Below are positions 1 through 64,000 of a stretch of DNA of 64,000 bases, in pieces; the first letter of the stretch is position 1, and each line of letters starts with the position of its first letter. A program made the translations under genes and the position numbers. Under the pieces are notes generated by a model that was given only the letters and a program-made list of their open reading frames with translations, was not told the origin of the DNA and did not search any database. This DNA is from Hyphobacterium sp. CCMP332. GTDB taxonomy: Bacteria; Bacteroidota; Bacteroidia; Cytophagales; CCMP332. The DNA is taken from positions 2,768,001 through 2,832,000 of the forward strand of contig CP058647.1 of assembly GCA_014323545.1 (NCBI GenBank), in the 5' to 3' direction.

Positions 1-519
1 TATCTCCGATAATAACTTCAGTTCTTTTAAGTGATATTCCAGATTATTGTATTGTTTTATAATCTCTGAATTTAAAAAGCTGAGGCTTTCTTGTTTCAAA
101 TGTTCGAGCTCCTCAATTCGAAATTCTTTGGCTTTTATCTGATGCTTACGGTTAGCAATTTTACTGACAGGGAGATATAGATTTATACCCAAATTATAAA
201 ATGTGTTTTTTCTATTGGTATAGTTTAATCCCTGGATTCCACTGTTATTGACCTCGTCAAGGACATTCCCTGTACCGTAATTTATATTTCCGGTTAAGAA
301 TATATGTTCCATCCAGTTTTTTTTGAGCCCGGATATTTCCTGGTTTATATTTAATTGCTGTGCTTCCATGGCTTTAAAAGCATTGGAATTATCTTGAGCA
401 ATTTGAAGGAGAAGTTCAAGGGGTTTCAATTTGTTTCCTGCACTTATTTCGGATTGTCCTTTAACCATTGAAACATGGATCAATAGATATAAAAACATTA
501 TTATTTTAATTGCATTCAT
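1..519 (-). CDS. TolC-like outer membrane efflux protein, N-terminal part (cut by left edge)
   Basis: An open frame runs from an ATG at 517-519 leftwards off the window, giving 173 codons with no stop. The first 22 or so residues form a signal peptide (hydrophobic FLYLLIHVSMV, likely cleavage near VKG/Q). The rest is mostly helical, with LELLLQIAQDNSNAFKAME near the start and a later Lys/Glu-rich helix, the pattern of TolC/OprM-type outer membrane channels that alternate beta segments and long helices. In TolC-family exporters this protein forms the outer membrane tunnel; beside a sugar transferase and an acyltransferase it may export polysaccharide or belong to an efflux pump. It starts 4 nt after the stop of the acyltransferase gene, so the two are probably co-transcribed. 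The family call rests on the N-terminal third only. Confidence 0.6.
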   Translation of the reverse strand, partial: MNAIKIIMFLYLLIHVSMVKGQSEISAGNKLKPLELLLQIAQDNSNAFKAMEAQQLNINQEISGLKKNWMEHIFLTGNINYGTGNVLDEVNNSGIQGLNYTNRKNTFYNLGINLYLPVSKIANRKHQIKAKEFRIEELEHLKQESLSFLNSEIIKQYNNLEYHLKELKLLSEI

Positions 520-523
520 GATT

Positions 524-1678
524 TTATAATTGAGATTTTTGAATAGTTCTTGACATCCACCATTGATTTTTCATAAATGGTTTTTCTAAATAATAGTAGG
601 CAGGGATACTGATTAAAAGTAAAATGAGGAGAACCGGAATTCCGCTAAGTATAAGGTTTAAAAAATAGTTTTCAGATTTATGGATGCTGAAGATGAACGT
701 ATAAAACCCTTCAAATAAGGGCAGGTGAATGAGGTATATGGTATAGCACATTCCCCCTATAATCGTGGTGATTTTGTTTGAAAATAATAATCTGAACCAT
801 TTCCCTTTAAAAACTGAAATAAATAAGAAGATTAGGGCCGTTTCCATTATAAGACTGCGGATCAATTCCTCGGACCAGGTATATTGGATAAGGAGGAGAG
901 AGGGAATAAAAACAATGTCCCAGAAATATGATTTTCGTTCAAAGAAATTGCCCCTGCTGTATAGGTCTGCGATAAAAATACCGGTTAAAAAATGTTGTAA
1001 ATGGCCAAGGAGGCTCAACTTAAAAGGTATTAGCTGCCAGGCACAAATATTTTGTACACAAATGAATATACCTATCAAAATCAATATCAGAAATCTTCGA
1101 CGCTTAATTCCTCTTACGTACAGATAACCAAAAACTAAAAACGGGGCAATGAGGTAATACTGAATTTCAACTTCCAGTGACCAGGACACAGGATTGATTA
1201 TTGAAAGGTCCGTATATACGATGTTATGAATGTAAAAGATACTACTGAAAAAATGACCGAAAATGCCCTGCCCCCATCCCGACTTAATTGAAAAGACGAT
1301 CATAAAAAAACTCATCCACAAAATATAAGTTGGTTCAAGTCTTGTGATGCGTCTTACAATGTATTTCCTATAGTTAAAATTTTCCTGCCTGGAGTTTTTA
1401 AAAAATGGAAGGGATATTATAAAACCGCTCAGGGTAAAGAAAATAAACACCCCCACAGAACCTCTGCTTAAAAGAAATGAAAACTGCTCTTCAAATCCGC
1501 TATTTAAACTCAGATCCGAATTGTATTTTATAATTCGCTCATTAAGATGCTGCATTAAAACCAGCATTATGGCCAGAAATCTGATACCATCAATCAATGG
1601 GATATATTTCCCTGTTGAAGTTTCTCTTTTAAGTAGTCCTGTTAATTTCTTAGCTACATTCATATTAGACACCTTCAT
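524..1678 (-). CDS. Acyltransferase 3 family membrane protein (OafA/YrhL-like)
   Basis: A 384-residue polytopic membrane protein with about ten hydrophobic segments. The first cytoplasmic/TM1 block reads IPLIDGIRFLAIMLVLMQH, typical of the acyltransferase 3 family, which moves acetyl or other acyl groups onto surface sugars (O-antigen, exopolysaccharide, peptidoglycan). The mid-protein segment with NPVSWSLEVEIQYY is also typical. The substrate cannot be read from sequence. The start overlaps the sugar transferase stop by 14 nt; an alternative ATG at 1663 lies 2 nt after that stop and would remove five residues. Both genes and the TolC-like gene run the same way, so acylation of the polysaccharide begun by the sugar transferase is the simplest role (inference). 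Confidence 0.85.
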   Translation of the reverse strand: MKVSNMNVAKKLTGLLKRETSTGKYIPLIDGIRFLAIMLVLMQHLNERIIKYNSDLSLNSGFEEQFSFLLSRGSVGVFIFFTLSGFIISLPFFKNSRQENFNYRKYIVRRITRLEPTYILWMSFFMIVFSIKSGWGQGIFGHFFSSIFYIHNIVYTDLSIINPVSWSLEVEIQYYLIAPFLVFGYLYVRGIKRRRFLILILIGIFICVQNICAWQLIPFKLSLLGHLQHFLTGIFIADLYSRGNFFERKSYFWDIVFIPSLLLIQYTWSEELIRSLIMETALIFLFISVFKGKWFRLLFSNKITTIIGGMCYTIYLIHLPLFEGFYTFIFSIHKSENYFLNLILSGIPVLLILLLISIPAYYYLEKPFMKNQWWMSRTIQKSQL

Positions 1679-2426
1679 TTTGGATCATGGCAGAAAATGT
1701 TTTCAAGAGGATTCCCAAATCCTTGAACAATGAATTATTCAGGGCGTAATTATTATCCAATTGTATTCGTCTGCATTTATTCATTTTATCTTTTCCTTTT
1801 TCTGTGACCTGCCATAGTCCTGTTATACCTGCTGGTGCCATAAAGCGTGCAACGGCTTCATCTGAAGTCAACTTTTCTGCCTCATACAATGGAAGAGGAC
1901 GGTTTCCAACTAAGGACATATCACCTTTAATTACATTGATTAGCTGTGGTAATTCATCAATACTGGTTTTCCTGATGAATTTTCCGATCCTGGTTATTCG
2001 TGGATCATTTTTAATTTTTACAAAGGCATTTTCTGTTTCTGAGTATTTTTGCAGATAATAATCATTTTTGTCAATAATGAATCCATCCTGAATCAGCGAA
2101 TTATTAGGTTGAAAATATGCAATTCCAGATCGCGTAATTATTTTTGAGTTAATTGTTGATTTTGCTTCGCTCTTGTATTGGTTTTGATCTGCCAATTTTT
2201 CGATCATTTGATCCGCTTCTGTGATCATTGATCTAAATTTGTAAAACTTGAAAACCTTGTAGTTCTTACCGGCTCTTAAGGAATAGTAAAAAACTGGTCC
2301 TTTTGATTCCAATTTTATTGCCAGTGCTACCAATACAAGAAGCGGGCTTAGTAATATGAGAAGTAAAGAGGCCGCAGCGATGTCGAATATTCTTTTTAAG
2401 ATGAATGATTTTTTAATTGAGAGCAT
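1665..2426 (-). CDS. Bacterial sugar transferase (undecaprenyl-phosphate glycosyl-1-phosphate transferase)
   Basis: 253 residues. A single N-terminal membrane segment (about residues 10-38, AAASLLLILLSPLLVLVALA) precedes the catalytic domain with KFYKFRSM, RKTSIDELPQLINVIKGDMS and LVGNRPLP, the signature of the WcaJ/PglC-type sugar transferase family. These enzymes load the first sugar phosphate onto undecaprenyl phosphate at the inner membrane face and so start exopolysaccharide or O-antigen repeat synthesis. The C-terminal part (PAGITGLWQV) is conserved. Between FRSM and the NDPRITRIG block there are about 60 extra residues (ending near ENAFVKIKNDPR) that short family members lack. No other polysaccharide polymerase genes are visible; they would lie left of the window. 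Confidence 0.92.
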   Translation of the reverse strand: MLSIKKSFILKRIFDIAAASLLLILLSPLLVLVALAIKLESKGPVFYYSLRAGKNYKVFKFYKFRSMITEADQMIEKLADQNQYKSEAKSTINSKIITRSGIAYFQPNNSLIQDGFIIDKNDYYLQKYSETENAFVKIKNDPRITRIGKFIRKTSIDELPQLINVIKGDMSLVGNRPLPLYEAEKLTSDEAVARFMAPAGITGLWQVTEKGKDKMNKCRRIQLDNNYALNNSLFKDLGILLKTFSAMIQNEGV

Positions 2427-2531
2427 ATTTTTTTTATTTCAAAGCTATTTCTAAGTGCCTGGATCATAGAATATTTTCGATGGACAGGAGGATTCTCCCG
2501 ATGGACGTAATGGAATTATCGATAAACAAAA

Positions 2532-2555
2532 AAGCCCGAAATCTATTTCGGGCTT
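2532..2555 (-). terminator. Intrinsic terminator after the receiver-like gene
   Basis: An 11-bp perfect inverted repeat (aagcccgaaat / atttcgggctt) with a 2-nt centre. Read on the minus strand it is followed by a T-run (A-run at 2528-2533 on plus). It lies 33 nt beyond the stop of the gene at 2588-2995, so it ends that transcript and separates it from the sugar transferase operon. Confidence 0.8.
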
Positions 2556-2587
2556 GTGTTTTGATTGTGATACTTGACTTTGAATTC

Positions 2588-2995
2588 TTATGAAACTTGT
2601 AACTTTGAATTAACCAATTCTACATTTTCAGAATTAATTAATCTACTTATTCTCAATTGTAATTCTTCCGGGTTGAATGGTTTGGAGATGCTGTCTTTTG
2701 CACCAAGACTCAATGCATGAATTCTCTGATCACTTTTGTCTTCATTCGTAAACATCAAAACGGGTCTGTTTCTAAGTAAAATGTGAAATTTTATATCTTC
2801 AAGGTACCTTGACTCTTCGGAATTCGCAGAGCAGTAATGGGACACAATAGCATCGGTAAAAAAACCAATTTCTACTTCTTCAAAAATACTCTTGAAGCTT
2901 TTAAATGATTTGACATTGTAATATTTACTTAAATAGTTATGCAAAAATAGTCGCATCATCGGATGCTTTTCTACAATCAGGATGTTCTTTTTCAT
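2588..2995 (-). CDS. Receiver-like protein lacking the phosphoacceptor aspartate (pseudo-receiver)
   Basis: 135 residues with the outline of a stand-alone CheY-like receiver: MKKNILIVEKHPMMRLFL at the start, VLMFTNEDKS in the middle (Thr83 at the switch position) and GAKDSISKPFNPEEL near the end (Lys105-Pro106 kept). The acidic pair at positions 9-10 is Glu-Lys instead of Asp-Asp, and the position that should carry the phosphoacceptor Asp (DAIVSHYC, residue 53) is His. It should not be phosphorylated in the usual way. No output domain follows. It is transcribed towards the polysaccharide genes but separated from them by a terminator and about 160 bp. A role as a phosphorylation-independent adaptor is possible (inference). 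The reading frame is intact. Confidence 0.75.
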   Translation of the reverse strand: MKKNILIVEKHPMMRLFLHNYLSKYYNVKSFKSFKSIFEEVEIGFFTDAIVSHYCSANSEESRYLEDIKFHILLRNRPVLMFTNEDKSDQRIHALSLGAKDSISKPFNPEELQLRISRLINSENVELVNSKLQVS

Positions 2996-3305
2996 GGGTT
3001 TTTTGATTAATTACAATGCGAATGTATTTGCTCAAAAAAAAATAAAGTGAAAAATTAGATGAGTTGTGAATATCCTTCGATTTGTTGCGCATTTTCATAG
3101 ACAAAGGATTTGAAATCTCAACTCTGAAATAAGGAGATTAGATACTTCTTTAATTCTTTTTCTACTTCGATAGAAATCCCAAAATGGGAATAATTTCCGC
3201 ATTCGAGAAAATTAATAATGTTTTTTATTTATAAAGTGCTGATATTCAATTTATTAAAATTTGGTTTGAAACTTGTTCATTGATTTCGCGTCTAAGCGAA
3301 GAGAA
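2996..3305. other. Intergenic region between divergent regulatory genes (310 bp)
   Basis: This AT-rich stretch separates the receiver-like gene (minus) from the histidine kinase (plus). It must hold both promoters. A near match to the -7 box (TACATTCG, minus strand) lies just upstream of the receiver-like start, but no convincing -33 partner is visible. No RNA gene, repeat or coding frame was recognised. Confidence 0.4.
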
Positions 3306-5738
3306 ATGAATCAATTTGACATCGTATATAAACTGGATTCTGAATTAAATATTTTATTCGGCAACGAGGCTTTTTTTAATACTCTGAAATTGGACAGGCA
3401 GGCTGAGACATCCCTTTATGAAATTATATCTGAAGAGCATCATAAAGAGCTCGATGAATTAAGGGTCAGTCTTGAAAATAGTGAGTTTGAAAAACAATAC
3501 ATTGAATTGCCGTTTAATGATAGATCAAACGAAATAGTATGGCTGGGCCAATCAATAGAAAAAAGCAGTACTAAAGTTGAAAATCTCAAATTCATTGCTG
3601 TAGCCAAAAATCTCACTGAGAATATAAAAGCCAGAAAACTAGTGCTTTCAAATGAGCAAAAGTACAGAGAAATTATTGAGAATATAGATCTGGGCTTAAT
3701 GGAAGTTGACCTTGAAGAGAATATATTATTTGCCAATGATTCATTTTGTAAAAGTACAGGCTTTAGTCTCCAAGAGCTAAAAGGAAAAAACGCGAGCGAA
3801 GTTTTTTCACCAGAGGATTCTCAATTCAGAGAAATTATCAGTACACACAATAAAAGGAGATTCAAGGGTGAGTCGAGTATTTATGAGATGCGTCTGACAA
3901 AAAAGGATGGCACACATTGTTGGATGATGATCAGCGGTGCACCGGTTAAGAATATTAATGGGAAAGTAATAGGCTCAATTGGAATTCATCATGATATAAC
4001 AAATCGCAAACTGGAGGAAATCAATAAGAAGAAGTTGCTCGATGAACTGGAGGCCAGGAATGATGAATTATTAAAAAAGCAAGAATATTTGAATGCGATT
4101 AATGAATTTGTCACAGGACTAATGCATGCCAATACCATAGAAGATATTGTTAAAAAAATTACAGAAGATACAATAAAGAAATTCGAATTTAAAGACTGTG
4201 TCGTCTACCTTCTGGATGAAAGTAGAAAAAATCTTTTTCAAGTAAGTGCTTATGGTCCCAAAGATAATAAAGGTAAAATAGTTAACCCCATTGTTATTCC
4301 ATTCGGTAAGGGCATAGTCGGAACAGTTGCCAAAACAGGTAGGCCGGAGATGATCTCCGATACAAGTCAAGATCCTAGATATATTGTAGATGATGAGATT
4401 CGTTTCTCAGAGTTGGCAGTACCAATAATTGCCGATGATGAAATAATAGGTGTGATAGATTCAGAACATCCAAAAAAGAACTTTTTTGATATTGATCATT
4501 TAAAGACGCTCACCACCATTGCAAATTTATCCGCTACCAAAATCAAAAGTTCGATTATCAGATCCAAAAAGAAACTTTCGGATCAGGCCTTGTCGGAAAG
4601 TGAAGAGAAATTAAGATCAATACTAAACTCAGCTCTTGATGCAGTTATTACTATTGATGAAAATGGGATCGTAACTGAATGGAATCCCCAGGCTGAAATA
4701 CTCTTCAAATTCCGCAAAGATGAGGCCATTGGCAGAAAGCTATCGACATTAATTATCCCGGAGGAATTCAGATTGATGCACGATAAAGGAATGGAGCACT
4801 GGAAAAAAACCGGTGAAGGACCTGTATTAAATAAAAGAATTGAAATTACCGGCATTAATAAAGATTTGGAAGTATTTCCAATTGAATTGAGTATCGTACC
4901 TGTAATAAGCAAAGGTCAGCATTTCTTTTCCGCATTTGTAAGAGATATTACACCAAGAAAAAAAGCCGAAAAACAAATGCAGGATGCATTAGAGAAGCAT
5001 AAAGAATTAAATGAGCTGAAATCAAGATTTGTCTCAATGACATCACATGAATTCAGAACGCCTTTAACGACTATTAAATCCAACATTGAACTTCTGGAAT
5101 GGCAATTGGAGAAACAGAAGATGCAGATAAATCCGGGCATGAATAAAAACTTTGTGAGAATCGGATCTGAAGTAAAAAGACTTACAGAGTTAATGGACGA
5201 CATATTGATAATAGGTAGAATTGAATCAGGGAAAATTCCATTTATTCCGGTATCGAATGATTATGTTTTACTAATGAAAGAGATTCTTGAAAATTCATTT
5301 TCAAGAAGGAAAGATGGAAGAAGCGTTGAGTTTTATTCCAATTGCGAAAAAATTATAGGCGATTTTGATCCAAACGTTTACGATCATATTATAAGTAATC
5401 TGATTTCAAATGCATTTAAATATTCCAAAGGCAAAGGAAATCCAGAACTGCATTTGAATTATAAAAACGATTATTTAGAAATTAAGGTAAAGGATAAAGG
5501 AATAGGAATTCCTAAAGAAGACCTTGAACAGCTCTTCGACTCTTTTTACAGAGCTTCTAATGTTGAAAACGTACAAGGTACAGGACTGGGCTTGGCAATA
5601 GTAAAAGAATTTGCTCAAATGCACTCCGCTACTATCGATATAAGCTCTGAAGTCAATAAAGGAACAGAAATCACAATAATTCAACCTTTAAACCTTAGTC
5701 AGAATAAAAGTATTAAATCCAATTCTATTTCAAATTAA
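3306..5738 (+). CDS. Sensor histidine kinase with PAS, GAF and PAS sensor domains
   Basis: About 810 residues from the ATG at 3306; a TTG at 3273 would add eleven, but the ATG gives the more usual start. Order: a divergent PAS-like domain (residues about 1-110), a PAS/PAC domain (about 120-240, ending SIGIHHDITNRK), a coiled linker, a GAF domain (about 260-420, with VIPFGKGIVGTVAKTGRPE), a third PAS (about 440-565), HisKA with the phospho-histidine in SMTSHEFRTPLTTIK (His581), and HATPase_c with N box SNLISNAFKYS, G1 DKGIGIP and G2 GTGLGLAIVKEF. There is no signal peptide or membrane segment, so it is a cytoplasmic sensor, perhaps of redox or a small ligand. A LytTR regulator follows 11 nt downstream and is the likely partner. 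Confidence 0.92.
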   Translation: MNQFDIVYKLDSELNILFGNEAFFNTLKLDRQAETSLYEIISEEHHKELDELRVSLENSEFEKQYIELPFNDRSNEIVWLGQSIEKSSTKVENLKFIAVAKNLTENIKARKLVLSNEQKYREIIENIDLGLMEVDLEENILFANDSFCKSTGFSLQELKGKNASEVFSPEDSQFREIISTHNKRRFKGESSIYEMRLTKKDGTHCWMMISGAPVKNINGKVIGSIGIHHDITNRKLEEINKKKLLDELEARNDELLKKQEYLNAINEFVTGLMHANTIEDIVKKITEDTIKKFEFKDCVVYLLDESRKNLFQVSAYGPKDNKGKIVNPIVIPFGKGIVGTVAKTGRPEMISDTSQDPRYIVDDEIRFSELAVPIIADDEIIGVIDSEHPKKNFFDIDHLKTLTTIANLSATKIKSSIIRSKKKLSDQALSESEEKLRSILNSALDAVITIDENGIVTEWNPQAEILFKFRKDEAIGRKLSTLIIPEEFRLMHDKGMEHWKKTGEGPVLNKRIEITGINKDLEVFPIELSIVPVISKGQHFFSAFVRDITPRKKAEKQMQDALEKHKELNELKSRFVSMTSHEFRTPLTTIKSNIELLEWQLEKQKMQINPGMNKNFVRIGSEVKRLTELMDDILIIGRIESGKIPFIPVSNDYVLLMKEILENSFSRRKDGRSVEFYSNCEKIIGDFDPNVYDHIISNLISNAFKYSKGKGNPELHLNYKNDYLEIKVKDKGIGIPKEDLEQLFDSFYRASNVENVQGTGLGLAIVKEFAQMHSATIDISSEVNKGTEITIIQPLNLSQNKSIKSNSISN

Positions 5739-5749
5739 ATTAAAGAGAC

Positions 5750-6478
5750 ATGAAAAAATTCAAAATTTTAATCGTAGAAGACGATAACTTAATTGCAGAA
5801 AGTTTACAAGATATAATTTTAGCTCTTGATCATGAAGTTGCAGGTATTGCGGGCAATGCAAAATCAGCAATGGAAATGATACAACTTGAAAAACCGGATC
5901 TTGCACTTTTAGATATCCAAATAAATGGAAGTATTGACGGACTTGAACTGGCTGATATGATTAAAGCTGAATCCGATATTCCGTTCATATTTACCACGGC
6001 ATTTGCAGATACAAGCACGCTGGAAAAAGCAAAGGAACTTGGGCCCTTCGGTTATATTGTAAAACCTTATGGTATTAAGGATGTAAATGCGGCCATTCAA
6101 ATTGCAATGAGTAATCATTCTTCTGTTCAAAGTCTAAAAAAAACCAGTGATCAGGCAATGCTAAAGAATAATCACCTCTTCGTAAAAGCAGATTCCAGGC
6201 TTATTAAAATTAAGGATGATGAGATTTTATATGTGGAAGCAAAAGGGGATTATGCCATATTCAAGACTTCCTCAAAATCATACGTGGTTCATTCTACCAT
6301 GAAAAATATCGAGAATAAATTGAGCAGTCGTAATTTTGTAAAAGTACATCGCTCATTTATAGTTAACCTGGACAAAATCGTAGATATTGAAGATACTAAC
6401 TTGCTTATAAATGATAAAATCATTCCAATTAGCAGGTCAAACAAGAATGCTTTGATGGATAGAATTAACTTGATTTAA
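5750..6478 (+). CDS. LytTR-family response regulator
   Basis: 242 residues. The N-terminal receiver domain (1-120) has the acidic pocket VEDDN (residues 9-13), phosphoacceptor Asp55 in PDLALLDIQ, and Lys-Pro in GYIVKPYG. The C-terminal LytTR DNA-binding domain (about 140-240) has ILYVEAKGDYAIF and FVKVHRSFIVNLDKI, the two hallmark blocks of the family. It should bind DNA as a dimer and regulate transcription. The gene follows the histidine kinase by 11 nt and ends at a strong terminator, so the pair forms an operon. LytTR regulators more often pair with LytS-type membrane kinases, so the HisKA-type partner is slightly unusual. Confidence 0.93.
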   Translation: MKKFKILIVEDDNLIAESLQDIILALDHEVAGIAGNAKSAMEMIQLEKPDLALLDIQINGSIDGLELADMIKAESDIPFIFTTAFADTSTLEKAKELGPFGYIVKPYGIKDVNAAIQIAMSNHSSVQSLKKTSDQAMLKNNHLFVKADSRLIKIKDDEILYVEAKGDYAIFKTSSKSYVVHSTMKNIENKLSSRNFVKVHRSFIVNLDKIVDIEDTNLLINDKIIPISRSNKNALMDRINLI

Positions 6479-6500
6479 TGAAAATCAGCTTCATGTCTCG

Positions 6501-6531
6501 ACCTTCAGACCTTCATCTGAAGGTTTTTTTT
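6501..6531 (+). terminator. Intrinsic terminator of the kinase/regulator operon
   Basis: Nine-bp inverted repeat accttcaga / tctgaaggt with a 6-nt loop, followed by nine T residues on the plus strand, 22 nt after the LytTR regulator stop. Confidence 0.9.
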
Positions 6532-6607
6532 TGTCACTTCATCGATAGATATTCTCAATTCATCGAAAAAACCCATCTATGGAAATTTTATGGGCGTATT
6601 TAGTAAC

Positions 6608-7018
6608 ATGAAAACATTAAAAATAGCAATACTGATAGCATTTGTAGCGGTTTACAATCTTCAGGCAGAACCATCAATTAATAAGTCATTTTCGGAAATT
6701 TCATTAAACAGTGATTGCACTTCAAAAAGTGAAATGAAATCCGATAAGCTCAATGCGATTAATCTTTCCACAAGTCTTGGTATGCTATACTATCAAAAGG
6801 CTATAGATGTGGTTGGCAAGATCAATGGCGAAGAGGACATTTTAAAGATTTTCAAAGTTCAACATGAAATGGTAGAATTATTACAGATTTCTCTTACCTA
6901 TACTCATATGGCTTTAGTATTAGATTCCTCCAATGAAAAAGCAATTGTTTTGGAAGAAAATATCAATACAGCTTTAAACAGACCTTTTCAGAATAAACAT
7001 TTGTTGACAACGAAATAA
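6608..7018 (+). CDS. Small exported protein of unknown function
   Basis: 136 residues from the ATG at 6608; an upstream in-frame ATG at 6590 would put six residues before the signal peptide and is less likely. The start MKTLKIAILIAFVAVYNLQA is a clear type I signal peptide with a probable cleavage after QA. The mature part is mostly helical, with one cysteine and no motif I recognise. It stands alone between two terminators, right after the kinase/LytTR operon, so it could be a target of that system, but nothing in the sequence proves this. Confidence 0.6.
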   Translation: MKTLKIAILIAFVAVYNLQAEPSINKSFSEISLNSDCTSKSEMKSDKLNAINLSTSLGMLYYQKAIDVVGKINGEEDILKIFKVQHEMVELLQISLTYTHMALVLDSSNEKAIVLEENINTALNRPFQNKHLLTTK

Positions 7019-7040
7019 TGAATATAATTTATAAAGAGTA

Positions 7041-7072
7041 AACCCAATGAATTGGCTCATTGGGTTTTTTTT
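7041..7072 (+). terminator. Intrinsic terminator after the small exported protein
   Basis: Ten-bp inverted repeat aacccaatga / tcattgggtt with a 6-nt loop, followed by a run of T on the plus strand, 22 nt after the stop at 7018. It has no A-run on its left, so it works only for the plus strand. Confidence 0.88.
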
Positions 7073-7126
7073 TGTCATTAACTGTACTCAAGTTTGAATA
7101 CTTTTGGTGGAATATGGCATTCAATA

Positions 7127-7822
7127 TTACAATATTTTCCTTCTAAGCTCCTCCCGTTTTTTCTCAAATAATTGGGCATCCATACTGGTAAAATCTTTGG
7201 CTTGAAAAATACTTTTAATTCGCCCATCCTCGAGATAGGCGATGTCCTGGCAGATTTCCTTTAGGGAGGATGAAATGTGCGAGCTGAGTATTATGGTTTT
7301 ACCTTTCTTATTTTCCTGCAAGAGGATTTCCTGTACCAGTTGAAAAGACTCGGCATCGAGGCCGTTGAATGGCTCATCGAGAATCAGAATGGCTTTGTCC
7401 AGACCCATACAGCCAATAATGGCCAGCTTTTTCTTCATTCCAGTTGAGAAATTATCGACGATACCACTCCCCGGTAAATCCATAATCTCCAGCCAATGTG
7501 CCGGTTCAAAATTCGGATTGTTCAGCGTAAAAAAATGCAAATACTCCGAGGCCATCATCCTGGGGTAGAAATAATTTTCCGCGGGTAGAAATGCGATTTC
7601 TGAGTCTGTTAATTTCGGATTTTCACCTGGCTCTTTCTCTAAACTAATTTCTCCGCTATAGTCCTTTCTCAATCCTTTAATACAATAGAAAAGGGTGCTT
7701 TTTCCAGAACCATTTGATCCCATCAATCCGTGTATCCGACCGCTTTCCCATTGTAGCTCGATTCCTTTTAATACTTCGGCGTTTTTTTTATATGAAAAAT
7801 ACAGGTCTTTTATACGGATCAT
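7127..7822 (-). CDS. ABC transporter ATP-binding protein
   Basis: 231 residues with a complete ABC ATPase: Walker A GSNGSGKST (residues about 34-42), signature NFSTGMKKKLAI, Walker B ILILDEPFNGLD and H-loop SSHISS. It powers the membrane protein encoded just upstream, whose stop it overlaps by 4 nt (ATGA), so the two are translationally coupled. The short length and lack of extra domains fit a simple type-2 (CcmA/EcsA-like) ATPase. Direction and substrate cannot be told from the sequence. Confidence 0.93.
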   Translation of the reverse strand: MIRIKDLYFSYKKNAEVLKGIELQWESGRIHGLMGSNGSGKSTLFYCIKGLRKDYSGEISLEKEPGENPKLTDSEIAFLPAENYFYPRMMASEYLHFFTLNNPNFEPAHWLEIMDLPGSGIVDNFSTGMKKKLAIIGCMGLDKAILILDEPFNGLDAESFQLVQEILLQENKKGKTIILSSHISSSLKEICQDIAYLEDGRIKSIFQAKDFTSMDAQLFEKKREELRRKIL

Positions 7823-8787
7823 AAATAGCTGTTTAAATTAAGAATGGCTCTTTTTCGATACCTCCAGAGATAAATAAAGGGAATAGGAATGGTAAAAGGA
7901 ATCAAAAGAAAGGCCAGCATAATGGTCTGCAGACTTTGCATATCCGAATTGTCTTTGCCGGGTTCGTAAAAGCTAAATTTCAAATAAATACTCAGACATT
8001 GATGCACTGTCAACAATATGAAAATCCCAAATAGAATTGGAAATATTTCGATGCTGAGTACGACTGTTAAAATTAAAAGGGGCGTGCCGGAAATAAGATA
8101 ATAGTACAAATGTTTTTTCAGATAATAATTCAGAAAAGCTCTTGCATTTTTTCCATAGGCCTGTATAAGTATCTGACTTTCATTGTATTGCAGCAGACTT
8201 AGAATTCTCAAATGCAATATAAATATGGCGAAAAAGACAAATGAGATGTGAATCACCTGGCATGCAGCAAGTAGTAGTAGTATTAGGTAAACAATAAACC
8301 CTTTTCTCAGTGCAATGGTCCAGGGCAGCAGGGCCAAATGAGCGATGGGAAATTTAATAAGCTTTCCAGTCTGAACACCTGATTTTAAGTCCAGGGAAAG
8401 AAAAAACAAAAAGGGAATAGAAAGGGCTGTGGCCTTTAAATTTCCAATTAATGCCAATATCAAAAGCAGAGGCAATGCGAACAGGCTATTTTGCAAGAAT
8501 CGGATCCAAAAAGGAGAGGCCCCTAAGCTGATCAGAAAATCTTTTTCGTTTGGAGCATTGCTTTTGCCTGAAGAAAAAACGGTGGCAAAAAACAGGGCCG
8601 GAATTAGCGGGATTAAAAAGACCCAGATGGAAGAAAATGGGATGAACGGCAATATTTGAAAGAGGAAAATCAATCCTATGATGCTTAGAATTATTATCCT
8701 TGCAATACCAATTTCTGCAAGCAATCTGAAAAACTGATTGAAATGTACTCTGCAGAGATGGATCAATAAATTCAGATGGAATTGCAT
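7819..8787 (-). CDS. ABC transporter membrane subunit (unassigned)
   Basis: 322 residues, very hydrophobic, with roughly eight to ten membrane segments, among them IIILSIIGLIFLFQILPFI and LILTVVLSIEIFPILFGIF. No signature of a named permease family is visible, but the 4-nt overlap with an ABC ATPase gene makes it the membrane partner. It lies divergent to a second ABC system, separated by 63 bp. The substrate is unknown. Confidence 0.75.
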   Translation of the reverse strand: MQFHLNLLIHLCRVHFNQFFRLLAEIGIARIIILSIIGLIFLFQILPFIPFSSIWVFLIPLIPALFFATVFSSGKSNAPNEKDFLISLGASPFWIRFLQNSLFALPLLLILALIGNLKATALSIPFLFFLSLDLKSGVQTGKLIKFPIAHLALLPWTIALRKGFIVYLILLLLAACQVIHISFVFFAIFILHLRILSLLQYNESQILIQAYGKNARAFLNYYLKKHLYYYLISGTPLLILTVVLSIEIFPILFGIFILLTVHQCLSIYLKFSFYEPGKDNSDMQSLQTIMLAFLLIPFTIPIPFIYLWRYRKRAILNLNSYL

Positions 8788-8850
8788 TCCTAATTTTAGT
8801 TTTTTTATTTTTTTGATAAAAATTTCAACACAGACAAAACGAAGATTGCA

Positions 8851-9765
8851 TTGAATATTTTAGACGTACAGGATGTTTCTAAATCTTTTGGAGAAAATAC
8901 CGCCCTGCAAAACGTTAGCCTGAGTATCTCAAAAGGAGAAATATTTGGTCTTCTGGGCCCAAACGGAGCGGGAAAATCTACCATGATCCGGATAATCACT
9001 CAGATCATCAAAGCAGATAGCGGTGAAATCTTAATAAAAGGCGAAAAGCTAAAACCCGAGCACATCGAGGTAATCGGTTATTTGCCCGAAGAGCGCGGTC
9101 TTTATAAGAAAATGAAAGTTGGCGATCAGCTGATGTATCTGGCGCGCCTGAAAGGACTTGAAAAAAGCGAGGCTTTTGAAAAGATAAAATACTGGATTAA
9201 AAAATTTGAAATTGAGGAATGGTGGAATAAAAAGATTGAAGACCTTTCAAAGGGCATGCAACAAAAGGTCCAGTTCATTTCTACGGTAGTGCACGATCCG
9301 GATATTTTAATTCTCGATGAACCGTTTTCCGGTTTTGACCCAATTAATGCCAATTTGATCCGCGATGAAATACTCCAGCTTCGCGATCAGGGCTGTTCGA
9401 TCATTTTTTCTACCCACAGAATGGAATCCGTAGAGGAGTTATGTGATCATATTGCCCTGATCAATAATGCCAAAAAAATCCTGGATGGGCCTAAATTCGA
9501 AATTAAAGAAGCGCATAAAAAGCATTCTTACCGTGTGGAATACAAAGGGGATGATTTAGCACTGGCAGCCCCCTATGCCATCAGCTCTAATGCCACACTT
9601 CAGAATACAAACAAGGAGACAGTGATTATTGATCAATCAAAAGGAGATCCCAATGAGCTCATCAAATTATTGGCGCAGAAAGTAGAGATTCATTCCTTTT
9701 CCGAAATTATACCCAGCATGAATGATATTTTCATTTCAAAAGTACAGGAGGTCAATCATGGATAA
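8851..9765 (+). CDS. ABC transporter ATP-binding protein, NatA-like
   Basis: 304 residues. ABC domain (1-230) with Walker A GPNGAGKST, signature DLSKGMQQKVQF, Walker B ILILDEPFSGFDP and H-loop STHRM, plus a C-terminal extension (about 230-304) like the DUF4162 domain of NatA/DrrA-type exporters. No in-frame ATG exists before the conserved start; the TTG at 8851 gives NILDVQDVSKSFGENTAL, the usual start of this family. Its last codons overlap the permease gene that follows, whose ATG lies at 9758. It probably drives sodium or drug export together with that permease. Confidence 0.93.
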   Translation: MNILDVQDVSKSFGENTALQNVSLSISKGEIFGLLGPNGAGKSTMIRIITQIIKADSGEILIKGEKLKPEHIEVIGYLPEERGLYKKMKVGDQLMYLARLKGLEKSEAFEKIKYWIKKFEIEEWWNKKIEDLSKGMQQKVQFISTVVHDPDILILDEPFSGFDPINANLIRDEILQLRDQGCSIIFSTHRMESVEELCDHIALINNAKKILDGPKFEIKEAHKKHSYRVEYKGDDLALAAPYAISSNATLQNTNKETVIIDQSKGDPNELIKLLAQKVEIHSFSEIIPSMNDIFISKVQEVNHG

Positions 9766-11059
9766 GATCTGGCTCATTTTACAAAGGGAATACCTGACCA
9801 GGGTAAAGAAAAAGTCATTTATCATTATGACCATTCTGACGCCGGTTTTATTCGGTGCAATGATCTTTTTTGTGGCCTGGTTTTCAACTAAAAAAGGAGA
9901 TAAAAAGGTCATAGAAGTCCTCGATGATTCGGGTTATTTTGAAAAGAAGCTGAAAAGCAATGAAGAGGTTAATTTTGTATTTATCGGCGGTGATTTGGAA
10001 AAAGCCAAAGCTGATTTTGAGGCACATGGCAGTTTTGGGCTTTTGTACATCCCTAAAATAGACATCGACAAACCCGATGGATTAAAGCTTTTTTCAGGAC
10101 AGAACCCAAGTTTTGATTTGGTCAATATGATCAAAGGTCAGATCAGCGAGGAAATTCGTCAATTGCGTATATCCGATTTGGATATCGATGAAACAATGCT
10201 CGATAAACTCAATGTGGATGTCAATCTGAAAACCCTGAACATGACAGAAACCGGGGAAAAGGAAAGCAATGCGGGTGTCAATTTTGGAATCGGTTATATC
10301 GCCAGTTTTCTGATTTATATATTCATTTTTCTCTATGGTGCACAGGTCATGCGGGGAGTGATAGAAGAAAAATCAAGCCGAATTGTGGAAGTCATTATTT
10401 CTTCGGTAAAACCCTTTCAACTGATGATGGGAAAGGTTTTGGGCGTAGCGGCAGTGGGTTTGACCCAGTTCGTAATATGGGTGATCCTGATGTCTGCAGT
10501 CTCGGCATCGGCCAGCACCTTTACCGGAATCAATGAACTCAAAGATAATCCGGCGGTCACAAGAGGTGCGGATGTGGATTTTGAACAAATGGAAAACAAT
10601 GAGGAGATAGCGGGAATTTTCAGGGCCATAGAAAACATTCCCATCGCACAAATCATTTCTCTCTTTATTTTCTATTTTTTGGGCGGATACCTGGTCTACG
10701 CTTCGCTATTTGCCATGGTGGGTTCGGCAGTGGATTCCGAGGCCGACTCCCAGCAATTCATGCTTCCGATTACCATTCCTTTGCTATTGGCTATTTTTAG
10801 TTTGGGCCCCGTTTTAAGCGATCCCAATTCCCAATTGGCATTTTGGTTGTCGATGATCCCTTTTACTTCGCCTGTGGTAATGATGGGCCGTATCGCCTAT
10901 GGTGTAGCCGGCTGGGAAATAGCCTTATCCATGCTCTTGCTGATCGGCGGTTTTGTTTTGACCACTTGGGTAGCGGCGAGGGTTTACAGAGTGGGAATAT
11001 TAATTCACGGATCGAAAGTGAACTACAAGGTCTTGGTAAAATGGTTTTTTCAGAATTGA
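9758..11059 (+). CDS. ABC-2 type permease, NatB-like
   Basis: About 433 residues from the ATG at 9758, which has a good ribosome site (ggagg at 9747-9751); an in-frame ATG at 9722 inside the ATPase gene is less likely. The N-terminal block IWLILQREYLTRVKKKSF and first TM segment are typical of NatB-type permeases. A large extracytoplasmic domain (about residues 45-175) follows, then five or six TM segments with the conserved QVMRGVIEEKSSRIVEVIIS. It belongs to the ABC-2 membrane family and forms the export channel of the preceding ATPase. No terminator is evident after the stop; the downstream spacer is repetitive. Confidence 0.93.
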   Translation: MDKIWLILQREYLTRVKKKSFIIMTILTPVLFGAMIFFVAWFSTKKGDKKVIEVLDDSGYFEKKLKSNEEVNFVFIGGDLEKAKADFEAHGSFGLLYIPKIDIDKPDGLKLFSGQNPSFDLVNMIKGQISEEIRQLRISDLDIDETMLDKLNVDVNLKTLNMTETGEKESNAGVNFGIGYIASFLIYIFIFLYGAQVMRGVIEEKSSRIVEVIISSVKPFQLMMGKVLGVAAVGLTQFVIWVILMSAVSASASTFTGINELKDNPAVTRGADVDFEQMENNEEIAGIFRAIENIPIAQIISLFIFYFLGGYLVYASLFAMVGSAVDSEADSQQFMLPITIPLLLAIFSLGPVLSDPNSQLAFWLSMIPFTSPVVMMGRIAYGVAGWEIALSMLLLIGGFVLTTWVAARVYRVGILIHGSKVNYKVLVKWFFQN

Positions 11060-11066
11060 ACAATAT

Positions 11067-11136
11067 AAATTAGAAATTAGAAATTAGAAATTAGAAATTA
11101 GGAATGAGCAATGAGCAATGAGCAATGAGCAATTAG
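11067..11136. repeat. Heptamer tandem array (10 units of 7 bp)
   Basis: Ten consecutive 7-bp units in perfect register: five copies of aaattag, one gaatgag, three caatgag and one caattag. The unit sequence changes half-way without loss of the 7-bp phase. The array begins eight bases after the NatB-like stop codon. Confidence 0.9.
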
Positions 11137-11196
11137 TTTAACTTTTAGCCATTAACCATTAATATTTTCTTTTCTTCGCTCTAAATTTGAAGGGGA

Positions 11197-11226
11197 CCCC
11201 GCAATGCGGCTTCGCCTTATGCGGGG
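11197..11226. repeat. GC-rich hairpin (REP-like)
   Basis: A 7-bp perfect stem ccccgca / tgcgggg encloses 16 nt that contain a smaller ggc-ttc-gcc fold. It stands out in an AT-rich spacer and has no T-run, so it is not an ordinary terminator. Confidence 0.6.
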
Positions 11227-11288
11227 ATAGTCTTTTATTGAGGTATTATTATTTGATTCAACATTTTCATGCATGCTCATGCGAATTT

Positions 11289-11330
11289 CAACTTTCAACT
11301 TTAAACTCTAAACTTTAAACTTTAAACTTT
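11289..11330. repeat. Second heptamer array (6 units of 7 bp)
   Basis: Six consecutive 7-bp units: caacttt twice, aaactct once, aaacttt three times. It has the same unit length as the array at 11067-11136 but a different unit sequence, and ends 66 bp before the MarC-family gene. Confidence 0.85.
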
Positions 11331-11396
11331 TCATTTAGAACATAAAGTAGTTTTTGATCCAACGATTTTCTAATTTCGCGGCAAATTTGAACGGTC

Positions 11397-11966
11397 ATGT
11401 TAAACTTTAAGGAAATAGCTTCTGTATCTATCATTTTATTCTCTGTAATAGATATTCTGGGATCGATTCCCATCATTATAAATCTGAGAAAGAAATTCGG
11501 GCATATCCAGTCTGAAAAGATATCCATTGTGGCCATTGTGATCATGGTTGCTTTTCTCTTTTTGGGAGAATCCATCCTAAAATTATTTGGTATTGATGTC
11601 TATTCATTCGCCATTGCCGGTGCAATTATCATTTTCTTACTCGGTATGGAAATGGTGCTCGGTGTAGAGATTTTTAAAGCCAGCCCCGGAGAGAAATCCT
11701 CATCCTCTGTAGTGCCCATAGCTTTCCCTTTGATAGCAGGAGCCGGTACCATGACGACCATTCTTTCTTTGCGCGCGGAGTTTGAACAAATCAACGTACT
11801 GGTCGGTATTTTTGTCAATATGGTTCTGGTTTATATCGTTTTAAAATCCAGCAATTGGCTGGAAAGAAAAATCGGCCAGGCGGGTTTTAACATTTTAAGA
11901 AAAGTCTTTGGAATAATCCTACTGGCCATTGCCATTAAGCTCTTCAAGCAAAATGTATTGCATTAA
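11397..11966 (+). CDS. MarC family integral membrane protein
   Basis: 189 residues with six hydrophobic segments. IDILGSIPIIINLRKK near the start, AGAIIIFLLGMEMVLG in the middle and the block PIAFPLIAGAGTMTTILSL are hallmarks of the MarC (UPF0056) family, inner membrane proteins of unsettled function despite the old name for multiple antibiotic resistance. The length is usual for the family. A -7-like box (TAATTTCG, 11371-11378) lies 18 nt before the ATG. The stop codon overlaps that of the convergent beta-barrel gene within TTAA at 11963-11966. Confidence 0.92.
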   Translation: MLNFKEIASVSIILFSVIDILGSIPIIINLRKKFGHIQSEKISIVAIVIMVAFLFLGESILKLFGIDVYSFAIAGAIIIFLLGMEMVLGVEIFKASPGEKSSSSVVPIAFPLIAGAGTMTTILSLRAEFEQINVLVGIFVNMVLVYIVLKSSNWLERKIGQAGFNILRKVFGIILLAIAIKLFKQNVLH

Positions 11967-12733
11967 AAGAAGATGCCCAGATCGAGGGAAATAAAATTGA
12001 TGGTGGCTTTTTGTTTTTCACCCTGTGGCCCGGGATCGGTTTGTTCCGATGCCAATACCATTCCGCTGTCATTGGTGAGATAAGCTCTTTTATTCAATTG
12101 ATTTAATATTCCCTGATGGTAGCTAATGCCTGCAATGGCTGTGGTGTTTCCGGATATGTTGTATTCGATTCCCGCACCTATTAGAATACTCAAATTGAAC
12201 AATCTTGAGTCATCATTAAAGTCACGATCCTCAATTTCCACATTGATATTGCTGTTGGGATCTGTAAAGTAATCTTCTGAACGATTGTAATTCACTGCAG
12301 CTACGGCTCCAAATTTCCCATAATAGTTAAGGGCATTTAACAAGGTGGTTCTCATTTTTAATGCAAGTGGCAATTGCACGGCGCTGGATTTAACATCGCT
12401 TTCTCCTCTTACTTTAAACTCCTGACCGAGTTGATTTCTGTAGATGTCCGGATAGCTCAGTTTTCCTCCGTAATTCAACAAATGCAATCCTGTGCTCAGA
12501 GAATAAGTGCCTGAAAAGAAATAATCCACATTAAAGCCCCATGACCAACCGGCTTTTGCTCCATTAGAACTGTAGGGGTCCGAACTAATGTTATACCAAC
12601 TCAGATTTGGTGCAATGCCCAATCCAAATCGCACATCGCCGCTGTAATATTCCTGCGCCTGAAGATTATTGATAGAGAAAAGAAATAATACAGTGAAAAT
12701 TGTTTTTAGGAATGTCTTTTTACCTTTCATCAT
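11963..12733 (-). CDS. Outer membrane beta-barrel protein (PorT-like family)
   Basis: 256 residues. A signal peptide (KTIFTVLFLFSINNLQAQ, cleavage about residue 27) precedes a chain of alternating amphipathic beta strands ending in an aromatic residue (SLDLGIFF), the classic outer membrane barrel end. Segments such as GWSWGFNVDYFFSGTYSLST resemble the PorT/outer-membrane-beta-barrel families of Bacteroidota. The specific role is unknown. It is convergent with the MarC-family gene with a 4-nt overlap and divergent from the threonine dehydratase gene. Confidence 0.8.
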   Translation of the reverse strand: MMKGKKTFLKTIFTVLFLFSINNLQAQEYYSGDVRFGLGIAPNLSWYNISSDPYSSNGAKAGWSWGFNVDYFFSGTYSLSTGLHLLNYGGKLSYPDIYRNQLGQEFKVRGESDVKSSAVQLPLALKMRTTLLNALNYYGKFGAVAAVNYNRSEDYFTDPNSNINVEIEDRDFNDDSRLFNLSILIGAGIEYNISGNTTAIAGISYHQGILNQLNKRAYLTNDSGMVLASEQTDPGPQGEKQKATINFISLDLGIFF

Positions 12734-12772
12734 TTCTTATTATTTAGAGCAATAATCAATGCTAAGTATTTC

Positions 12773-13750
12773 ATGGCTCATTCGCAAATTAATACAATAC
12801 CGGATAAAACCATTCTTCTAGAAGCATTGCAACGTGTAAAAAAATATATTCACAATACGCCCGTTTTGCAGAATAAGGGCATAAATGAAATCACCGGCTC
12901 AGTTTTATATTTTAAATGTGAAAATTTTCAGAAAATTGGCGCTTTTAAATTTAGGGGTGGAATCAATACGATTTTCCAGCTGAGTGAAGAAGAAATGCAA
13001 AAAGGAGTGGCCACCCATTCATCGGGAAATCATGGTCAGGCGGTGGCATTGGCGGCTAAAATGAGAAATATCACGGCCTATATCGTTATGCCCCAAAATT
13101 CAACCAAAGTCAAGATAGAGGCTGTCCGGTCTTATGGAGCAGAACTTATTTTTTGTGATAATTCTTTACAAGCCCGTGAAGATAAACTCAATGAAATCAT
13201 CAGCGAAACCGGCGCTCATTTTGTACATCCTTATGATGATTATAGAGTGATTGCAGGTCAGTCAACATCAGCGCAAGAGTTAATTCAAGACTATCCCAAA
13301 CTTGACATTATAATTACACCAATTGGTGGGGGAGGCCTCATTTCAGGAACTGCCCTGGCGGCAAAATATTTTTCACCCAGGACCGAAGTCATCGGTTCAG
13401 AGCCAGAAGGCGCCGACAGCGCAGCGCTTTCCCTTCAAAAGCATCGCTGGACGACCATTGCTGATCCGGAAACCATTTGCGATGGATTAAGAGCTTCGAT
13501 TGGTAAGAAAAATTTTGATATTATTTCAAAAAATGTGTCTACGGTTTTTCGTGTCAGCGACAGGGAAGCAATTTCAGCTATGAAACTGATTTGGGAGCGA
13601 ATGAAAATTGTAATTGAACCTTCCTGTGCCGTACCTTTGGCGGCGATTATTAAAAATAAGGATCGCTTTAAAAATAAAAGGGTCGGACTGATCCTCACCG
13701 GAGGAAATGTCGATCTGAATAGCGTCTCTGAATTGTTCAAAGAAATTTAA
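12773..13750 (+). CDS. Threonine/serine dehydratase (fold-type II PLP enzyme)
   Basis: 325 residues, the length of catabolic threonine ammonia-lyases and serine racemases, without the regulatory ACT-like domain of biosynthetic IlvA. The PLP lysine lies in KIGAFKFRGGIN (near residue 62), substrate-binding SSGNHGQAVA follows, and the phosphate loop is PIGGGGLISG (near 190). It should deaminate threonine (and perhaps serine) to the 2-oxoacid. The ATG at 12773 directly precedes the conserved part. A glycosyltransferase gene follows after 2 nt, so the two are co-transcribed, though no functional link is obvious. Confidence 0.9.
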   Translation: MAHSQINTIPDKTILLEALQRVKKYIHNTPVLQNKGINEITGSVLYFKCENFQKIGAFKFRGGINTIFQLSEEEMQKGVATHSSGNHGQAVALAAKMRNITAYIVMPQNSTKVKIEAVRSYGAELIFCDNSLQAREDKLNEIISETGAHFVHPYDDYRVIAGQSTSAQELIQDYPKLDIIITPIGGGGLISGTALAAKYFSPRTEVIGSEPEGADSAALSLQKHRWTTIADPETICDGLRASIGKKNFDIISKNVSTVFRVSDREAISAMKLIWERMKIVIEPSCAVPLAAIIKNKDRFKNKRVGLILTGGNVDLNSVSELFKEI

Positions 13751-13752
13751 GA

Positions 13753-14748
13753 TTGGATAAACCTAAATATTCACTCATTGTACCCGTCTATAACAGGCCG
13801 GATGAGATTAAAGAATTGCTGGAAAGCCTGGTGCCACAAAGCTATGATAATTATGAATTGGTTATTGTAGAAGACGGATCGGACATTCCCTGTGAGGATA
13901 TCGTCAGTCAATATCAGGACAGCATCGAAATTCGCTATTTTTTTAAGGAAAATGCAGGTCCGAGTTATGCCAGAAATTTTGGCATGGACAAAGCCCTGGG
14001 CGAGTATTTTATATTTTGCGATTCCGATTGTATTCTGCCAAAGAATTATTTTCAAAATATTGATGAAGAATTAAAAAAGGAAAAAGTTGATGCTTTTGGC
14101 GGCCCCGATCGAGCGCATCCGAGCTTTAATGATCTTCAGAAGGCCACGAGTTATGCCATGACTTCTTTTCTTACTACCGGCGGAATTCGCGGAGGTAAAA
14201 AAAAGGTGGATAAATTTTACCCGAGAAGTTTCAATATGGGCATTTCCAGAGAAGTCTTTGAAAATGTAGGTGGTTTTCCCAAAACGAAAATGCATCCTGG
14301 CGAAGACATGGTCTTTACCATTGAAATCATGCGCAAAGGCTTTAAAACAAAATTATTGGAAGATGCTTATGTATTTCACAAGCGTAGAACATCATTGGCA
14401 AAATTTAAAAAACAGGTTTTTAATTTTGGTTATACCCGGGTAATCATCAGCAGGCTTTACCCTGAGACCTTCAAGATATTTTATGTCTTTCCGAGTCTTT
14501 TTATACTCGGCAACCTGGCATTGCTGGCCTTGGGATTTTACCAGCCGGTATTTTTCATTCCAATATCGCTTTACATCGTTCTGTTATTTCTCGATGCGCT
14601 GTTAAAAGAAAAAAAGCTGAGCGTGGCATTTTTATCCATTGCCACAAGTTTGACACAGCTTTGGGCCTATGGAACGGGTTTTATTAAAGCATGGTGGGAT
14701 ATCAATGTGAAAGGACGGGATAAGTTTGGAGTCATTTCCCGCAAATAA
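13753..14748 (+). CDS. Glycosyltransferase family 2
   Basis: 331 residues. The GT-A nucleotide-sugar fold starts with YSLIVPVYNRPDEIKELLES, has the EDGSD block and the metal-binding DXD motif in FCDSDCILP (near residue 95), and the acceptor-site motif GEDMVFTIEIMRKG (near 183). A pair of C-terminal membrane segments (about 250-310) anchors it to the inner membrane. It begins with TTG 2 nt after the dehydratase stop; no better start is seen. Likely role: transfer of a sugar to a lipid-linked or surface glycan; donor and acceptor unknown. Confidence 0.92.
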   Translation: MDKPKYSLIVPVYNRPDEIKELLESLVPQSYDNYELVIVEDGSDIPCEDIVSQYQDSIEIRYFFKENAGPSYARNFGMDKALGEYFIFCDSDCILPKNYFQNIDEELKKEKVDAFGGPDRAHPSFNDLQKATSYAMTSFLTTGGIRGGKKKVDKFYPRSFNMGISREVFENVGGFPKTKMHPGEDMVFTIEIMRKGFKTKLLEDAYVFHKRRTSLAKFKKQVFNFGYTRVIISRLYPETFKIFYVFPSLFILGNLALLALGFYQPVFFIPISLYIVLLFLDALLKEKKLSVAFLSIATSLTQLWAYGTGFIKAWWDINVKGRDKFGVISRK

Positions 14749-14771
14749 ATTCTGCTTATTGGCTAAAGCGT

Positions 14772-15107
14772 TTACCAGTTTTCACTTTTCCCATTGCTAA
14801 ACACATGCCCAGATGCTATGATCAGGGTTTTGATAAAAATTTCCCTTTCCTCGACTTTTAAGTGTTTTGACATTAATCCCGACAGGGATTTTTGAATGCG
14901 CTGAACATCGGCTTCCGACCATAAAGATGGCAGGAACAGATCGATCATTAGAGCATAATTCTGTCCGTATTGTTCAAAGTCACGGATAATATTAATGCTA
15001 ATATCTTTTGGATCAACTCCGATCAAAGAGGCCCATTCGCTGCATATATCTTCAAAAACCAGGTTTTTGGAAATTTTGCTCTTGATATAACAATTTGCAA
15101 TAGGCAT
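14772..15107 (-). CDS. Small protein, possibly tautomerase-superfamily
   Basis: 111 residues. The start MPIANCYIK, with proline directly after the initiator Met, and the strand-helix pattern up to about residue 70 resemble the 4-oxalocrotonate tautomerase superfamily, where Pro is the catalytic base after Met removal. The segment VDPKDISINIIRDFEQYG matches the second strand region of those proteins in style. Length is nearer to MIF/CHMI-type members than to 62-residue 4-OT. I cannot identify a substrate. It is convergent with the glycosyltransferase gene (23 bp gap). Confidence 0.45.
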   Translation of the reverse strand: MPIANCYIKSKISKNLVFEDICSEWASLIGVDPKDISINIIRDFEQYGQNYALMIDLFLPSLWSEADVQRIQKSLSGLMSKHLKVEEREIFIKTLIIASGHVFSNGKSENW

Positions 15108-15159
15108 TTTAGATAATTATTCTATAAAAATATAGAAATCAGACATTCTCTGACCTATT

Positions 15160-15263
15160 TCAGATCATTTGATCGATTATTTTTTTAGAAAGGGTTTCTC
15201 CAATGGATAATGAAGAAGTAGCAGCGGGAGAGGGGGCATTGCAGCATTAAGTTTTGCTTGCCA
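15160..15263 (-). pseudogene. Stub of a second lhgO gene (3' end only)
   Basis: Read on minus, 15160-15243 encodes CNAPSPAATSSLSIGETL followed by SKKIIDQMI and a TGA stop, matching the C-terminus of the intact LhgO at 20767-21960. Bases 15195-15244 align without gaps to 20799-20848 with 44 of 50 identical; all six differences are third-codon-position synonymous changes. Beyond 15244 the match continues weakly through an indel (ttttgcttgcc against ttttgctttcc) and stops near 15263. There is no start, and the frame is broken by a TAA at 15247-15249. This is a remnant, not a functional gene. Confidence 0.9.
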
Positions 15264-15272
15264 TAAACGCGA

Positions 15273-16769
15273 TCAATGTTTCAAAAACTTCCCTCTGACC
15301 AGGCCGTTTTCATTTTGAATACGATATTGGTAAATACCAGAAGGCCAACTTGTAATATTAATTTGAGTTTTATGCATTGCTAGAACTTGCTCATGCTGTA
15401 ACTTTCCCTGCATGTCATATATCTTGATTTGTGAATGTTCTTTATCTGTGCTTAAATGGATATTGACAATAGCATTAGCAGGATTAGGATAGACCATAAT
15501 GCCCTCATTAACTGAGATTCTTTCATTCAAACTGGACACGATACCATTGCTATCGGTGGAGACCAGCCACATCGACTGTCCGGGGGGAATAGGATTGTTG
15601 AAATCTTTGGCGTCCCCAACAAAATAGATTCGGTCATTGTAGATTTGAAGGTCATAGATGTTATGAAACTCTTTAGAATTAATATTACTGTAGAAATATT
15701 GTGGCTGATACCAAATACTATCGCCATTACAGGAAAGTTTTTGCAAAAAACAATAGAATCCAGCCGTATCAGGATCGACCAGAAAATCAACTACATTACC
15801 ACCAACGACAATATCTCCATTCGGGGTTTCATCAATAGATGTTGCCAAGTTGTTGCTGCTAAACCTCCAATCTATGGTATATTCCCAAACCTGATTGAGA
15901 TTGCTGTCTAGCTTTTCGACATAACTTTTGTTCTCTGGTGAGATAAAATCTCCATCTGTGGCCGCTGAAGCGCAGGCCAGTCCACCATCCTGGGTTTTGA
16001 CAATATCCCAGACCCCAATACGCCGATTGGAAGCAGAAATATACTCATCCAGTACATTGCCTTGATAATCCATTTTGATGACCCAGTTTTTATCAAAACC
16101 ATTGCCTAACTTTCTAGCTCCTATAGCAACAGTTGTGTCATCATACATAGTAACAGAATAGCTTCCTTCTTGAATGGCTTGCGTTCCTAAATTCTTTGTT
16201 GTTAATAGATTCCCGCTAGTATCAATTATTATATATAAAACGTCTACATCGTAGCTGCTCACAGAATCTGGTTGTTTAACAAAACCACCAATTATCGCTA
16301 ATTTATCTGAACCAAATAAAACGGCATCATCCACCAGATAATCAATATTCGCAAGACTATCCTGATACTCAACGGTCCACAATATGGCATTATAGAAATC
16401 TCGCTTTTGAACAAAAAGTCCTTGGTTTGTTTTTACCCCTGCTGTATCAAATCTGAAATCACCGATTATGTATTTATTACCATTGGAATCAATAAGGAGT
16501 TTTTCAGCCTCATAAGCACGAAGGGTATCTCCCACAAGATCAAAATACTGAAAGTTGCCATTATGAGCATAGGTAGCTATATAGCCCAAAAGTGCAATGT
16601 TATTGCTATCTATATAGGGGTATGTAGGTCCGACAATATGAATATGAGTACTATCTACAACCATTGAATAACCTGATGCAGAAGCATTGCTAAAAGGCTC
16701 CACTAAGTTTATTTGCGCTTGACCAAGAGTAAAAAGATAGATAAGCGATATAGTAAGGGGTGTTTTCAT
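15273..16769 (-). CDS. Secreted protein with T9SS C-terminal sorting domain
   Basis: About 498 residues from the ATG at 16769; a TTG at 16781 sits inside a terminator hairpin and is rejected. A signal peptide (LTISLIYLFTLGQAQ) leads into a body with repeated blade-like units of the form D-G-(D/N)-x-x-W/V and G-G-x-V (such as DGGLACASAATDGDF), suggesting a beta-propeller-like fold. The last 75 residues (VYPNPANAIVNI, then IYDMQGKL and GIYQYRI) are a typical Por secretion tail, which sends proteins out through the type IX system. The function of the body is unknown. It directly follows the large protease-like gene and is separated from it by a hairpin terminator. Confidence 0.85.
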   Translation of the reverse strand: MKTPLTISLIYLFTLGQAQINLVEPFSNASASGYSMVVDSTHIHIVGPTYPYIDSNNIALLGYIATYAHNGNFQYFDLVGDTLRAYEAEKLLIDSNGNKYIIGDFRFDTAGVKTNQGLFVQKRDFYNAILWTVEYQDSLANIDYLVDDAVLFGSDKLAIIGGFVKQPDSVSSYDVDVLYIIIDTSGNLLTTKNLGTQAIQEGSYSVTMYDDTTVAIGARKLGNGFDKNWVIKMDYQGNVLDEYISASNRRIGVWDIVKTQDGGLACASAATDGDFISPENKSYVEKLDSNLNQVWEYTIDWRFSSNNLATSIDETPNGDIVVGGNVVDFLVDPDTAGFYCFLQKLSCNGDSIWYQPQYFYSNINSKEFHNIYDLQIYNDRIYFVGDAKDFNNPIPPGQSMWLVSTDSNGIVSSLNERISVNEGIMVYPNPANAIVNIHLSTDKEHSQIKIYDMQGKLQHEQVLAMHKTQINITSWPSGIYQYRIQNENGLVRGKFLKH

Positions 16770-16778
16770 TTTAAAAAG

Positions 16779-16806
16779 CAAAAGAGATCGGATGATCTCT
16801 CTTGCT
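16779..16806 (-). terminator. Terminator or attenuator between the two T9SS cargo genes
   Basis: A 12-bp stem with one G-U pair (gcaaaagagatc / gatctctcttgc) and a 4-nt loop, followed on the minus strand by five T residues. It lies 26 nt after the stop of the 16832-20509 gene and only 10 nt before the ATG of the next gene. Confidence 0.75.
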
Positions 16807-16831
16807 TCAATTTTATGTTAAAATTACAGAT

Positions 16832-19800
16832 TTATTTAATAATACTCAGCTTACCGGCGATGATCTGCTCTCCGGATATGGCCTTGTAATAATACAGACC
16901 ACTCGGCAGGTTCTCAGTGGAGATCGTCTTCACTGGTGCTTTTGATTTTATATTCCACTGCTTTAACCGTCTGCCATTGACATCTATAATACTAAGCGCA
17001 ATATCTTCTCCCAACGTTCCGCTAAAGCTAAAGCTCACATAGCTTTCTGCCGGGTTGGGATAGACCTTCGCCTGAAAGAGCTGCTCTGCAGTTGTGCCTG
17101 TGAATGAAGCCCGTTTGGCTCCTTCTCCCAAATCTATTTCCGGCAGATAGAAAAACTCTCCAAAGTTGACCATAAGCAGATTCTTGGCAATGGCCCCTGT
17201 GAGGTCATCATATGCTGCCCAGTCATCGAGCAGGGATTTATCACTAACATCCAGCGCATTTAAAGCCTTACCTGCATTATGCCAGGCTTCCTTTTGATCG
17301 ATCAGCGCTTCAAAACGATCAAATTCCTCTGACCAGTAGTCGCCTTCGGGTAATTTAGTACTGAGCGTGTTGAGCTCAGTCGCGGCATCTTCAAAGCGCT
17401 CTTGATGCGTGAGCCAGTTGATATAGGCCATGTGCTTGCTATGCCCCATATTGCGGGTCATGTAATGCTCGATAGAATCTGCTAGATAGCCATTGGGGTC
17501 AAACAAAAAGCTACGTAAAATGCGGCTATTGAGCACTTCCATACGCCCTTGTATTGCGCCCATTTCAGCTTCAAGAATCCCAAGCGGGGTCTCCTGATCC
17601 CAGTTGGCCACAATCAGATCGATTGCATTCTGATCGAGGGGATTGGGAATCTCGTATTGCAGCTGATCAATAATGTCTCCACTTTGGGTGGCGTCGGGGT
17701 TGGCTAGAGCCACTTCAAGCAAAAGCGCATCGGGCAAAACACCGATATTGGCTGCTTCCATAAAAGCATCTTTCGATAGCGGGGAGTTGGTCAAAAGCTC
17801 GTTACGCAAGTTCCAGGCATCCCCTGTCCAGCTGGCCTGAATATCTGCCAAAAGCTGAGGGGTTGAACCACCATCTACCAACTGACTACGGTTATAGAAT
17901 AAATTGGCATAGGCAGTGTCTAGTGAAGCATACTCAGAATTATTGGCAGAGCGGGCCGCTTCCTGATTGGTGCTGGTATCTATAGGGTTGCCACCACCTA
18001 GTTCTTCAAATGAGGAAGGACATTGGTTAAATTGTGCTTGAGGCACTGGATTAAACCAAACTGGCGTTGTGTGATTAGGTTGATTGACTTGATCCTGATA
18101 ATAATTAACAACATTTAACACCGCCACCTTATAATGACTTTCGCTCTGAATCCCAACTGGATCAAATTTATTACCTGCAGAATTTCCGCTGGCTCCTTGG
18201 GAGGACCTGATACCTGAAATAGCAGCAGAATAGTTCGTTGAAGGACTTACCACAAAATCAAAGGCATTGCTGTTCATGCTATCGCATTTGAATTCAAGGC
18301 CTTGATCTGGTTCCGCTATGTTCCAATTAATCGCTTCTCCAATCATGGCCAAATGCATTTCGGTTAACGTATTTAGGTAGACCTCGTTGGAGGCTGTGCC
18401 AGAGTTAAAAATACGAATGCCATAGGCGGGATTTTCCATATCAGGAGCCTTTGCTATATGATTCCCTTCAATATGATAGCCGGTAGAGGTAAAAGAGGTA
18501 ATGGCGGTGGAAATTCCTAGATTTTCAATTCGCCCAACAGAAATGTTATTGCGAGTTATCTCAGCTTGATTAAGCCCTGATAGCATAATGGCATAGTCAA
18601 GTGTATCAAAATCACTTTGATCCACTATCACCGTCTTTTCCGAACCTGTGCCACTAGCGTGTACTCCCAAATGTAAATTATAGAAAGTGGAACGCTTGGC
18701 ATTTACAGAGGTAGATTTAGGAATCACAGCGATGGACGCATCGAAGGCAATAATTCCTGCGCCTCCTTTAAGGTTGGGCCGGAAATCTGTAGTCTCATTT
18801 CTAAATGAGCATCCTTTTACCTTGATCTGCCCTATATTGGAAAGTCCAATAAAGCGGTTAAAATCAGCGCTACCAGTAACGGAGTCAATAACAAAATCAT
18901 CATTGACCAAAAAATCGCAATTAATGAAATAACTCAAATCACCCACAAATGTCAGGGAATCAGTGGCTAGAGTATTTTGAAAATTACACATGTTTACAGA
19001 ATAAGAGTTATTCAAAAACTTGGAATCAACAGCTCTAATAATCCCTCCAAAGTGAATGGAGTCTCCTGAATTCGGCCCTGAGGAAACGATATGATAATTT
19101 CGAATTCCATGAGCAGAACGTTCAATAACAGCACCATTTTTTAATTCAACGATTCCTGAAGTCAAAGCATTTTGGGGCTGACCAGGCGTACCCCAAACTT
19201 CGATACCACGCCAAAAGCCCTCTCCACAATGATCATTGTCAACCGAGCTAATCCGCCCACCATCAAGGTTGAGTTTTCCACCTTGCTCTACTATGATTTT
19301 GGCATCGTGTTGCATAAAGAGCTCGCATGTGACTGTGACTGTGGCACCGTCTTTTATTATCATGTTTTGGTAGATACGACTATTATCATCGAATAGTCTA
19401 TCTGAACTAATTATCAAATCCGGGTTAATAGGATAGCACTCGTAGACAGCATTTCTTACGTTAGTAATAGCAACACTTCTATTAACTTGAGCTACTTGTA
19501 AATCGTATAAGGTATTTCTGGGGTCCCCTCCACCGTTTTGATTTTGAATATTTTGAGGGCATTGATTGGCATGACCTAATCCAAAGTTATGACCAAATTC
19601 GTGTAACCAGCCCCTTCGATCATGCTTCCACCCCGGCGGGCAATATGCAGGGCAACAAGCATTTATTGAATCTGCCTTAAATCCTCCGCTGCAGTGATAT
19701 CCGTTTTGTTTGGCTACCCACCGGTCGAACATATCATCTGTGATAAATCCATTTAGTACATCCATATCCCTTTGTGGAGTAAATGCGCAGGCTCTTCCAT

Positions 19801-20509
19801 CTAAAACCGTATCAAACCCAAGAAGATTGATAGAATCAAATTGTAATACCCATCGCTTGTAACCGATTTCTGATCCAGTGATGTACACATTTATTGCATC
19901 ATTTTTAATGTTATTATGTGCAGCATAGTTAATGAAATAGGCACGAGCCAAATCTCTATGATCACAGACATATTTATTATCTCTATTCCACATAGCTGAA
20001 TCAATGATTTCAATTTTATCGTGAATTCGAAACCGGACACGCACATCTTGAAATACATTTATTTTACCATCAGGTGTCCATGAAAGACCACCATTACCAC
20101 CTCCTTCCCAATTACATTTCGTGCTATCAGCTTCATTAATGAAAGCCAAATTTGAATAGCGCCTATTGAGATCAATGGAAATGCTGTCTAAAAAATTACT
20201 GTGTACAGGGTTTGAAAGATCGAAGTTTTTTTGTTTGGTACTGTCTTCATGAAAAATGACCAGCCGAATGTTTAAAGTACGGATGGGTAAAGTCGTATCG
20301 ACAGTCACTGTTGTATCTGGCAGGTATTTTCTAAGCTCTGAAACAGAGGCTATATAGGCTGGAGAATTATTGCATGTTAGCATAAAGTTAAAATTCTCCA
20401 CATCTGCAGAGTCCAATCCACAACCCCAATCCATAGGCGAATCTTGAGAAATTCCCATGAAAGGGACTATTGTTAAAAAGGAGAAAAGGAGTACAATAAA
20501 AGTTTTCAT
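16832..20509 (-). CDS. Large secreted protein: HEXXH metalloprotease-like motif, beta-helix-like region, T9SS tail
   Basis: 1225 residues. Signal peptide at 1-21 (LLFSFLTIVPFMGISQ). Residues 303-313 read HEFGHNFGLGH, the extended zinc-binding motif of metzincin-type proteases, in a Cys-rich setting (CCPAYCPPGW just before). No methionine occurs for about 70 residues after it, so the usual Met-turn is missing or displaced. From about 375 to 760 come repeats like those of right-handed parallel beta-helices (GATVTVTCELFMQHDAKIIV, KGCSFRNET, GNHIAK). A helical region (about 860-1110) follows, then a T9SS sorting tail (VYPNPAESYVSFSF to the end). It is probably exported to the cell surface or medium. 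Whether the protease is active is uncertain. Confidence 0.85.
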   Translation of the reverse strand: MKTFIVLLFSFLTIVPFMGISQDSPMDWGCGLDSADVENFNFMLTCNNSPAYIASVSELRKYLPDTTVTVDTTLPIRTLNIRLVIFHEDSTKQKNFDLSNPVHSNFLDSISIDLNRRYSNLAFINEADSTKCNWEGGGNGGLSWTPDGKINVFQDVRVRFRIHDKIEIIDSAMWNRDNKYVCDHRDLARAYFINYAAHNNIKNDAINVYITGSEIGYKRWVLQFDSINLLGFDTVLDGRACAFTPQRDMDVLNGFITDDMFDRWVAKQNGYHCSGGFKADSINACCPAYCPPGWKHDRRGWLHEFGHNFGLGHANQCPQNIQNQNGGGDPRNTLYDLQVAQVNRSVAITNVRNAVYECYPINPDLIISSDRLFDDNSRIYQNMIIKDGATVTVTCELFMQHDAKIIVEQGGKLNLDGGRISSVDNDHCGEGFWRGIEVWGTPGQPQNALTSGIVELKNGAVIERSAHGIRNYHIVSSGPNSGDSIHFGGIIRAVDSKFLNNSYSVNMCNFQNTLATDSLTFVGDLSYFINCDFLVNDDFVIDSVTGSADFNRFIGLSNIGQIKVKGCSFRNETTDFRPNLKGGAGIIAFDASIAVIPKSTSVNAKRSTFYNLHLGVHASGTGSEKTVIVDQSDFDTLDYAIMLSGLNQAEITRNNISVGRIENLGISTAITSFTSTGYHIEGNHIAKAPDMENPAYGIRIFNSGTASNEVYLNTLTEMHLAMIGEAINWNIAEPDQGLEFKCDSMNSNAFDFVVSPSTNYSAAISGIRSSQGASGNSAGNKFDPVGIQSESHYKVAVLNVVNYYQDQVNQPNHTTPVWFNPVPQAQFNQCPSSFEELGGGNPIDTSTNQEAARSANNSEYASLDTAYANLFYNRSQLVDGGSTPQLLADIQASWTGDAWNLRNELLTNSPLSKDAFMEAANIGVLPDALLLEVALANPDATQSGDIIDQLQYEIPNPLDQNAIDLIVANWDQETPLGILEAEMGAIQGRMEVLNSRILRSFLFDPNGYLADSIEHYMTRNMGHSKHMAYINWLTHQERFEDAATELNTLSTKLPEGDYWSEEFDRFEALIDQKEAWHNAGKALNALDVSDKSLLDDWAAYDDLTGAIAKNLLMVNFGEFFYLPEIDLGEGAKRASFTGTTAEQLFQAKVYPNPAESYVSFSFSGTLGEDIALSIIDVNGRRLKQWNIKSKAPVKTISTENLPSGLYYYKAISGEQIIAGKLSIIK

Positions 20510-20643
20510 AACATATATAATTTAAATTGAACATAACATACCCGTTATAATTGTTGATTTGGGTGATCGTCATGCCTCAATTTCCATTACTGTCATGAGA
20601 TGGGAGGCGATAAGGTCTTAGAAATTTTTATGAACCTTTATCT

Positions 20644-20673
20644 TAAATTTAGTTGATAAATTAAGTATGTCAA
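20644..20673 (-). promoter_or_regulatory. Candidate promoter of the T9SS cargo pair
   Basis: On the minus strand TTG (20671-20673) is followed after 19 nt by TAAATTTA (20644-20651), a 7-of-8 match to the Bacteroidota -7 box TAnnTTTG. It would give a leader of about 125 nt before the start at 20509. Confidence 0.4.
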
Positions 20674-20766
20674 TAACTATAGGAACTTTTAACAAACATT
20701 AACTAAATCTAAAAATTGATTTCTGGAAAACCTTATAATATAATTTAACCTTTTTTAAGTGAAAAA

Positions 20767-21960
20767 TTATAGTTGAAGAATAATCTTATTAGATATTGTT
20801 TCCCCAATCGATAAAGAAGAGGTAGCAGCAGGAGAGGGGGCATTACAGACATTTAAAACTCTTTTGCTTTCCAAAATCATAAAATCATCTAACAAGCCAC
20901 CTTCCTTATCGCAGGCTTGTGCTCTTACTCCGGCACCACCGGGAATCAGGTCATCGGATTGTACTTCCGGAATTAATTTCTGCAAGGCTTTGGTAAAAGC
21001 GGCTTTTGAATAGCTTCTGTAAAATTCACCAATGCCGGTTTTCCAGTATTTAAAAGCCACCTTTTGAAAACCCGGCCAGGTGAGTGTTTCAAAAAACTCC
21101 GAAAGATTGACATCTGATTTTTTATAACCTTCGCGGGCATAGGCCAACACCGCGTTGGGGCCTGCCTCTACACCACCGCCTATCATTCTTGTAAAATGCA
21201 CACCCAGAAATGGAAACGCAGGATCGGGAACCGGGTAGATTAAATGCTTGACAAGGTATCGCTTCTCTGGTTTTAATTCATAGTACTCACCTCGGAAAGG
21301 CACAATTTTCAAATTGACATTTTGATTGCTCAGGCGGGCGATTTTATCGGAGTACAGACCCGCGCAATTTACAAGCATGGAACTTTGATATTCTGCTTTT
21401 TCCGTTTTAATAATGCAGGCCTCTTTTTTTAATTCGATGTCTTTCACCTTATTGTCAAAAGCGAAGTCCGCACCTTTTTCAATTAGCAATTCTTTGAGCT
21501 TTTGGCTCATGGCTTTGTAATCGATAATGCCGGTTTGAGGAACCCTCACGCCTTTGATTCCCCGCAAATGCGGCTCGATTTCTTTCATTTCTCCCTCTTC
21601 AAGCCATTTGAGATCTTTTAATCCGTTTTCTATGCCCCGATCGTAAATATTATGCAATACCTCTAATTCGCTTTCATCGGAGGCTACGATAATTTTTCCG
21701 CATAGTTCAAAAGGAATGTTGTGCTTTTTAGCAAAGTCTATCAGTAGCTGATAGCCGCGTATACAGTTTTTGGCTTTCAGGCTGCCGGGTTTATAATATA
21801 TGCCAGAGTGAATAACGCCGCTGTTATTACCGGTCTGATGTTGAGCCACATCGCTCTCTTTTTCTATTATCAGAATCCTGGTATCGGGTTTTTTAATCTG
21901 CAGCTGATAGGCGGTTGACAAACCAACTATTCCCGCTCCAATAATGCTTACATCGTACAT
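20767..21960 (-). CDS. lhgO: L-2-hydroxyglutarate oxidase
   Basis: 397 residues, the usual length. The FAD-binding Rossmann motif starts at residue 5 (IIGAGIVGLSTAYQL), followed by the family blocks HQTGNNSGVIHSGIYYKPGS, VPQTGIIDYKAM and GGAGVRAQACDKEGGLLDDF near the C-terminus. LhgO (FAD-dependent, membrane-associated in other bacteria) oxidises L-2-hydroxyglutarate to 2-oxoglutarate and passes the electrons to the quinone pool. The downstream side is notable: a stub of another lhgO 3' end lies 5.5 kb away at 15160-15263, beyond two T9SS cargo genes, so this copy may have arrived with that block. The annotation itself is secure. Confidence 0.93.
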   Translation of the reverse strand: MYDVSIIGAGIVGLSTAYQLQIKKPDTRILIIEKESDVAQHQTGNNSGVIHSGIYYKPGSLKAKNCIRGYQLLIDFAKKHNIPFELCGKIIVASDESELEVLHNIYDRGIENGLKDLKWLEEGEMKEIEPHLRGIKGVRVPQTGIIDYKAMSQKLKELLIEKGADFAFDNKVKDIELKKEACIIKTEKAEYQSSMLVNCAGLYSDKIARLSNQNVNLKIVPFRGEYYELKPEKRYLVKHLIYPVPDPAFPFLGVHFTRMIGGGVEAGPNAVLAYAREGYKKSDVNLSEFFETLTWPGFQKVAFKYWKTGIGEFYRSYSKAAFTKALQKLIPEVQSDDLIPGGAGVRAQACDKEGGLLDDFMILESKRVLNVCNAPSPAATSSLSIGETISNKIILQL

Positions 21961-21993
21961 CTTAGAAAAAATTTAAGCGAATTACGGAATATT

Positions 21994-22260
21994 TTATCCG
22001 CCACAACCAATTAATCTGTTCCATTTAGGACTATCGACTGTCTGTGAGTCGTTATCCTCAAAAAAGACACGATATCCATCTTTTTGTTTGCTGAAAATGA
22101 TTTTTCTCCCTCTGGAATTTTTTAAAGTCTCGATTTTTCGTGCTTCGGGAAAGTCATTGGGAAAACTGAATTCCGGAAAAATATTTTGATAGGCTTTGAG
22201 AACTTCGCTGATATTGGGATTCTGATTAGGCGCCGGCATTGGATTTTTGAATTGTCTCAA
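21994..22260 (-). CDS. Small hypothetical protein
   Basis: 88 residues with no recognisable motif beyond a basic middle (KNSRGRKIIFSKQKDGYRV) and a C-terminal GCGG. It overlaps the end of the upstream TerB-like gene by 35 nt; an ATG at 22239 would shorten the overlap to 14 nt. Coding is supported by co-orientation and tight linkage with that gene and by its clear divergence from random composition (balanced charged residues, no low-complexity). Function unknown. Confidence 0.5.
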   Translation of the reverse strand: MRQFKNPMPAPNQNPNISEVLKAYQNIFPEFSFPNDFPEARKIETLKNSRGRKIIFSKQKDGYRVFFEDNDSQTVDSPKWNRLIGCGG

Positions 22261-22615
22261 AATCCTTTCGCATTTTTTTTAGAAGCTTTTCTTCCATATC
22301 CTCAGTGCCTTCAAAGGCATCCGCAATGCTTTCTACCACGTTAAGAAATTTCTTGCTCATTTTCTCATCAAAGAGTTCTGTATTGTCCTTGATGGCATTT
22401 AAGGCATTCGTATAGGCTTTGTCAATGGTAGGTGTTATGGCAGAATCCAAAATATCAAAACGCTGCTCTGCAATCCATGCATCTTCTTTGAATTCTTTTC
22501 TAAGGATTCTTTTGAATAGACGTTTTTCTGAACTTTGGATATCTCCATCTGCCTTAGCAATACTGTAAGCTAAGGAAGCCAATGCTTCTATTAATTTTGA
22601 TTTACCTGTACTCAT
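22226..22615 (-). CDS. TerB-like helical protein
   Basis: 129 all-helical residues. The start KLIEALASLAYSIAKADGDI, then SSEKRLFKRILRKEF, resembles the TerB/DjlA-N-terminal fold, in which an acidic pair (here Asp-Gly-Asp near residue 23) binds metal. In other bacteria TerB-like proteins occur in tellurite resistance clusters or as general membrane-stress helpers; no other ter genes are seen here, so no resistance should be inferred. The gene overlaps the 88-codon ORF downstream and follows trxA on the same strand, with a terminator between. Confidence 0.5.
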   Translation of the reverse strand: MSTGKSKLIEALASLAYSIAKADGDIQSSEKRLFKRILRKEFKEDAWIAEQRFDILDSAITPTIDKAYTNALNAIKDNTELFDEKMSKKFLNVVESIADAFEGTEDMEEKLLKKMRKDFETIQKSNAGA

Positions 22616-22661
22616 GTAGGAAATATTTCTGCCAATTTAAGAAATGGACATTAGACCAAAA

Positions 22662-22696
22662 AAAAACTTACCTCAAAAAGATTGAAGTAAGTTTTT
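22662..22696 (-). terminator. Intrinsic terminator after trxA
   Basis: A 10-bp inverted repeat aaaaacttac / gtaagttttt with a 15-nt loop. On the minus strand it ends in a run of eight or nine T (A-run at 22658-22666). It lies 20 nt beyond the trxA stop. Confidence 0.75.
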
Positions 22697-22716
22697 AATT
22701 TATCTATATAAATAGA

Positions 22717-23040
22717 TTAAGCCAGTTGAGCATCTAATTTTTTGGATAAAATATTTTTAGGAACTGCGCCTACCTGCTTATCCACAACCTCTCCGTTTTT
22801 AAATACTAAAAGAGTTGGGATACTTCTGATTCCAAATTTTGCAGAAACTCCGGGATTCGTATCAACGTTTACTTTTCCGATTACGGCTTTGCCATCGTAA
22901 TCTCCGGCCATTTCTTCAACGATTGGTCCAATCATTTTACAAGGCCCACACCATTCAGCCCAGAAATCAACAAGTACAGGCTTGTCGGAGTTTATGACTT
23001 CTTCAAAATTGGAATCGGTTATTTCTACTGTCTTTCCCAT
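22717..23040 (-). CDS. trxA: Thioredoxin
   Basis: 107 residues, the standard length. The redox motif WCGPCK lies at residues 30-35 (Cys31, Cys34) after VLVDFWAE, and the cis-Pro loop is RSIPTLLVF (near residue 74). It reduces disulfides of cytoplasmic proteins such as ribonucleotide reductase and peroxiredoxins, recycled by thioredoxin reductase (not in this window). A perfect -7 box (TAATTTTG) lies at 23073-23080, and a terminator follows, so it is probably transcribed alone. Confidence 0.97.
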   Translation of the reverse strand: MGKTVEITDSNFEEVINSDKPVLVDFWAEWCGPCKMIGPIVEEMAGDYDGKAVIGKVNVDTNPGVSAKFGIRSIPTLLVFKNGEVVDKQVGAVPKNILSKKLDAQLA

Positions 23041-23072
23041 TATTAAGTTTTATTTAGTGATTTAGATTTTTA

Positions 23073-23080
23073 CAAAATTA
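23073..23080 (-). promoter_or_regulatory. -7 box upstream of trxA
   Basis: Minus strand TAATTTTG, a perfect match to TAnnTTTG, 32 nt before the trxA ATG. No good -33 TTG is found at the right distance, so the call rests on the -7 element alone. Confidence 0.35.
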
Positions 23081-23094
23081 GAAAAAATGTTCTG

Positions 23095-26000
23095 TTAAAT
23101 GAGTAATTTATACGACAGACCCTCTATTTTGTCGAGTTGTGAAAATAATTCATCATTTGGATCAACCGTATATTTCCTCGATAAAAATTCAATTTCTATT
23201 TTTTCCAATGGATCTCTGACAAACATTTTCAAAGTGCATTTACCCGAGTTGCCGGATACCACTTTATCAATTTCATCTACCATACTGTGATCAATAACGG
23301 CTGAATGTAAATAGAGTTCAATTTTCTTCGCCTGATTCTGTCTTACTTCTGACAAGAGTGACATTTCAAAGGGTTGAAACTCCCAATCCGATTCTTCAAT
23401 AGGTGCTTTGGGCTCATTTCTCAGTTGCTGTTTTTTGGACCAGCGCAGATCCATTTTGCCCTTTGTATAGAGGAAAGTACCGGGTTTAAAATAATTTGCC
23501 ATATTGACATAATCATCGCCCATTCTGAAAATTTCTATGGCCCCGCTCATGTCTTCGAGAGTCATTACAGCGAATGGCGTTCCTTTTTTGGTTTGTCCGG
23601 TACGAACCGCGGTAACCATGCCTCCAAGTCGAATATCATTGGCGGCTTGTCTTGGAATATTTTCAATGTTATGAGAGCAAATATGTTCCAGCTCTACTTT
23701 GAATTCATCCAGTGGATGTCCGGAAATATAAAAGCCGACCACTTCTTTTTCGATGTTGAGTTTTTCTATTTCTCCAAAGGGTTCCAGGTCTTCGATCCGC
23801 GGTTTGGGCATTTCAGTTTCATCTCCTCCGGCACCAAATAACGATGCCTGCGAAGAATTTCTTTCTGCGCTGATCCGCTGTCCGTATTTGATTGCCTTTT
23901 CTATGAGATTTTCATCGTTTTCCGCGGCTTCCAGGTATTGTCGCCGGTGATAATTCCCAAGATTGTCGAAAGCGCCGGCCATTGCCAGAGCCTCATAAGT
24001 TTTTTTATTGACCTGTCTTGAATTCAGACGGCTGGAAAGATCAAAAATATCAGTAAATGCTCCGTTTTCCTGTCTTTCATTAATAATACATTCTACGGCT
24101 GCATCGCCGGTTCCCTTTATCGCGCCAAGGCCAAATCGAATCTGTCCTTCATCATTTACATTAAAATACTGACCGCTTTCATTGACATCCGGACCCAAAA
24201 CCTTAATGCCCAAATGTTTGCATTCATCCATAAAGAATGTCACCTTTTTGATGTCATTCATATTGTGGGTCAGCACCGCCGACATATATTCGGCAGGGTA
24301 ATTGGCTTTTAGATAGGACGTGTGAAATGCAACGACGGAATAACAGGTTGAATGCGATTTGTTAAAGGCATAGGCCGCGAACGCTTCCCAGTCTTTCCAG
24401 ACTTTTTCTGCAATCTCTTTATCGTGGCCATTTTTTTCACAGCCTTCGAGAAATTTGGGTTTGAGCTCATCGATGATCTCCTTTTTCTTCTTACCCATAG
24501 CTTTTCGGAGAAGATCGGCCTCGCCCTTGGAGAATCCGGCGAGTTTCTGAGATAAAAGCATGACCTGCTCCTGATAAACTGTAATTCCATAGGTTTCGGC
24601 CAAATATTCCTCCATATCAGGAAGGTCGTATTGTATCTCTTCAATACCGAGTTTCCTTTTGATGAAATTGGGGATATATTCCATTGGACCTGGCCGGTAA
24701 AGAGCATTCATTGCAATCAGATCCTGAAATTTATCGGGTTTCAAATCCTTCAGGTGTTTCTGCATTCCCGGACTTTCAAACTGAAAGGTCCCATTGGTCA
24801 AACCCTTTTGATAAAGCTCATAGGTTTTTTCATCATCCAGTGGAATTTCATCGGGATCGATTTCTATGCCATGTCTTTCCTTGATTATCCGAATGGCTTC
24901 CTTAATAATGGTCAGCGTTTTTAAACCGAGGAAATCCATTTTGAGCATTCCGGCCGATTCCACGACTGAGTTGTCAAATTGCGTCACCAGGAGGTCAGCA
25001 TCTTTTGAAACCGCCACAGGAATGAAATTCGTGATGTCTTCGGGTGTTATAATCACGCCACAGGCATGTGTTCCGGTATTTCTTACCGAACCCTCAAGTA
25101 TTATGGCTTGATTAATGGTTTCGGCTGCCAGGTCATTGCCCTTGGCCAACGCCTTTAGCTGTTCGGCCAGCATTAGCTGATCGCTACGCAGACGTTCTGC
25201 TAACGATTTTTTATCGAGGTTAAATAATTTATTCAGCGAAATATCGGGCACCTTTTTGGCCACCTGGTCGGCTTCGGAAAGAGGGAGATTCAATACACGG
25301 GCGGTGTCCCTGACCGAGGATTTTGCGGCCATTGTTCCATAGGTGATGATCTGAGCCACCTGGTCTTTTCCGTATTTATTGACAACCCAATCGATAATTT
25401 TGCTTCTGCCCTCATCGTCAAAATCTATATCAATATCGGGCAGTGAGATACGGTCCGGATTGAGAAATCGCTCAAAAAGCAGATCGTACTTAATGGGATC
25501 TACATTGGTAATACCGGTGCAATAAGCCACGGCAGAACCGGCTGCAGAACCCCTTCCGGGGCCCACAGAAACACCCATTTTGCGCGCCTGATTTGTAAAA
25601 TCCTGAACAATGAGGAAATATCCGGGATATCCTGTTTTTTCAATGATGGAAAGCTCAAAATCCAGACGCTCCTTTATTTCAGTGTTGATTTCCGGATACC
25701 TTTTTTTCGCTCCTTCAAAGGTCAAATGTTTGAGGTAGGCATTTTCTCCCCGGTTGCCTCCGTCTTTTAAATCCTCAGGATCTTTGAATTCGTCTGGAAT
25801 CTCAAATTTTGGCAGTAGCACATCTCTTTCCAGTTCATAGGACTCAATTTTGTCGGAGATTTCCTTTGTGGTTTGGATGGCATTAGGGAGATCTGCAAAA
25901 ATAGCCTTCATTTCATCCTGCGATTTGAAATAATATTCTTCGTTGGGAAAACCGTATCTGAAACCACGGCCTTTTCCTATGGGCGTGCTTTGCAATTCGC

Positions 26001-27387
26001 CCTCTTTGATGCAAAGCAAAACGTCATGCGCATTGGCATCTGTTTTATCCAGATAGTATATGTCATTGCCCGCAAAGACTTTGATATTGTATTTTTCTGC
26101 AAAGCCCAAAAGTACTTCATTGACCCTGTTTTCCTCTTCCAGTCCATGCCGGTTGAGCTCCAGATAGAAATCATCGCCAAACGTTTCTAGCCACCACTGC
26201 AGAGCTTCTTCTGCCTGGGTTTCACCTACATTTAAGATCAGCTCCGGAATTTCACCTTTCAATCCACCGGTGAAAGCGATGAGGTCATCCTTGTATTGGG
26301 ATATCAGCTCTTTATCAACCCTGGGCACGCCAAAATAAAATCCGTCTTTATAGCCGAAGGAAGAAATTTTGGCGAGATTTTGATAACCGTTTTTGTTTTT
26401 TGCAATAAGTGGAACCTGGTATCTTTTATCCGGATTGTCTTTTGTAAATTGCCGGATGTGACGGTCCTCGGTAAGGTAAACCTCACAACCGAGTATGGCT
26501 TTAATACCTTCTCTTTTGGCCGCTCTCACAAATGAAAAAGCACCAAACATATTGCCGAGATCGGTCAGTGCGACCGCATCCATATTATCGGATTTAGCCT
26601 TTTTTATAATTCTATCAATTCTCGAAACTGCCTGAAGAATTGAGAATTGCGAATGGTTATGCAGATGGATAAATGTAGAATCTATCTTTTTTGCATCTGC
26701 AGTATCTACGATCAGAGAAGGGTCTTTTTGCTTTTTGGATTTTGCAAAATTTGCTTCTTCGAGATTCGGCGACTGATACTTTTTAAATTCTTTTTGTTGC
26801 TCTTTTAAAAGCGGAATGATGTTGAGATCAAGCAGACCAAAAAAACATTTGGCAGTGGCATCAACATCGAAAGCTGCATCGTGGGCATCACCAAACCCCT
26901 CACCAAAAAGTTTCTCGTGAAGTTCGGTCAAAGTAGGCCATTTGAAGCCTCCCCCTCTGCCGCCGGGAATTTTGCAAAAATCAGTACCAATATCCTTAGT
27001 GTCGACGATTTTGACATTTTCTAAAAGATTTCTTTGCTCTGTTCTAAGATATTCCGCCCCGACAATGTTGATATCGAATTCTATATTGTGGCCAATGACA
27101 AATTCTGCTTTTTTTAACTCATCTGAAAATTGATCGAGAACAGAATTGAGTTCATCACCATCTTTTAATGCACGCTCAGTAGATATGCCGTGTATTTTTT
27201 CAGAATTATAGGGAATTGTAAAGCCATCAGGTTTTACAATGCAATTGCCCTGACTTATCAGGCCTCCACTGAAATCGTGCAGTTGCCAGGCCATTTGTAC
27301 CAGTCTGGGCCAGTTGTCGAAGTCGCTTAGCGGAGCATTGTAGTTTTTTGGTAATCCTGTCGTTTCTGTATCGAATATGATATACAT
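23095..27387 (-). CDS. dnaE: DNA polymerase III alpha subunit with fused N-terminal 3'-5' exonuclease
   Basis: 1430 residues, about 250 longer than E. coli DnaE because of an N-terminal DEDDh exonuclease domain (residues 1-190: FDTETTG with Asp6 and Glu8, IGHNIEFD near 100, HDAAFDVDAT near 168). Then a PHP domain (from about 240, FIHLHNHSQFSIL), the polymerase core with GRGSAAGSA and catalytic PDIDIDFDD (near 650), helix-hairpin-helix segments, and an OB-fold (near 1260, IRLGGMVTAVRTGQTKKG). It is the replicative polymerase at the fork; the fused domain probably provides proofreading in cis in place of a separate DnaQ. A -7 box TAATTTTG lies 26 nt before the ATG. Confidence 0.95.
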   Translation of the reverse strand: MYIIFDTETTGLPKNYNAPLSDFDNWPRLVQMAWQLHDFSGGLISQGNCIVKPDGFTIPYNSEKIHGISTERALKDGDELNSVLDQFSDELKKAEFVIGHNIEFDINIVGAEYLRTEQRNLLENVKIVDTKDIGTDFCKIPGGRGGGFKWPTLTELHEKLFGEGFGDAHDAAFDVDATAKCFFGLLDLNIIPLLKEQQKEFKKYQSPNLEEANFAKSKKQKDPSLIVDTADAKKIDSTFIHLHNHSQFSILQAVSRIDRIIKKAKSDNMDAVALTDLGNMFGAFSFVRAAKREGIKAILGCEVYLTEDRHIRQFTKDNPDKRYQVPLIAKNKNGYQNLAKISSFGYKDGFYFGVPRVDKELISQYKDDLIAFTGGLKGEIPELILNVGETQAEEALQWWLETFGDDFYLELNRHGLEEENRVNEVLLGFAEKYNIKVFAGNDIYYLDKTDANAHDVLLCIKEGELQSTPIGKGRGFRYGFPNEEYYFKSQDEMKAIFADLPNAIQTTKEISDKIESYELERDVLLPKFEIPDEFKDPEDLKDGGNRGENAYLKHLTFEGAKKRYPEINTEIKERLDFELSIIEKTGYPGYFLIVQDFTNQARKMGVSVGPGRGSAAGSAVAYCTGITNVDPIKYDLLFERFLNPDRISLPDIDIDFDDEGRSKIIDWVVNKYGKDQVAQIITYGTMAAKSSVRDTARVLNLPLSEADQVAKKVPDISLNKLFNLDKKSLAERLRSDQLMLAEQLKALAKGNDLAAETINQAIILEGSVRNTGTHACGVIITPEDITNFIPVAVSKDADLLVTQFDNSVVESAGMLKMDFLGLKTLTIIKEAIRIIKERHGIEIDPDEIPLDDEKTYELYQKGLTNGTFQFESPGMQKHLKDLKPDKFQDLIAMNALYRPGPMEYIPNFIKRKLGIEEIQYDLPDMEEYLAETYGITVYQEQVMLLSQKLAGFSKGEADLLRKAMGKKKKEIIDELKPKFLEGCEKNGHDKEIAEKVWKDWEAFAAYAFNKSHSTCYSVVAFHTSYLKANYPAEYMSAVLTHNMNDIKKVTFFMDECKHLGIKVLGPDVNESGQYFNVNDEGQIRFGLGAIKGTGDAAVECIINERQENGAFTDIFDLSSRLNSRQVNKKTYEALAMAGAFDNLGNYHRRQYLEAAENDENLIEKAIKYGQRISAERNSSQASLFGAGGDETEMPKPRIEDLEPFGEIEKLNIEKEVVGFYISGHPLDEFKVELEHICSHNIENIPRQAANDIRLGGMVTAVRTGQTKKGTPFAVMTLEDMSGAIEIFRMGDDYVNMANYFKPGTFLYTKGKMDLRWSKKQQLRNEPKAPIEESDWEFQPFEMSLLSEVRQNQAKKIELYLHSAVIDHSMVDEIDKVVSGNSGKCTLKMFVRDPLEKIEIEFLSRKYTVDPNDELFSQLDKIEGLSYKLLI

Positions 27388-27412
27388 TCCCGGAATTTTT
27401 CTGAGTGGAATT

Positions 27413-27420
27413 CAAAATTA
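27413..27420 (-). promoter_or_regulatory. -7 box upstream of dnaE
   Basis: Minus strand TAATTTTG, a perfect TAnnTTTG match 25 nt before the dnaE start. The nearest upstream TTG is 25 nt away, slightly beyond the usual 17-23 nt. Confidence 0.35.
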
Positions 27421-27548
27421 GCAAAAAGGAGGATGGAGATTTAGACAATTTATCCACAATTTGTAATCTTGTGTTTTTAATTCAATGAGGCATTAGCTTC
27501 CACCTACGCTCCTGAAAATTATCGGAGCTTTGGTTAAGCGTAAAATAT

Positions 27549-27623
27549 GGAGTGTTAGCTCAGTTGGTTTAGAGCACTACCTTGACAGGGTAGGGGTCAC
27601 TGGTTCGAATCCAGTACACTTCA
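27549..27623 (+). tRNA. tRNA-Val (anticodon GAC)
   Basis: The 75-nt cloverleaf folds fully: acceptor ggagtgt / acacttc (one G-U pair), D arm with gctcagttggtttagagc, anticodon stem ctacc / ggtag around the loop ttgacag (anticodon GAC, reads GUC and GUU valine codons), and T arm actgg-ttcgaat-ccagt. The discriminator base is A and no CCA is encoded, usual for Bacteroidota. It is divergent from dnaE and is followed at once by palindromic repeat DNA. Confidence 0.95.
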
Positions 27624-27624
27624 C

Positions 27625-27780
27625 AAAACCCGAAACAAAGAAGAGCAATCAAATTTTAATTCAAAGCAAATGTATTTGACTTTGAATTAAAATTTGATTG
27701 TTAATCGCTTTGCGATTTTTTATTTCGGGTTTTTACCTCCCCAAACCAGGATCGCCGAAAGAAACGTAGTGAATTGAGGC
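27625..27780. repeat. Palindromic repeat unit A
   Basis: Nested inverted repeats: an outer 11-bp pair aaaacccgaaa (27625-27635) / tttcgggtttt (27723-27733); an inner perfect 21-bp pair (27646-27666 with 27680-27700, 13-nt centre); and a small hairpin aatcgctttgcgatt. The tail continues as tttttacctccccaaaccaggat and a gaggca / tgcctc hairpin around 27774. Unit B at 27815-27970 shares the core ttgttaatcg, ttttacctc, cccaaac, ggat and gcaatcc in the same order, so these are two copies of one element. The start of the unit follows the tRNA by 1 nt, so it may also end the tRNA transcript. Confidence 0.7.
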
Positions 27781-27814
27781 AATCCCGTATGCCTCACTAG
27801 ATCCAAAAGAATTT

Positions 27815-27970
27815 TTTTAAACAATCAAAGTGAAATTCATTACCAATTTTATTTGTAAATGAATTTTGCTGTTTGTTAATCGTGAAACGATTTATTCTTT
27901 TTGATTTTTACCTCTCCCAAACTGGATACCTTGAACAAATTTGGAAGCAATCCAGAATGCATCGCATTTC
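27815..27970. repeat. Palindromic repeat unit B
   Basis: Diverged copy of unit A. An inverted repeat aaattcatt / aatgaattt around 27833-27865 replaces the long palindrome, followed by ttgttaatcg-tgaaa-cgattt, tttttacctctcccaaactggat and gcaatccagaatgc. The same order of blocks and spacing as unit A, with many substitutions, points to an old duplication or to two insertions of the same mobile repeat. Confidence 0.6.
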
Positions 27971-27983
27971 CCCCCAACCTCGT

Positions 27984-28003
27984 CCGCGTTTGTAACGCGG
28001 ATG
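27984..28003. repeat. REP-like hairpin, left of the RAYT gene
   Basis: Stem ccgcgtt / aacgcgg with loop tgt. The core gcgtttgtaacgc (27986-27998) recurs as its exact reverse complement at 28685-28697 on the other side of the transposase gene, and tttgtaacgcggatg recurs with one change at 29217-29231. Confidence 0.75.
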
Positions 28004-28071
28004 CCATAAGAACACATAATCAAATTCCATGTATGTTGATTAAAAAGCAATTTCATTCAATTTTTTCAATT

Positions 28072-28602
28072 TCAACTAATCCTTTTTTTGCTGCAATAAT
28101 CTCTTGCACTACTATAAATATATTCGCCCGGTGAATCAACAATCTCATCGACTACAGGATTATTGTGAATATAATCGATCTTATTCCAGATATCTATATC
28201 ATGCATCCCAATTGCGTGATTATCGTCTTTCCAGATTTTGTAGTTTTTGGCTCGCCCGACCCGTTTTGCTTCAAAGGCAAAAATTCGCTTTATCCATTCT
28301 CTTCTGCTTTCATAGATCTCATCCATTTCTTTCATAATTGCTTTGGAAGTAAATTTTTTAAAATCTCTTAAAAAATCTGAAATTCTATTTGGCGCTTCAA
28401 CTTTGCAAACCAGGTGTAAATGATTAGTCATTATAACCCAGGCATAGACTTTTAGACCTTTATTAATGACGCAGTAATTCAATGAATCAACAATTATTTG
28501 CCGATAATTCTTTCTTGAAAACAAATCCACCCAATGAACAACAGTGAAGGTTAGGAAATAAATATCATTTTGTCCTTGAATAAAATACCGATCTCCTGCC
28601 AT
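28072..28602 (-). CDS. REP-associated tyrosine transposase (RAYT, Y1_Tnp family)
   Basis: 176 residues, full length for the family. The HUH motif is NHLHLV (His61, His63), and the conserved helix YIHNNPV (Tyr144) holds the family's tyrosine. YFLTFTVVHW at the start is typical of the Y1_Tnp fold. Such single-domain HUH nucleases cut and rejoin short palindromic (REP) DNA and are thought to spread or maintain REP elements, usually as single domesticated copies per genome. Here REP-like hairpins flank the gene in opposite orientations (27984-28003 and 28683-28699), which supports the assignment. The reading frame is intact with an ATG start. Confidence 0.88.
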   Translation of the reverse strand: MAGDRYFIQGQNDIYFLTFTVVHWVDLFSRKNYRQIIVDSLNYCVINKGLKVYAWVIMTNHLHLVCKVEAPNRISDFLRDFKKFTSKAIMKEMDEIYESRREWIKRIFAFEAKRVGRAKNYKIWKDDNHAIGMHDIDIWNKIDYIHNNPVVDEIVDSPGEYIYSSARDYCSKKRIS

Positions 28603-28682
28603 TAGATGAATATCGGAAAAGAATTCAAATGCAGTTTAAATCAATGATTGGAACTACATTTTTTCTTTGTAAAGCAATAGTT

Positions 28683-28699
28683 ATGCGTTACAAACGCAT
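28683..28699. repeat. REP-like hairpin, right of the RAYT gene
   Basis: Stem atgcgtt / aacgcat around an ac loop. Its core gcgttacaaacgc (28685-28697) is the exact reverse complement of the core at 27986-27998. Just downstream (28709-28725) tcctcgttgcgttacgc contains a further degenerate part of the same motif. Confidence 0.75.
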
Positions 28700-28841
28700 G
28701 ATCATAGTATCCTCGTTGCGTTACGCTAAATTTATCGGCCAATAGGCGGACGAGGACGAGTGCGGGGGCTTTTCTAAGGCCGCAGACGCTAACAATACTG
28801 AAAAACTTGATAAAGTTCTGCATCCAGATTACCGGATTATT

Positions 28842-29090
28842 ATGAACCGATTATTTGGATCTAAGGAAGTTTCAGTTATGAACAAACCTCAATACTTAGA
28901 AAAAATAGTAAGCAAAGAGTGGGGTGGTGTTAAGCGAGTAGTCAATGTTGAAACGATAATCTTTAACGAAAACTCTGCTTCTGCAATTGTTGCTTATAAA
29001 GGAGAAAAGATGTCATGGAAAAGCATAATACATCTTGTTAATTCTGAAAACAACGAATGGCTAATTATTAGCGAAACACCCAAAATGTAA
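28842..29090 (+). CDS. Small hypothetical protein in the repeat island
   Basis: 82 codons, ATG at 28842, alternative ATG at 28878. The part VETIIFNENSASAIVAYKGE then WLIISETPK resembles the last strands of SnoaL/NTF2-like proteins, where an 'NN-W-I-S' block is common, so it may be a truncated member. It ends at a strong terminator 8 nt after the stop and has its own reading direction between the RAYT gene and the amidohydrolase, which argues that it is or was a real gene. No function is assigned. Confidence 0.45.
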   Translation: MNRLFGSKEVSVMNKPQYLEKIVSKEWGGVKRVVNVETIIFNENSASAIVAYKGEKMSWKSIIHLVNSENNEWLIISETPKM

Positions 29091-29097
29091 TAGTCTT

Positions 29098-29121
29098 GGC
29101 CCGTTTATCGGGCCCTTTTTT
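29098..29121 (+). terminator. Intrinsic terminator after the 82-codon ORF
   Basis: Six-bp GC-rich stem ggcccg / cgggcc with a 5-nt loop followed by a run of T on plus, 8 nt after the stop at 29090. Confidence 0.85.
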
Positions 29122-29156
29122 AAATCTTTTCACTCATTTACTTTCACTCGTCTTCG

Positions 29157-29231
29157 CCTGCCTGCCATGCCTATGGTTATTTGCTTAACCTTCGGCAGGT
29201 AAACCGGTCAGGCAGGTTTGTAACGAGGATG
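29157..29231. repeat. Composite inverted repeat with a third REP-like core
   Basis: cctgcctgcc (29157-29166) faces two copies of ggcagg (29194-29199, 29211-29216), and tttgtaacgaggatg (29217-29231) matches the core left of the RAYT gene (27989-28003) in 14 of 15 bases, in the same orientation. Confidence 0.6.
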
Positions 29232-29312
29232 GTAATAAATCCCAGTATTCATGCTGCCCTACATCTAAAACCTGCTTAGAGGCAAGTAGACTATGCCATG
29301 ACAAAGTAGAGA

Positions 29313-30950
29313 TTACTCCTCCAAACGATACTCCTCTTCCCCTGAAATATAGGTACTGAGAACTTTTGTATACCTCAATTGGATTTCTTCAACCTCCATG
29401 ATATCCCTGTCCAAAACCACAAAATCAGCATCTTTTCCCGATTCCAGACTTCCTTTTCTTTCATCTTCAAAAACAGAATAAGCCGCCCAGATTGTCATTC
29501 CTCTCAGTGCATTTTCTCTGGAAATGGCATCTTTCATTTGAAAACCGCCTTCAGGTTTGTTTTCGGAATCCACCCTTGCAACAGCAGCGTGAAAACCGTA
29601 AATCGGGTTGATATCCTCTACTGGGAAATCGCTACCCAATGCCAGAATACCGGCATTATCCAAAAGTGTTTTATAGGCATAAGCATAATTGATCCTGTCT
29701 TCTCCCAAACGCTCATCTGCCCAGTACATATCGGATGTGCAATGGCTGGCCTGAACAGAGGGTATAATTTTATTCTTATTAAATTTTTGAAAATCCTCAG
29801 GATTGAGCACCTGCGCATGTTCAATTCTCCAGCGTCTCGCTGTATCATTTCCCAATATTTCATTGTAGATATCCAGCATCAAGCGATTGGCCGAGTCGCC
29901 AATGGCATGTGTATTCATTTGATACCCCAGATCGTATATATCTTTTGCAAAGGCCTTTAGATTTTCAGGGCTACTCAACAGAAAACCCGAATTTTCGGGA
30001 TCGTCACTGTAGGCTTCTAAAAGACAGGCTCCCCTTGAACCCAGGGCACCATCGGAATAGACTTTAAAACCCTGAACCTGAAGTCTGTCGCTTTTGAAAA
30101 CACCATTTTCTTTGGCAAATGCAAAGTTTTCTTCTTCAGGGTTGAGCAATAAATTTAATTTGATTTTAAAATCACCACTTTGATACAGAGAGTCACTTAT
30201 TTCAAACCATTCCATCTTTATACCACAATCCACAAGACTCGTTAATCCCACTTTCAAACAATTTCTTTGAGCTTCCAGATAGCTCAATACGCGAACATCT
30301 CTTTTTTCTAGAGGCACAAGATTATTTAATTCTGTTTCGGCATTATCGAGTAAAATACCCGTTAAACCATTTTCATCTTTGATTAGCTTTCCACCTTCAA
30401 TGACTGTATTTTCGTCAAATCCCGCCAAATCAAGTGCTTTTTGGTTTACAAGCGCAGCATGTCCATCCACGCGTGTCAATAAAACGGGGGTATTTGGAAA
30501 AATAGAATCCAGTATTGCTTTGTTGGGAAATTCTTTTATCTCCCATAAGTTTTGATCCCAACCTCTTCCAAGGATCCATTTGGAATTGGGATATTTTGTT
30601 CGGTGAGTGATAACACGAAGAATTATCTCATCAAAGCTCCCGGATCCTTTGAGGTTGGCCTTCTGTAAGACATTTGCATATCCAAAAAAATGTGCATGAG
30701 CATCGTAAAAACCGGGATAAATTGTCTTTCCATTAAAGTCTTTTAAATTTTCGGATTTGTATTCAGAAAGAATTTCCTTTTCATCGGCGACCTTCAATAT
30801 TTTGCCATCAGCGATAGCCATGGCGTTAAAAACATCAAAATTGCTATTGACAGTGTATATTTTTGCATTGGTAATGATCAGGTCTGCTTTCTCTTTGCTC
30901 TGGCATGAAAGCATAAAACCCAATAAAAGTGTGAGGATTAATCGATGCAT
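29313..30950 (-). CDS. Amidohydrolase family lipoprotein (YtcJ-like)
   Basis: 545 residues. A lipoprotein signal (ILTLLLGFMLSC, lipobox Cys at residue 16) suggests membrane anchoring. The amidohydrolase-3 fold shows the small beta-domain start ADLIITNAKIYTVNSNFDV, the first metal ligands in YPGFYDAHAHFFGY (near 82), GRGWDQNLW, a conserved MNTHAIGDSAN (near 345) and LGSDFPVEDINP (near 435). YtcJ-like proteins hydrolyse amide or formamide bonds; substrate not predictable. Upstream is a divergent PD-(D/E)XK gene; downstream lies repeat DNA without a clear terminator. Confidence 0.88.
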   Translation of the reverse strand: MHRLILTLLLGFMLSCQSKEKADLIITNAKIYTVNSNFDVFNAMAIADGKILKVADEKEILSEYKSENLKDFNGKTIYPGFYDAHAHFFGYANVLQKANLKGSGSFDEIILRVITHRTKYPNSKWILGRGWDQNLWEIKEFPNKAILDSIFPNTPVLLTRVDGHAALVNQKALDLAGFDENTVIEGGKLIKDENGLTGILLDNAETELNNLVPLEKRDVRVLSYLEAQRNCLKVGLTSLVDCGIKMEWFEISDSLYQSGDFKIKLNLLLNPEEENFAFAKENGVFKSDRLQVQGFKVYSDGALGSRGACLLEAYSDDPENSGFLLSSPENLKAFAKDIYDLGYQMNTHAIGDSANRLMLDIYNEILGNDTARRWRIEHAQVLNPEDFQKFNKNKIIPSVQASHCTSDMYWADERLGEDRINYAYAYKTLLDNAGILALGSDFPVEDINPIYGFHAAVARVDSENKPEGGFQMKDAISRENALRGMTIWAAYSVFEDERKGSLESGKDADFVVLDRDIMEVEEIQLRYTKVLSTYISGEEEYRLEE

Positions 30951-30988
30951 ATTCCCGAATTCGTATTCTTAAAAAAGCTGTTCTAAAT

Positions 30989-31435
30989 TTGAGGGTGCAA
31001 TATCTGAATTTACCTGCATTTTCACATAAGATCAAAGAGAGCGAAGGCAAGAAATATATTTTTGATGCCGTTCGAAAAAAATATGTTTTTCTCAGTCCCG
31101 AAGAATGGGTTCGTCAACATCTGATGCATTATTTGATGATGCACGTTCAAATTCCAAAATCACTCATCCGCATAGAGAGCAGCCTTAGCTATAATAAACT
31201 GCAAAAAAGAAGTGACCTCCAGGTCTACAACCGAGACGGACAAATTTTTTTATTGGCCGAATGCAAATCGCCCGAAATAAATCTCAATGAAAAAACGGTA
31301 AAACAAGTTTGTCTTTACAATGAAACCATAAAGGCACCCTATCTGCTAATTACAAATGGAATTGACCTTTTTTGCTGGTCTTCGCAAAAAGATGATATAG
31401 AATTTTTAGAAAAAGTACCTTCTTTGCCCGACTAA
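30989..31435 (+). CDS. Small PD-(D/E)XK nuclease-fold protein (type I R-protein N-terminal-like)
   Basis: 148 residues from a TTG at 30989 (GTG at 30995 is an alternative; no ATG). The block VRQHLMHYLMMHVQIPKSLI and then RSDLQVYNRDGQIFLLAECK contains the catalytic Asp and Glu-x-Lys of PD-(D/E)XK folds, in the arrangement of HsdR N-terminal-like (HSDR_N_2) domains. No helicase or methyltransferase partner is nearby, so it is not part of a type I restriction system as it stands. It overlaps the convergent ald gene by 4 nt. A nuclease role is possible but unproven. Confidence 0.75.
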   Translation: MRVQYLNLPAFSHKIKESEGKKYIFDAVRKKYVFLSPEEWVRQHLMHYLMMHVQIPKSLIRIESSLSYNKLQKRSDLQVYNRDGQIFLLAECKSPEINLNEKTVKQVCLYNETIKAPYLLITNGIDLFCWSSQKDDIEFLEKVPSLPD

Positions 31436-32547
31436 TCAATGTATTTTTCAACCGGCGTAAACGGCATTCCAAAGGCATCCGCCACGCTTTCATAAACGAT
31501 ATCACCGTTGATTACATTTAATCCGAGTGCCAGCTCCCTATTGTCCTGACACGCTTTTTTCCATCCCTTATTGGCCAATTGCAAAGCGTAAGGAAGCGTT
31601 GCGTTGGTCAAGGCAAGAGTAGAAGTATAAGGTACGGCTCCGGGCATATTAGCTACACAGTAATGTACAATATCATCCACCATATAAACCGGATCCTGAT
31701 GTGTGGTGGGTTTTGATGTTTCAAAACATCCGCCCTGATCAATGGCAACATCCACCAAGACACTGCCCGGATTCATTAATTTGAGCATATCTCTTGTGAT
31801 CAGTTTTGGTGCTTTGGCACCATGAACAAGCACTGCTCCTATAACTAGGTCATGCGTGGGCAATAATTCCTTGATATTATGCTGGCTGGACATAAATGTA
31901 TTGACATTAGCCGGCATGATTTCCGAGAGATAACGCAATCTTGGGAGACTCAAATCCATTATTGTAACATCAGCGCCAAGTCCCGCAGCCATTTTTGCCG
32001 CCTCTGTCCCAACAATTCCACCACCAATTACCATAACTTTAGCCGGTCTTACGCCCGGGACTCCTCCCAATAATATGCCACGGCCTTTCATGGGTTTTTC
32101 AAGCCATTTTGCACCTTGCTGTACCGACATTCTTCCGGCTACCTCAGACATTGGTACCAATAGGGGTAAACTTTTATCCGATTTTTCAACGGTTTCATAA
32201 GCAAGACAAACAGACTTGCTTTTAACCATTGCTTTGGTCAATGGCTCATATGAGGCAAAATGAAAATAAGTAAAAAGCAGTTGACCTTCGCGAATAAGAT
32301 TGTATTCCTCTTCGATTGGTTCCTTTACTTTAATTATCATTTCTGCTTTTGCATATACATCTTTTATTGTGGGCAGAATTTTTGCGCCAACCTCCGTGTA
32401 CTGCTCATCGGTAAATCCGCTACCAAGGCCTCCGTCTTTTTGAATATATACTTCGTGATTGTTTTTTACCAATACCGAAGCACCACTAGGCGTTAATGCG
32501 ATTCGGTTTTCATTGTTTTTTATTTCCTTGGGAACGCCGATAATCAT
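31432..32547 (-). CDS. ald: Alanine dehydrogenase
   Basis: 371 residues, the family length. The start IIGVPKEIKNNENRIALTPSG, the NAD-binding motif MVIGGGIVGTEAAKMA (near 168) and HGAKAPKLI are all typical. The enzyme reversibly converts L-alanine, NAD+ and water to pyruvate, ammonia and NADH in the cytoplasm. Of the two closest families (alanine dehydrogenase, PntA of transhydrogenase) the length and the absence of TM segments favour ald. It is convergent with the PD-(D/E)XK gene, sharing CTAA at 31432-31435. Confidence 0.93.
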   Translation of the reverse strand: MIIGVPKEIKNNENRIALTPSGASVLVKNNHEVYIQKDGGLGSGFTDEQYTEVGAKILPTIKDVYAKAEMIIKVKEPIEEEYNLIREGQLLFTYFHFASYEPLTKAMVKSKSVCLAYETVEKSDKSLPLLVPMSEVAGRMSVQQGAKWLEKPMKGRGILLGGVPGVRPAKVMVIGGGIVGTEAAKMAAGLGADVTIMDLSLPRLRYLSEIMPANVNTFMSSQHNIKELLPTHDLVIGAVLVHGAKAPKLITRDMLKLMNPGSVLVDVAIDQGGCFETSKPTTHQDPVYMVDDIVHYCVANMPGAVPYTSTLALTNATLPYALQLANKGWKKACQDNRELALGLNVINGDIVYESVADAFGMPFTPVEKYID

Positions 32548-32579
32548 ATTGAATATTTTTATGTAAGATAAATTGCTAA

Positions 32580-33356
32580 TTATTTAAATGGATTCGAGTT
32601 ATCAGGTTTTTGCATAATACTCGTCCCCGTGAGATCTTCTACAACCTCAATTGTAAAAGTCAACTCAGTTTTTGGTTTGTTCAAATCATTGGAAAAAATA
32701 TAAATTTTTTCATCGCGCTTGGTTTTGACACGCGGAGTGATGTTGACTTCCATCTCAGCTGTTTCGCCCGGTTTAATAGATTCAGGCGCACTTAACACAG
32801 TCACGCAATTGCATGAACTTTGAAGGTCTTTTAATTTCAGTTCGCTTTTTCCACTGTTTTCGATTATCAGCTTTTTAACGACACTTTGGCCCACTTCCAC
32901 CTTGCCGAGATTAAAAAAATTGTTGTCAAATCCGATGACAGGACTTGCCGCCAATTCTTCGGGGCTGTATTTTGGTTGCGCCGGCTTTCGAATAACATTG
33001 CCTTTGATGGTTAAGCGTTTTGAAGGCTCATCAGCATTTGATGTAATAGTAATTGTCTTATTAAAAACTCCCGGTCTTCCTTTGGAATTATAAGAAGCTT
33101 TTATTTTTCCTTCCTGTCCTGGAAGAACAGGTTCACGTGTCCAATAAGGCGTGGTACAACCACAGGATGCCCTAACGTTTTGAATAATAATCGGGGCGCT
33201 GCCTTTATTGGTAAAAGTAAATTCATGACTTGCGATATTGCCTTCGGAAACTTCGCCAAAGTCATGTTCTATTTTATCGAAATCAAACTTTCCTTGTGCT
33301 GAAACCATTGAATAAGTAGAAATAAATAGTATCGCTAAGGCTAAATATTTGTTCAT
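32580..33356 (-). CDS. Exported protein with two DUF1573 domains
   Basis: About 258 residues from the ATG at 33356 (an ATG four codons upstream is also possible). Signal peptide MNKYLALAILFISTYSMVSA. Two tandem Ig-like DUF1573 domains follow: FDKIEHDFGEVSEGN with a conserved SCGCTTPYW, and FFNLGKVEVGQSV with SSCNCVT; each has the paired cysteines usual in the family. Periplasmic or surface-exposed; role unknown, common in Bacteroidota. Its -7 box (TATATTTG, 33408-33415, minus) lies back to back with the E1 promoter. Confidence 0.88.
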   Translation of the reverse strand: MNKYLALAILFISTYSMVSAQGKFDFDKIEHDFGEVSEGNIASHEFTFTNKGSAPIIIQNVRASCGCTTPYWTREPVLPGQEGKIKASYNSKGRPGVFNKTITITSNADEPSKRLTIKGNVIRKPAQPKYSPEELAASPVIGFDNNFFNLGKVEVGQSVVKKLIIENSGKSELKLKDLQSSCNCVTVLSAPESIKPGETAEMEVNITPRVKTKRDEKIYIFSNDLNKPKTELTFTIEVVEDLTGTSIMQKPDNSNPFK

Positions 33357-33407
33357 TTTTAGTGACATATTTTAAATTTTAGCATATTATCTTGTAAAAC
33401 AGGATTG

Positions 33408-33415
33408 CAAATATA
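33408..33415 (-). promoter_or_regulatory. -7 box upstream of the DUF1573 gene
   Basis: Minus strand TATATTTG, a perfect TAnnTTTG match 51 nt before the ATG at 33356. It lies in the 130-bp spacer shared with the divergent E1 gene. No good -33 TTG is visible. Confidence 0.35.
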
Positions 33416-33437
33416 GGCATTGAGCTTATATCTCACA

Positions 33438-33468
33438 TTGGAAAATGGCATCGATTTGACTATTTTTG
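33438..33468 (+). promoter_or_regulatory. Bacteroidota-type promoter of the E1 alpha/beta gene
   Basis: TTG (33438-33440), 20 nt, then TATTTTTG (33461-33468), a perfect TAnnTTTG. Transcription would start near 33475, leaving a leader of about 15 nt before the ATG at 33489. This position also rules out an earlier in-frame codon at 33420 as the start. Confidence 0.6.
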
Positions 33469-33488
33469 CAGTCCCAAAAATAATTTTC

Positions 33489-35894
33489 ATGCCAGCCATT
33501 AAAGAAAAGAAATCCCAAATAAAAACCGATAAAAAAGAGATAATAAAGGACTATAAACTCGCTTTGGAAAGCCGTGAAGCAAGTTTAATGGGCCGAAAGG
33601 AAGTTTTTATGGGGAAGGCCAAATTCGGGATTTTTGGCGATGGAAAAGAAATTCCACAATTGACCATGGCCAAAGTTTTTAGAAACGGGGATTTCAGATC
33701 TGGCTACTATCGCGATCAGACATTTATGATGGCGATCGATCAATTAACAGTAAAGGAATTTTTTGCGCAGTTATACGCACATACCGACCTTGATAAAGAA
33801 CCCGCGAGTGCCGGTAGAAGTATGAATGGGCATTTTGGAACGCGTTCTCTTGATAACAAAGGCCATTGGAAGGATTTAACAAAAATGAAAAATTCTTCGG
33901 CTGATATTTCACCCACGGCCTCACAAATGCCGCGATTGGTGGGTTTGGCTTATGCTTCCAAGCTTTACAGAGAAGTTAAAGCCCTTGCCGGTAAGAATAA
34001 ATTTTCGAATAAAGGTAATGAAATTGCTTTCGGCACCATAGGCAATGCTTCCACTTCGGAAGGTATGTTTTACGAATCAATTAACGCTGCAGGTGTCTTA
34101 CAAATTCCCGCCATCGTATCAATTTGGGATGATGATTATGGAATTTCTGTTCCTAAAGAATACCATACCAGCGGTGGAAGTATTAGTGAAGCTTTAAAAG
34201 GTTTCCAAAGGACAAAAGACAAAAAGGGATTTGAAATCATAGCTGTTAATGGCTGGGATTATTCCGCTTGTATTGCTGCTTTTGAAAAAGCAGAAAAATT
34301 TGCTCGTGAAGAGCATGTGCCCGTAATTATTCATTTCAAAGAGCTTACTCAGCCACAGGGCCATTCAACATCGGGATCCCACGAAAGATACAAGTCCAAA
34401 GAACGACTCGAATGGGAAAAAGAATACGACTGCATAAATCAGATGCGCTTATGGATGCTTGATCAGGGTATTGCTGATGCAAAAACTTTGGACAAGATTG
34501 AGGAAGATGCCAGGAAATCAGTAAAATCTGCCAAAGAAGAGGCCTGGAAGGAATTTACCGCCTCCATGAAATCAGATAGAGACACTGCTATTCAAATAAT
34601 GAATGAATTGGCAAGCGAAGCCGGAAATAAGGAAATAGCAGAAATAGCAAATGCACTTTCAAAGACCTTAAATCCATTAAAACTCGATACGCTCAAATCA
34701 GTTAAAAAAGCCCTCAGACTGGTGCGTGGCACCACTTTTGGCAAAAAGGAAGAATTGCTTTCATGGCTGGAAAACACAAATAAAAAACACTATGAGGAGT
34801 ACAGCTCACAGCTTTTTAGTGTATCGGATCAAAATGCATTAAGCATTGAACAGGTAGAACCTGAATATTCAGCCGAAGAAAAACTGGTCGACGGAAGGGA
34901 AGTTGTTCAGGCCAATTTTGACAAAATTTTTACTAACTATCCGGAAGTTTTTGCCATAGGAGAGGACCTGGGAAAAATTGGTGATGTGAATCAGGGCTTT
35001 GCCGGATTGCAGGACAAATACGGCGTAGAAAGAATAACAGATACCGGTATTCGAGAATGTACCATACTGGGCCAGGGAATAGGGGCTGCCCTGAGGGGTT
35101 TACGGCCAATTGTAGAGATTCAATACCTGGACTATATTTATTATGCCGTACAAATCATGGCTGATGATTTGGCTAATGTTCAATACAGAACCAAAGGAGG
35201 ACAAAAAGCGCCGGTAATAATTCGCACAAGAGGCCACAGGTTAGAAGGTATCTGGCATTCAGGCTCGCCGATTGGAATGCTATTGGGTAGTCTTCGTGGT
35301 ATCCATGTTTTAGTGCCTAGAGATATGACACGGGCGGCGGGATTTTACAATACAATGTTAAAGTCTGATGAACCGGCTTTAATCATAGAATGCCTGAATG
35401 GTTATCGCTTAAAAGAAAAATTACCAACAAACATTGGTGAATTCACTACTCCCCTTGGAATTCCCGAAACAATCAGGGAAGGCAATGATATTACAATTGT
35501 CACCTATGGTTCTATGTGTAGAGTAATAATGGAAGCAGCTGAAGAATTGCAAAAAGTTGGAATATCTGTAGAAGTCATTGATGTCCAGTCGCTCTTGCCC
35601 TTCGATATCAATCATAAGATTGTCGAATCAATTCAAAAAACAAACAGGGTAATTTTCGCAGATGAAGATGTTCCCGGAGGGGCCAGCGCATATATGATGC
35701 AAAAAGTTATAGAAGAGCAAAATGCATATAGATGGTTGGATTCTCAGCCAAGAACGCTTAGCGCGCATCCACACAGACCTGCTTATGGTTCAGATGGTGA
35801 TTATTTCTCCAAACCCAATCCTGAGGATGTTTTTGATCTGGCCTATGAAATTTTAGCTGAAGCAGAACCGGATAGGTTTCCCGACATTTACTAA
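33489..35894 (+). CDS. 2-oxoacid dehydrogenase E1 component, fused alpha and beta subunits
   Basis: About 801 residues from the ATG at 33489. The first half is an E1 alpha domain with the thiamine diphosphate motif GTIGNASTSEGMFYESINAA and IWDDDYGISVP. A linker (about 380-460) leads to the E1 beta domain (GREVVQANFDKIF, then AIGEDLGKIGDVNQGF, and RGHRLEGIWHSGSPIGML). Fused chains like this are known in Bacteroidota, usually annotated as branched-chain 2-oxoacid or pyruvate dehydrogenase E1. The enzyme decarboxylates a 2-oxoacid and acylates the lipoyl group of E2; E2 and E3 genes are not in the window, so the precise substrate stays open. Confidence 0.9.
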   Translation: MPAIKEKKSQIKTDKKEIIKDYKLALESREASLMGRKEVFMGKAKFGIFGDGKEIPQLTMAKVFRNGDFRSGYYRDQTFMMAIDQLTVKEFFAQLYAHTDLDKEPASAGRSMNGHFGTRSLDNKGHWKDLTKMKNSSADISPTASQMPRLVGLAYASKLYREVKALAGKNKFSNKGNEIAFGTIGNASTSEGMFYESINAAGVLQIPAIVSIWDDDYGISVPKEYHTSGGSISEALKGFQRTKDKKGFEIIAVNGWDYSACIAAFEKAEKFAREEHVPVIIHFKELTQPQGHSTSGSHERYKSKERLEWEKEYDCINQMRLWMLDQGIADAKTLDKIEEDARKSVKSAKEEAWKEFTASMKSDRDTAIQIMNELASEAGNKEIAEIANALSKTLNPLKLDTLKSVKKALRLVRGTTFGKKEELLSWLENTNKKHYEEYSSQLFSVSDQNALSIEQVEPEYSAEEKLVDGREVVQANFDKIFTNYPEVFAIGEDLGKIGDVNQGFAGLQDKYGVERITDTGIRECTILGQGIGAALRGLRPIVEIQYLDYIYYAVQIMADDLANVQYRTKGGQKAPVIIRTRGHRLEGIWHSGSPIGMLLGSLRGIHVLVPRDMTRAAGFYNTMLKSDEPALIIECLNGYRLKEKLPTNIGEFTTPLGIPETIREGNDITIVTYGSMCRVIMEAAEELQKVGISVEVIDVQSLLPFDINHKIVESIQKTNRVIFADEDVPGGASAYMMQKVIEEQNAYRWLDSQPRTLSAHPHRPAYGSDGDYFSKPNPEDVFDLAYEILAEAEPDRFPDIY

Positions 35895-35981
35895 AGAACA
35901 TTAAAAACCCAGGGTCGTTGACAATTCAACAATTCATTTCTCACCTCTCGTCCCTCAGTCTTCGCTATCATATCCTCTTCT

Positions 35982-36644
35982 TTAAGGAGATTTAACCACA
36001 GGATCTGTCCTTACTGTATTACTTCGATTTAAGGCTCTGTCGTAAATAAAAAATTCGAGCACAATTGTATCTGTACTTAGTACCGGCGTAAAGCTTAAAT
36101 CTATTTCAAATCTCACCGTTCCATCGACCGGTTCATCAATAATTGTTTCTGAAATTCTTGGAAAACGAATAGGGGGGTGGTAAATGGTATCATTGATATC
36201 GCAATTTTCTGAAATGCCGTAAAAGCGATTGATATATTCTTCCCCATTTTTTACAAGCAATGACAATTCAACATTTCTTCCGGTAGGATTGTCATAGGTT
36301 TTTACAATTGTATCCGTTAATGCTTGGTCGGAATTTAGTACCGGAACTGTTAACGTGTCTTTATAATTGCATGGATCGGTAAAAGGAGCAGTGACATAAA
36401 AACTTGCATTAAATGGAGGTGAAGCATCTTCGTCATTAGCATTCAGACCCAGATCGGCATTTCCATCTTCAAAATAAAAAGTGATTGCAAAACGGGAACC
36501 TTCGATTCTATCAATGTCCTGAAAAATAATGTATGGAACATTACTGTATTCCGGTGGGGTACGACAGGAATTCAGGATAATCAGGATTAAAGAAATTATC
36601 CAGATAAAGCTTCTATTCGATATTTTTGAATTAAAGAATTGCAT
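35982..36644 (-). CDS. Putative lipoprotein of unknown function
   Basis: About 220 residues from the ATG at 36644 (an in-frame ATG eight codons upstream lies inside the start of the divergent gene). A hydrophobic stretch ends in LIILNSC, a lipobox with Cys27, so the mature protein is probably lipid-anchored. The body is a set of beta strands (FAITFYFEDGNADLGLNAND, VRFEIDLSFTPVLSTDTIV) in an Ig-like pattern. Similar small lipoproteins are frequent in Bacteroidota gliding and surface loci, but no name can be given. Confidence 0.7.
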   Translation of the reverse strand: MQFFNSKISNRSFIWIISLILIILNSCRTPPEYSNVPYIIFQDIDRIEGSRFAITFYFEDGNADLGLNANDEDASPPFNASFYVTAPFTDPCNYKDTLTVPVLNSDQALTDTIVKTYDNPTGRNVELSLLVKNGEEYINRFYGISENCDINDTIYHPPIRFPRISETIIDEPVDGTVRFEIDLSFTPVLSTDTIVLEFFIYDRALNRSNTVRTDPVVKSP

Positions 36645-36658
36645 ATTTAATATTGCAA

Positions 36659-37651
36659 ATGACGGCAAAAATTCAAGAATTAAAGGATTCCGTATTAAAA
36701 ATGTCAGATCGAGATTTTAACGACCTGGCTCTTAAAATATTTGACCTCCAGTACGAATTAAACCCAGTTTACAGGGAATTCGTTTCAAATCTGAACTTAA
36801 ACCCCAATCGTATTAACCATTGGAAAAACATCCCCTGTTTGCCCATTTCCTTTTTCAAAACGCATAAAATACTTCTCCATAAACTAAAACCGGTCCAGAA
36901 ATTTCTGAGTTCAGGTACGACGGGGCAGGAGAGAAGCACAAAGTATCTCACTGAAACTGATATTTATAAAAAGCTCTCTAAACAGATTTTCGAAAAGGAA
37001 TTCGGTTCTCTAGAACAGTATTACATTTTTGCTCTTTTACCTTCTTACCTGGACAATAGTGAATCTTCGCTCATTTATATGGTCAATTATTTTATAAAAT
37101 CGTCTGGATCGAATGGAGGAGGATTTTACAACCGTGATTTTGAAAACCTAATTACCGATCTGGAGGAAGCCAGAAATACTGGAAGAAACATTATTCTCTG
37201 GGGTGTGAGTTTTGCACTTCTTGATCTGGCTGAAAAATACAGTCCTGATTTAAGTGATATAATGGTATTTGAAACCGGCGGTATGAAGGGAAGGAAGAAA
37301 GAAATTACTAGGGAAGAACTGCATCAGATAATCCGCGAAAAGACAGGGGCAAAGGAGATTTTTAGTGAATATGGAATGACGGAATTGATGTCGCAAGCTT
37401 ATTCTTTCGGAATTACTAAATACCGAATGCCTAATACCTTGCGCATACAGGCGATGGAATTAAATGATCCAATGAGTTCTGAGAGAAATGGAAGAATAGG
37501 ATCGCTGAATATTATTGACCTTGGAAACATAGAAACATGCTCCTTTATTGCCACGGAAGACCTGGGAAGAGTTTATGAAGATGGAACTTTCGAAGTTCTG
37601 GGAAGAAAGGACAGTTCTGAAATTCGGGGTTGCAACCTTATGAGCGCTTAA
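36659..37651 (+). CDS. LuxE-like acyl-protein synthetase / acyl transferase
   Basis: About 330 residues from the ATG at 36659. The order of conserved blocks fits the LuxE family of ANL-type adenylating enzymes: NPVYREFVSNLNL, IPCLPISFFKTHKIL, the P-loop-like FLSSGTTGQERSTKYL (near 84) and FSEYGMTELMSQAYS (near 236). LuxE activates fatty acids as acyl-AMP and passes them to a protein. LuxC and LuxD are absent, so bioluminescence is not implied; relatives in Bacteroidota often sit with lipid or polysaccharide genes. A later Met at 36701 is another possible start. Confidence 0.82.
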   Translation: MTAKIQELKDSVLKMSDRDFNDLALKIFDLQYELNPVYREFVSNLNLNPNRINHWKNIPCLPISFFKTHKILLHKLKPVQKFLSSGTTGQERSTKYLTETDIYKKLSKQIFEKEFGSLEQYYIFALLPSYLDNSESSLIYMVNYFIKSSGSNGGGFYNRDFENLITDLEEARNTGRNIILWGVSFALLDLAEKYSPDLSDIMVFETGGMKGRKKEITREELHQIIREKTGAKEIFSEYGMTELMSQAYSFGITKYRMPNTLRIQAMELNDPMSSERNGRIGSLNIIDLGNIETCSFIATEDLGRVYEDGTFEVLGRKDSSEIRGCNLMSA

Positions 37652-37757
37652 AATAATTATCAATTATTTTAATCAACGAAGTTTTAACGTAGTTGATCAA
37701 TGGTTAAATACGAATTTTAAAATTTGTAGGTACAGATAATTGCCAATTTCTAATTTC

Positions 37758-38909
37758 TCAAAGGTACTTTTTCACATCTGCTTCCGAAATCACATCATTT
37801 CCCATAATAACCAGTCTCTCCACTACATTTCTCAATTCCCTAATATTTCCGGTCCAATCGTGATTAGATAAAGCGGCAAGTGCTTTTTTATCGATGTCTT
37901 TTGCCTTGGTACCGTAGTCTTCTGCGATGTCTTTTAAAAATTTATCAACCAAAAGAGGAATGTCTTCCTTTCTGTTGTTTAAAGGAGGAACCTTAATTAG
38001 AATGACACTCAATCTGTGATAGAGATCCTCACGGAAGTTTTTATTTTCAATTTCTTCCTGAAGATTCTTATTGGTGGCTGCCAGCACGCGCACATTGGTA
38101 TTAATATCTTTGTCACCACCCACTCTGGTGATTTTGTTTTCCTGAAGTGCCCTCAACACCTTGGCCTGTGCACTTAGGCTCATATCACCAATCTCATCGA
38201 GAAATAAGGTGCCGCCTTCGGCCTGTTCAAACTTACCGATTCGCTGCTTCACCGCAGAGGTGAATGAGCCTTTCTCGTGCCCAAACAACTCACTCTCAAT
38301 CAACTCCGATGGAATCGCTGCGCAATTGACTTCTACGAAAGGACCTTTGGCACGAGAGCTGGCATCGTGCAATTCCCTTGCCACCAGCTCTTTACCTGAA
38401 CCATTGGCCCCGGTAATTAGCACCCTGGCATCGGTAGGTGCTACCTTGGAGATCATTTCCTTTACCTCCACTATCGCCGATGATTCCCCGATAATCTGAT
38501 GATTTTTAATGACTTTTTTTCGAAGGGTTTTGGTTTCTTCAACAAGCTGGCCTTTCTCGAGGGCATTTTTTATTGATATCAGCAGTCGGTTCAGGTCGGG
38601 TGGCTTAACAATGAAATCGAAAGCCCCTTTTTTGGTGGCTTCAACGGCTGTTTCAATCGTACCATGTGCCGAAACCATTATAAACTGGGCTTTTACCTCT
38701 GTTTCCTTTGCTTTTGAAAGTACTTCCAGCCCATCCATTTTTGGCATTTTTATATCACAGAGTACTATATCGAAATTTTCGGTGATCAGCTTTTTAAGAC
38801 CTTCTTCTCCCGAGGCTGCTTCATCCACTTCGTATTTTTCTGTTTCTAGTATTTCTTTCATGGCTTCCCGAATGGAAGCTTCGTCATCGATAATGAGAAT
38901 TTTTGGCAT
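37758..38909 (-). CDS. NtrC-family sigma54 response regulator without a DNA-binding domain
   Basis: 383 residues. Receiver domain (1-120) with phosphoacceptor Asp52 (IVLCDIKMPKMDGLEVL). AAA+ domain (about 145-380) with Walker A GANGSGKE, the sigma54 contact loop GSFTSA at 214-219 (consensus GAFTGA), Walker B GGTLFLDEIGDMS and R-finger region LYHRLSVI. The protein ends at EADVKKYL right after the AAA+ lid, with no Fis-type helix-turn-helix; no frame downstream could supply one. It may act from solution on RpoN, or dimerise with another regulator. No kinase gene is adjacent. Confidence 0.9.
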   Translation of the reverse strand: MPKILIIDDEASIREAMKEILETEKYEVDEAASGEEGLKKLITENFDIVLCDIKMPKMDGLEVLSKAKETEVKAQFIMVSAHGTIETAVEATKKGAFDFIVKPPDLNRLLISIKNALEKGQLVEETKTLRKKVIKNHQIIGESSAIVEVKEMISKVAPTDARVLITGANGSGKELVARELHDASSRAKGPFVEVNCAAIPSELIESELFGHEKGSFTSAVKQRIGKFEQAEGGTLFLDEIGDMSLSAQAKVLRALQENKITRVGGDKDINTNVRVLAATNKNLQEEIENKNFREDLYHRLSVILIKVPPLNNRKEDIPLLVDKFLKDIAEDYGTKAKDIDKKALAALSNHDWTGNIRELRNVVERLVIMGNDVISEADVKKYL

Positions 38910-38929
38910 ATATCTTTTTAAATAAATAT

Positions 38930-39395
38930 GAAATACCGCCCTGTAAGCCGGATTCTGTCACCCAAAGATTGCCAGAGGCTCTGCTTTGGGGTCTTATCAT
39001 TTATCTAGCCCTGATGTCGCCATCAGGATCCAGCGATCCACCCATTGCACATTTTGAGCGGGCAACTCATGCGCAATATACTTGATCTTGCAACCCACAA
39101 GGTTTACCATGCCACCAATGTCACCATTGGCGCGGTGGGCTCTTACATTGTCTGCCGAAGCAAATTATCCCACCTCCTTGCGGAGGCGGGCCCACCTTTT
39201 CACCGTAGCCGAAAAGCGCGCCAAAGGCTCAGCTTTAGGGCTGTTTGTTTTCTGTTGCACTTTCTGTTACTTACCCGTTTTACAACGGGATCAGTACCTT
39301 CCTGTTAGGAAGTGTGGTGCCCTCTGTTGTCCGGACTTTCCTCCTGAAAGCAGACGCAAGCGCAAACTTCCCGGCGATAAGACAGACGGTATTTC
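38930..39395 (-). ncRNA. rnpB: RNase P RNA (class A)
   Basis: On the minus strand, a perfect 9-bp P1 helix pairs the ends (gaaataccg at the 5' end, 39387-39395, with cggtatttc at the 3' end, 38930-38938). The universal P4/CR I block gaggaaagtccggac reads at 39343-39329, and the 3' CR V block gacagaatccggctta near 38966-38945. The length of about 466 nt is normal for Bacteroidota. It is the catalytic RNA that removes tRNA 5' leaders. The promoter at 39402-39434 predicts a start within a base or two of 39395. Several open frames inside it are chance. Confidence 0.95.
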
Positions 39396-39401
39396 AAGAC
39401 A

Positions 39402-39434
39402 CAAAAATAGGACTATTTATTTTATCCGGACCAA
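39402..39434 (-). promoter_or_regulatory. Promoter of rnpB
   Basis: Minus strand TTG (39432-39434), 22 nt, then TATTTTTG (39402-39409), a perfect -7 box. The -33 element lies inside the last codons of the Smr-domain gene. The predicted transcription start coincides with the RNase P P1 helix end. Confidence 0.7.
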
Positions 39435-40388
39435 TGTGGCACCATATCCGAATTTCTCTTTTTGAGCATCTTTAAATGATTTGATGTTTTGGTGTTTGCT
39501 TAAAATTCGATGCATTTCCATTCTAAGTTTTCCATTGCCAACACCATGAATGAAAGTGATTTCATTCATTCCCGAATAAATCGCATTGTCAAGCATTTTT
39601 TCAAAATGATCCAACTGAAATTTCAATATTTCAGAATTTTCCATTTTAGGAGCATTGGGCCATAAAGCTTCAAAATGAAGGTCAATTTCAGCATCAGGTC
39701 TATGAATTTCTTCACCTGAAACATCGGTTTTGCCAATATTTTCGGCTAAATGCTCTTTGAGCATATCGGTATCAATATCAGAACTGTCTTGATCTATTTG
39801 GAAATAATATCCACTGGTTTTTAAAAGTGGTATTTCCACTGCTTCCCGGAAAAAACGTTTTGACCTGAACTTATAAGTCTTTAAGAAAGGCGGAATGATA
39901 TTATGCTCTCCCTTTCTGCTAAACAAAATTGCAAATTCGAATTCCGGCCACTTTTCAATTTCATCTAATTTTAAGACCTGAATTTCAGCGTAGGATTTAC
40001 TATACAAATGCCCCGATTCAATGCCTCGTCTTTTACTTTCCATATTTTCTGAAACACTAAAAGGACAATTAAAATCTGTGTTATTGATCAGGTAGAGTTT
40101 TAATTCATTTTTGTCTATAAGTTCAAATGCGAGAAAAAGCCCTGTGGCTGCTACGGCTTTTGTTTCAGTAGCTTTTTTATCCTTGATTTTTGTATAGGGG
40201 CTTTCATACCTTTTGTCGGTTTCAAAGTACTCTGCCTCCTCTCGGTTTACAATAGCAAGCTCCTGTCGCAATACGGGATAGGTAAAACCTTCGTCAATTC
40301 GAATTTCTACCAGCTTATCATCGATAATTTTTGTTACTACTCCTTCTTGTTTGTCGCGTATCATGCGAACCCTGTCTCCAATATTCAT
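39417..40388 (-). CDS. DUF2027 and Smr domain protein
   Basis: 323 residues. The N-terminal region (1-60, NIGDRVRMIRDKQEGVVTKI) is an SH3/Tudor-like fold, followed by DUF2027 beta structure. The C-terminal 85 residues (from EIDLHFEALWPN, through FIHGVGNGKLRMEMHRIL, to GYGATLVRIK) form an Smr domain, the endonuclease-like domain of MutS2 and SmrA. MutS core domains are missing. Likely a nucleic-acid-binding or -cutting protein acting on ribosomes or recombination intermediates (inference from the domain). Its 3' end contains the rnpB -33 element. Confidence 0.85.
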   Translation of the reverse strand: MNIGDRVRMIRDKQEGVVTKIIDDKLVEIRIDEGFTYPVLRQELAIVNREEAEYFETDKRYESPYTKIKDKKATETKAVAATGLFLAFELIDKNELKLYLINNTDFNCPFSVSENMESKRRGIESGHLYSKSYAEIQVLKLDEIEKWPEFEFAILFSRKGEHNIIPPFLKTYKFRSKRFFREAVEIPLLKTSGYYFQIDQDSSDIDTDMLKEHLAENIGKTDVSGEEIHRPDAEIDLHFEALWPNAPKMENSEILKFQLDHFEKMLDNAIYSGMNEITFIHGVGNGKLRMEMHRILSKHQNIKSFKDAQKEKFGYGATLVRIK

Positions 40389-40390
40389 AG

Positions 40391-41269
40391 CTAAAAATAT
40401 AGTGGTCTGAAAAGTACTTTATCTCTTTGAATAACTAAAGTTGGCCCCGGTAACTTGATGCCATCCAAAATGTAAATAACTGTATTGAGCCATTTATTTT
40501 GGCCTTTTAAATGACTCAAATCAGGATCCAGACCCAAATAAAATTGTCGGTAGGGGTGGTAGCCCAAAATTCGATTGGGGCCATCTCTTGCGATCAACAT
40601 ATCCTCGGCTCCATAGCCTAGCGCTATGTTAACCCATTTGACAAACCTGTTTTCTGATTTGACAAAGGCATTTATATCAACAGATAGCCAATAACTTTGC
40701 CCATTATAATCCTTAAAAATTTCTTCATAAAAATTACTTCCCAACAATTGCGGATTGTCTTTGGAATAAGAAGTTCTGTGAAATGAAAATTTAGGTTTAA
40801 TCCGGATTTCATCCCAGAGGTAAAGTTGTGTCATTAATATTCCTGACCCGGCAGCATTGGCAATCAGATCGCCGTAGGAAGCGCCGTAATCCTGTGCGAA
40901 ACCATCCAGAATTTCTACTGGTGTAAGCATTAAAAAACCGGTTAATCCTCCCCAAAAAACAGCTTTTTTTCTTGGGACGCCTGCATTTTTTAATAAATCA
41001 TATGATATTCTTCCCAATTGGTAGGAGGAATAAGCATGCCCTATTTTATCAACCTGTTTCCATTGACTATTATCATTAAAAAAATGAAAACTTCTTTGTT
41101 CGGAATCCGAATACCAAAGTGCCTGCAAACCAATTAATGTTCCGGAATATACCGCGGCTGTCCCTATAAGATAGGTATTGAATTTTCTCGAGTTAAATTC
41201 GGTGCTGTCCTGGGCATGGGCGCTTAGCAAAAACCCAAAGGCAATAATAAAAAGAAAGGGCCTTATCAT
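40391..41269 (-). CDS. DUF2279 family protein
   Basis: 292 residues with a signal peptide or N-terminal membrane segment (PFLFIIAFGFLLSAHAQ). Conserved blocks KIGHAYSSYQLGRISYDLLK and FAQDYGASYGDLIANAAGSG match DUF2279 (YfiM-like) proteins of the cell envelope. Two or three more hydrophobic stretches suggest membrane association. Function unknown. It lies between the tamB gene upstream, whose end it overlaps by 4 nt, and the Smr gene 2 nt downstream, so the three are an operon. Confidence 0.8.
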   Translation of the reverse strand: MIRPFLFIIAFGFLLSAHAQDSTEFNSRKFNTYLIGTAAVYSGTLIGLQALWYSDSEQRSFHFFNDNSQWKQVDKIGHAYSSYQLGRISYDLLKNAGVPRKKAVFWGGLTGFLMLTPVEILDGFAQDYGASYGDLIANAAGSGILMTQLYLWDEIRIKPKFSFHRTSYSKDNPQLLGSNFYEEIFKDYNGQSYWLSVDINAFVKSENRFVKWVNIALGYGAEDMLIARDGPNRILGYHPYRQFYLGLDPDLSHLKGQNKWLNTVIYILDGIKLPGPTLVIQRDKVLFRPLYF

Positions 41270-44200
41270 TGTTGCTCGATTGTAGGTGTGTCCTTTTCTT
41301 CATTTCTGGCTTGATCGATTTTCTGTATAGGTATTTTTTTCTTCTTCGGTTCTTTCTCTTCTTTTTTTAGAAATTCAACAAAATCATCAAATGATTTGGT
41401 GTATAACACACTTAAACCCGTAGTATTGGTGGATCTTGCACCCGGTTGATAGACATTGGAATTATTGCGGTTAAACATTTTGGCTTTTAGTTGTCCATCC
41501 TGTGTCAAAGCGTATTCAATGGTCCAGTCTCCGATAATTGTTGATACGTCTGTTTCATTGGTGGAATTGGTAAAGCCCCCTTCTCTTGTTACCCTGAGCC
41601 TGCCTTCAAGAAAGGTATATGACAATCGCAATTGCAAATCATTTAAATCTTCCTGGCTTAATCCGCTTAAGTCAAAATTAATTTCTAGGTTTTCATTGAC
41701 AGAAGAAACGTAATTGCTCAACTGATTGGTTAAAAGTTCGCTTAAATTCCTACCAGCAGGCTGCTGGTAATTGGATTCTTCCTGTGAAAATTGTCTTAAA
41801 ACTATAAGGCTAAAAACCTGTCGATTCAAATAGTCTCGGTTGTTTTGAATCTTATTCTGAAAAGCCAAAAGGTCATTGTTAAAATCATAACCCTGATAAA
41901 CAGGAGGATCAATAATATCTATTCCAAATTCAAATTCGGGATTTAAAAGAGGACCTGTTAAATGCAGGTTTACGCTGACCGGGCTTCTTCGGGTTGCCTG
42001 CGGACTGTTGAGAAAAATAGAATCTGCCGACTCCATTAAAGGTTTTAAAGGCACCGATTGTGTATAAGTTCCTGTAAGATCAAGTTGGCCCTGATAGGGG
42101 TCTCCGGACCATGATATTCTTCCACCTTCCTTAACATTAAATTCTTTATTGACGATATTGAGGAGGGTGAAATTATAACTTCCTTTTTCTATTTCGTAAA
42201 AGCCATACATATTAAAATCACCTCGGGTATCTATTTCTAAACTGAGCTCTCCCTGACCTTGTCCTTTTATTATATCACCGGTCTGGCGATCGAGAATTAT
42301 TTCCATTCTGGCCTCGGGGGTAATATTTAAATTTAAATTCATACTTACGCCGGAGAGGTCTACATTAAATTCATCTATTATATTTCCATCATCTTCTTTT
42401 TCGAGTTCGCTCAGGAAGGTTATATGCGACTGTTTTTCCAATTCGGTATAATTATCCGTTGGAATATAAACATAGGTTCCTCTTTCACTTTGCAAATCTG
42501 CGCTGATCTGAATGTCTGAAAATGAACCTAAAAAGTTAACAGAACCAGAAGCAAAAGCATTTCCGTAATAGAGATTATTATCGTCGCTTGATGTATTTAA
42601 TATTTCAAACCTGTTCAAAGATGCGCTTAGGTCAATCACAAAATTCGTAAAGCCATCATGAAAAATACCACCATTTAATATTGCCTGATTGCCATTTTTA
42701 TCTTTCAAATTAAGATTTCTGGCAGAAATATTATCCGTATTAAATACGAGTCTGTCACTGAATGAATAATAGGTATTGAGATAATTAACCAACAAACCTC
42801 CATCCTTGATGGCCACCCATCCTTTCAATACTGGTTGGGAGGTAGTACCGTTTAAGTTTAAATACCCATCGGCAACGCCATTAATATTTGAGATCAGATC
42901 AGATGCAAAGGGTTCTATGATATTTAGATTTGTGCTGTTAAGCTTTGCAACAATATTTAATTCTGTGGAATCGCCGGCAGGAACAACCCTGCCTTCCAGT
43001 TCAAGAATCTTTTTTCCCAACCTGTCTATGGTAAATTTTGAAACAATGGCATTAAGCGAATTATCCCATTTTGATGTTCCGGCAATATCTCCGACTAAAA
43101 ATCCCTCTATGGTACAGTCATTGGCACGAATCGTTCCGTAAGTTTGAAATTGATTATAAATATTAATAAAAGATAAATCGGAATTTAGCACACCACTTAT
43201 ATTCCTTCCTATGATCGGGTTTAAGTTTCTGAGGTTGAAATCTTTAAATTCAACTTTCAAAACTGCCTCAGGATTTCTTGAAATGCTTCCGTTTATTGAG
43301 ATGCTTTCGTATTTGGAATTGAAGTTCAGGTTGTCAATTTTTATTTCATTTTGTTTAAATACTACCCGGTTTTGATCTTCAATATCCCAATTATTCTCAA
43401 AAATTTTAAAATCACTTTCTGTAAATGAGAGTACTGTTGAATCAATTTTGAAGATGGCCTTTCCGGCAAAATTGACAAAATTGGAATCATCAAATTGGCG
43501 GAATGCCGATTCAAAATTGATCTTAGTATCATTCCACAATACCTCGGTCATCAAATCTTTGCCTTCAATAACATTTGGTATGATTTGTTTTTCCGAAAAT
43601 ACATAGGCAAATGCCAAAATTTCGCTGCTATCGGCATATTTTGAACTCGAGAGGTCGAATTCATTATTGTAAAACTGATAGTTGTCGTAAATCAGTGTAT
43701 CAATGCTCGTAAAGAGGTTAAAAATATTTGTATTGCCTACGGAAAAACGACCTTCAACTTTTGTATTGGTAGAGATATAAAATTCCGGATAAAATAAACT
43801 TACAATGGGGTTGATATCATTAAAATCGATATACCATTCTGCGGAATATTTATTGTCTGATTTAATTTTTGACCCATAGTATTTTTTTATGTCCTCATCG
43901 TCATTTACTATTTGCAATTGATATTCTTTGAGAATCATTTGAAAATCATTGTAAACAGATTTCAGTTTAAAATTGCCCTTGATATTTGCGTTGAATAAAT
44001 CTGAATTAATATCAATATTTCGAATCCCTTCCGCAAGTTGTGAAATTATACTCATGGTATCCAATTCAAGATATTTATCATCGTAAAACACCTCTATTTC
44101 ACTTAGATTTCCATATCCTGAAGTTTTATCAAATGTCAATCCTGCAAAATCCAGATCGACTTTTCCTTTAACAAAACCCTCTTTTTCACTCAGATTAATT

Positions 44201-45816
44201 CTATCGAGATCAGCATTAATTATTTCACCTTGAATGTCGATTTTTTCAATTTCCGGATCCAGATTAATAAGACCGTTTAGCACGACATTGAGAGCGCTGT
44301 CTTTTACATTAAAAGATCCATCAAAAAGATTTTCTTTTAAATGCGCATTGAAGTTAATTTCATTGTACTGATAACCGTAAATCACAGATTTACTCAGCGT
44401 TGCTTCCATTTGCATGTCGGCTTCTTTGGCATTGAATCCTTTTCCATTGACATTGGCCTTGATATTAATTGTTTTTACCAGATCTTCTCTGCCTATAAGT
44501 TTGCCAAGTTTGAAATTTCTGGAGCTTAATTTACCGCTGTATTTAGCCGGTCCTGAATCGGGTACTTTAAGATTCATATCAGATCGCACTGTTCCGAGAC
44601 CCGTTTTAAATTCACCATCTGCTACAAAATCGTAATAAAAACCATCAAAATTTCCGTTGAGATCAACGTAATCGAGATTTTGAAGATAAGGCCGGGCTTC
44701 TTCATTGAAAAATCCTTTGAGGTCGTCCATATTGAGATGGGAGCTTTTAATTTTTAAGGAAATAATTGAATTATCTATTTCGGGAAGACCTTCAATGCTC
44801 AGATCGCCATTTAAATAAGAGTTTCGCCCATAGACAAGACTGAGATCTTTAAATATAAATGAATTTAAAAACCCTTGAAATTTTCCATTGATAAGGAAAT
44901 TTTCATTTTTTCTATTCCAAACAGGGACAAAATAATTAATATCTCCCGTCCAAATTCTTGTATTTTCAAGCGAAAACTTCATTTCAATCTTTTCATTGAA
45001 ATTTGACCAATCGGGCCATTTTGAAAAATAGAACTGAAGACTGTCTTTGATATGGCTTTTATTGAAGCTTATGTCTGTGTTGTATAAGAGCATATTTGAG
45101 GAAGTCATGCGGAAATTTGTATGCGACAAATTGAAATCATTTTGGCTTCTGTTGTCTACAAAATTGAGACTGTCTATATCGCTCATTATTGAATCAAAAT
45201 GTACGATTAAGTTTTGAAGATTAGCATTAATCTTATTAAAGCGTATATAGTCCGGATTAAACTGACCAGCATCTACCGGACGAACCGTATCTCCTTCTAA
45301 AATAAATGTACCTGAACTCATTAACACTTTTTCCAGGGATACCTTGAACTGATCTTTTTTTAGACTGTCCGGCGCTTTGGGAGGGCTGAGTTTGTTTGCA
45401 AAGTAATTAATATTGAAAGTGCTGTCTTCTTTCGCTTTATGAAGATAAAAATAGGGTGAAAGAAGCTCTATATCGCTCAGGTAGAGCGTATTATTAGCAA
45501 AAATATTTTTTATAGATACATCGGCACTCAGACTTTTTACATAGATCATTGTATCCTGGTGATGATCCAGAATGAGGGCGTCTTTTAGGTTTAATGTTCT
45601 AAACCCGCTTAAATAAAACTTCCCAACACTAATATCTACATTGTAGTCAGAAGAAATTTTTGAGGTGATTTTCTGAACGATATAGGTCTGAACAAATGAG
45701 CTCCTTGAAATTAAGCCAATAATGCCCACCAATAAAATTAAGGCAAAGATTAGGTAAACAAGGGATTTGAAAATCCCTTTAAAGATTCTTTGTAATTTCG
45801 CGGCGCCTCTTTTCAA
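41266..45816 (-). CDS. tamB: Translocation and assembly module protein TamB
   Basis: 1516 residues, very long. One N-terminal membrane segment (residues 14-38, SLVYLIFALILLVGIIGLIS) is followed by over a thousand residues of beta-strand repeats typical of AsmA/TamB-like bridges, and the C-terminal DUF490 domain (about 1000-1480) with GGRISWSGDPYQGQLDLTGT. TamB-like proteins span the periplasm and help outer membrane protein or lipid transport. No ATG exists near the start; TTG at 45816 is the best choice. It is divergent from tsaD with just 3 bp between the two start codons. Confidence 0.9.
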   Translation of the reverse strand: MKRGAAKLQRIFKGIFKSLVYLIFALILLVGIIGLISRSSFVQTYIVQKITSKISSDYNVDISVGKFYLSGFRTLNLKDALILDHHQDTMIYVKSLSADVSIKNIFANNTLYLSDIELLSPYFYLHKAKEDSTFNINYFANKLSPPKAPDSLKKDQFKVSLEKVLMSSGTFILEGDTVRPVDAGQFNPDYIRFNKINANLQNLIVHFDSIMSDIDSLNFVDNRSQNDFNLSHTNFRMTSSNMLLYNTDISFNKSHIKDSLQFYFSKWPDWSNFNEKIEMKFSLENTRIWTGDINYFVPVWNRKNENFLINGKFQGFLNSFIFKDLSLVYGRNSYLNGDLSIEGLPEIDNSIISLKIKSSHLNMDDLKGFFNEEARPYLQNLDYVDLNGNFDGFYYDFVADGEFKTGLGTVRSDMNLKVPDSGPAKYSGKLSSRNFKLGKLIGREDLVKTINIKANVNGKGFNAKEADMQMEATLSKSVIYGYQYNEINFNAHLKENLFDGSFNVKDSALNVVLNGLINLDPEIEKIDIQGEIINADLDRINLSEKEGFVKGKVDLDFAGLTFDKTSGYGNLSEIEVFYDDKYLELDTMSIISQLAEGIRNIDINSDLFNANIKGNFKLKSVYNDFQMILKEYQLQIVNDDEDIKKYYGSKIKSDNKYSAEWYIDFNDINPIVSLFYPEFYISTNTKVEGRFSVGNTNIFNLFTSIDTLIYDNYQFYNNEFDLSSSKYADSSEILAFAYVFSEKQIIPNVIEGKDLMTEVLWNDTKINFESAFRQFDDSNFVNFAGKAIFKIDSTVLSFTESDFKIFENNWDIEDQNRVVFKQNEIKIDNLNFNSKYESISINGSISRNPEAVLKVEFKDFNLRNLNPIIGRNISGVLNSDLSFINIYNQFQTYGTIRANDCTIEGFLVGDIAGTSKWDNSLNAIVSKFTIDRLGKKILELEGRVVPAGDSTELNIVAKLNSTNLNIIEPFASDLISNINGVADGYLNLNGTTSQPVLKGWVAIKDGGLLVNYLNTYYSFSDRLVFNTDNISARNLNLKDKNGNQAILNGGIFHDGFTNFVIDLSASLNRFEILNTSSDDNNLYYGNAFASGSVNFLGSFSDIQISADLQSERGTYVYIPTDNYTELEKQSHITFLSELEKEDDGNIIDEFNVDLSGVSMNLNLNITPEARMEIILDRQTGDIIKGQGQGELSLEIDTRGDFNMYGFYEIEKGSYNFTLLNIVNKEFNVKEGGRISWSGDPYQGQLDLTGTYTQSVPLKPLMESADSIFLNSPQATRRSPVSVNLHLTGPLLNPEFEFGIDIIDPPVYQGYDFNNDLLAFQNKIQNNRDYLNRQVFSLIVLRQFSQEESNYQQPAGRNLSELLTNQLSNYVSSVNENLEINFDLSGLSQEDLNDLQLRLSYTFLEGRLRVTREGGFTNSTNETDVSTIIGDWTIEYALTQDGQLKAKMFNRNNSNVYQPGARSTNTTGLSVLYTKSFDDFVEFLKKEEKEPKKKKIPIQKIDQARNEEKDTPTIEQQ
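45766..45800 (+). promoter_or_regulatory. Candidate promoter of tsaD
   Basis: TTTG (45766-45769), 23 nt, TAATTTCG (45793-45800), 19 nt before the tsaD ATG. The -7 box has one mismatch to TAnnTTTG. It lies entirely inside the divergent tamB coding region. Confidence 0.4.
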
Positions 45817-45819
45817 TTT

Positions 45820-46824
45820 ATGAATACAATAATTTTAGCTATCGAGTCTTCCTGTGATGAAACTTCTGCTTCAATCATAAGCAATGCTAAGGTCTTATCA
45901 AACATAATTGCTGATCAGGATGTACACAAGAGATTTGGAGGAGTAGTTCCCGAGTTGGCTTCCAGAGCGCATCTTCAAAATATAATTCCGGTTGTGCATC
46001 AGGCAATTTCTGTCGCAAAGATAGATAAAACGCAGATTCAGGCCATTGCTTTTACCAGGGGGCCGGGATTGATGGGGCCATTATTGGTAGGGCTGTCCTT
46101 TGCAAAATCAATGGCACTCTCTTTAAATATTCCTCTTATTGAAGTAAATCATATGCAGGCGCATGTTTTGGCTCATTTTATAGAAGATCCAAAGCCCTCA
46201 TTTCCATTTATCTGTCTTACCGTTTCCGGAGGTCATACACAATTGGTGCTTGTCGAAGATCATCTAAATATGAAAATAGCCGGACAAACGCTTGATGATG
46301 CCGTTGGTGAAGCTTTTGACAAAGCGGCTAAGCTCCTTGGTCTTGGTTATCCGGGAGGGCCAGAGATTGATAAGCACGCTGCACTTGGTGATTCTAGTGT
46401 TTATTCTTTTCCCATATCCGATATGCCCGATTACAACTTTTCATTCAGCGGTATAAAGACCTCGCTTCTGTATTTCTTGCAGAAGAACTTAATGAAGGAT
46501 CCGGATTTTATTAAATCAAATTTAAACGATATCTGTGCCTCCTATCAAAAGACACTCATTGATTCCCTGATGCAAAAGTTAGAAAAACTTGCTGAGGATA
46601 AAGGAATCGGGGAAATAGCAATTGCCGGAGGAGTTTCCGCAAATAAAGGTTTGAGAATGGCTATACAAAGTACCGGCAATAAAAAGTCCTGGAATACCTA
46701 TATACCGGATTTTCAGTATTGTACAGATAATGCAGCCATGATTGCCATGGCCGCACATTATAAATTTTTAAAAGGGGAATTTTCAGACCAGGCCATCACG
46801 CCTTTGGCCCGATTATCTATTTAA
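45820..46824 (+). CDS. tsaD: tRNA N6-adenosine threonylcarbamoyltransferase
   Basis: 334 residues, standard length. The ASKHA-fold motifs are [12 protein letters not shown] at the start, metal-binding [11 protein letters not shown] (near 108-118), SGGHTQLV, and [12 protein letters not shown] near 270. TsaD (with TsaB, TsaC, TsaE, not in the window) forms t6A37 in ANN-decoding tRNAs, a universal and usually essential step. The stop overlaps accC within TTAA (46821-46824). Confidence 0.96.
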
Positions 46825-48164
46825 AGATCCTTGTAGGCATATTCATCGAGGAATTTTGTCGAATATTTTCCCGATTTGAAGATTTCATTATCCATCATTT
46901 TTATATGAAAGGGGATGGTTGTTTTAATACCTTCAATTACAAACTCTTGCAAGGCCCTTTTCATTCTTACCAAACATTCTTCCCTGGTTTGAGCGCTCAC
47001 AATCAGTTTGGCAATCATAGAATCGTAATTTGGTGGAATGGTATAGCCCGCATAAACATGTGAATCAACCCGTACTTTATGACCTCCCGGAATATGAAGG
47101 TTGGTAATTCTACCGGGACTTGGCCTGAAGCCATTTTCAGGATCTTCAGCATTGATCCGGCATTCCATCGAACAAAGTTTTGGAAAGTAATTCTTACCGG
47201 AGATAGGAATTCCTGCCGCCACCTTAATTTGTTCCTTGATTAAATCGTAATCGGTAACTTCTTCAGTAATTGGATGTTCGACCTGAATCCGGGTGTTCAT
47301 TTCCATGAAATAAAAATCACCGTTTTTATCAACAAGAAACTCTACTGTTCCGGCTCCCTCATAATTTATGGCCTGAGCACCTATTATTGCGGCTTCACCC
47401 ATTCTTTCTCTCAGATCATCATTAAGTATCTGAGATGGGGTTTCTTCAATAAGCTTTTGATGTCTTCGCTGAATGGAGCAGTCTCTTTCTGAGAGATGAC
47501 AAACCGTTCCAAACTGATCGCCTATTATTTGAATTTCTACGTGTCTTGGCTGCTCTATGAATTTTTCCATGTACAAGCCATCATTTCCAAAAGAGGCTGC
47601 TGCCTCCTGTTTTGCACTTTTCCATGCTGCTTCAAATTCATCGGCTTTTTTGACAATCCGCATTCCCTTACCACCACCACCGGCGGTTGCTTTCAGAAGA
47701 ACAGGGTATTTCATTTTCTCAGCCAATTTCATTCCCTCCTGGACAGATTTCAATAAACCATCCGTTCCGGGAATTGTAGGAACACCGGCCTTTTTCATCG
47801 TGGCTTTAGCGGAAGCTTTATCGCCCATACCATTGATCATGTTGGCACTGGCACCAATAAATTTTATCTTGTATTCTTCACAAATAGCGCTGAAATCAGC
47901 ATTTTCTGATAGAAAACCATATCCCGGATGAATTGCATCTGCATTGGTTATTTCTGCAGCTGCCAGCAACCGCGGTATATTCAAATAGCTTTCAGAGCTT
48001 TGAGGAGGACCAATACAAACTGCTTCATCAGCAAATCGGACATGCAAGCTTTCTTTGTCAGCTGTGGAATACACGGCAACCGTACTAATGCCCATTTCCC
48101 TACAGGTCCGGATAATTCTAAGAGCTATTTCGCCTCTATTGGCGATGAGTATTTTTTTAAACAT
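46821..48164 (-). CDS. accC: Biotin carboxylase subunit of acetyl-CoA carboxylase
   Basis: 447 residues. ATP-grasp enzyme with [18 protein letters not shown] at the start, the glycine-rich loop [12 protein letters not shown] (near 160) and [15 protein letters not shown] (near 288). It carboxylates biotin on BCCP using ATP and bicarbonate, the first half of malonyl-CoA synthesis. The biotin carrier gene lies 27 nt upstream; the AccA/AccD transferase genes are elsewhere. Last gene of the lipid-precursor operon. Confidence 0.97.
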
Positions 48165-48191
48165 AGAAATATCGCTTATGAATCTCTTTTA

Positions 48192-48665
48192 TTAACTGGG
48201 ATCGATCAGAAATAATACCTGATCGTATTCTACAGGAGAAGAATTGTCAGCAACTACTTTTACCACCGTTCCTGAAACATCAGATTCGATTTCATTAAAA
48301 AGCTTCATTGCTTCAATAATACATATTGTTTGACCGGCTTCAACTTTGTCACCAACATTGACAAAAGATGGAGATTCCGGATTTGGAGAACGGTAAAATG
48401 TACCGATCATTGGTGCTTTTATCGCTACGTATTTTGAATCTTCATCTGCAGTACTCTGGGTAGGAGCGGGAGCAGAGGCAGATGGGGCAGGACTTGGCGC
48501 AGCGGCCTGCGGAGCAGGATTTTGAACCGGAGCCGGTGCACTTACTACCTGAGTTTCACCGTGTTTTTTAACATGTAATTTGATTTGGTCTGTTTCTATG
48601 TTGACCTCGTCCATTCCACAAGTGGAGATGAACTCAATTAAATCCTGAATTTCTTTTGCTTTCAT
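48192..48665 (-). CDS. accB: Biotin carboxyl carrier protein
   Basis: 157 residues. An N-terminal helix (about 1-35), a flexible Ala/Pro-rich linker (about 40-75, APAPVQNPAPQAAAPSPAPS), and a C-terminal biotinyl domain with the target lysine in EAMKL (Lys121). It carries the carboxyl group between AccC and the carboxyltransferase. It sits directly between efp (3 nt away) and accC in the same operon. Confidence 0.97.
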   Translation of the reverse strand: MKAKEIQDLIEFISTCGMDEVNIETDQIKLHVKKHGETQVVSAPAPVQNPAPQAAAPSPAPSASAPAPTQSTADEDSKYVAIKAPMIGTFYRSPNPESPSFVNVGDKVEAGQTICIIEAMKLFNEIESDVSGTVVKVVADNSSPVEYDQVLFLIDPS

Positions 48666-48668
48666 CGT

Positions 48669-49235
48669 CTATTCTTTTACGCGTTCAACATACGAACGAG
48701 TTCTCGTATCAATTTTAAGTAGTTCTTCGTTATTTATAAAAAGAGGCACCTGTATTTCCGCCCCGGTCTCCAAAGTAGCAGATTTTGTTGCATTTGTAGC
48801 AGTATCTCCCTTAATTCCGGGTTCGGTATAGGTTACCTGTAAATTAATAAAGGCCGGCAATTCACATGATAAAACACTTTCTGTTTCAGCATGAAAAACT
48901 AATTCAACTTCCTGACCTTCTTTAATTAAATCGGCATTTTCAATTTGATCATCGGGCAAACTCAATTGCTCGTAGGTGGAGGTATCCATAAAATGGAAGC
49001 CTAAATCATCTTTATATAGAAATTGATGAGGACGTCTTTCAATTCTTGCTGTTGTAACTTTTACACCCGAATTAAAAGTGTGGTCAATTACTTTTCCGTT
49101 TCTAAGTCCTTTTAATTTGGTTCGGACAAATGCGCCACCTTTTCCCGGTTTAACATGCTGGAATTCCACAATGGTATAAAGGTCATTGTTGAATTCAATA
49201 CATAATCCGTTTTTAAAATCAGCAGTTGATGCCAT
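48669..49235 (-). CDS. efp: Elongation factor P
   Basis: 188 residues, three beta-barrel domains in the typical order. The conserved loop KPGKGGAFVRTKLK (Lys32 at its tip) enters the ribosomal peptidyl transferase centre and relieves stalling at proline runs. The C-terminal EIQVPLFINNEELLKIDTRT is the third-domain signature. It is embedded between fabH and accB, a common Bacteroidota arrangement. Whether Lys32 is modified cannot be told from here; no epmA/epmB genes are nearby. Confidence 0.97.
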   Translation of the reverse strand: MASTADFKNGLCIEFNNDLYTIVEFQHVKPGKGGAFVRTKLKGLRNGKVIDHTFNSGVKVTTARIERRPHQFLYKDDLGFHFMDTSTYEQLSLPDDQIENADLIKEGQEVELVFHAETESVLSCELPAFINLQVTYTEPGIKGDTATNATKSATLETGAEIQVPLFINNEELLKIDTRTRSYVERVKE

Positions 49236-49248
49236 ATTTTGACTAATA

Positions 49249-50244
49249 TTAAGAATTATATGCCCATTTCACAAAACTGGCTCCCCAGGTAAATCCGCCT
49301 CCAAAAGCAGCCAAAATAATATTGTCGCCTTTCTTCATTCGATTTTCGTATTCCCAAAGACATAAAGGGATAGTTCCATTTGTAGTATTGCCATATTTAT
49401 GAATGTTTAGCATTACTTTGTCTTCATTCAATCCCATGCGATTTGCGGTGGCATCAATAATCCTTTTATTGGCCTGGTGTGGTACGAGCCAGGCAATATC
49501 TTCAGAGCTAAGATTATTTCTTTGCATTACTTCATAGGCTACATCCGCCATATTTTTTACGGCAAATTTAAATACCTGAGCGCCTTCCTGATGCACAAAA
49601 TGTTCCCTTTTGGCGATAGTTTCGTTACTGGGAGGCCTTCTGCTTCCTCCGGCTTTTTGGTGAAGAAATTCATAACCCGAACCATCGGAATACAATTGAG
49701 AGTCAATTAGTCCATTCCCTTCTTCATTGGCCTCCAGCAATACAGCACCAGCACCATCTCCAAAGATTATACAGGTTGTTCTGTCCTTGTAATCCACAAT
49801 GGAAGACATTTTATCAGCACCAACAACAATTACTTTCTTGTGAAAACCACTTTCAATTGTTTTGGCAGCCTGTGTTAATGAATATAAAAATCCGGAACAT
49901 GCGGCAGCCAGATCATAGCTATAGGCTCTTTTCGCGCCAACTTCATTGGCAATAATATTGGCTGTTGCGGGGAAAATAAAATCTGCGGTTACCGTGGCAC
50001 AAATGATAAGATCAATATCCATGGGGTCGGTATTGGTCTTTTCCAAAAGCTTTTTTACTGCAGGGGCAGCCATATGTGATGTGCCCTTGTCTTTTCCTTT
50101 TAAAATTCGTCTTTCTTTAATTCCGGTTCGGCTGGTAATCCATTCATCATTGGTTTCTACCATGGTGGACAGCTCTTCATTAGTAAGCACATAATCGGGC
50201 AAATGTCCCTGCACTCCTGTTATTGCCGCTGTAATTTTGGCCAT
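49249..50244 (-). CDS. fabH: 3-oxoacyl-ACP synthase III
   Basis: 331 residues of the thiolase fold. The catalytic Cys116 lies in DLAAACSGFLYSL, His in WLVPHQANKRIID (near 249) and Asn in KYGNTTNGTIPL (near 280). FabH condenses a starter acyl-CoA with malonyl-ACP to begin fatty acid synthesis; branched starters are common in Bacteroidota (knowledge of the group, not visible here). 2 nt after plsX and 13 nt before efp. Confidence 0.97.
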   Translation of the reverse strand: MAKITAAITGVQGHLPDYVLTNEELSTMVETNDEWITSRTGIKERRILKGKDKGTSHMAAPAVKKLLEKTNTDPMDIDLIICATVTADFIFPATANIIANEVGAKRAYSYDLAAACSGFLYSLTQAAKTIESGFHKKVIVVGADKMSSIVDYKDRTTCIIFGDGAGAVLLEANEEGNGLIDSQLYSDGSGYEFLHQKAGGSRRPPSNETIAKREHFVHQEGAQVFKFAVKNMADVAYEVMQRNNLSSEDIAWLVPHQANKRIIDATANRMGLNEDKVMLNIHKYGNTTNGTIPLCLWEYENRMKKGDNIILAAFGGGFTWGASFVKWAYNS

Positions 50245-50246
50245 AA

Positions 50247-51179
50247 TTAATTTTTAAAGTACTCCTGGATTTTGTGAAAAAGACCCGATTCTACCATTTT
50301 TTCAGCCATTAATAGGATGTTTTTAAAGGCTTTGGCAGTTGATACACCATGTCCGATTATCACATTTCCATTGATTCCAAGAATAGGGCTTCCGCCAATT
50401 TCTTCATAATTGAATTGATCAAAATAGGAATCAAGTTTATTTCTTTTCGATAGTAAATCATAAAAATTTTCTGCCATTTTCAAAATCACATTCCCGACGA
50501 AGCCATCACAAACTATAACATCTGCTTTGTCGTTGAAAACATCCCTACCTTCGATATTGCCTATAAAATTTAAATGAGACACTTTAAGATATTGATGTGC
50601 AGCCTGGGTATGTAAGGAGCCTTTTTCTTCTTCTTCCCCAAGATTCATAAGGCCAATTTTGGGATTTTCAATTTTTAGCACTTCTCTCGCATAGATATCA
50701 CCCAGTTGGGCAAATTGCGTGAGCACATCGGGTTTGCACTCGGCATTGGCACCAACATCCAGAATTACACCGTAGTTACCACCTTCTTTTGGTACAAGCC
50801 CTGCTATTGCAGGTCTGATAATACCTTCAACTGACTTGACGCTAAACATAGCACCAACATGCATGGCTCCTGTATTACCTGCACTGCAAAATGCATCTGC
50901 TTTTCTAGCCTTGAGCATTCCATAGCCTATGTTTATACTGGATTGTGGTTTTGCGCTAAGGGCCTTAACAGGGTGTTCGCCCATGCCAATAACTTCAGGG
51001 GCATGCACAACCTGTATTTTGTTTCGATACTTTTCAGGAATCTTAGGTCTGATTACCGCTTCATCTCCAATAAGGAAAATAACGGTTTCGTCCTGAAGAA
51101 CATCTGCTGCCTCAATGGCACCCGAAATTGCTTCCTGAGGGGCATAATCTCCCCCCATTGCATCAAGTGCAAGCCTCAT
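50247..51179 (-). CDS. plsX: Phosphate acyltransferase PlsX
   Basis: 310 residues, usual length. Starts [20 protein letters not shown] and has the conserved [20 protein letters not shown] and [13 protein letters not shown] blocks. PlsX converts acyl-ACP and phosphate to acyl-phosphate, the acyl donor for glycerol-3-phosphate acylation by PlsY. Part of the DUF177-rpmF-plsX-fabH cluster that couples ribosome and lipid synthesis. Confidence 0.97.
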
Positions 51180-51182
51180 AAT

Positions 51183-51374
51183 TTATGCTAATACTTCTTT
51201 TTCCATTACCACCTGGCCTTTGTAATAAAGTTTTCCTTCATACCAGTGTGCTCTGTGAAACTGATGAAGTTGGCCGGTAGTGGGACAAGTTGCCAATGTC
51301 TTAGCCTCAAGATTTTTATGTGTTCTTCTCTTGTCTCTCCTTGTTTTGGAAATTTTCCTTTTAGGATGTGCCAT
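51183..51374 (-). CDS. rpmF: Ribosomal protein bL32
   Basis: 63 residues, starting with [18 protein letters not shown], the basic N-terminal tail of bL32. [20 protein letters not shown] follows; of the usual zinc cysteines only one is visible, so this is a C-minus type. It lies 3 nt from plsX and 7 nt from the DUF177 gene, the classical rpmF-plsX neighbourhood. Confidence 0.95.
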
Positions 51375-51381
51375 TTTCTAT

Positions 51382-51891
51382 TTATTTTAATTTTTTTAAT
51401 GCTTCCCAGCGAGGATCAATATCCCCTTTTTTGTTTTTGTCTTCTTTAATTTCAGTTTTGTAGAAAAACCCTTCCTCCTTATCATTTTTATGATCCGGAT
51501 GAATTTTTTTCATCGGAATATTTAATACAATATATTCATAAACCAGCTGACCCATATCAATGGATTCTGTGTTGGCTGAAATATGAGTGATGTCTTCTGT
51601 ATCATTTTCCTCGTATTCGCTGTACTTGTACAAATGCTCGTGTTGAACTTTTAAGGGATGATTGAATTTTTTCAGGCTTCTGTCGCAAATCAATTCAACG
51701 GTACCATCAATTCTAAATATAACCCTTATCAGTCTTTCACTTTTTTCCAGACTGAGCTTAACCTCAAGCTTACCCCTTTCTACAATACTATTATCAAAGA
51801 AATCAAAGAACTTATCTTGGATATTGAAATCGTATTCATAAGTCCCGTTTTTCAGATTGATAATATCAACCCAATAGTCCTTTCTTTTCAT
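51382..51891 (-). CDS. DUF177 (YceD-like) protein
   Basis: About 169 residues from the ATG at 51891; a TTG at 51915 would lie inside the -7 box at 51913-51920 and is rejected. The start KRKDYWVDIINLKNGTYEYDF and the block VELICDRSLKKFNHPL are usual for the family, which sits before rpmF in most bacteria. DUF177/YceD proteins affect 23S rRNA amount or assembly in other organisms; the exact role is not settled. First gene of the lipid-precursor operon. Confidence 0.85.
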   Translation of the reverse strand: MKRKDYWVDIINLKNGTYEYDFNIQDKFFDFFDNSIVERGKLEVKLSLEKSERLIRVIFRIDGTVELICDRSLKKFNHPLKVQHEHLYKYSEYEENDTEDITHISANTESIDMGQLVYEYIVLNIPMKKIHPDHKNDKEEGFFYKTEIKEDKNKKGDIDPRWEALKKLK

Positions 51892-51912
51892 GACTTTTTC
51901 AATATCGAGGCG

Positions 51913-51920
51913 CAAAATTA
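51913..51920 (-). promoter_or_regulatory. -7 box of the DUF177-rpmF-plsX-fabH-efp-accBC operon
   Basis: Minus strand TAATTTTG, a perfect TAnnTTTG match 21 nt before the DUF177 ATG at 51891. The closest upstream TTG is 13 nt away, too near for the normal spacing, so only the -7 element is convincing. Confidence 0.4.
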
Positions 51921-51960
51921 AAGAGAATCACTCAATTAATAAAAATAAATATCAGTATCC

Positions 51961-52974
51961 TTAATAATTTTCATTTCTCTGCCTTGAAATATCGATGGCC
52001 ATGAACAATGCCTTGCGAAATGAACTCTCTGAAGCAATGCCTTTTCCCGCAATATCAAATGCAGTTCCATGATCGGGAGAAGTGCGGATTAGGTTGAGTC
52101 CTGCAGTGAAATTAACACCATCCTCAAAAGATATCATTTTAAATGGGATCAATGCCTGATCGTGATACATGGCCAGAATTCCATCAAACTTTCTGTAATT
52201 ACCCGAGCCAAATAAACCATCGGAAGGATAGGGGCCATTGATAAATTCACCTTTCTCTTTAAATTTTCTTATTAGCGGAGCAATTATTTCCACTTCTTCA
52301 AGGCCTATTTTACCGTTTTCTCCTGCGTGAGGGTTGATGCCCAGGACAGCGATTTTTGGTTTGGCTATACCAAAGTCTTTTTTCAAACTGCTTATCAGCA
52401 ATTTTAATTTTGAATTGATTAATTCAGAATTAATTTTAGATGCGACCTCAGAAATTGGATAATGGCCCGTAACCAATGCAATACGCATTTTGTCCGAACA
52501 AAGCAGCATAATACTTTCACTAGCTCCTGCTTTTTGGGTAAAAAATTCCGTTTGCCCCGGAAAATTTAATCCGGCATTTTGAACGTTTTCCTTATTAATA
52601 GGAGCAGTTACGCATGCATCTATATTTTTTTGCAACAAATCTTCCGCGACAGCATTTAAACTTGATGCCGCCAGCTTCCCACATTCCTCATCAAATTGTC
52701 CGCTTTGAATTGTAATCTGTTTTTGAAAACAATCAATGACATTGATGCTTTTTGGCCTGGCCTCAGATACATTTTTGATTGAATTAATCCGGATATCATT
52801 TAAGTTTAGTTGCTTACGAAAAAAATTCAGAACATAGGATGGACCATAAACAATCGGGATGCAATATTTGAATATCTCTCTGTGGTTAAAGCATTTTAAA
52901 ATTATTTCCGGCCCAATACCATTTATATCTCCAATGGAAATTCCAATTTTAATTAAACTCTTATTCTCCTTCAC
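51961..52974 (-). CDS. pdxA: 4-hydroxythreonine-4-phosphate dehydrogenase
   Basis: About 337 residues from the GTG at 52974; the frame stays open to a TTG at 53013, but that codon falls in the -7 box of a good promoter (53011-53018), and no ATG exists. The start SLIKIGISIGDINGIGPEII, TAPINKENVQNAGLNFPGQTE, and the C-terminal MYHDQALIPFKMISF and GTAFDIAGKG are the family hallmarks, including metal ligand histidines. PdxA makes the 3-amino-2-oxopropyl phosphate precursor of pyridoxal 5'-phosphate in the DXP-independent-of-glutamine route. It is divergent from rsmA. Confidence 0.93.
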   Translation of the reverse strand: MKENKSLIKIGISIGDINGIGPEIILKCFNHREIFKYCIPIVYGPSYVLNFFRKQLNLNDIRINSIKNVSEARPKSINVIDCFQKQITIQSGQFDEECGKLAASSLNAVAEDLLQKNIDACVTAPINKENVQNAGLNFPGQTEFFTQKAGASESIMLLCSDKMRIALVTGHYPISEVASKINSELINSKLKLLISSLKKDFGIAKPKIAVLGINPHAGENGKIGLEEVEIIAPLIRKFKEKGEFINGPYPSDGLFGSGNYRKFDGILAMYHDQALIPFKMISFEDGVNFTAGLNLIRTSPDHGTAFDIAGKGIASESSFRKALFMAIDISRQRNENY

Positions 52975-53010
52975 AATTTGTAATTCTTTTTGCTTATAAG
53001 CTCCTTTGCC

Positions 53011-53038
53011 CAAAGATAGGCAATTTCCAAAGTCTCAA
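53011..53038 (-). promoter_or_regulatory. Promoter of pdxA
   Basis: Minus strand TTG (53036-53038), 17 nt, TATCTTTG (53011-53018), perfect -7 match. It predicts a start near 53005 and so decides against the TTG codon at 53013 as the pdxA start. Confidence 0.6.
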
Positions 53039-53048
53039 AACCGGCCCG

Positions 53049-53864
53049 ATGAAACAAAATCAATCAAAAAAATACGGATATGTTAGGGCTAAAAAAAGCC
53101 TTGGCCAGCACTTCTTGAAAGACGAGTCTATCGCGGAAAAAATAGCAAATGAGCTGCAATACGATACTCTAAAAACGGTAATTGAAATTGGACCCGGGAT
53201 GGGTGTATTGACAAAATATATAGTCGATAAAATATCAAATCCCGATTTAAAATTAAAATTGATTGAATTGGACCGGGAATCGGTGGAATTTCTCAGGAAC
53301 AAAGAGATTTACCAAAAAGATAATATCGAAATAGTTTCTGAGGATGTATTAAAACTGGATTGGCAAAAATTCCCTGAACCAATAGAATTAATAGGTAACC
53401 TTCCCTATAATATTTCTTCACCTATCTTTTTTAAAATAATCGAAAATTATTCTCTTATATATAAAGGAGTGTTTATGGTTCAAAAAGAAGTGGCAGATAG
53501 AATTTGCTCAAATCACGGTTCCAAAACTTATGGAATTTTAAGTGTACTGCTACAGTCGCTTTATACTTGTACTCCAATTTTAGATGTGGCGCCAAATAGC
53601 TTTGTCCCTCCTCCAAAAGTCAATTCCTCCGTATTTAAGATTGAATTAAAAAAAGATGCCATTGATAAAAAGCTAATGAGTATCTTAAAGCCTGTGGTAA
53701 AAAAGTCCTTTAATAATCGCCGGAAAATGATGCGAAATACAATTGGAATTGAATTGAATTCATTAGGTAAGGAATTTGAAAAATATTTAACATTGCGACC
53801 GGAACAAATATCTGTTTCCGAGTTTATTTTTATAGCAAAAGCATTAGCAGATAAGGCAGGATGA
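53049..53864 (+). CDS. rsmA: 16S rRNA (adenine1518/1519-N6)-dimethyltransferase (KsgA)
   Basis: 271 residues. SLGQHFLKDESIAEKIA at the start, SAM-binding motif IEIGPGMGVLTKYI (near 47), and the catalytic NLPYNISSPIFFKI (near 116) identify it. It dimethylates two adjacent adenosines in helix 45 of 16S rRNA, a late check in 30S assembly. It overlaps mgtE by 4 nt (ATGA). Confidence 0.97.
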   Translation: MKQNQSKKYGYVRAKKSLGQHFLKDESIAEKIANELQYDTLKTVIEIGPGMGVLTKYIVDKISNPDLKLKLIELDRESVEFLRNKEIYQKDNIEIVSEDVLKLDWQKFPEPIELIGNLPYNISSPIFFKIIENYSLIYKGVFMVQKEVADRICSNHGSKTYGILSVLLQSLYTCTPILDVAPNSFVPPPKVNSSVFKIELKKDAIDKKLMSILKPVVKKSFNNRRKMMRNTIGIELNSLGKEFEKYLTLRPEQISVSEFIFIAKALADKAG

Positions 53865-55213
53865 ATTTTGAATTAACACGTGAGTTTCTCGATGAGGTAA
53901 AACTTGCAGTAAAGGAGGATAATGCCGCCTTTGTGCAAGAGGTGCTGGATGAGTTATTTCCTGCGGATATTTCCCAAATCCTGGATGAGCTCGATGCCGA
54001 AGAAGCGCGTTATGTTTTGGATACACTTCCAGTTGAGGTCGGTGCTGAAATAATAATTAATCTCGAAGATGAAAATCAAAAAGACTTCATAGCATCATTC
54101 TCTCCCGCACAAATAGCGAGGTTTATCAATTTTATGGAATCGGATGATTCCGTAGATATTCTGCAATCGCTTCCGATAAAACTTAGAGAGGAAGTTATTT
54201 CATTTATAAAAAACCCTGATAAGGCTAAATCCATACTTGACCTATTGCATTATGAAGAAGATTGTGCAGGCGGCCTGATGGGAAAAGAACTCATTAAAGC
54301 CAATATAAATTGGAATGTGGTTCAATGCATAGAAGAAATTCGAAGGCAAGCGGGAAGGGTCAATAAAATTTACTCCATTTATGTGGTCGATGATGAAAAC
54401 AAATTACTTGGAAGGGTTGCTCTAAAGAAAATCATTCTCGCTGAGGACAATACAAAGATCGCCGACATTTACGATCCGGACGTACAGGTGGTCGAAACTT
54501 ATAAACAGGAAAAAGAGGTAGCACAGCTTATGCAGAAATATGATTTGGAAGCAATTCCGGTTGTAAATCTTCATGGTCAGCTATTGGGGCGAATCACCAT
54601 TGATGATGTGGTGGATGTAATAACCGAACAGGCTGAATTGGAAAGACAACTAATGTCCGGTATTTCAGCAGATATTGATGAAGATGATTCCGTGCTTGAA
54701 TTATCAAGAGCCCGTCTTCCATGGCTGGTTGTTGGTATGGTTGGTGGATTGTTGGGAGCTCAGTTTATTGGAATATTTGAAGGAGACCTCATGCTAATTC
54801 CGGCCATGGCTTTTTTTATTCCTCTAATTACTGCTACAGGTGGAAATGTTGGTATTCAGTCTTCTTCCATAATTCTTCAAAGTCTTGCTGATAATAGTCT
54901 GATTCATCAGGGCTATTGGTGGAGATTAACTAAAGTATTGTCTGTTGCTTTGTTGAATGGATTTGTTATTGCCATATTGGTATTTGGATTTAATATGATT
55001 CTGGGTCAATCACTGGTTTTGTCAACAGTAGTAAGTATAGCTCTCTTTTCAGTTATTCTTTTAGCTTCAATTATGGGAACCTTTACTCCGCTTGTACTCG
55101 ATAGTTTCGGAATTAATCCGGCCCTGGCTTCAGGCCCATTTATTACTACAGCGAACGACTTATTAGGTCTTGGCGTTTATTTTCTTGTAGCACATTTACT
55201 GCTCGGATTATAA
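53861..55213 (+). CDS. mgtE: Magnesium transporter MgtE
   Basis: 450 residues. MgtE N-terminal domain (about 10-130), two CBS domains (about 135-255, with IYSIYVVDDENKLLGRVAL), and a five-TM C-terminal channel with PLITATGGNVGIQSSSIILQ, the ion path motif. Mg2+ binding to the cytosolic domains closes the channel. It overlaps rsmA by 4 nt and the dehydrogenase gene by 1 nt, so all three are one operon. Confidence 0.96.
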   Translation: MNFELTREFLDEVKLAVKEDNAAFVQEVLDELFPADISQILDELDAEEARYVLDTLPVEVGAEIIINLEDENQKDFIASFSPAQIARFINFMESDDSVDILQSLPIKLREEVISFIKNPDKAKSILDLLHYEEDCAGGLMGKELIKANINWNVVQCIEEIRRQAGRVNKIYSIYVVDDENKLLGRVALKKIILAEDNTKIADIYDPDVQVVETYKQEKEVAQLMQKYDLEAIPVVNLHGQLLGRITIDDVVDVITEQAELERQLMSGISADIDEDDSVLELSRARLPWLVVGMVGGLLGAQFIGIFEGDLMLIPAMAFFIPLITATGGNVGIQSSSIILQSLADNSLIHQGYWWRLTKVLSVALLNGFVIAILVFGFNMILGQSLVLSTVVSIALFSVILLASIMGTFTPLVLDSFGINPALASGPFITTANDLLGLGVYFLVAHLLLGL

Positions 55214-56160
55214 TGAATAGACACTCAGTTCTAATTGTCAACAAAATGCATAAATCCATAGTCCCTTTGCTGGAAAGACTGGGACTAATAGTTAATTATC
55301 AACCAAATATAAGTCGGGAGGAAACCTTAGATATAATAAAAGACTATTTTGGAATAGTCGTGCGCAGCAAACTCGATCTGGACTCGGAATTCTTTACAAA
55401 TGCGCCTTCGCTGAAATTCATTGCCAGGGCCGGTGCAGGTTTGGATCAAATCGATTTAAGAGAAGTTCAAAAAAGGAATATCGAAGTATTTAATGCTCCG
55501 GAAGGCAATAAGGACGCATTAGCGGAGCACAGCATAGGTCTGATGCTTTCATTGCTTCATAAAATTGTAAAGTCCAACAATGAAATACGCCGGGGCAAAT
55601 GGTTAAGAGAGGACAACAGGGGATTTGAATTAAATACCAAAACTGTAGGGGTTATTGGTTTCGGACATATGGGGAGAGCATTTGCAGAGAAACTTATTGG
55701 ATTTGGTTGCTCTGTGATCACTTATGATATTAAGCCAAGTTTGGATCTGCCATCACATGTTAAAAAAGTATCCTGGGAAGAATTTACACAAAAATGTGAT
55801 ATCGTGTCTTTACACGTCCCGTTGTCTGAAAGAAACGTTTATCTGGTTAACGATTCATGGATAAATGACTTTCGAAAAAATATTTGGCTGATAAATACCT
55901 CAAGGGGAAAAGTGGTAAAACTTGTAGATTTGATAAAAAACCTCGATAGTGGTAAAGTAAAGGGAGCGGCACTTGACGTGCTTGAAAACGAGAAATTCGA
56001 TTCACTTTCAGACTCTGAAAAAGCTATACTTCAAGACCTTGTAAACAGAAATAATACAATTTTAACACCACATGTGGGGGGATGGTCTTCAGAGTCATAT
56101 TCCAGAATAAATGAAGTATTAGCATCCAAAATCGAAAATTTTCTACTCCAAAATGGGTGA
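55213..56160 (+). CDS. D-isomer-specific 2-hydroxyacid dehydrogenase (SerA-like)
   Basis: 315 residues. The catalytic core has SKLDLDSEFF, the ligand block RAGAGLDQID, NAD-binding VGVIGFGHMGRAFAEK (near 143), INTSRGKV (near 228) and the catalytic His in PHVGGWSS (near 292). The size lacks the ACT regulatory domain of long SerA. Phosphoglycerate dehydrogenase is the likeliest assignment but other 2-hydroxyacids cannot be excluded. Its ATG overlaps the mgtE stop by one base. Confidence 0.88.
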   Translation: MNRHSVLIVNKMHKSIVPLLERLGLIVNYQPNISREETLDIIKDYFGIVVRSKLDLDSEFFTNAPSLKFIARAGAGLDQIDLREVQKRNIEVFNAPEGNKDALAEHSIGLMLSLLHKIVKSNNEIRRGKWLREDNRGFELNTKTVGVIGFGHMGRAFAEKLIGFGCSVITYDIKPSLDLPSHVKKVSWEEFTQKCDIVSLHVPLSERNVYLVNDSWINDFRKNIWLINTSRGKVVKLVDLIKNLDSGKVKGAALDVLENEKFDSLSDSEKAILQDLVNRNNTILTPHVGGWSSESYSRINEVLASKIENFLLQNG

Positions 56161-56281
56161 TTTACATATTTAAAAGAGAAGATAAGAACCAAAAAGAATA
56201 CTAAATAATTGTATAAATGAATTACCTTTCACATTTTTAGACCTTGAATAATTTTATGTTTATTAGAATTATCTAAAATTG

Positions 56282-59200
56282 ATGTATATGCTGAGAAAAC
56301 TACTACTACTACAAACCTTCATCATTGCATCTTTTTCACTCGTACTAGCACAAACAGGAAAACTCTCCGGTAAGATAACCGATATGGAAACTGGAGAATC
56401 CATTCCTTTTGCCAATGTTACAGTGAATAAAGGTGGAGTTCAAAAAGGAGGAACCGTATCTGACTTCGATGGAAACTTTTCAATAACACCTCTTGTGCCG
56501 GGAGAATATAACGTGGAGGTTTCCTACGTTGGCTATGCTCCTAAAAAGATCACAGGTGTGGTTATAAATTTTGAAAAAACAACTCGATTGGATATTCGAA
56601 TGAATTCAGAATCCAAAGTACTCGAGGAAGATGTTATAATTTATGCCGAGCCACTGATTGATCCGGATAACACTTCTACCGGTTCTAAATTATCATCCAA
56701 AGAGATTGAAAAAATTCCTACCAGGAATATTTCTTCAATTGCTACCACGCAGGCAGGTGTGACATCCTCGGATGATGGTGGAACGATTAACCTTCGGGGA
56801 GCTCGATCGGATGCTACGCAATATTTTGTTAATGGGGTTAAGTTATTGCCTGGACAAACACCACAGGTACCTGTTGAGGCCATCGCTGAGGTTTCAATCT
56901 TAACTGGTGGTATCCCTGCGCAGTATGGAGATAACGTTGGTGGTGTAATCAGTTTAACAACCAAAGGACCATCTTCAAAAATATTTGGAGGAATTGCAGG
57001 TGAGACTTCAGTACCTTTTGATAATTACAATTACAACCTTCTCAATTTTAACGTTTCCGGACCTATTTTACAGGAAAAAGATTCAACCGGGAGAGCTTTG
57101 AGAACCAAACTAGGTTATTTTCTTGCTGCTCAATACGATGGTGCCGCGGATCCTGACCCCCCTGCAATAGATATTTATAGGCTGAAAGATGAATATCAGA
57201 GTCAGCTTGAGCAAAATCCATTGTTCATAGATGAATTTGGAAATACCAGATATGTGTCTGACACCTTGACAAGAGAGCAATTCGAAACTTATGATTTCGA
57301 GGAAAATGAGAACAGACACAATGTTAATGTCAACGCTACTTTTGATTGGCAGCCATCTGAGAGCATATTAGTATCTATAGGTGGAAATTTGAGAAACTCT
57401 GAGTATAAAGAATTTAATACCAGAGGAGTAGACCCCCAGAGATACAAGAGACTTCTAAATTACGATAACAATGGTGATCGCTTGATAAGGCAATACAATG
57501 TATTTGCGAGATTTACACAGCGTTTTAAAAACGACAGAAGCGATGAAGAGAATACTTCACTTATAAAAAATGCATATTATCAGGTGCAAGTCGATTATTC
57601 CAGGGATATTGATAAAACCTACAATAAGGAGTTTGACGAAAGCTTATTTGAGTACAATTATGTAGGGGAATACAAAAGAACAACTGATACGTTGACCCCA
57701 ACTTTATTTGAGCAATTGAATTCATTGGGAATCGATCCTACTCAATTTGGAATTAATACAGATGGGTCATTTAATGGTCCTGTTATATATAAGAATGGAG
57801 ACAGAGATGATGATACAGTATTAGTTCAAGCTAATGTTCCATGGATTGTGTATAATACAAATGCCGATACTTATACTTTTACAGGGGGAAATCAGAATCC
57901 AATTACTTCTCGATATACGGATTTCTTTTTTAACCGTCAGGCACTGGCCAATGATCCTATTACCGACCTGCAACAGCTAAATACATCTCAGGGAGGTTTA
58001 CTTAATGGTCAAATCCCGAATACAGTTCATGGAGGGCTATTTCATAATGTGGGAACCCCACACAGAAATTATAATTTAAGCGTAGATGAACAATTCAGGG
58101 TTTCAGCTCTTGGTGTTGTTGAATTAAACAATCACTCTTTTAAATTGGGTTTTGAATTTGAACAAAGAACTCAAAGACAATTTAATGTTTCTACAACAGG
58201 AATTTGGAATGCAGCTCGTGGTGCAGCACTTTCGGGAACTTCATTAGAAGGTGCATTCCTTAATCAGGCACCAAATACATTCCTTGATACCATCTTAATC
58301 AATGGTAATCCAACAATTGTACCGGTGTTGGATTTTGGTTCCTGGGGTGAAAAAGAGCAAATCAATGATTCTGTAACTGTATTCAATTTCGGGATAAGAA
58401 ATCAATCGAATCCAAATGGAACATTCCATAACAGGTTGAGACAGGAATTTGGTTATGCTAATGATTACAGAATAAATGTTGATGAATTAGATCCTAAAGA
58501 TTTAAGTCTTGAATATTTCAATGCTGAAGAACTACTTAACCCAGGTGGCGGTGGAGGAAATGTAGTTTCCTATCAGGGATATAACTATTATGGTGAAAGA
58601 ACCAATGAGAATTCTACATTTAGTGATTTCTTCACTGATTCCCTTAACAGACCAATCGCCGCATGGAGACCAAATTACGGAGCGGTATTTATTGAAGATA
58701 AATTTGAGATCAAGGATTTAATTCTTCGTTTGGGTGTCAGAGTAGACAGATACGATGTAAACCAACCTGTCCTTAAAGACAGATATTCATTGGTTGATTT
58801 AAGAACTGTTGGAGAGTCAAATATGAATGCATTCAACCAAGGATCCTTTGCTACTCCGGGTAATGTCGGTGATGACTATGTTGTTTATGTGGATAGAAAT
58901 CCGGATGAATACAACGGCTCAAACCTGGGAGAATTCAATGTAATAGGTTTCAGAAGTGGCGATCAATGGTTTGATGCTCAGGGACAAACTGTATTGGGGG
59001 CTTCTAATCTCGGAAACGCCGGTGTGTTTCCTTGGTTCGATGTAACTTCATTTACAGGTATTAAGAAAGAAATTTATGACGAATACAAAATTACAGAAGA
59101 TGCATTTGAGGATTATGAACCGCAAATTAATGTAATGCCGAGAGTATCTTTTTCATTCCCTATTTCTGAAGAAGCCTTATTCTTTGCGCATTATGATGTC

Positions 59201-60241
59201 TTGACACAAAGGCCTAGTAGAAATAATGTTTTCACTAGTACATATTTCTATTTCCAGAGAGCGGCAGGTGGAAGATTGAATAATCCAAACCTAAGACCAC
59301 AAAGAAATGTTGACTATCAGGTCGGTTTCCAGCAGGTATTGACAAGGTCATCCTCGCTTAAGCTTTCAACTTTCTACCGTGAAATGAAAGATCAGATTTC
59401 CTTAATTGTAATCGATGGAGCATATCCGGTTTCGTCTTGGGAAACATTTGGAAATATTGACTTTGCAACTTCAAAAGGTATAACTGTAGAATACGATTTA
59501 AGGAGAACAAACCGTTTGGCCATAAATGCTAATTACCAATTAGCTTTTGCAGATGGTACTTCTTCAGGAGAATTATCAAATGCCAGATTAATCCAATCGG
59601 GTGTAAGTGCAAACCTCAGAAACCCTATTCCTTTGAATTGGGATGAGAGACATCAGATTAAAATTAATATCGACTACAGATTCAGAGATAATGATGGACC
59701 TGGTATTATGTCCAAACCTATAAAAGATGATGAAGGAAATTTATTACTTGATGACGAAGGGATGCCTAAGAAGTCAGGTGGATTTAAATTACTTGAAAAC
59801 TTAGGTGTGAACTTGCAGTTGATTGCAACATCAGGACGACCATTTACTCCACGTGGTGGTGCCAACCCTAATCCAATTTACGGAGGAGGTAATAATGAAG
59901 TAGTTGATGGTGGAGTTAACGGTGCAAGGTTGCCTTGGAACCTCAGATCTTCTTTAAGGGTTGATAAATCAATCTTCTTTGGAGGAAATGAGAGCAAGAA
60001 ATCTTTGAATGTTTATGTATATGTCAGAAACCTTCTTGGTTTGGAGAACATTCAAGGTGTTTACGGTTGGTCAGGTGATCCTACAAATGATGGTTATCTG
60101 GAGTCAAAACTTGGACAACAAGATATAAATGCTAATCTCTATCCGGATTCATTTTCGGATATATACAGAATGGCTGTTCAAAACCCGGATAATTTTGCGC
60201 TTCCTAGAAGAATTGTTTTAGGTGCAGCATTTAACTTTTAA
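56282..60241 (+). CDS. TonB-dependent receptor with carboxypeptidase-regulatory-like domain
   Basis: About 1319 residues from the ATG at 56282 (ATG at 56288 also possible). A signal peptide (LLLLQTFIIASFSLVLAQ), then the CarboxypepD_reg-like domain (about 25-110, GKLSGKITDMETGESIPFAN), the TonB plug (about 125-225, GGTINLRGARSDATQYFVNG and GGIPAQYGDNVGGVI) and a long beta-barrel to the C-terminus (LPRRIVLGAAFNF, terminal Phe). Such receptors import large or complexed nutrients, energised by TonB-ExbBD. No SusD gene follows; instead a giant exported protein does, 19 nt later. Substrate unknown. Confidence 0.95.
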   Translation: MYMLRKLLLLQTFIIASFSLVLAQTGKLSGKITDMETGESIPFANVTVNKGGVQKGGTVSDFDGNFSITPLVPGEYNVEVSYVGYAPKKITGVVINFEKTTRLDIRMNSESKVLEEDVIIYAEPLIDPDNTSTGSKLSSKEIEKIPTRNISSIATTQAGVTSSDDGGTINLRGARSDATQYFVNGVKLLPGQTPQVPVEAIAEVSILTGGIPAQYGDNVGGVISLTTKGPSSKIFGGIAGETSVPFDNYNYNLLNFNVSGPILQEKDSTGRALRTKLGYFLAAQYDGAADPDPPAIDIYRLKDEYQSQLEQNPLFIDEFGNTRYVSDTLTREQFETYDFEENENRHNVNVNATFDWQPSESILVSIGGNLRNSEYKEFNTRGVDPQRYKRLLNYDNNGDRLIRQYNVFARFTQRFKNDRSDEENTSLIKNAYYQVQVDYSRDIDKTYNKEFDESLFEYNYVGEYKRTTDTLTPTLFEQLNSLGIDPTQFGINTDGSFNGPVIYKNGDRDDDTVLVQANVPWIVYNTNADTYTFTGGNQNPITSRYTDFFFNRQALANDPITDLQQLNTSQGGLLNGQIPNTVHGGLFHNVGTPHRNYNLSVDEQFRVSALGVVELNNHSFKLGFEFEQRTQRQFNVSTTGIWNAARGAALSGTSLEGAFLNQAPNTFLDTILINGNPTIVPVLDFGSWGEKEQINDSVTVFNFGIRNQSNPNGTFHNRLRQEFGYANDYRINVDELDPKDLSLEYFNAEELLNPGGGGGNVVSYQGYNYYGERTNENSTFSDFFTDSLNRPIAAWRPNYGAVFIEDKFEIKDLILRLGVRVDRYDVNQPVLKDRYSLVDLRTVGESNMNAFNQGSFATPGNVGDDYVVYVDRNPDEYNGSNLGEFNVIGFRSGDQWFDAQGQTVLGASNLGNAGVFPWFDVTSFTGIKKEIYDEYKITEDAFEDYEPQINVMPRVSFSFPISEEALFFAHYDVLTQRPSRNNVFTSTYFYFQRAAGGRLNNPNLRPQRNVDYQVGFQQVLTRSSSLKLSTFYREMKDQISLIVIDGAYPVSSWETFGNIDFATSKGITVEYDLRRTNRLAINANYQLAFADGTSSGELSNARLIQSGVSANLRNPIPLNWDERHQIKINIDYRFRDNDGPGIMSKPIKDDEGNLLLDDEGMPKKSGGFKLLENLGVNLQLIATSGRPFTPRGGANPNPIYGGGNNEVVDGGVNGARLPWNLRSSLRVDKSIFFGGNESKKSLNVYVYVRNLLGLENIQGVYGWSGDPTNDGYLESKLGQQDINANLYPDSFSDIYRMAVQNPDNFALPRRIVLGAAFNF

Positions 60242-60260
60242 TACAAAGAATTTAGAGAAA

Positions 60261-63200
60261 ATGAAAAATATGATATTCCGCAATATCCTTTCAATTTTAT
60301 TAATCTCCAGTACTGGAGCAATGGCTGATATTGATGTAGCCGGTTCCGGTAAAAAGGGCAGTAATCAAGGCAATTTTAGAGTTGCCAATGAATGTGCCCG
60401 AGCTGCTTCTCGAGAAGTACTGGAAATTAACAACGTAAGAACTACACTTCACAATGGTGGGGACATGTGGTGGACCGTTGTTTCGCCAAGTGCTGCGCGA
60501 TACGAGATTCCAAAACAGGATGATCCAAGTGCACCAAAACAGCATTCCTTATTTGCCGGCTCCGTTTGGATTGGTGGTGAAGATCTTACCTCAGGAGATC
60601 TGCTTGTATTGGCAAGTACTTACAGACAGTCACACTATGCCTTATGGCCTGGTCCTTTGTATGCCACAGGACCTGATCAGGGAACAATCTCTACAGAAGA
60701 GTGTGCAACCTGGGATGTGCATTTTAAAATAAGTCGAGAAGAAATTGAGCAATACATCGACGACTTCCAGGCAGGCAGGATTCAAACGGTTGAAGATATT
60801 CCTGAGCCTGTACTCAATTGGCCTGGTAGAAATAACCCATACATAACTTCCCCTGATGGAGCATTTGATGATCAGGTGGTTGATATGGACCGCGATTTGG
60901 CACCCTTTGATGAGTTTATTCAAATAGAAGAAGAAGGTGCCGGCGATGGTATTTACGATCCATTACAAGGGGACGTGCCATTTATATTTGGTGATGAAGG
61001 CATCTGGTGGGTCATGAACGATGCCGGTAATGAAAAGGAATTTGGAGGTGTAATCGGAGCCGCTCCTCCTATAAACATGGAGATTCAGGTTATGGGCTTT
61101 GGATTTGCAACCAATGATGTATTAAATGACATGACTTTCTATTGGAACAGACTCTTAAACCGAGGAAGTAGAATTATTAGTGAAACCAGAATGGGTCAAT
61201 GGGTTGACCCTGATTTAGGTTTTGCCGGTGATGACTATGTGGAAGTAGATGTGCCAAGAGGTTTGGGTATATGTTACAATGGAGATGAATTCGACGAAAG
61301 TATCACAGGTTATGGTGAAAACCCACCATCAATTGGTGTTGATTATTTCGAAGGACCCTGGGCCGATAAAGATACCATCGGAGACGGAATTGATAATGAC
61401 CTTGACGGCTTGATCGATGAGCCGGATAGGGGATATGCCGTTTATGAAGGCGATGGCATAGATAATGATAAAGATGGTGAAATTGACGAGGTTGATGAAT
61501 TGATCATCATGTCCAATTTCCTTTATTACAATAATAATAGCAACCCTACTAATGGTAACCCGGGATCTGCTCAGGATTTTTTCAATTATTTAAAAAATAT
61601 TTGGAGAGACGGTACATTTTGTACTTATGATTTAGCACAAGGAACTCAGCAATCCTCTCCTCCTTGTGATTTTATGTTTCCGGGTTCTTCTGATTTGGAA
61701 ATAGGTTGGGGACTCGGCGGTACTCCAGATCAACCTTTTGCAGGTCCTCAGAATGTACCATGGGATGAATCAGTTTCAGGTAATCAGCCCGCTGATAGAA
61801 GAATGCTTCAGTCAGCAGGTCCATTTACCCTTGAACCGGGTGCATTGAATGAATTGACCATTGGAATTCCATGGGCGCGTACAGGTGCCGGTGGTGCAAG
61901 AGGATCTTTCAATAAATTAAGAGTAGCTGATGATATTTGTCAAAAGCTTTATGACAACGACTTTGAACTTCTAAATGGTCCTGATGCTCCGGATGTGACC
62001 ATCACTGAACTGGATCGCGAGATTATCATTACCATCGAGCCGAGCGAGTTCACCATTGTCAACCAGGGTGAGCGTCAGGCGATGAACACGGAGACTTATC
62101 GCGAATTTGAAGCCAATATTGGAGACTTCTACAATTTTGAAGGTTACCTCTTCTATCAATTGGCTGACAATACGGTTACCGAGGCCGATCTTGACAACGC
62201 GGACCGTGCCAGACTGATCGCGCAGTGCGATGTTGCCAATGGGGTGACCACGATCATCAATTATGAAAACGATGTGACGCTGGGCGAAGATATTTTTGTG
62301 CCGATCATCAAAGTGGAAGGCCAGGACAATGGCATTTTCAGAACGTTGAGAATCAGCGATGATGCTTTTGCCGAGGGCGATCCGAAATTGGTGAATCACA
62401 AGAGCTATACCTTCCTTGTGCTCTCTTACGGTTACAATGCGGCAATGGCGCAGGCCAACCTGGGCGATAACGTAGGGGACCGAAAAGAGCAGCCTTTTAT
62501 TCTGGGTCGTAGAAACGGTATCCGGAAAGTGGCGGTCCCGCATCCGAACGTAGGGCAGGTGCTGAACTCGGGCTATGGCGATGAGTTTGTGCTGACTGCC
62601 GAGAGCGGCATTGGCAACGGGGGCAACATCCTGGAGTTTGTCGGAGGCGTGGAAGAGAGCATTTTAAACAAGACGCCATTTGAGCGTACCTACAGAGCGG
62701 GCTCTGGCCCGATATCGGTGAAGGTCTACGATCCGAAGCTGGTGAAGGCCATCGACAACATGGAGCTTCGTTTGACCAGCCGATTGCAGTACAACAGCGC
62801 TGATAATGATTACAAATTCCTTCCGGGCGATACGCTGGTTTCGCTGGGCAATTACACGGGACAGGAAGTGGATAACTCCTCGGGAGCCACGATCGCTTAT
62901 ACGATCAGTCCTTACAAACGTCAGACTAAAGGAAGAGCGGTTGTGGTACGTGAAGTACCGGAGCTGGAGACCTCCGATAGCAAGACATTAGAGATCCGGA
63001 TGCTGAACGGGGATGAGAACGGGGCCTTTGTCCGGGATGTGATCGCGATCCGAAGAGAAGGCGGCGAGGAGAGTTACCTGGGCGGTACCAAGCGTCCGGC
63101 CAACTTCTGGCTGGAAGGCGACAGTTCATCGATAGCTCAGGCGATCGACTTTAAAGAGCATGACCTCTGGACCCTTGAAGGGAACGGGGTCGTGGTGAAG

Positions 63201-64000
63201 GGCGTTGTGCCGGTGAGCGCCGGTGGCGAGCAGACGGTGCCTGAGTTTGGTTTATCGGTACAGATGAGCCGCGGCTTTAACCCGGGTTTTAGAAACAGGG
63301 ATAAGGGCTTTGAGGAGAACGGCTTCCAGGACGCGAGCATTGAGTACGCCGACCGTCTTCAGGATTGGCTGATCCCGATCGATTTTAGTGATTTACCCTG
63401 GATCGGACAGGCCCCGCGTTCATTGACCACCTATGATCAGCTGGACGTGTATCAGAATGTATTGGATGGCTCCTGGAGCACCTGGTTATCGACCAAAGCG
63501 GCCTTTGCCGATGAGAGCATTGCTCCTGGCGTGGACGCAAGAAACCCCGAAGGCTGGGCCTATATGCAGGACTTGCCAAACGTGGACGTGGTCTTTACCC
63601 AGGACAGAAGCAAGTGGACGCGTTGTATGGTAGTTCAGATGGCACCGCCAACGGTGAGCATTGTGAACCCGGTGGTGAACAGGGTACAGAAAAGCGAGTT
63701 GCTGAGCGTCAACAAAGACGGGCAACCGGATGGCGCAGTGGCGGCCTTCCCAGATGGCAGCACCGATCCGGCGACAGGCTATAGCTGGTTCCCGGGTTAT
63801 GCGATCGATGTGGACAAGGGCATACGATTGAACATGGCCTTTACCGAAAACAAACTGGTCGACTCGGTGCTGGGTAACGATGGCTTGTACAACCCGACCA
63901 GCAACGATACCAATAATCACTACATCATTGTGACCAATATGGAATACGACTTTGAAGTGGCAGGACAACCGAGTGCTTACCAGCGCTTGATGGACAGCAC
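60261..64000 (+). CDS. Giant exported protein, N-terminal part (cut by right edge)
   Basis: An open frame runs from the ATG at 60261 to the window end, 1246 codons with no stop. Signal peptide at 1-21 (MIFRNILSILLISSTGAMA). At about residues 370-410 there are two calcium-loop-like repeats (DGIDNDLDGLIDEPD, DGIDNDKDGEIDEVD). The rest is beta-rich without a named fold. It lies 19 nt after the TonB-dependent receptor, so the two form an operon; similar receptor plus long T9SS-type protein pairs are frequent in Cytophagales (inference). Base composition changes abruptly near 61975: 60-base line 62521-62580 is 39/60 G+C against 19/60 in 61501-61560. A sorting tail would be outside the window. Confidence 0.85.
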   Translation, partial: MKNMIFRNILSILLISSTGAMADIDVAGSGKKGSNQGNFRVANECARAASREVLEINNVRTTLHNGGDMWWTVVSPSAARYEIPKQDDPSAPKQHSLFAGSVWIGGEDLTSGDLLVLASTYRQSHYALWPGPLYATGPDQGTISTEECATWDVHFKISREEIEQYIDDFQAGRIQTVEDIPEPVLNWPGRNNPYITSPDGAFDDQVVDMDRDLAPFDEFIQIEEEGAGDGIYDPLQGDVPFIFGDEGIWWVMNDAGNEKEFGGVIGAAPPINMEIQVMGFGFATNDVLNDMTFYWNRLLNRGSRIISETRMGQWVDPDLGFAGDDYVEVDVPRGLGICYNGDEFDESITGYGENPPSIGVDYFEGPWADKDTIGDGIDNDLDGLIDEPDRGYAVYEGDGIDNDKDGEIDEVDELIIMSNFLYYNNNSNPTNGNPGSAQDFFNYLKNIWRDGTFCTYDLAQGTQQSSPPCDFMFPGSSDLEIGWGLGGTPDQPFAGPQNVPWDESVSGNQPADRRMLQSAGPFTLEPGALNELTIGIPWARTGAGGARGSFNKLRVADDICQKLYDNDFELLNGPDAPDVTITELDREIIITIEPSEFTIVNQGERQAMNTETYREFEANIGDFYNFEGYLFYQLADNTVTEADLDNADRARLIAQCDVANGVTTIINYENDVTLGEDIFVPIIKVEGQDNGIFRTLRISDDAFAEGDPKLVNHKSYTFLVLSYGYNAAMAQANLGDNVGDRKEQPFILGRRNGIRKVAVPHPNVGQVLNSGYGDEFVLTAESGIGNGGNILEFVGGVEESILNKTPFERTYRAGSGPISVKVYDPKLVKAIDNMELRLTSRLQYNSADNDYKFLPGDTLVSLGNYTGQEVDNSSGATIAYTISPYKRQTKGRAVVVREVPELETSDSKTLEIRMLNGDENGAFVRDVIAIRREGGEESYLGGTKRPANFWLEGDSSSIAQAIDFKEHDLWTLEGNGVVVKGVVPVSAGGEQTVPEFGLSVQMSRGFNPGFRNRDKGFEENGFQDASIEYADRLQDWLIPIDFSDLPWIGQAPRSLTTYDQLDVYQNVLDGSWSTWLSTKAAFADESIAPGVDARNPEGWAYMQDLPNVDVVFTQDRSKWTRCMVVQMAPPTVSIVNPVVNRVQKSELLSVNKDGQPDGAVAAFPDGSTDPATGYSWFPGYAIDVDKGIRLNMAFTENKLVDSVLGNDGLYNPTSNDTNNHYIIVTNMEYDFEVAGQPSAYQRLMDS

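Follow-up and report, generated by a model that had tools for sequence, protein, structure and literature searches.

The RAYT gene and its flanks

The locus described here lies within a window of 64,000 nucleotides (the whole stretch of DNA analysed) from the genome of Hyphobacterium sp. CCMP332, and consists of a short transposase gene, two paired-hairpin units inverted on either side of it, a truncated neighbouring gene and a hairpin remnant. The transposase gene (28072..28602, minus strand) encodes a protein of 176 aa, which scores 33.3 bits against the Pfam family PF01797 (Y1_Tnp, cut-off 23) and 87.2 bits against the NCBIfam model NF047646 (REP_Tyr_transpos, cut-off 80), and which passes this RAYT model and fails the IS200 model (transpos_IS200), with 24.6 bits for a cut-off of 55. 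Its AlphaFold model has a pLDDT of 91, and its top match among solved structures is E. coli TnpA-REP in complex with a REP hairpin (4er8, Foldseek E 2.5e-7), which is also the best solved relative by profile search (E 8.9e-8). The HUH pair (H61 and H63), W124 and Y144 do not vary across 34 of 34 aligned rows; Y144, which lies in the motif YIHNNP, is the presumed catalytic tyrosine. The second motif is NHLH, the distance from HUH to Y is 81, and the W motif reads WK in the window protein and WK, WQ, WR or WT in the other aligned rows. Judged by these scores and motifs, the original prediction of a RAYT is right, and the type is the one found in Bacteroidota.

This prediction also placed a 13-base core on the two sides of the transposase, and GCGTTTGTAACGC is indeed found exactly at 27986-27998 on the plus strand and at 28685-28697 on the minus strand. 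Within the window there are no further matches to it at up to two mismatches, and shuffled sequences give a mean of 0.60 such matches, with 12 of 100 shuffles reaching two. The two 13-mers are not equivalent: the copy at 27986 lies within H1, the outer of the two hairpins in the downstream unit, and the copy at 28685 belongs to H2, the inner hairpin of the upstream unit. The repeat unit is the hairpin pair, inside which the 13-mers lie, and not the core itself; the proposed REP-like character of the flanks stands in so far as inverted hairpins are common to the relatives of this gene.

The upstream paired-hairpin unit (28679..28762, minus strand) has H1 on the outside and H2 toward the gene, and is recovered with 39.2 bits (E 6.6e-10 in a search of 84.5 kb) by R1, a covariance model without any training row from the window genome; with filters off and over 9 kb, R1 gives a shorter alignment with 20.0 bits (E 4.9e-5). 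Its H1 (28710..28756, minus strand) is formed by TCCTCGT (28710-28716) and ACGAGGA (28750-28756) and encloses a loop of 33 nt instead of 3 nt. Its H2 (28683..28699, minus strand), which reads ATGCGTT-TGT-AACGCAT in minus-strand sense, contains the 13-mer at 28685-28697, and its loop begins 17 nt past the AACGAGGA arm, the same distance as in relatives. The downstream unit (27977..28038, plus strand; R1 38.1 bits, E 1.4e-9) is inverted with respect to the upstream one and has a degenerate H2; its H1 (27983..28001, plus strand), TCCGCGTT-TGT-AACGCGGA, contains the 13-mer at 27986-27998. Folding as single-stranded DNA gives both stems of the upstream unit (z -3.0) as well as the downstream H1, and for each window unit only 1 of 200 shuffles equals or beats the stability of the strand with the TGY loop. 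A run of cytosines, CCCCCCA (27970..27976, plus strand), adjoins the downstream H1 and is mirrored by GGGGG at 28764-28768, which makes these runs candidates for the outer edge of the window unit. CCC(C)AA is found just outside H1 in some related units, not all; the idea of an outer CCCC(A) tag as a universal end was dropped, the tag being missing from Pedobacter-like rows.

A third near-copy of the core had been proposed at 29217-29231, and TTTGTAACGAGGATG at this position does match the first copy in 14 of 15 bases (one mismatch). It forms part of a half H1 relic (29216..29231, plus strand; GTTTGTAACGAGGATG) which lacks the 5' arm, and a full unit was ruled out here: R1 gives the core at 29217 only 6.7 bits, E 0.59 over 9 kb, and what is present is the 3' half of H1 alone. 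Between the upstream unit and this relic lies a Lumazine_bd_2-like gene (28770..29090, plus strand), truncated at its 5' end, which has a reading frame starting right at the upstream unit's outer edge and covers positions 20-112 of the 116 in profile PF12893 (23.1 bits, cut-off 22.1). On the other side, a tRNA-Val(gac) gene at 27549-27624 is found about 350 bp from the RAYT unit, and in the stretch 27549-27925 two degenerate copies of an 'acctcyccaaactgg'-like segment can be seen by eye past it, at about 27733 and about 27910.

Anatomy of the paired hairpins in related loci

For comparison, we used the best 80 of 559 confirmed RAYT loci with flanks; the relatives with names are Bacteroidota by record title, and L073 is titled merely 'bacterium'. 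The typical flank in these relatives is composed of H1 (about TCCTCGTT-TGY-AACGAGGA), a linker and H2. In the 400 bp either side of the RAYT in these best 80 of 559 loci, hairpins of the type GTT-NNN-AAC with a stem of at least 7 occur 117 times (63 kb of flank), compared with 14 for distal sequence (282 kb) and 0.12 for shuffles. Read along the gene, upstream loops are TGT or TGC in 35 of 57 cases and ACA or GCA in 8, whereas downstream loops are ACA or GCA in 34 of 60 and TGT or TGC in 15, and the hairpins are thus polar and mostly inverted.

The two hairpins mostly stand in a fixed phase. Of 86 H1 with a stem of at least 8, 65 have an H2 (any hairpin with a 3-nt loop and a stem of at least 4; background 0.5% per position) with its loop start at a distance of exactly 28 nt, in 40 cases toward the gene (next-best offset 5) and in 25 away from it (next-best 3); the remaining 21 have no H2 at 28 nt. 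At least four of the 65, those with ACA or GCA loops, are probably H2s viewed from the other side. Counting only the H1 nearest to the gene, H2 points toward the gene in 29 of 56 flanks and away from it in 13, and is missing at 28 nt in 14; in Pedobacter-like flanks this comes from whole inverted pairs that adjoin the gene. The four bases 5' of the 8-bp core stem of H1 are mostly A or C, then T, any base and mostly G, with the T, three bases 5' of the stem, present in 64 of 64 distinct units.

To judge the pairing itself we used alignment A1, whose 59 rows are the 64 distinct phased stretches minus four with ACA or GCA loops and one with a repeated core. In A1, 97.0% of cells are paired and the aligned units have a 3-nt loop. 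Since selection had used the 8 inner pairs of H1 and the 4 inner pairs of H2, the five pairs outside this rule provide a fair test of covariation: they are paired in 89.8% of cases (56.9% when shuffled) and have a covariation score of 0.877, compared with 0.229 for shuffled and at most 0.152 for slid versions, figures that are not probabilities because the rows are related and kinship inflates the statistics. One of the five pairs, a G-T wobble conserved in 44 of 59, can be formed by one strand alone. The first tag base at the foot of H1 (C, G, A or T) is paired in 56 of 59 units and covaries with its partner. In some rows, such as L020_d62 and L022_d62, H2 is followed by a run of T.

The design extends beyond one stem sequence. 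Hairpins of any sequence with a 3-nt loop and a stem of at least 8 number 160 in the 400-bp flanks of the 80 loci, compared with 2 in one shuffle of each, and 141 of the 160 have TT/AA closing pairs; in 74 the arm has an ending other than GTT, and 16 of these 74 are accompanied by an H2 28 nt toward the gene. An H1 of the GTT-NNN-AAC type (stem of at least 8) is found on at least one side in 33 of the 36 closest loci and in 4 of the 44 others, and loci beyond the closest clade often retain the design with different stems.

Copies in the window genome and in other genomes

Counted across the window genome, the bare core GTTTGTAACG occurs 6 times, compared with 8 for the reversed control, which contradicts the expectation that it would be commoner than chance, and the bare core was dropped as a repeat for want of enrichment here. 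The longer CNCGTTNNNAACGNG is found in 3 places (control 2) and the 19-base palindrome TCCKCGTTNNNAACGMGGA in 3 places (control 0); the excess over chance thus concerns the palindrome and where it is placed, and the bare core shows none. The other two perfect palindromes (141171-141189 and 141215-141233) are H1 copies in direct orientation, 44 bp apart from start to start and 56 bp past the 3' end of an 891-codon frame, both preceded by CCCTATCTAG (L009 2172-2234), and R1 finds no H2 at 141171-141233. A second RAYT-like gene (3248356-3248862) is 60% identical to the window RAYT and scores 70.2 bits against NF047646, under the cut-off of 80; by eye, it has H1-like stems with loops of 26-27 nt and is without H2, and R1 recognizes one of its ends only (15.2 bits). 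In the order-level survey described below, the window genome has only four R1 matches at E <=0.01, and no REPIN-like pairs were seen in it. With so few palindromes, no H2 at the solo copies and none at the second RAYT, the system is low-copy in this genome, and no REP population has grown in it.

The situation is different in the genomes of relatives. In all 16 relatives' genomes searched, which were picked since the hairpin flanks their RAYT, the polar 19-mer is present in 2-31 exact copies per genome and its reversed control in none (0 in 16 of 16), so that the predicted enrichment of the repeat is borne out there for the palindrome. From among the matches listed, 16 inverted H1 pairs 83-128 bp apart were picked by H1 alone, with H2 being no criterion; 30 of their 32 halves have an H2 at exactly 28 nt, and both halves do so in 14 of 16 pairs. 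The relatives' repeats hence include two inverted units with no gene between them, the arrangement by which REPINs are recognized.

In a survey of 148 order-level genomes, in which at most 38 candidates were scored per genome, so that counts are minima, and which may include genomes of training rows, R1 matches were found in 24 of 80 genomes with a RAYT (E 1e-10) and in 6 of 68 without (Fisher p 0.0018). All 8 genomes with the closest RAYTs had such matches, compared with 22 of the 140 others (the cut for this, E 1e-58 or better, was chosen after the list was seen; Fisher p 1.2e-6). The exact 19-base palindrome occurs in 8 of the 148, all 8 with a RAYT. Repeats in genomes lacking the RAYT gene were to count against the original prediction, and the survey contains such cases: among the six genomes with R1 matches but no RAYT, G044, G103 and G147 carry another Y1 transposase, and in 3 of the 148, G118 (99% complete), G011 (88%) and G144 (68%), no Y1 transposase match was found. 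G118 (10 contigs) has nine R1 matches, the best at 5.2e-11, and its congener G131 has both repeats and transposase, which suggests orphaned repeats in the former.

Across 395 phylum-level genomes the polar 19-mer is found in only one, the window's own, and with 1 carrier in 395 this phylum-wide test of the exact sequence has little power. RAYT genes at E 1e-30 are present in 54 of the 395, and closer than E 4e-51 there is again only the window's own. This pattern fits a hairpin sequence that would be confined to the nearest clade.

Possible movement of RAYT units, and the genes beside them

Evidence that gene and ends can move together comes from genome G020, in which 5 of 11 RAYT matches were compared. 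Four RAYT-plus-hairpin units of about 715 bp (one of 681) are 90-97% identical from outer hairpin to outer hairpin, share no common flank beyond the hairpin cassettes and, by eye, have no target duplication, which supports the movement of the gene with its ends as one unit in this genome. Two-copy RAYT sets are found in G105 (87%) and G102 (85%), and G037 has five RAYT genes at 89-94%, for which the extent of the matched stretches differs. Furthermore, a REPIN in the L030 genome joins 102 bp of the start end of the RAYT (98.0%) to 54 bp of the other end (98.1%), retaining the start codon and missing the middle, and resembles a RAYT unit copied with an internal deletion. Among the pairs listed, the position of the RAYT is equal in different species of the Pedobacter-like group (L013, L018, L021, L029) and likewise constant in L063/L064/L069 and L071/L074, which fits vertical inheritance.

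In the window genome, both RAYTs adjoin a truncated gene on one side. For the window copy this is the lumazine-like gene; matches to it in 3 of 13 genomes have open frames of 126-149 codons that reach further upstream, and reading three frames beyond the far side of the RAYT unit revealed no N-terminus. The second RAYT adjoins a gene truncated relative to its 424-aa paralogue. An attempt to find its empty site via this paralogous gene failed, the two flanks not being of one gene, and no second copy of its right-hand fragment was found in the window genome; it sits between remnants of different genes (L091 3682-5229, or 3247.7-3249.2 kb of the window genome). A 250-aa transposase frame, which we take to be IS3-like, occurs twice near the second RAYT (L091:791-1543 and 8763-9515). 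As no empty site was found for either window-genome RAYT, insertion of the window copy rests on one-sided gene truncation, from which insertion at both sites appears likely. A candidate in-frame insertion at L148 was dropped on reading its flanks, where the gene is more likely to be a frame of the opposite strand.

Comparison with known systems

The original prediction described RAYT/REP pairs as little known in Bacteroidota, which is fair, although the class itself is in print; among the papers listed for RAYTs or REPs with Bacteroidetes, PMC6006769 and PMC3733652 are the ones of relevance here, and a full-text literature search gave no published match to six forms of the hairpin sequence. 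In the accessible part of Quentin et al. 2018 (PMC6006769), TnpAREP subclass 2.6, which the authors equate with RAYT group 5 of Bertels et al. 2017, is mostly from Bacteroidetes and has the motifs NH[LIV]H and YIH[QN]NP, a WQ motif, a median HUH-Y distance of 82 and the value 179 in what is presumably the length column. The window protein resembles it in length (176 aa), HUH-Y distance (81) and the motifs NHLH and YIHNNP and differs in its W motif (WK); by two of the three motifs tabulated in that part of the paper, we assign it to subclass 2.6. According to the same source, the secondary structures beside subclass 2.6 genes are atypical and lack GT[AG]G, and further copies of them occur elsewhere in the genome. 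In this material the paired hairpins, the 28-nt phase, the polar TGY loop and the movement of the gene with its ends are not described, and its Table S1 lists subclass 2.6 structures, which may include some of the paired-hairpin kind. Relative to this part of the literature, the subclass with 'atypical' flanking structures is already published, and the phased anatomy and the mobility of the unit are what is added here.

The family shares features with several better known systems. As in the REPtrons and REPINs of E. coli and Pseudomonas, a RAYT is accompanied by inverted cognate palindromes, and gene-less inverted pairs are dispersed in the genomes of relatives; unlike these, it has two hairpins per unit and no GT[AG]G foot, which in canonical REPs lies 5' of the hairpin. 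The window genome also lacks the high-copy dispersal of canonical REPs (3 palindromes and 4 R1 matches, compared with the 2-31 exact copies of relatives). Elements of the IS200/IS605 type typically have one subterminal hairpin per end. The likeness to these (IS608, ISDra2) lies in the HUH-Y1 fold, the hairpins at the ends and the apparent lack of target duplication in G020, whereas the ends of the window family are inverted paired-hairpin units and its protein passes the RAYT model and not the IS200 cut-off.

Double palindromic terminal inverted repeats (TIRs) have been described for TIRYTs and TIRtrons (Di Nocera et al. 2013, PMC3733652), in which a RAYT-like gene lies between long inverted repeats, some doubly palindromic; in contrast to the units described here, these TIRs share GGGGWSAS or are mutually unrelated, and the accessible part of the paper describes no fixed phase between hairpins. 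Many H1 units have CGTC at the stem foot, as do the CGTC-tagged REPs covered in the same text, for which it reports no dedicated transposase and no RAYT flanked by CGTC units. Those REPs have loops of 4-5 nt and an unpaired tag, whereas H1 has a 3-nt loop and a paired first tag base, and because this base varies together with its partner we ruled out membership of the CGTC superfamily.

Proposed model and alternative explanations

In our preferred reading, with a probability of about 0.72, the window holds a HUH element with a single gene, IS200/IS605-like and belonging to the Bacteroidota RAYT subclass, about 800 bp long (about 27970-28768), whose inverted paired-hairpin ends would be the recognition sites of the transposase. 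The sequences themselves show the RAYT assignment, the inverted polar units, the 28-nt phase, the stem covariation, the dispersed copies in relatives, the near-identical RAYT units in one genome and the single deletion-like REPIN. Several of the results given above weigh against this reading: the unenriched core and the few R1 matches of the window genome, the 20.0 bits of the upstream unit with filters off, a second RAYT under the RAYT cut-off and without H2, the H1 that have no H2 at 28 nt or have it pointing away from the gene, the RAYTs at constant positions in different species, and the three genomes with R1 matches and no Y1 transposase match. In the proposed model, the ends would become single-stranded, for example on the lagging-strand template, and the strand with the TGY loop would fold into H1 and H2. 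Recognition by the enzyme would involve the polar TGY triloop of H1, the H1 stem with its G-T wobble and an H2 kept at the 28-nt phase, and the cut by Y144 would fall close to the invariant T, three bases 5' of the 8-bp core stem. Once excised, a unit could re-insert without target duplication, and the same ends would let gene-less derivatives (REPINs) move, some of them arising by internal deletion of the RAYT unit. Choice of strand, cleavage site, role of H2 and past movement of the window copy are all parts that we infer, and the element may now be inactive in the window genome.

The most serious competitor, which we consider possible and clearly less probable than a mobile element, is a domesticated REPtron, that is, a stable and vertically inherited host gene which mobilizes only REPs and REPINs, is itself immobile and is flanked by hairpins that are its REP copies. 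The conserved RAYT position in Pedobacter-like loci and two other groups (among the pairs listed) speaks for it, together with the 2-31 exact H1 copies in 16 of 16 genomes chosen for a flanking hairpin, many in inverted pairs, and the view, as far as PMC8049555 is accessible, of RAYTs as single-copy, vertically inherited genes. An immobile gene is difficult to reconcile, however, with the four near-identical units of G020, the pairs in G105 and G102 and the five genes at 89-94% in G037, or with a window genome that has two RAYTs, each beside a truncated gene, and almost no dispersed copies.

A role of the hairpins in RNA, as transcription terminators or mRNA structures of the RAYT or its neighbours and not as DNA substrates, seems very unlikely to us: they do adjoin a short gene, and some rows have the T-runs noted above, but a polar loop mirrored on both sides, fixed 28-nt pairs, inverted pairs with the same phase elsewhere and hairpins at the ends of duplicated units speak against it. 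Chance recurrence of a short palindromic word near one gene is the least probable of all and hardly credible; it would agree with the bare core count in the window genome, which is not above control, but not with window units found at E of about 1e-9 by a model from other genomes, with enrichment and covariation across the family or with the phase test on inverted pairs.

Returning to the mobile element, its wider interest concerns the question of how REPINs and domesticated transposases originated from ordinary insertion sequences. A single family with gene unit, solo unit, REPIN and deletion intermediate side by side would make this question directly testable, and for a Y1 HUH enzyme a fixed spacing between two hairpins is uncommon as a rule of recognition. 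The family is a possible bridge between ordinary mobile DNA and a tamed REP system, and one could go further and regard Bacteroidota RAYTs as living intermediates on the way from IS200/IS605 to domesticated RAYTs, with a 28-nt two-hairpin reading, a gene that jumps in G020 and is fixed in Pedobacter-like genomes, and REPINs that can arise by internal deletion. As the polar TGY triloop persists through wholesale changes of the stems from lineage to lineage, the stem sequence would in this view be the specificity code, and loop and phase together the common grip; for this broader proposal we see the odds as even.

Several further arrangements of the repeats were observed. Genome G081, from a different family, has at least 32 R1 matches, several with identical scores, possibly from a recent burst of the repeat. 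Tandem arrays of hairpin cassettes with a period of 182 bp are found in Mangrovivirga, at L019 3529-3900 and in its genome, G151 (contig 9, 230985-233361), with 11 further exact copies at one other site of G151, among the matches listed. Finally, 81-bp tandem repeats containing CTGCGTTTGTAACGCAG lie upstream of the RAYT in L035 (2600-2900).
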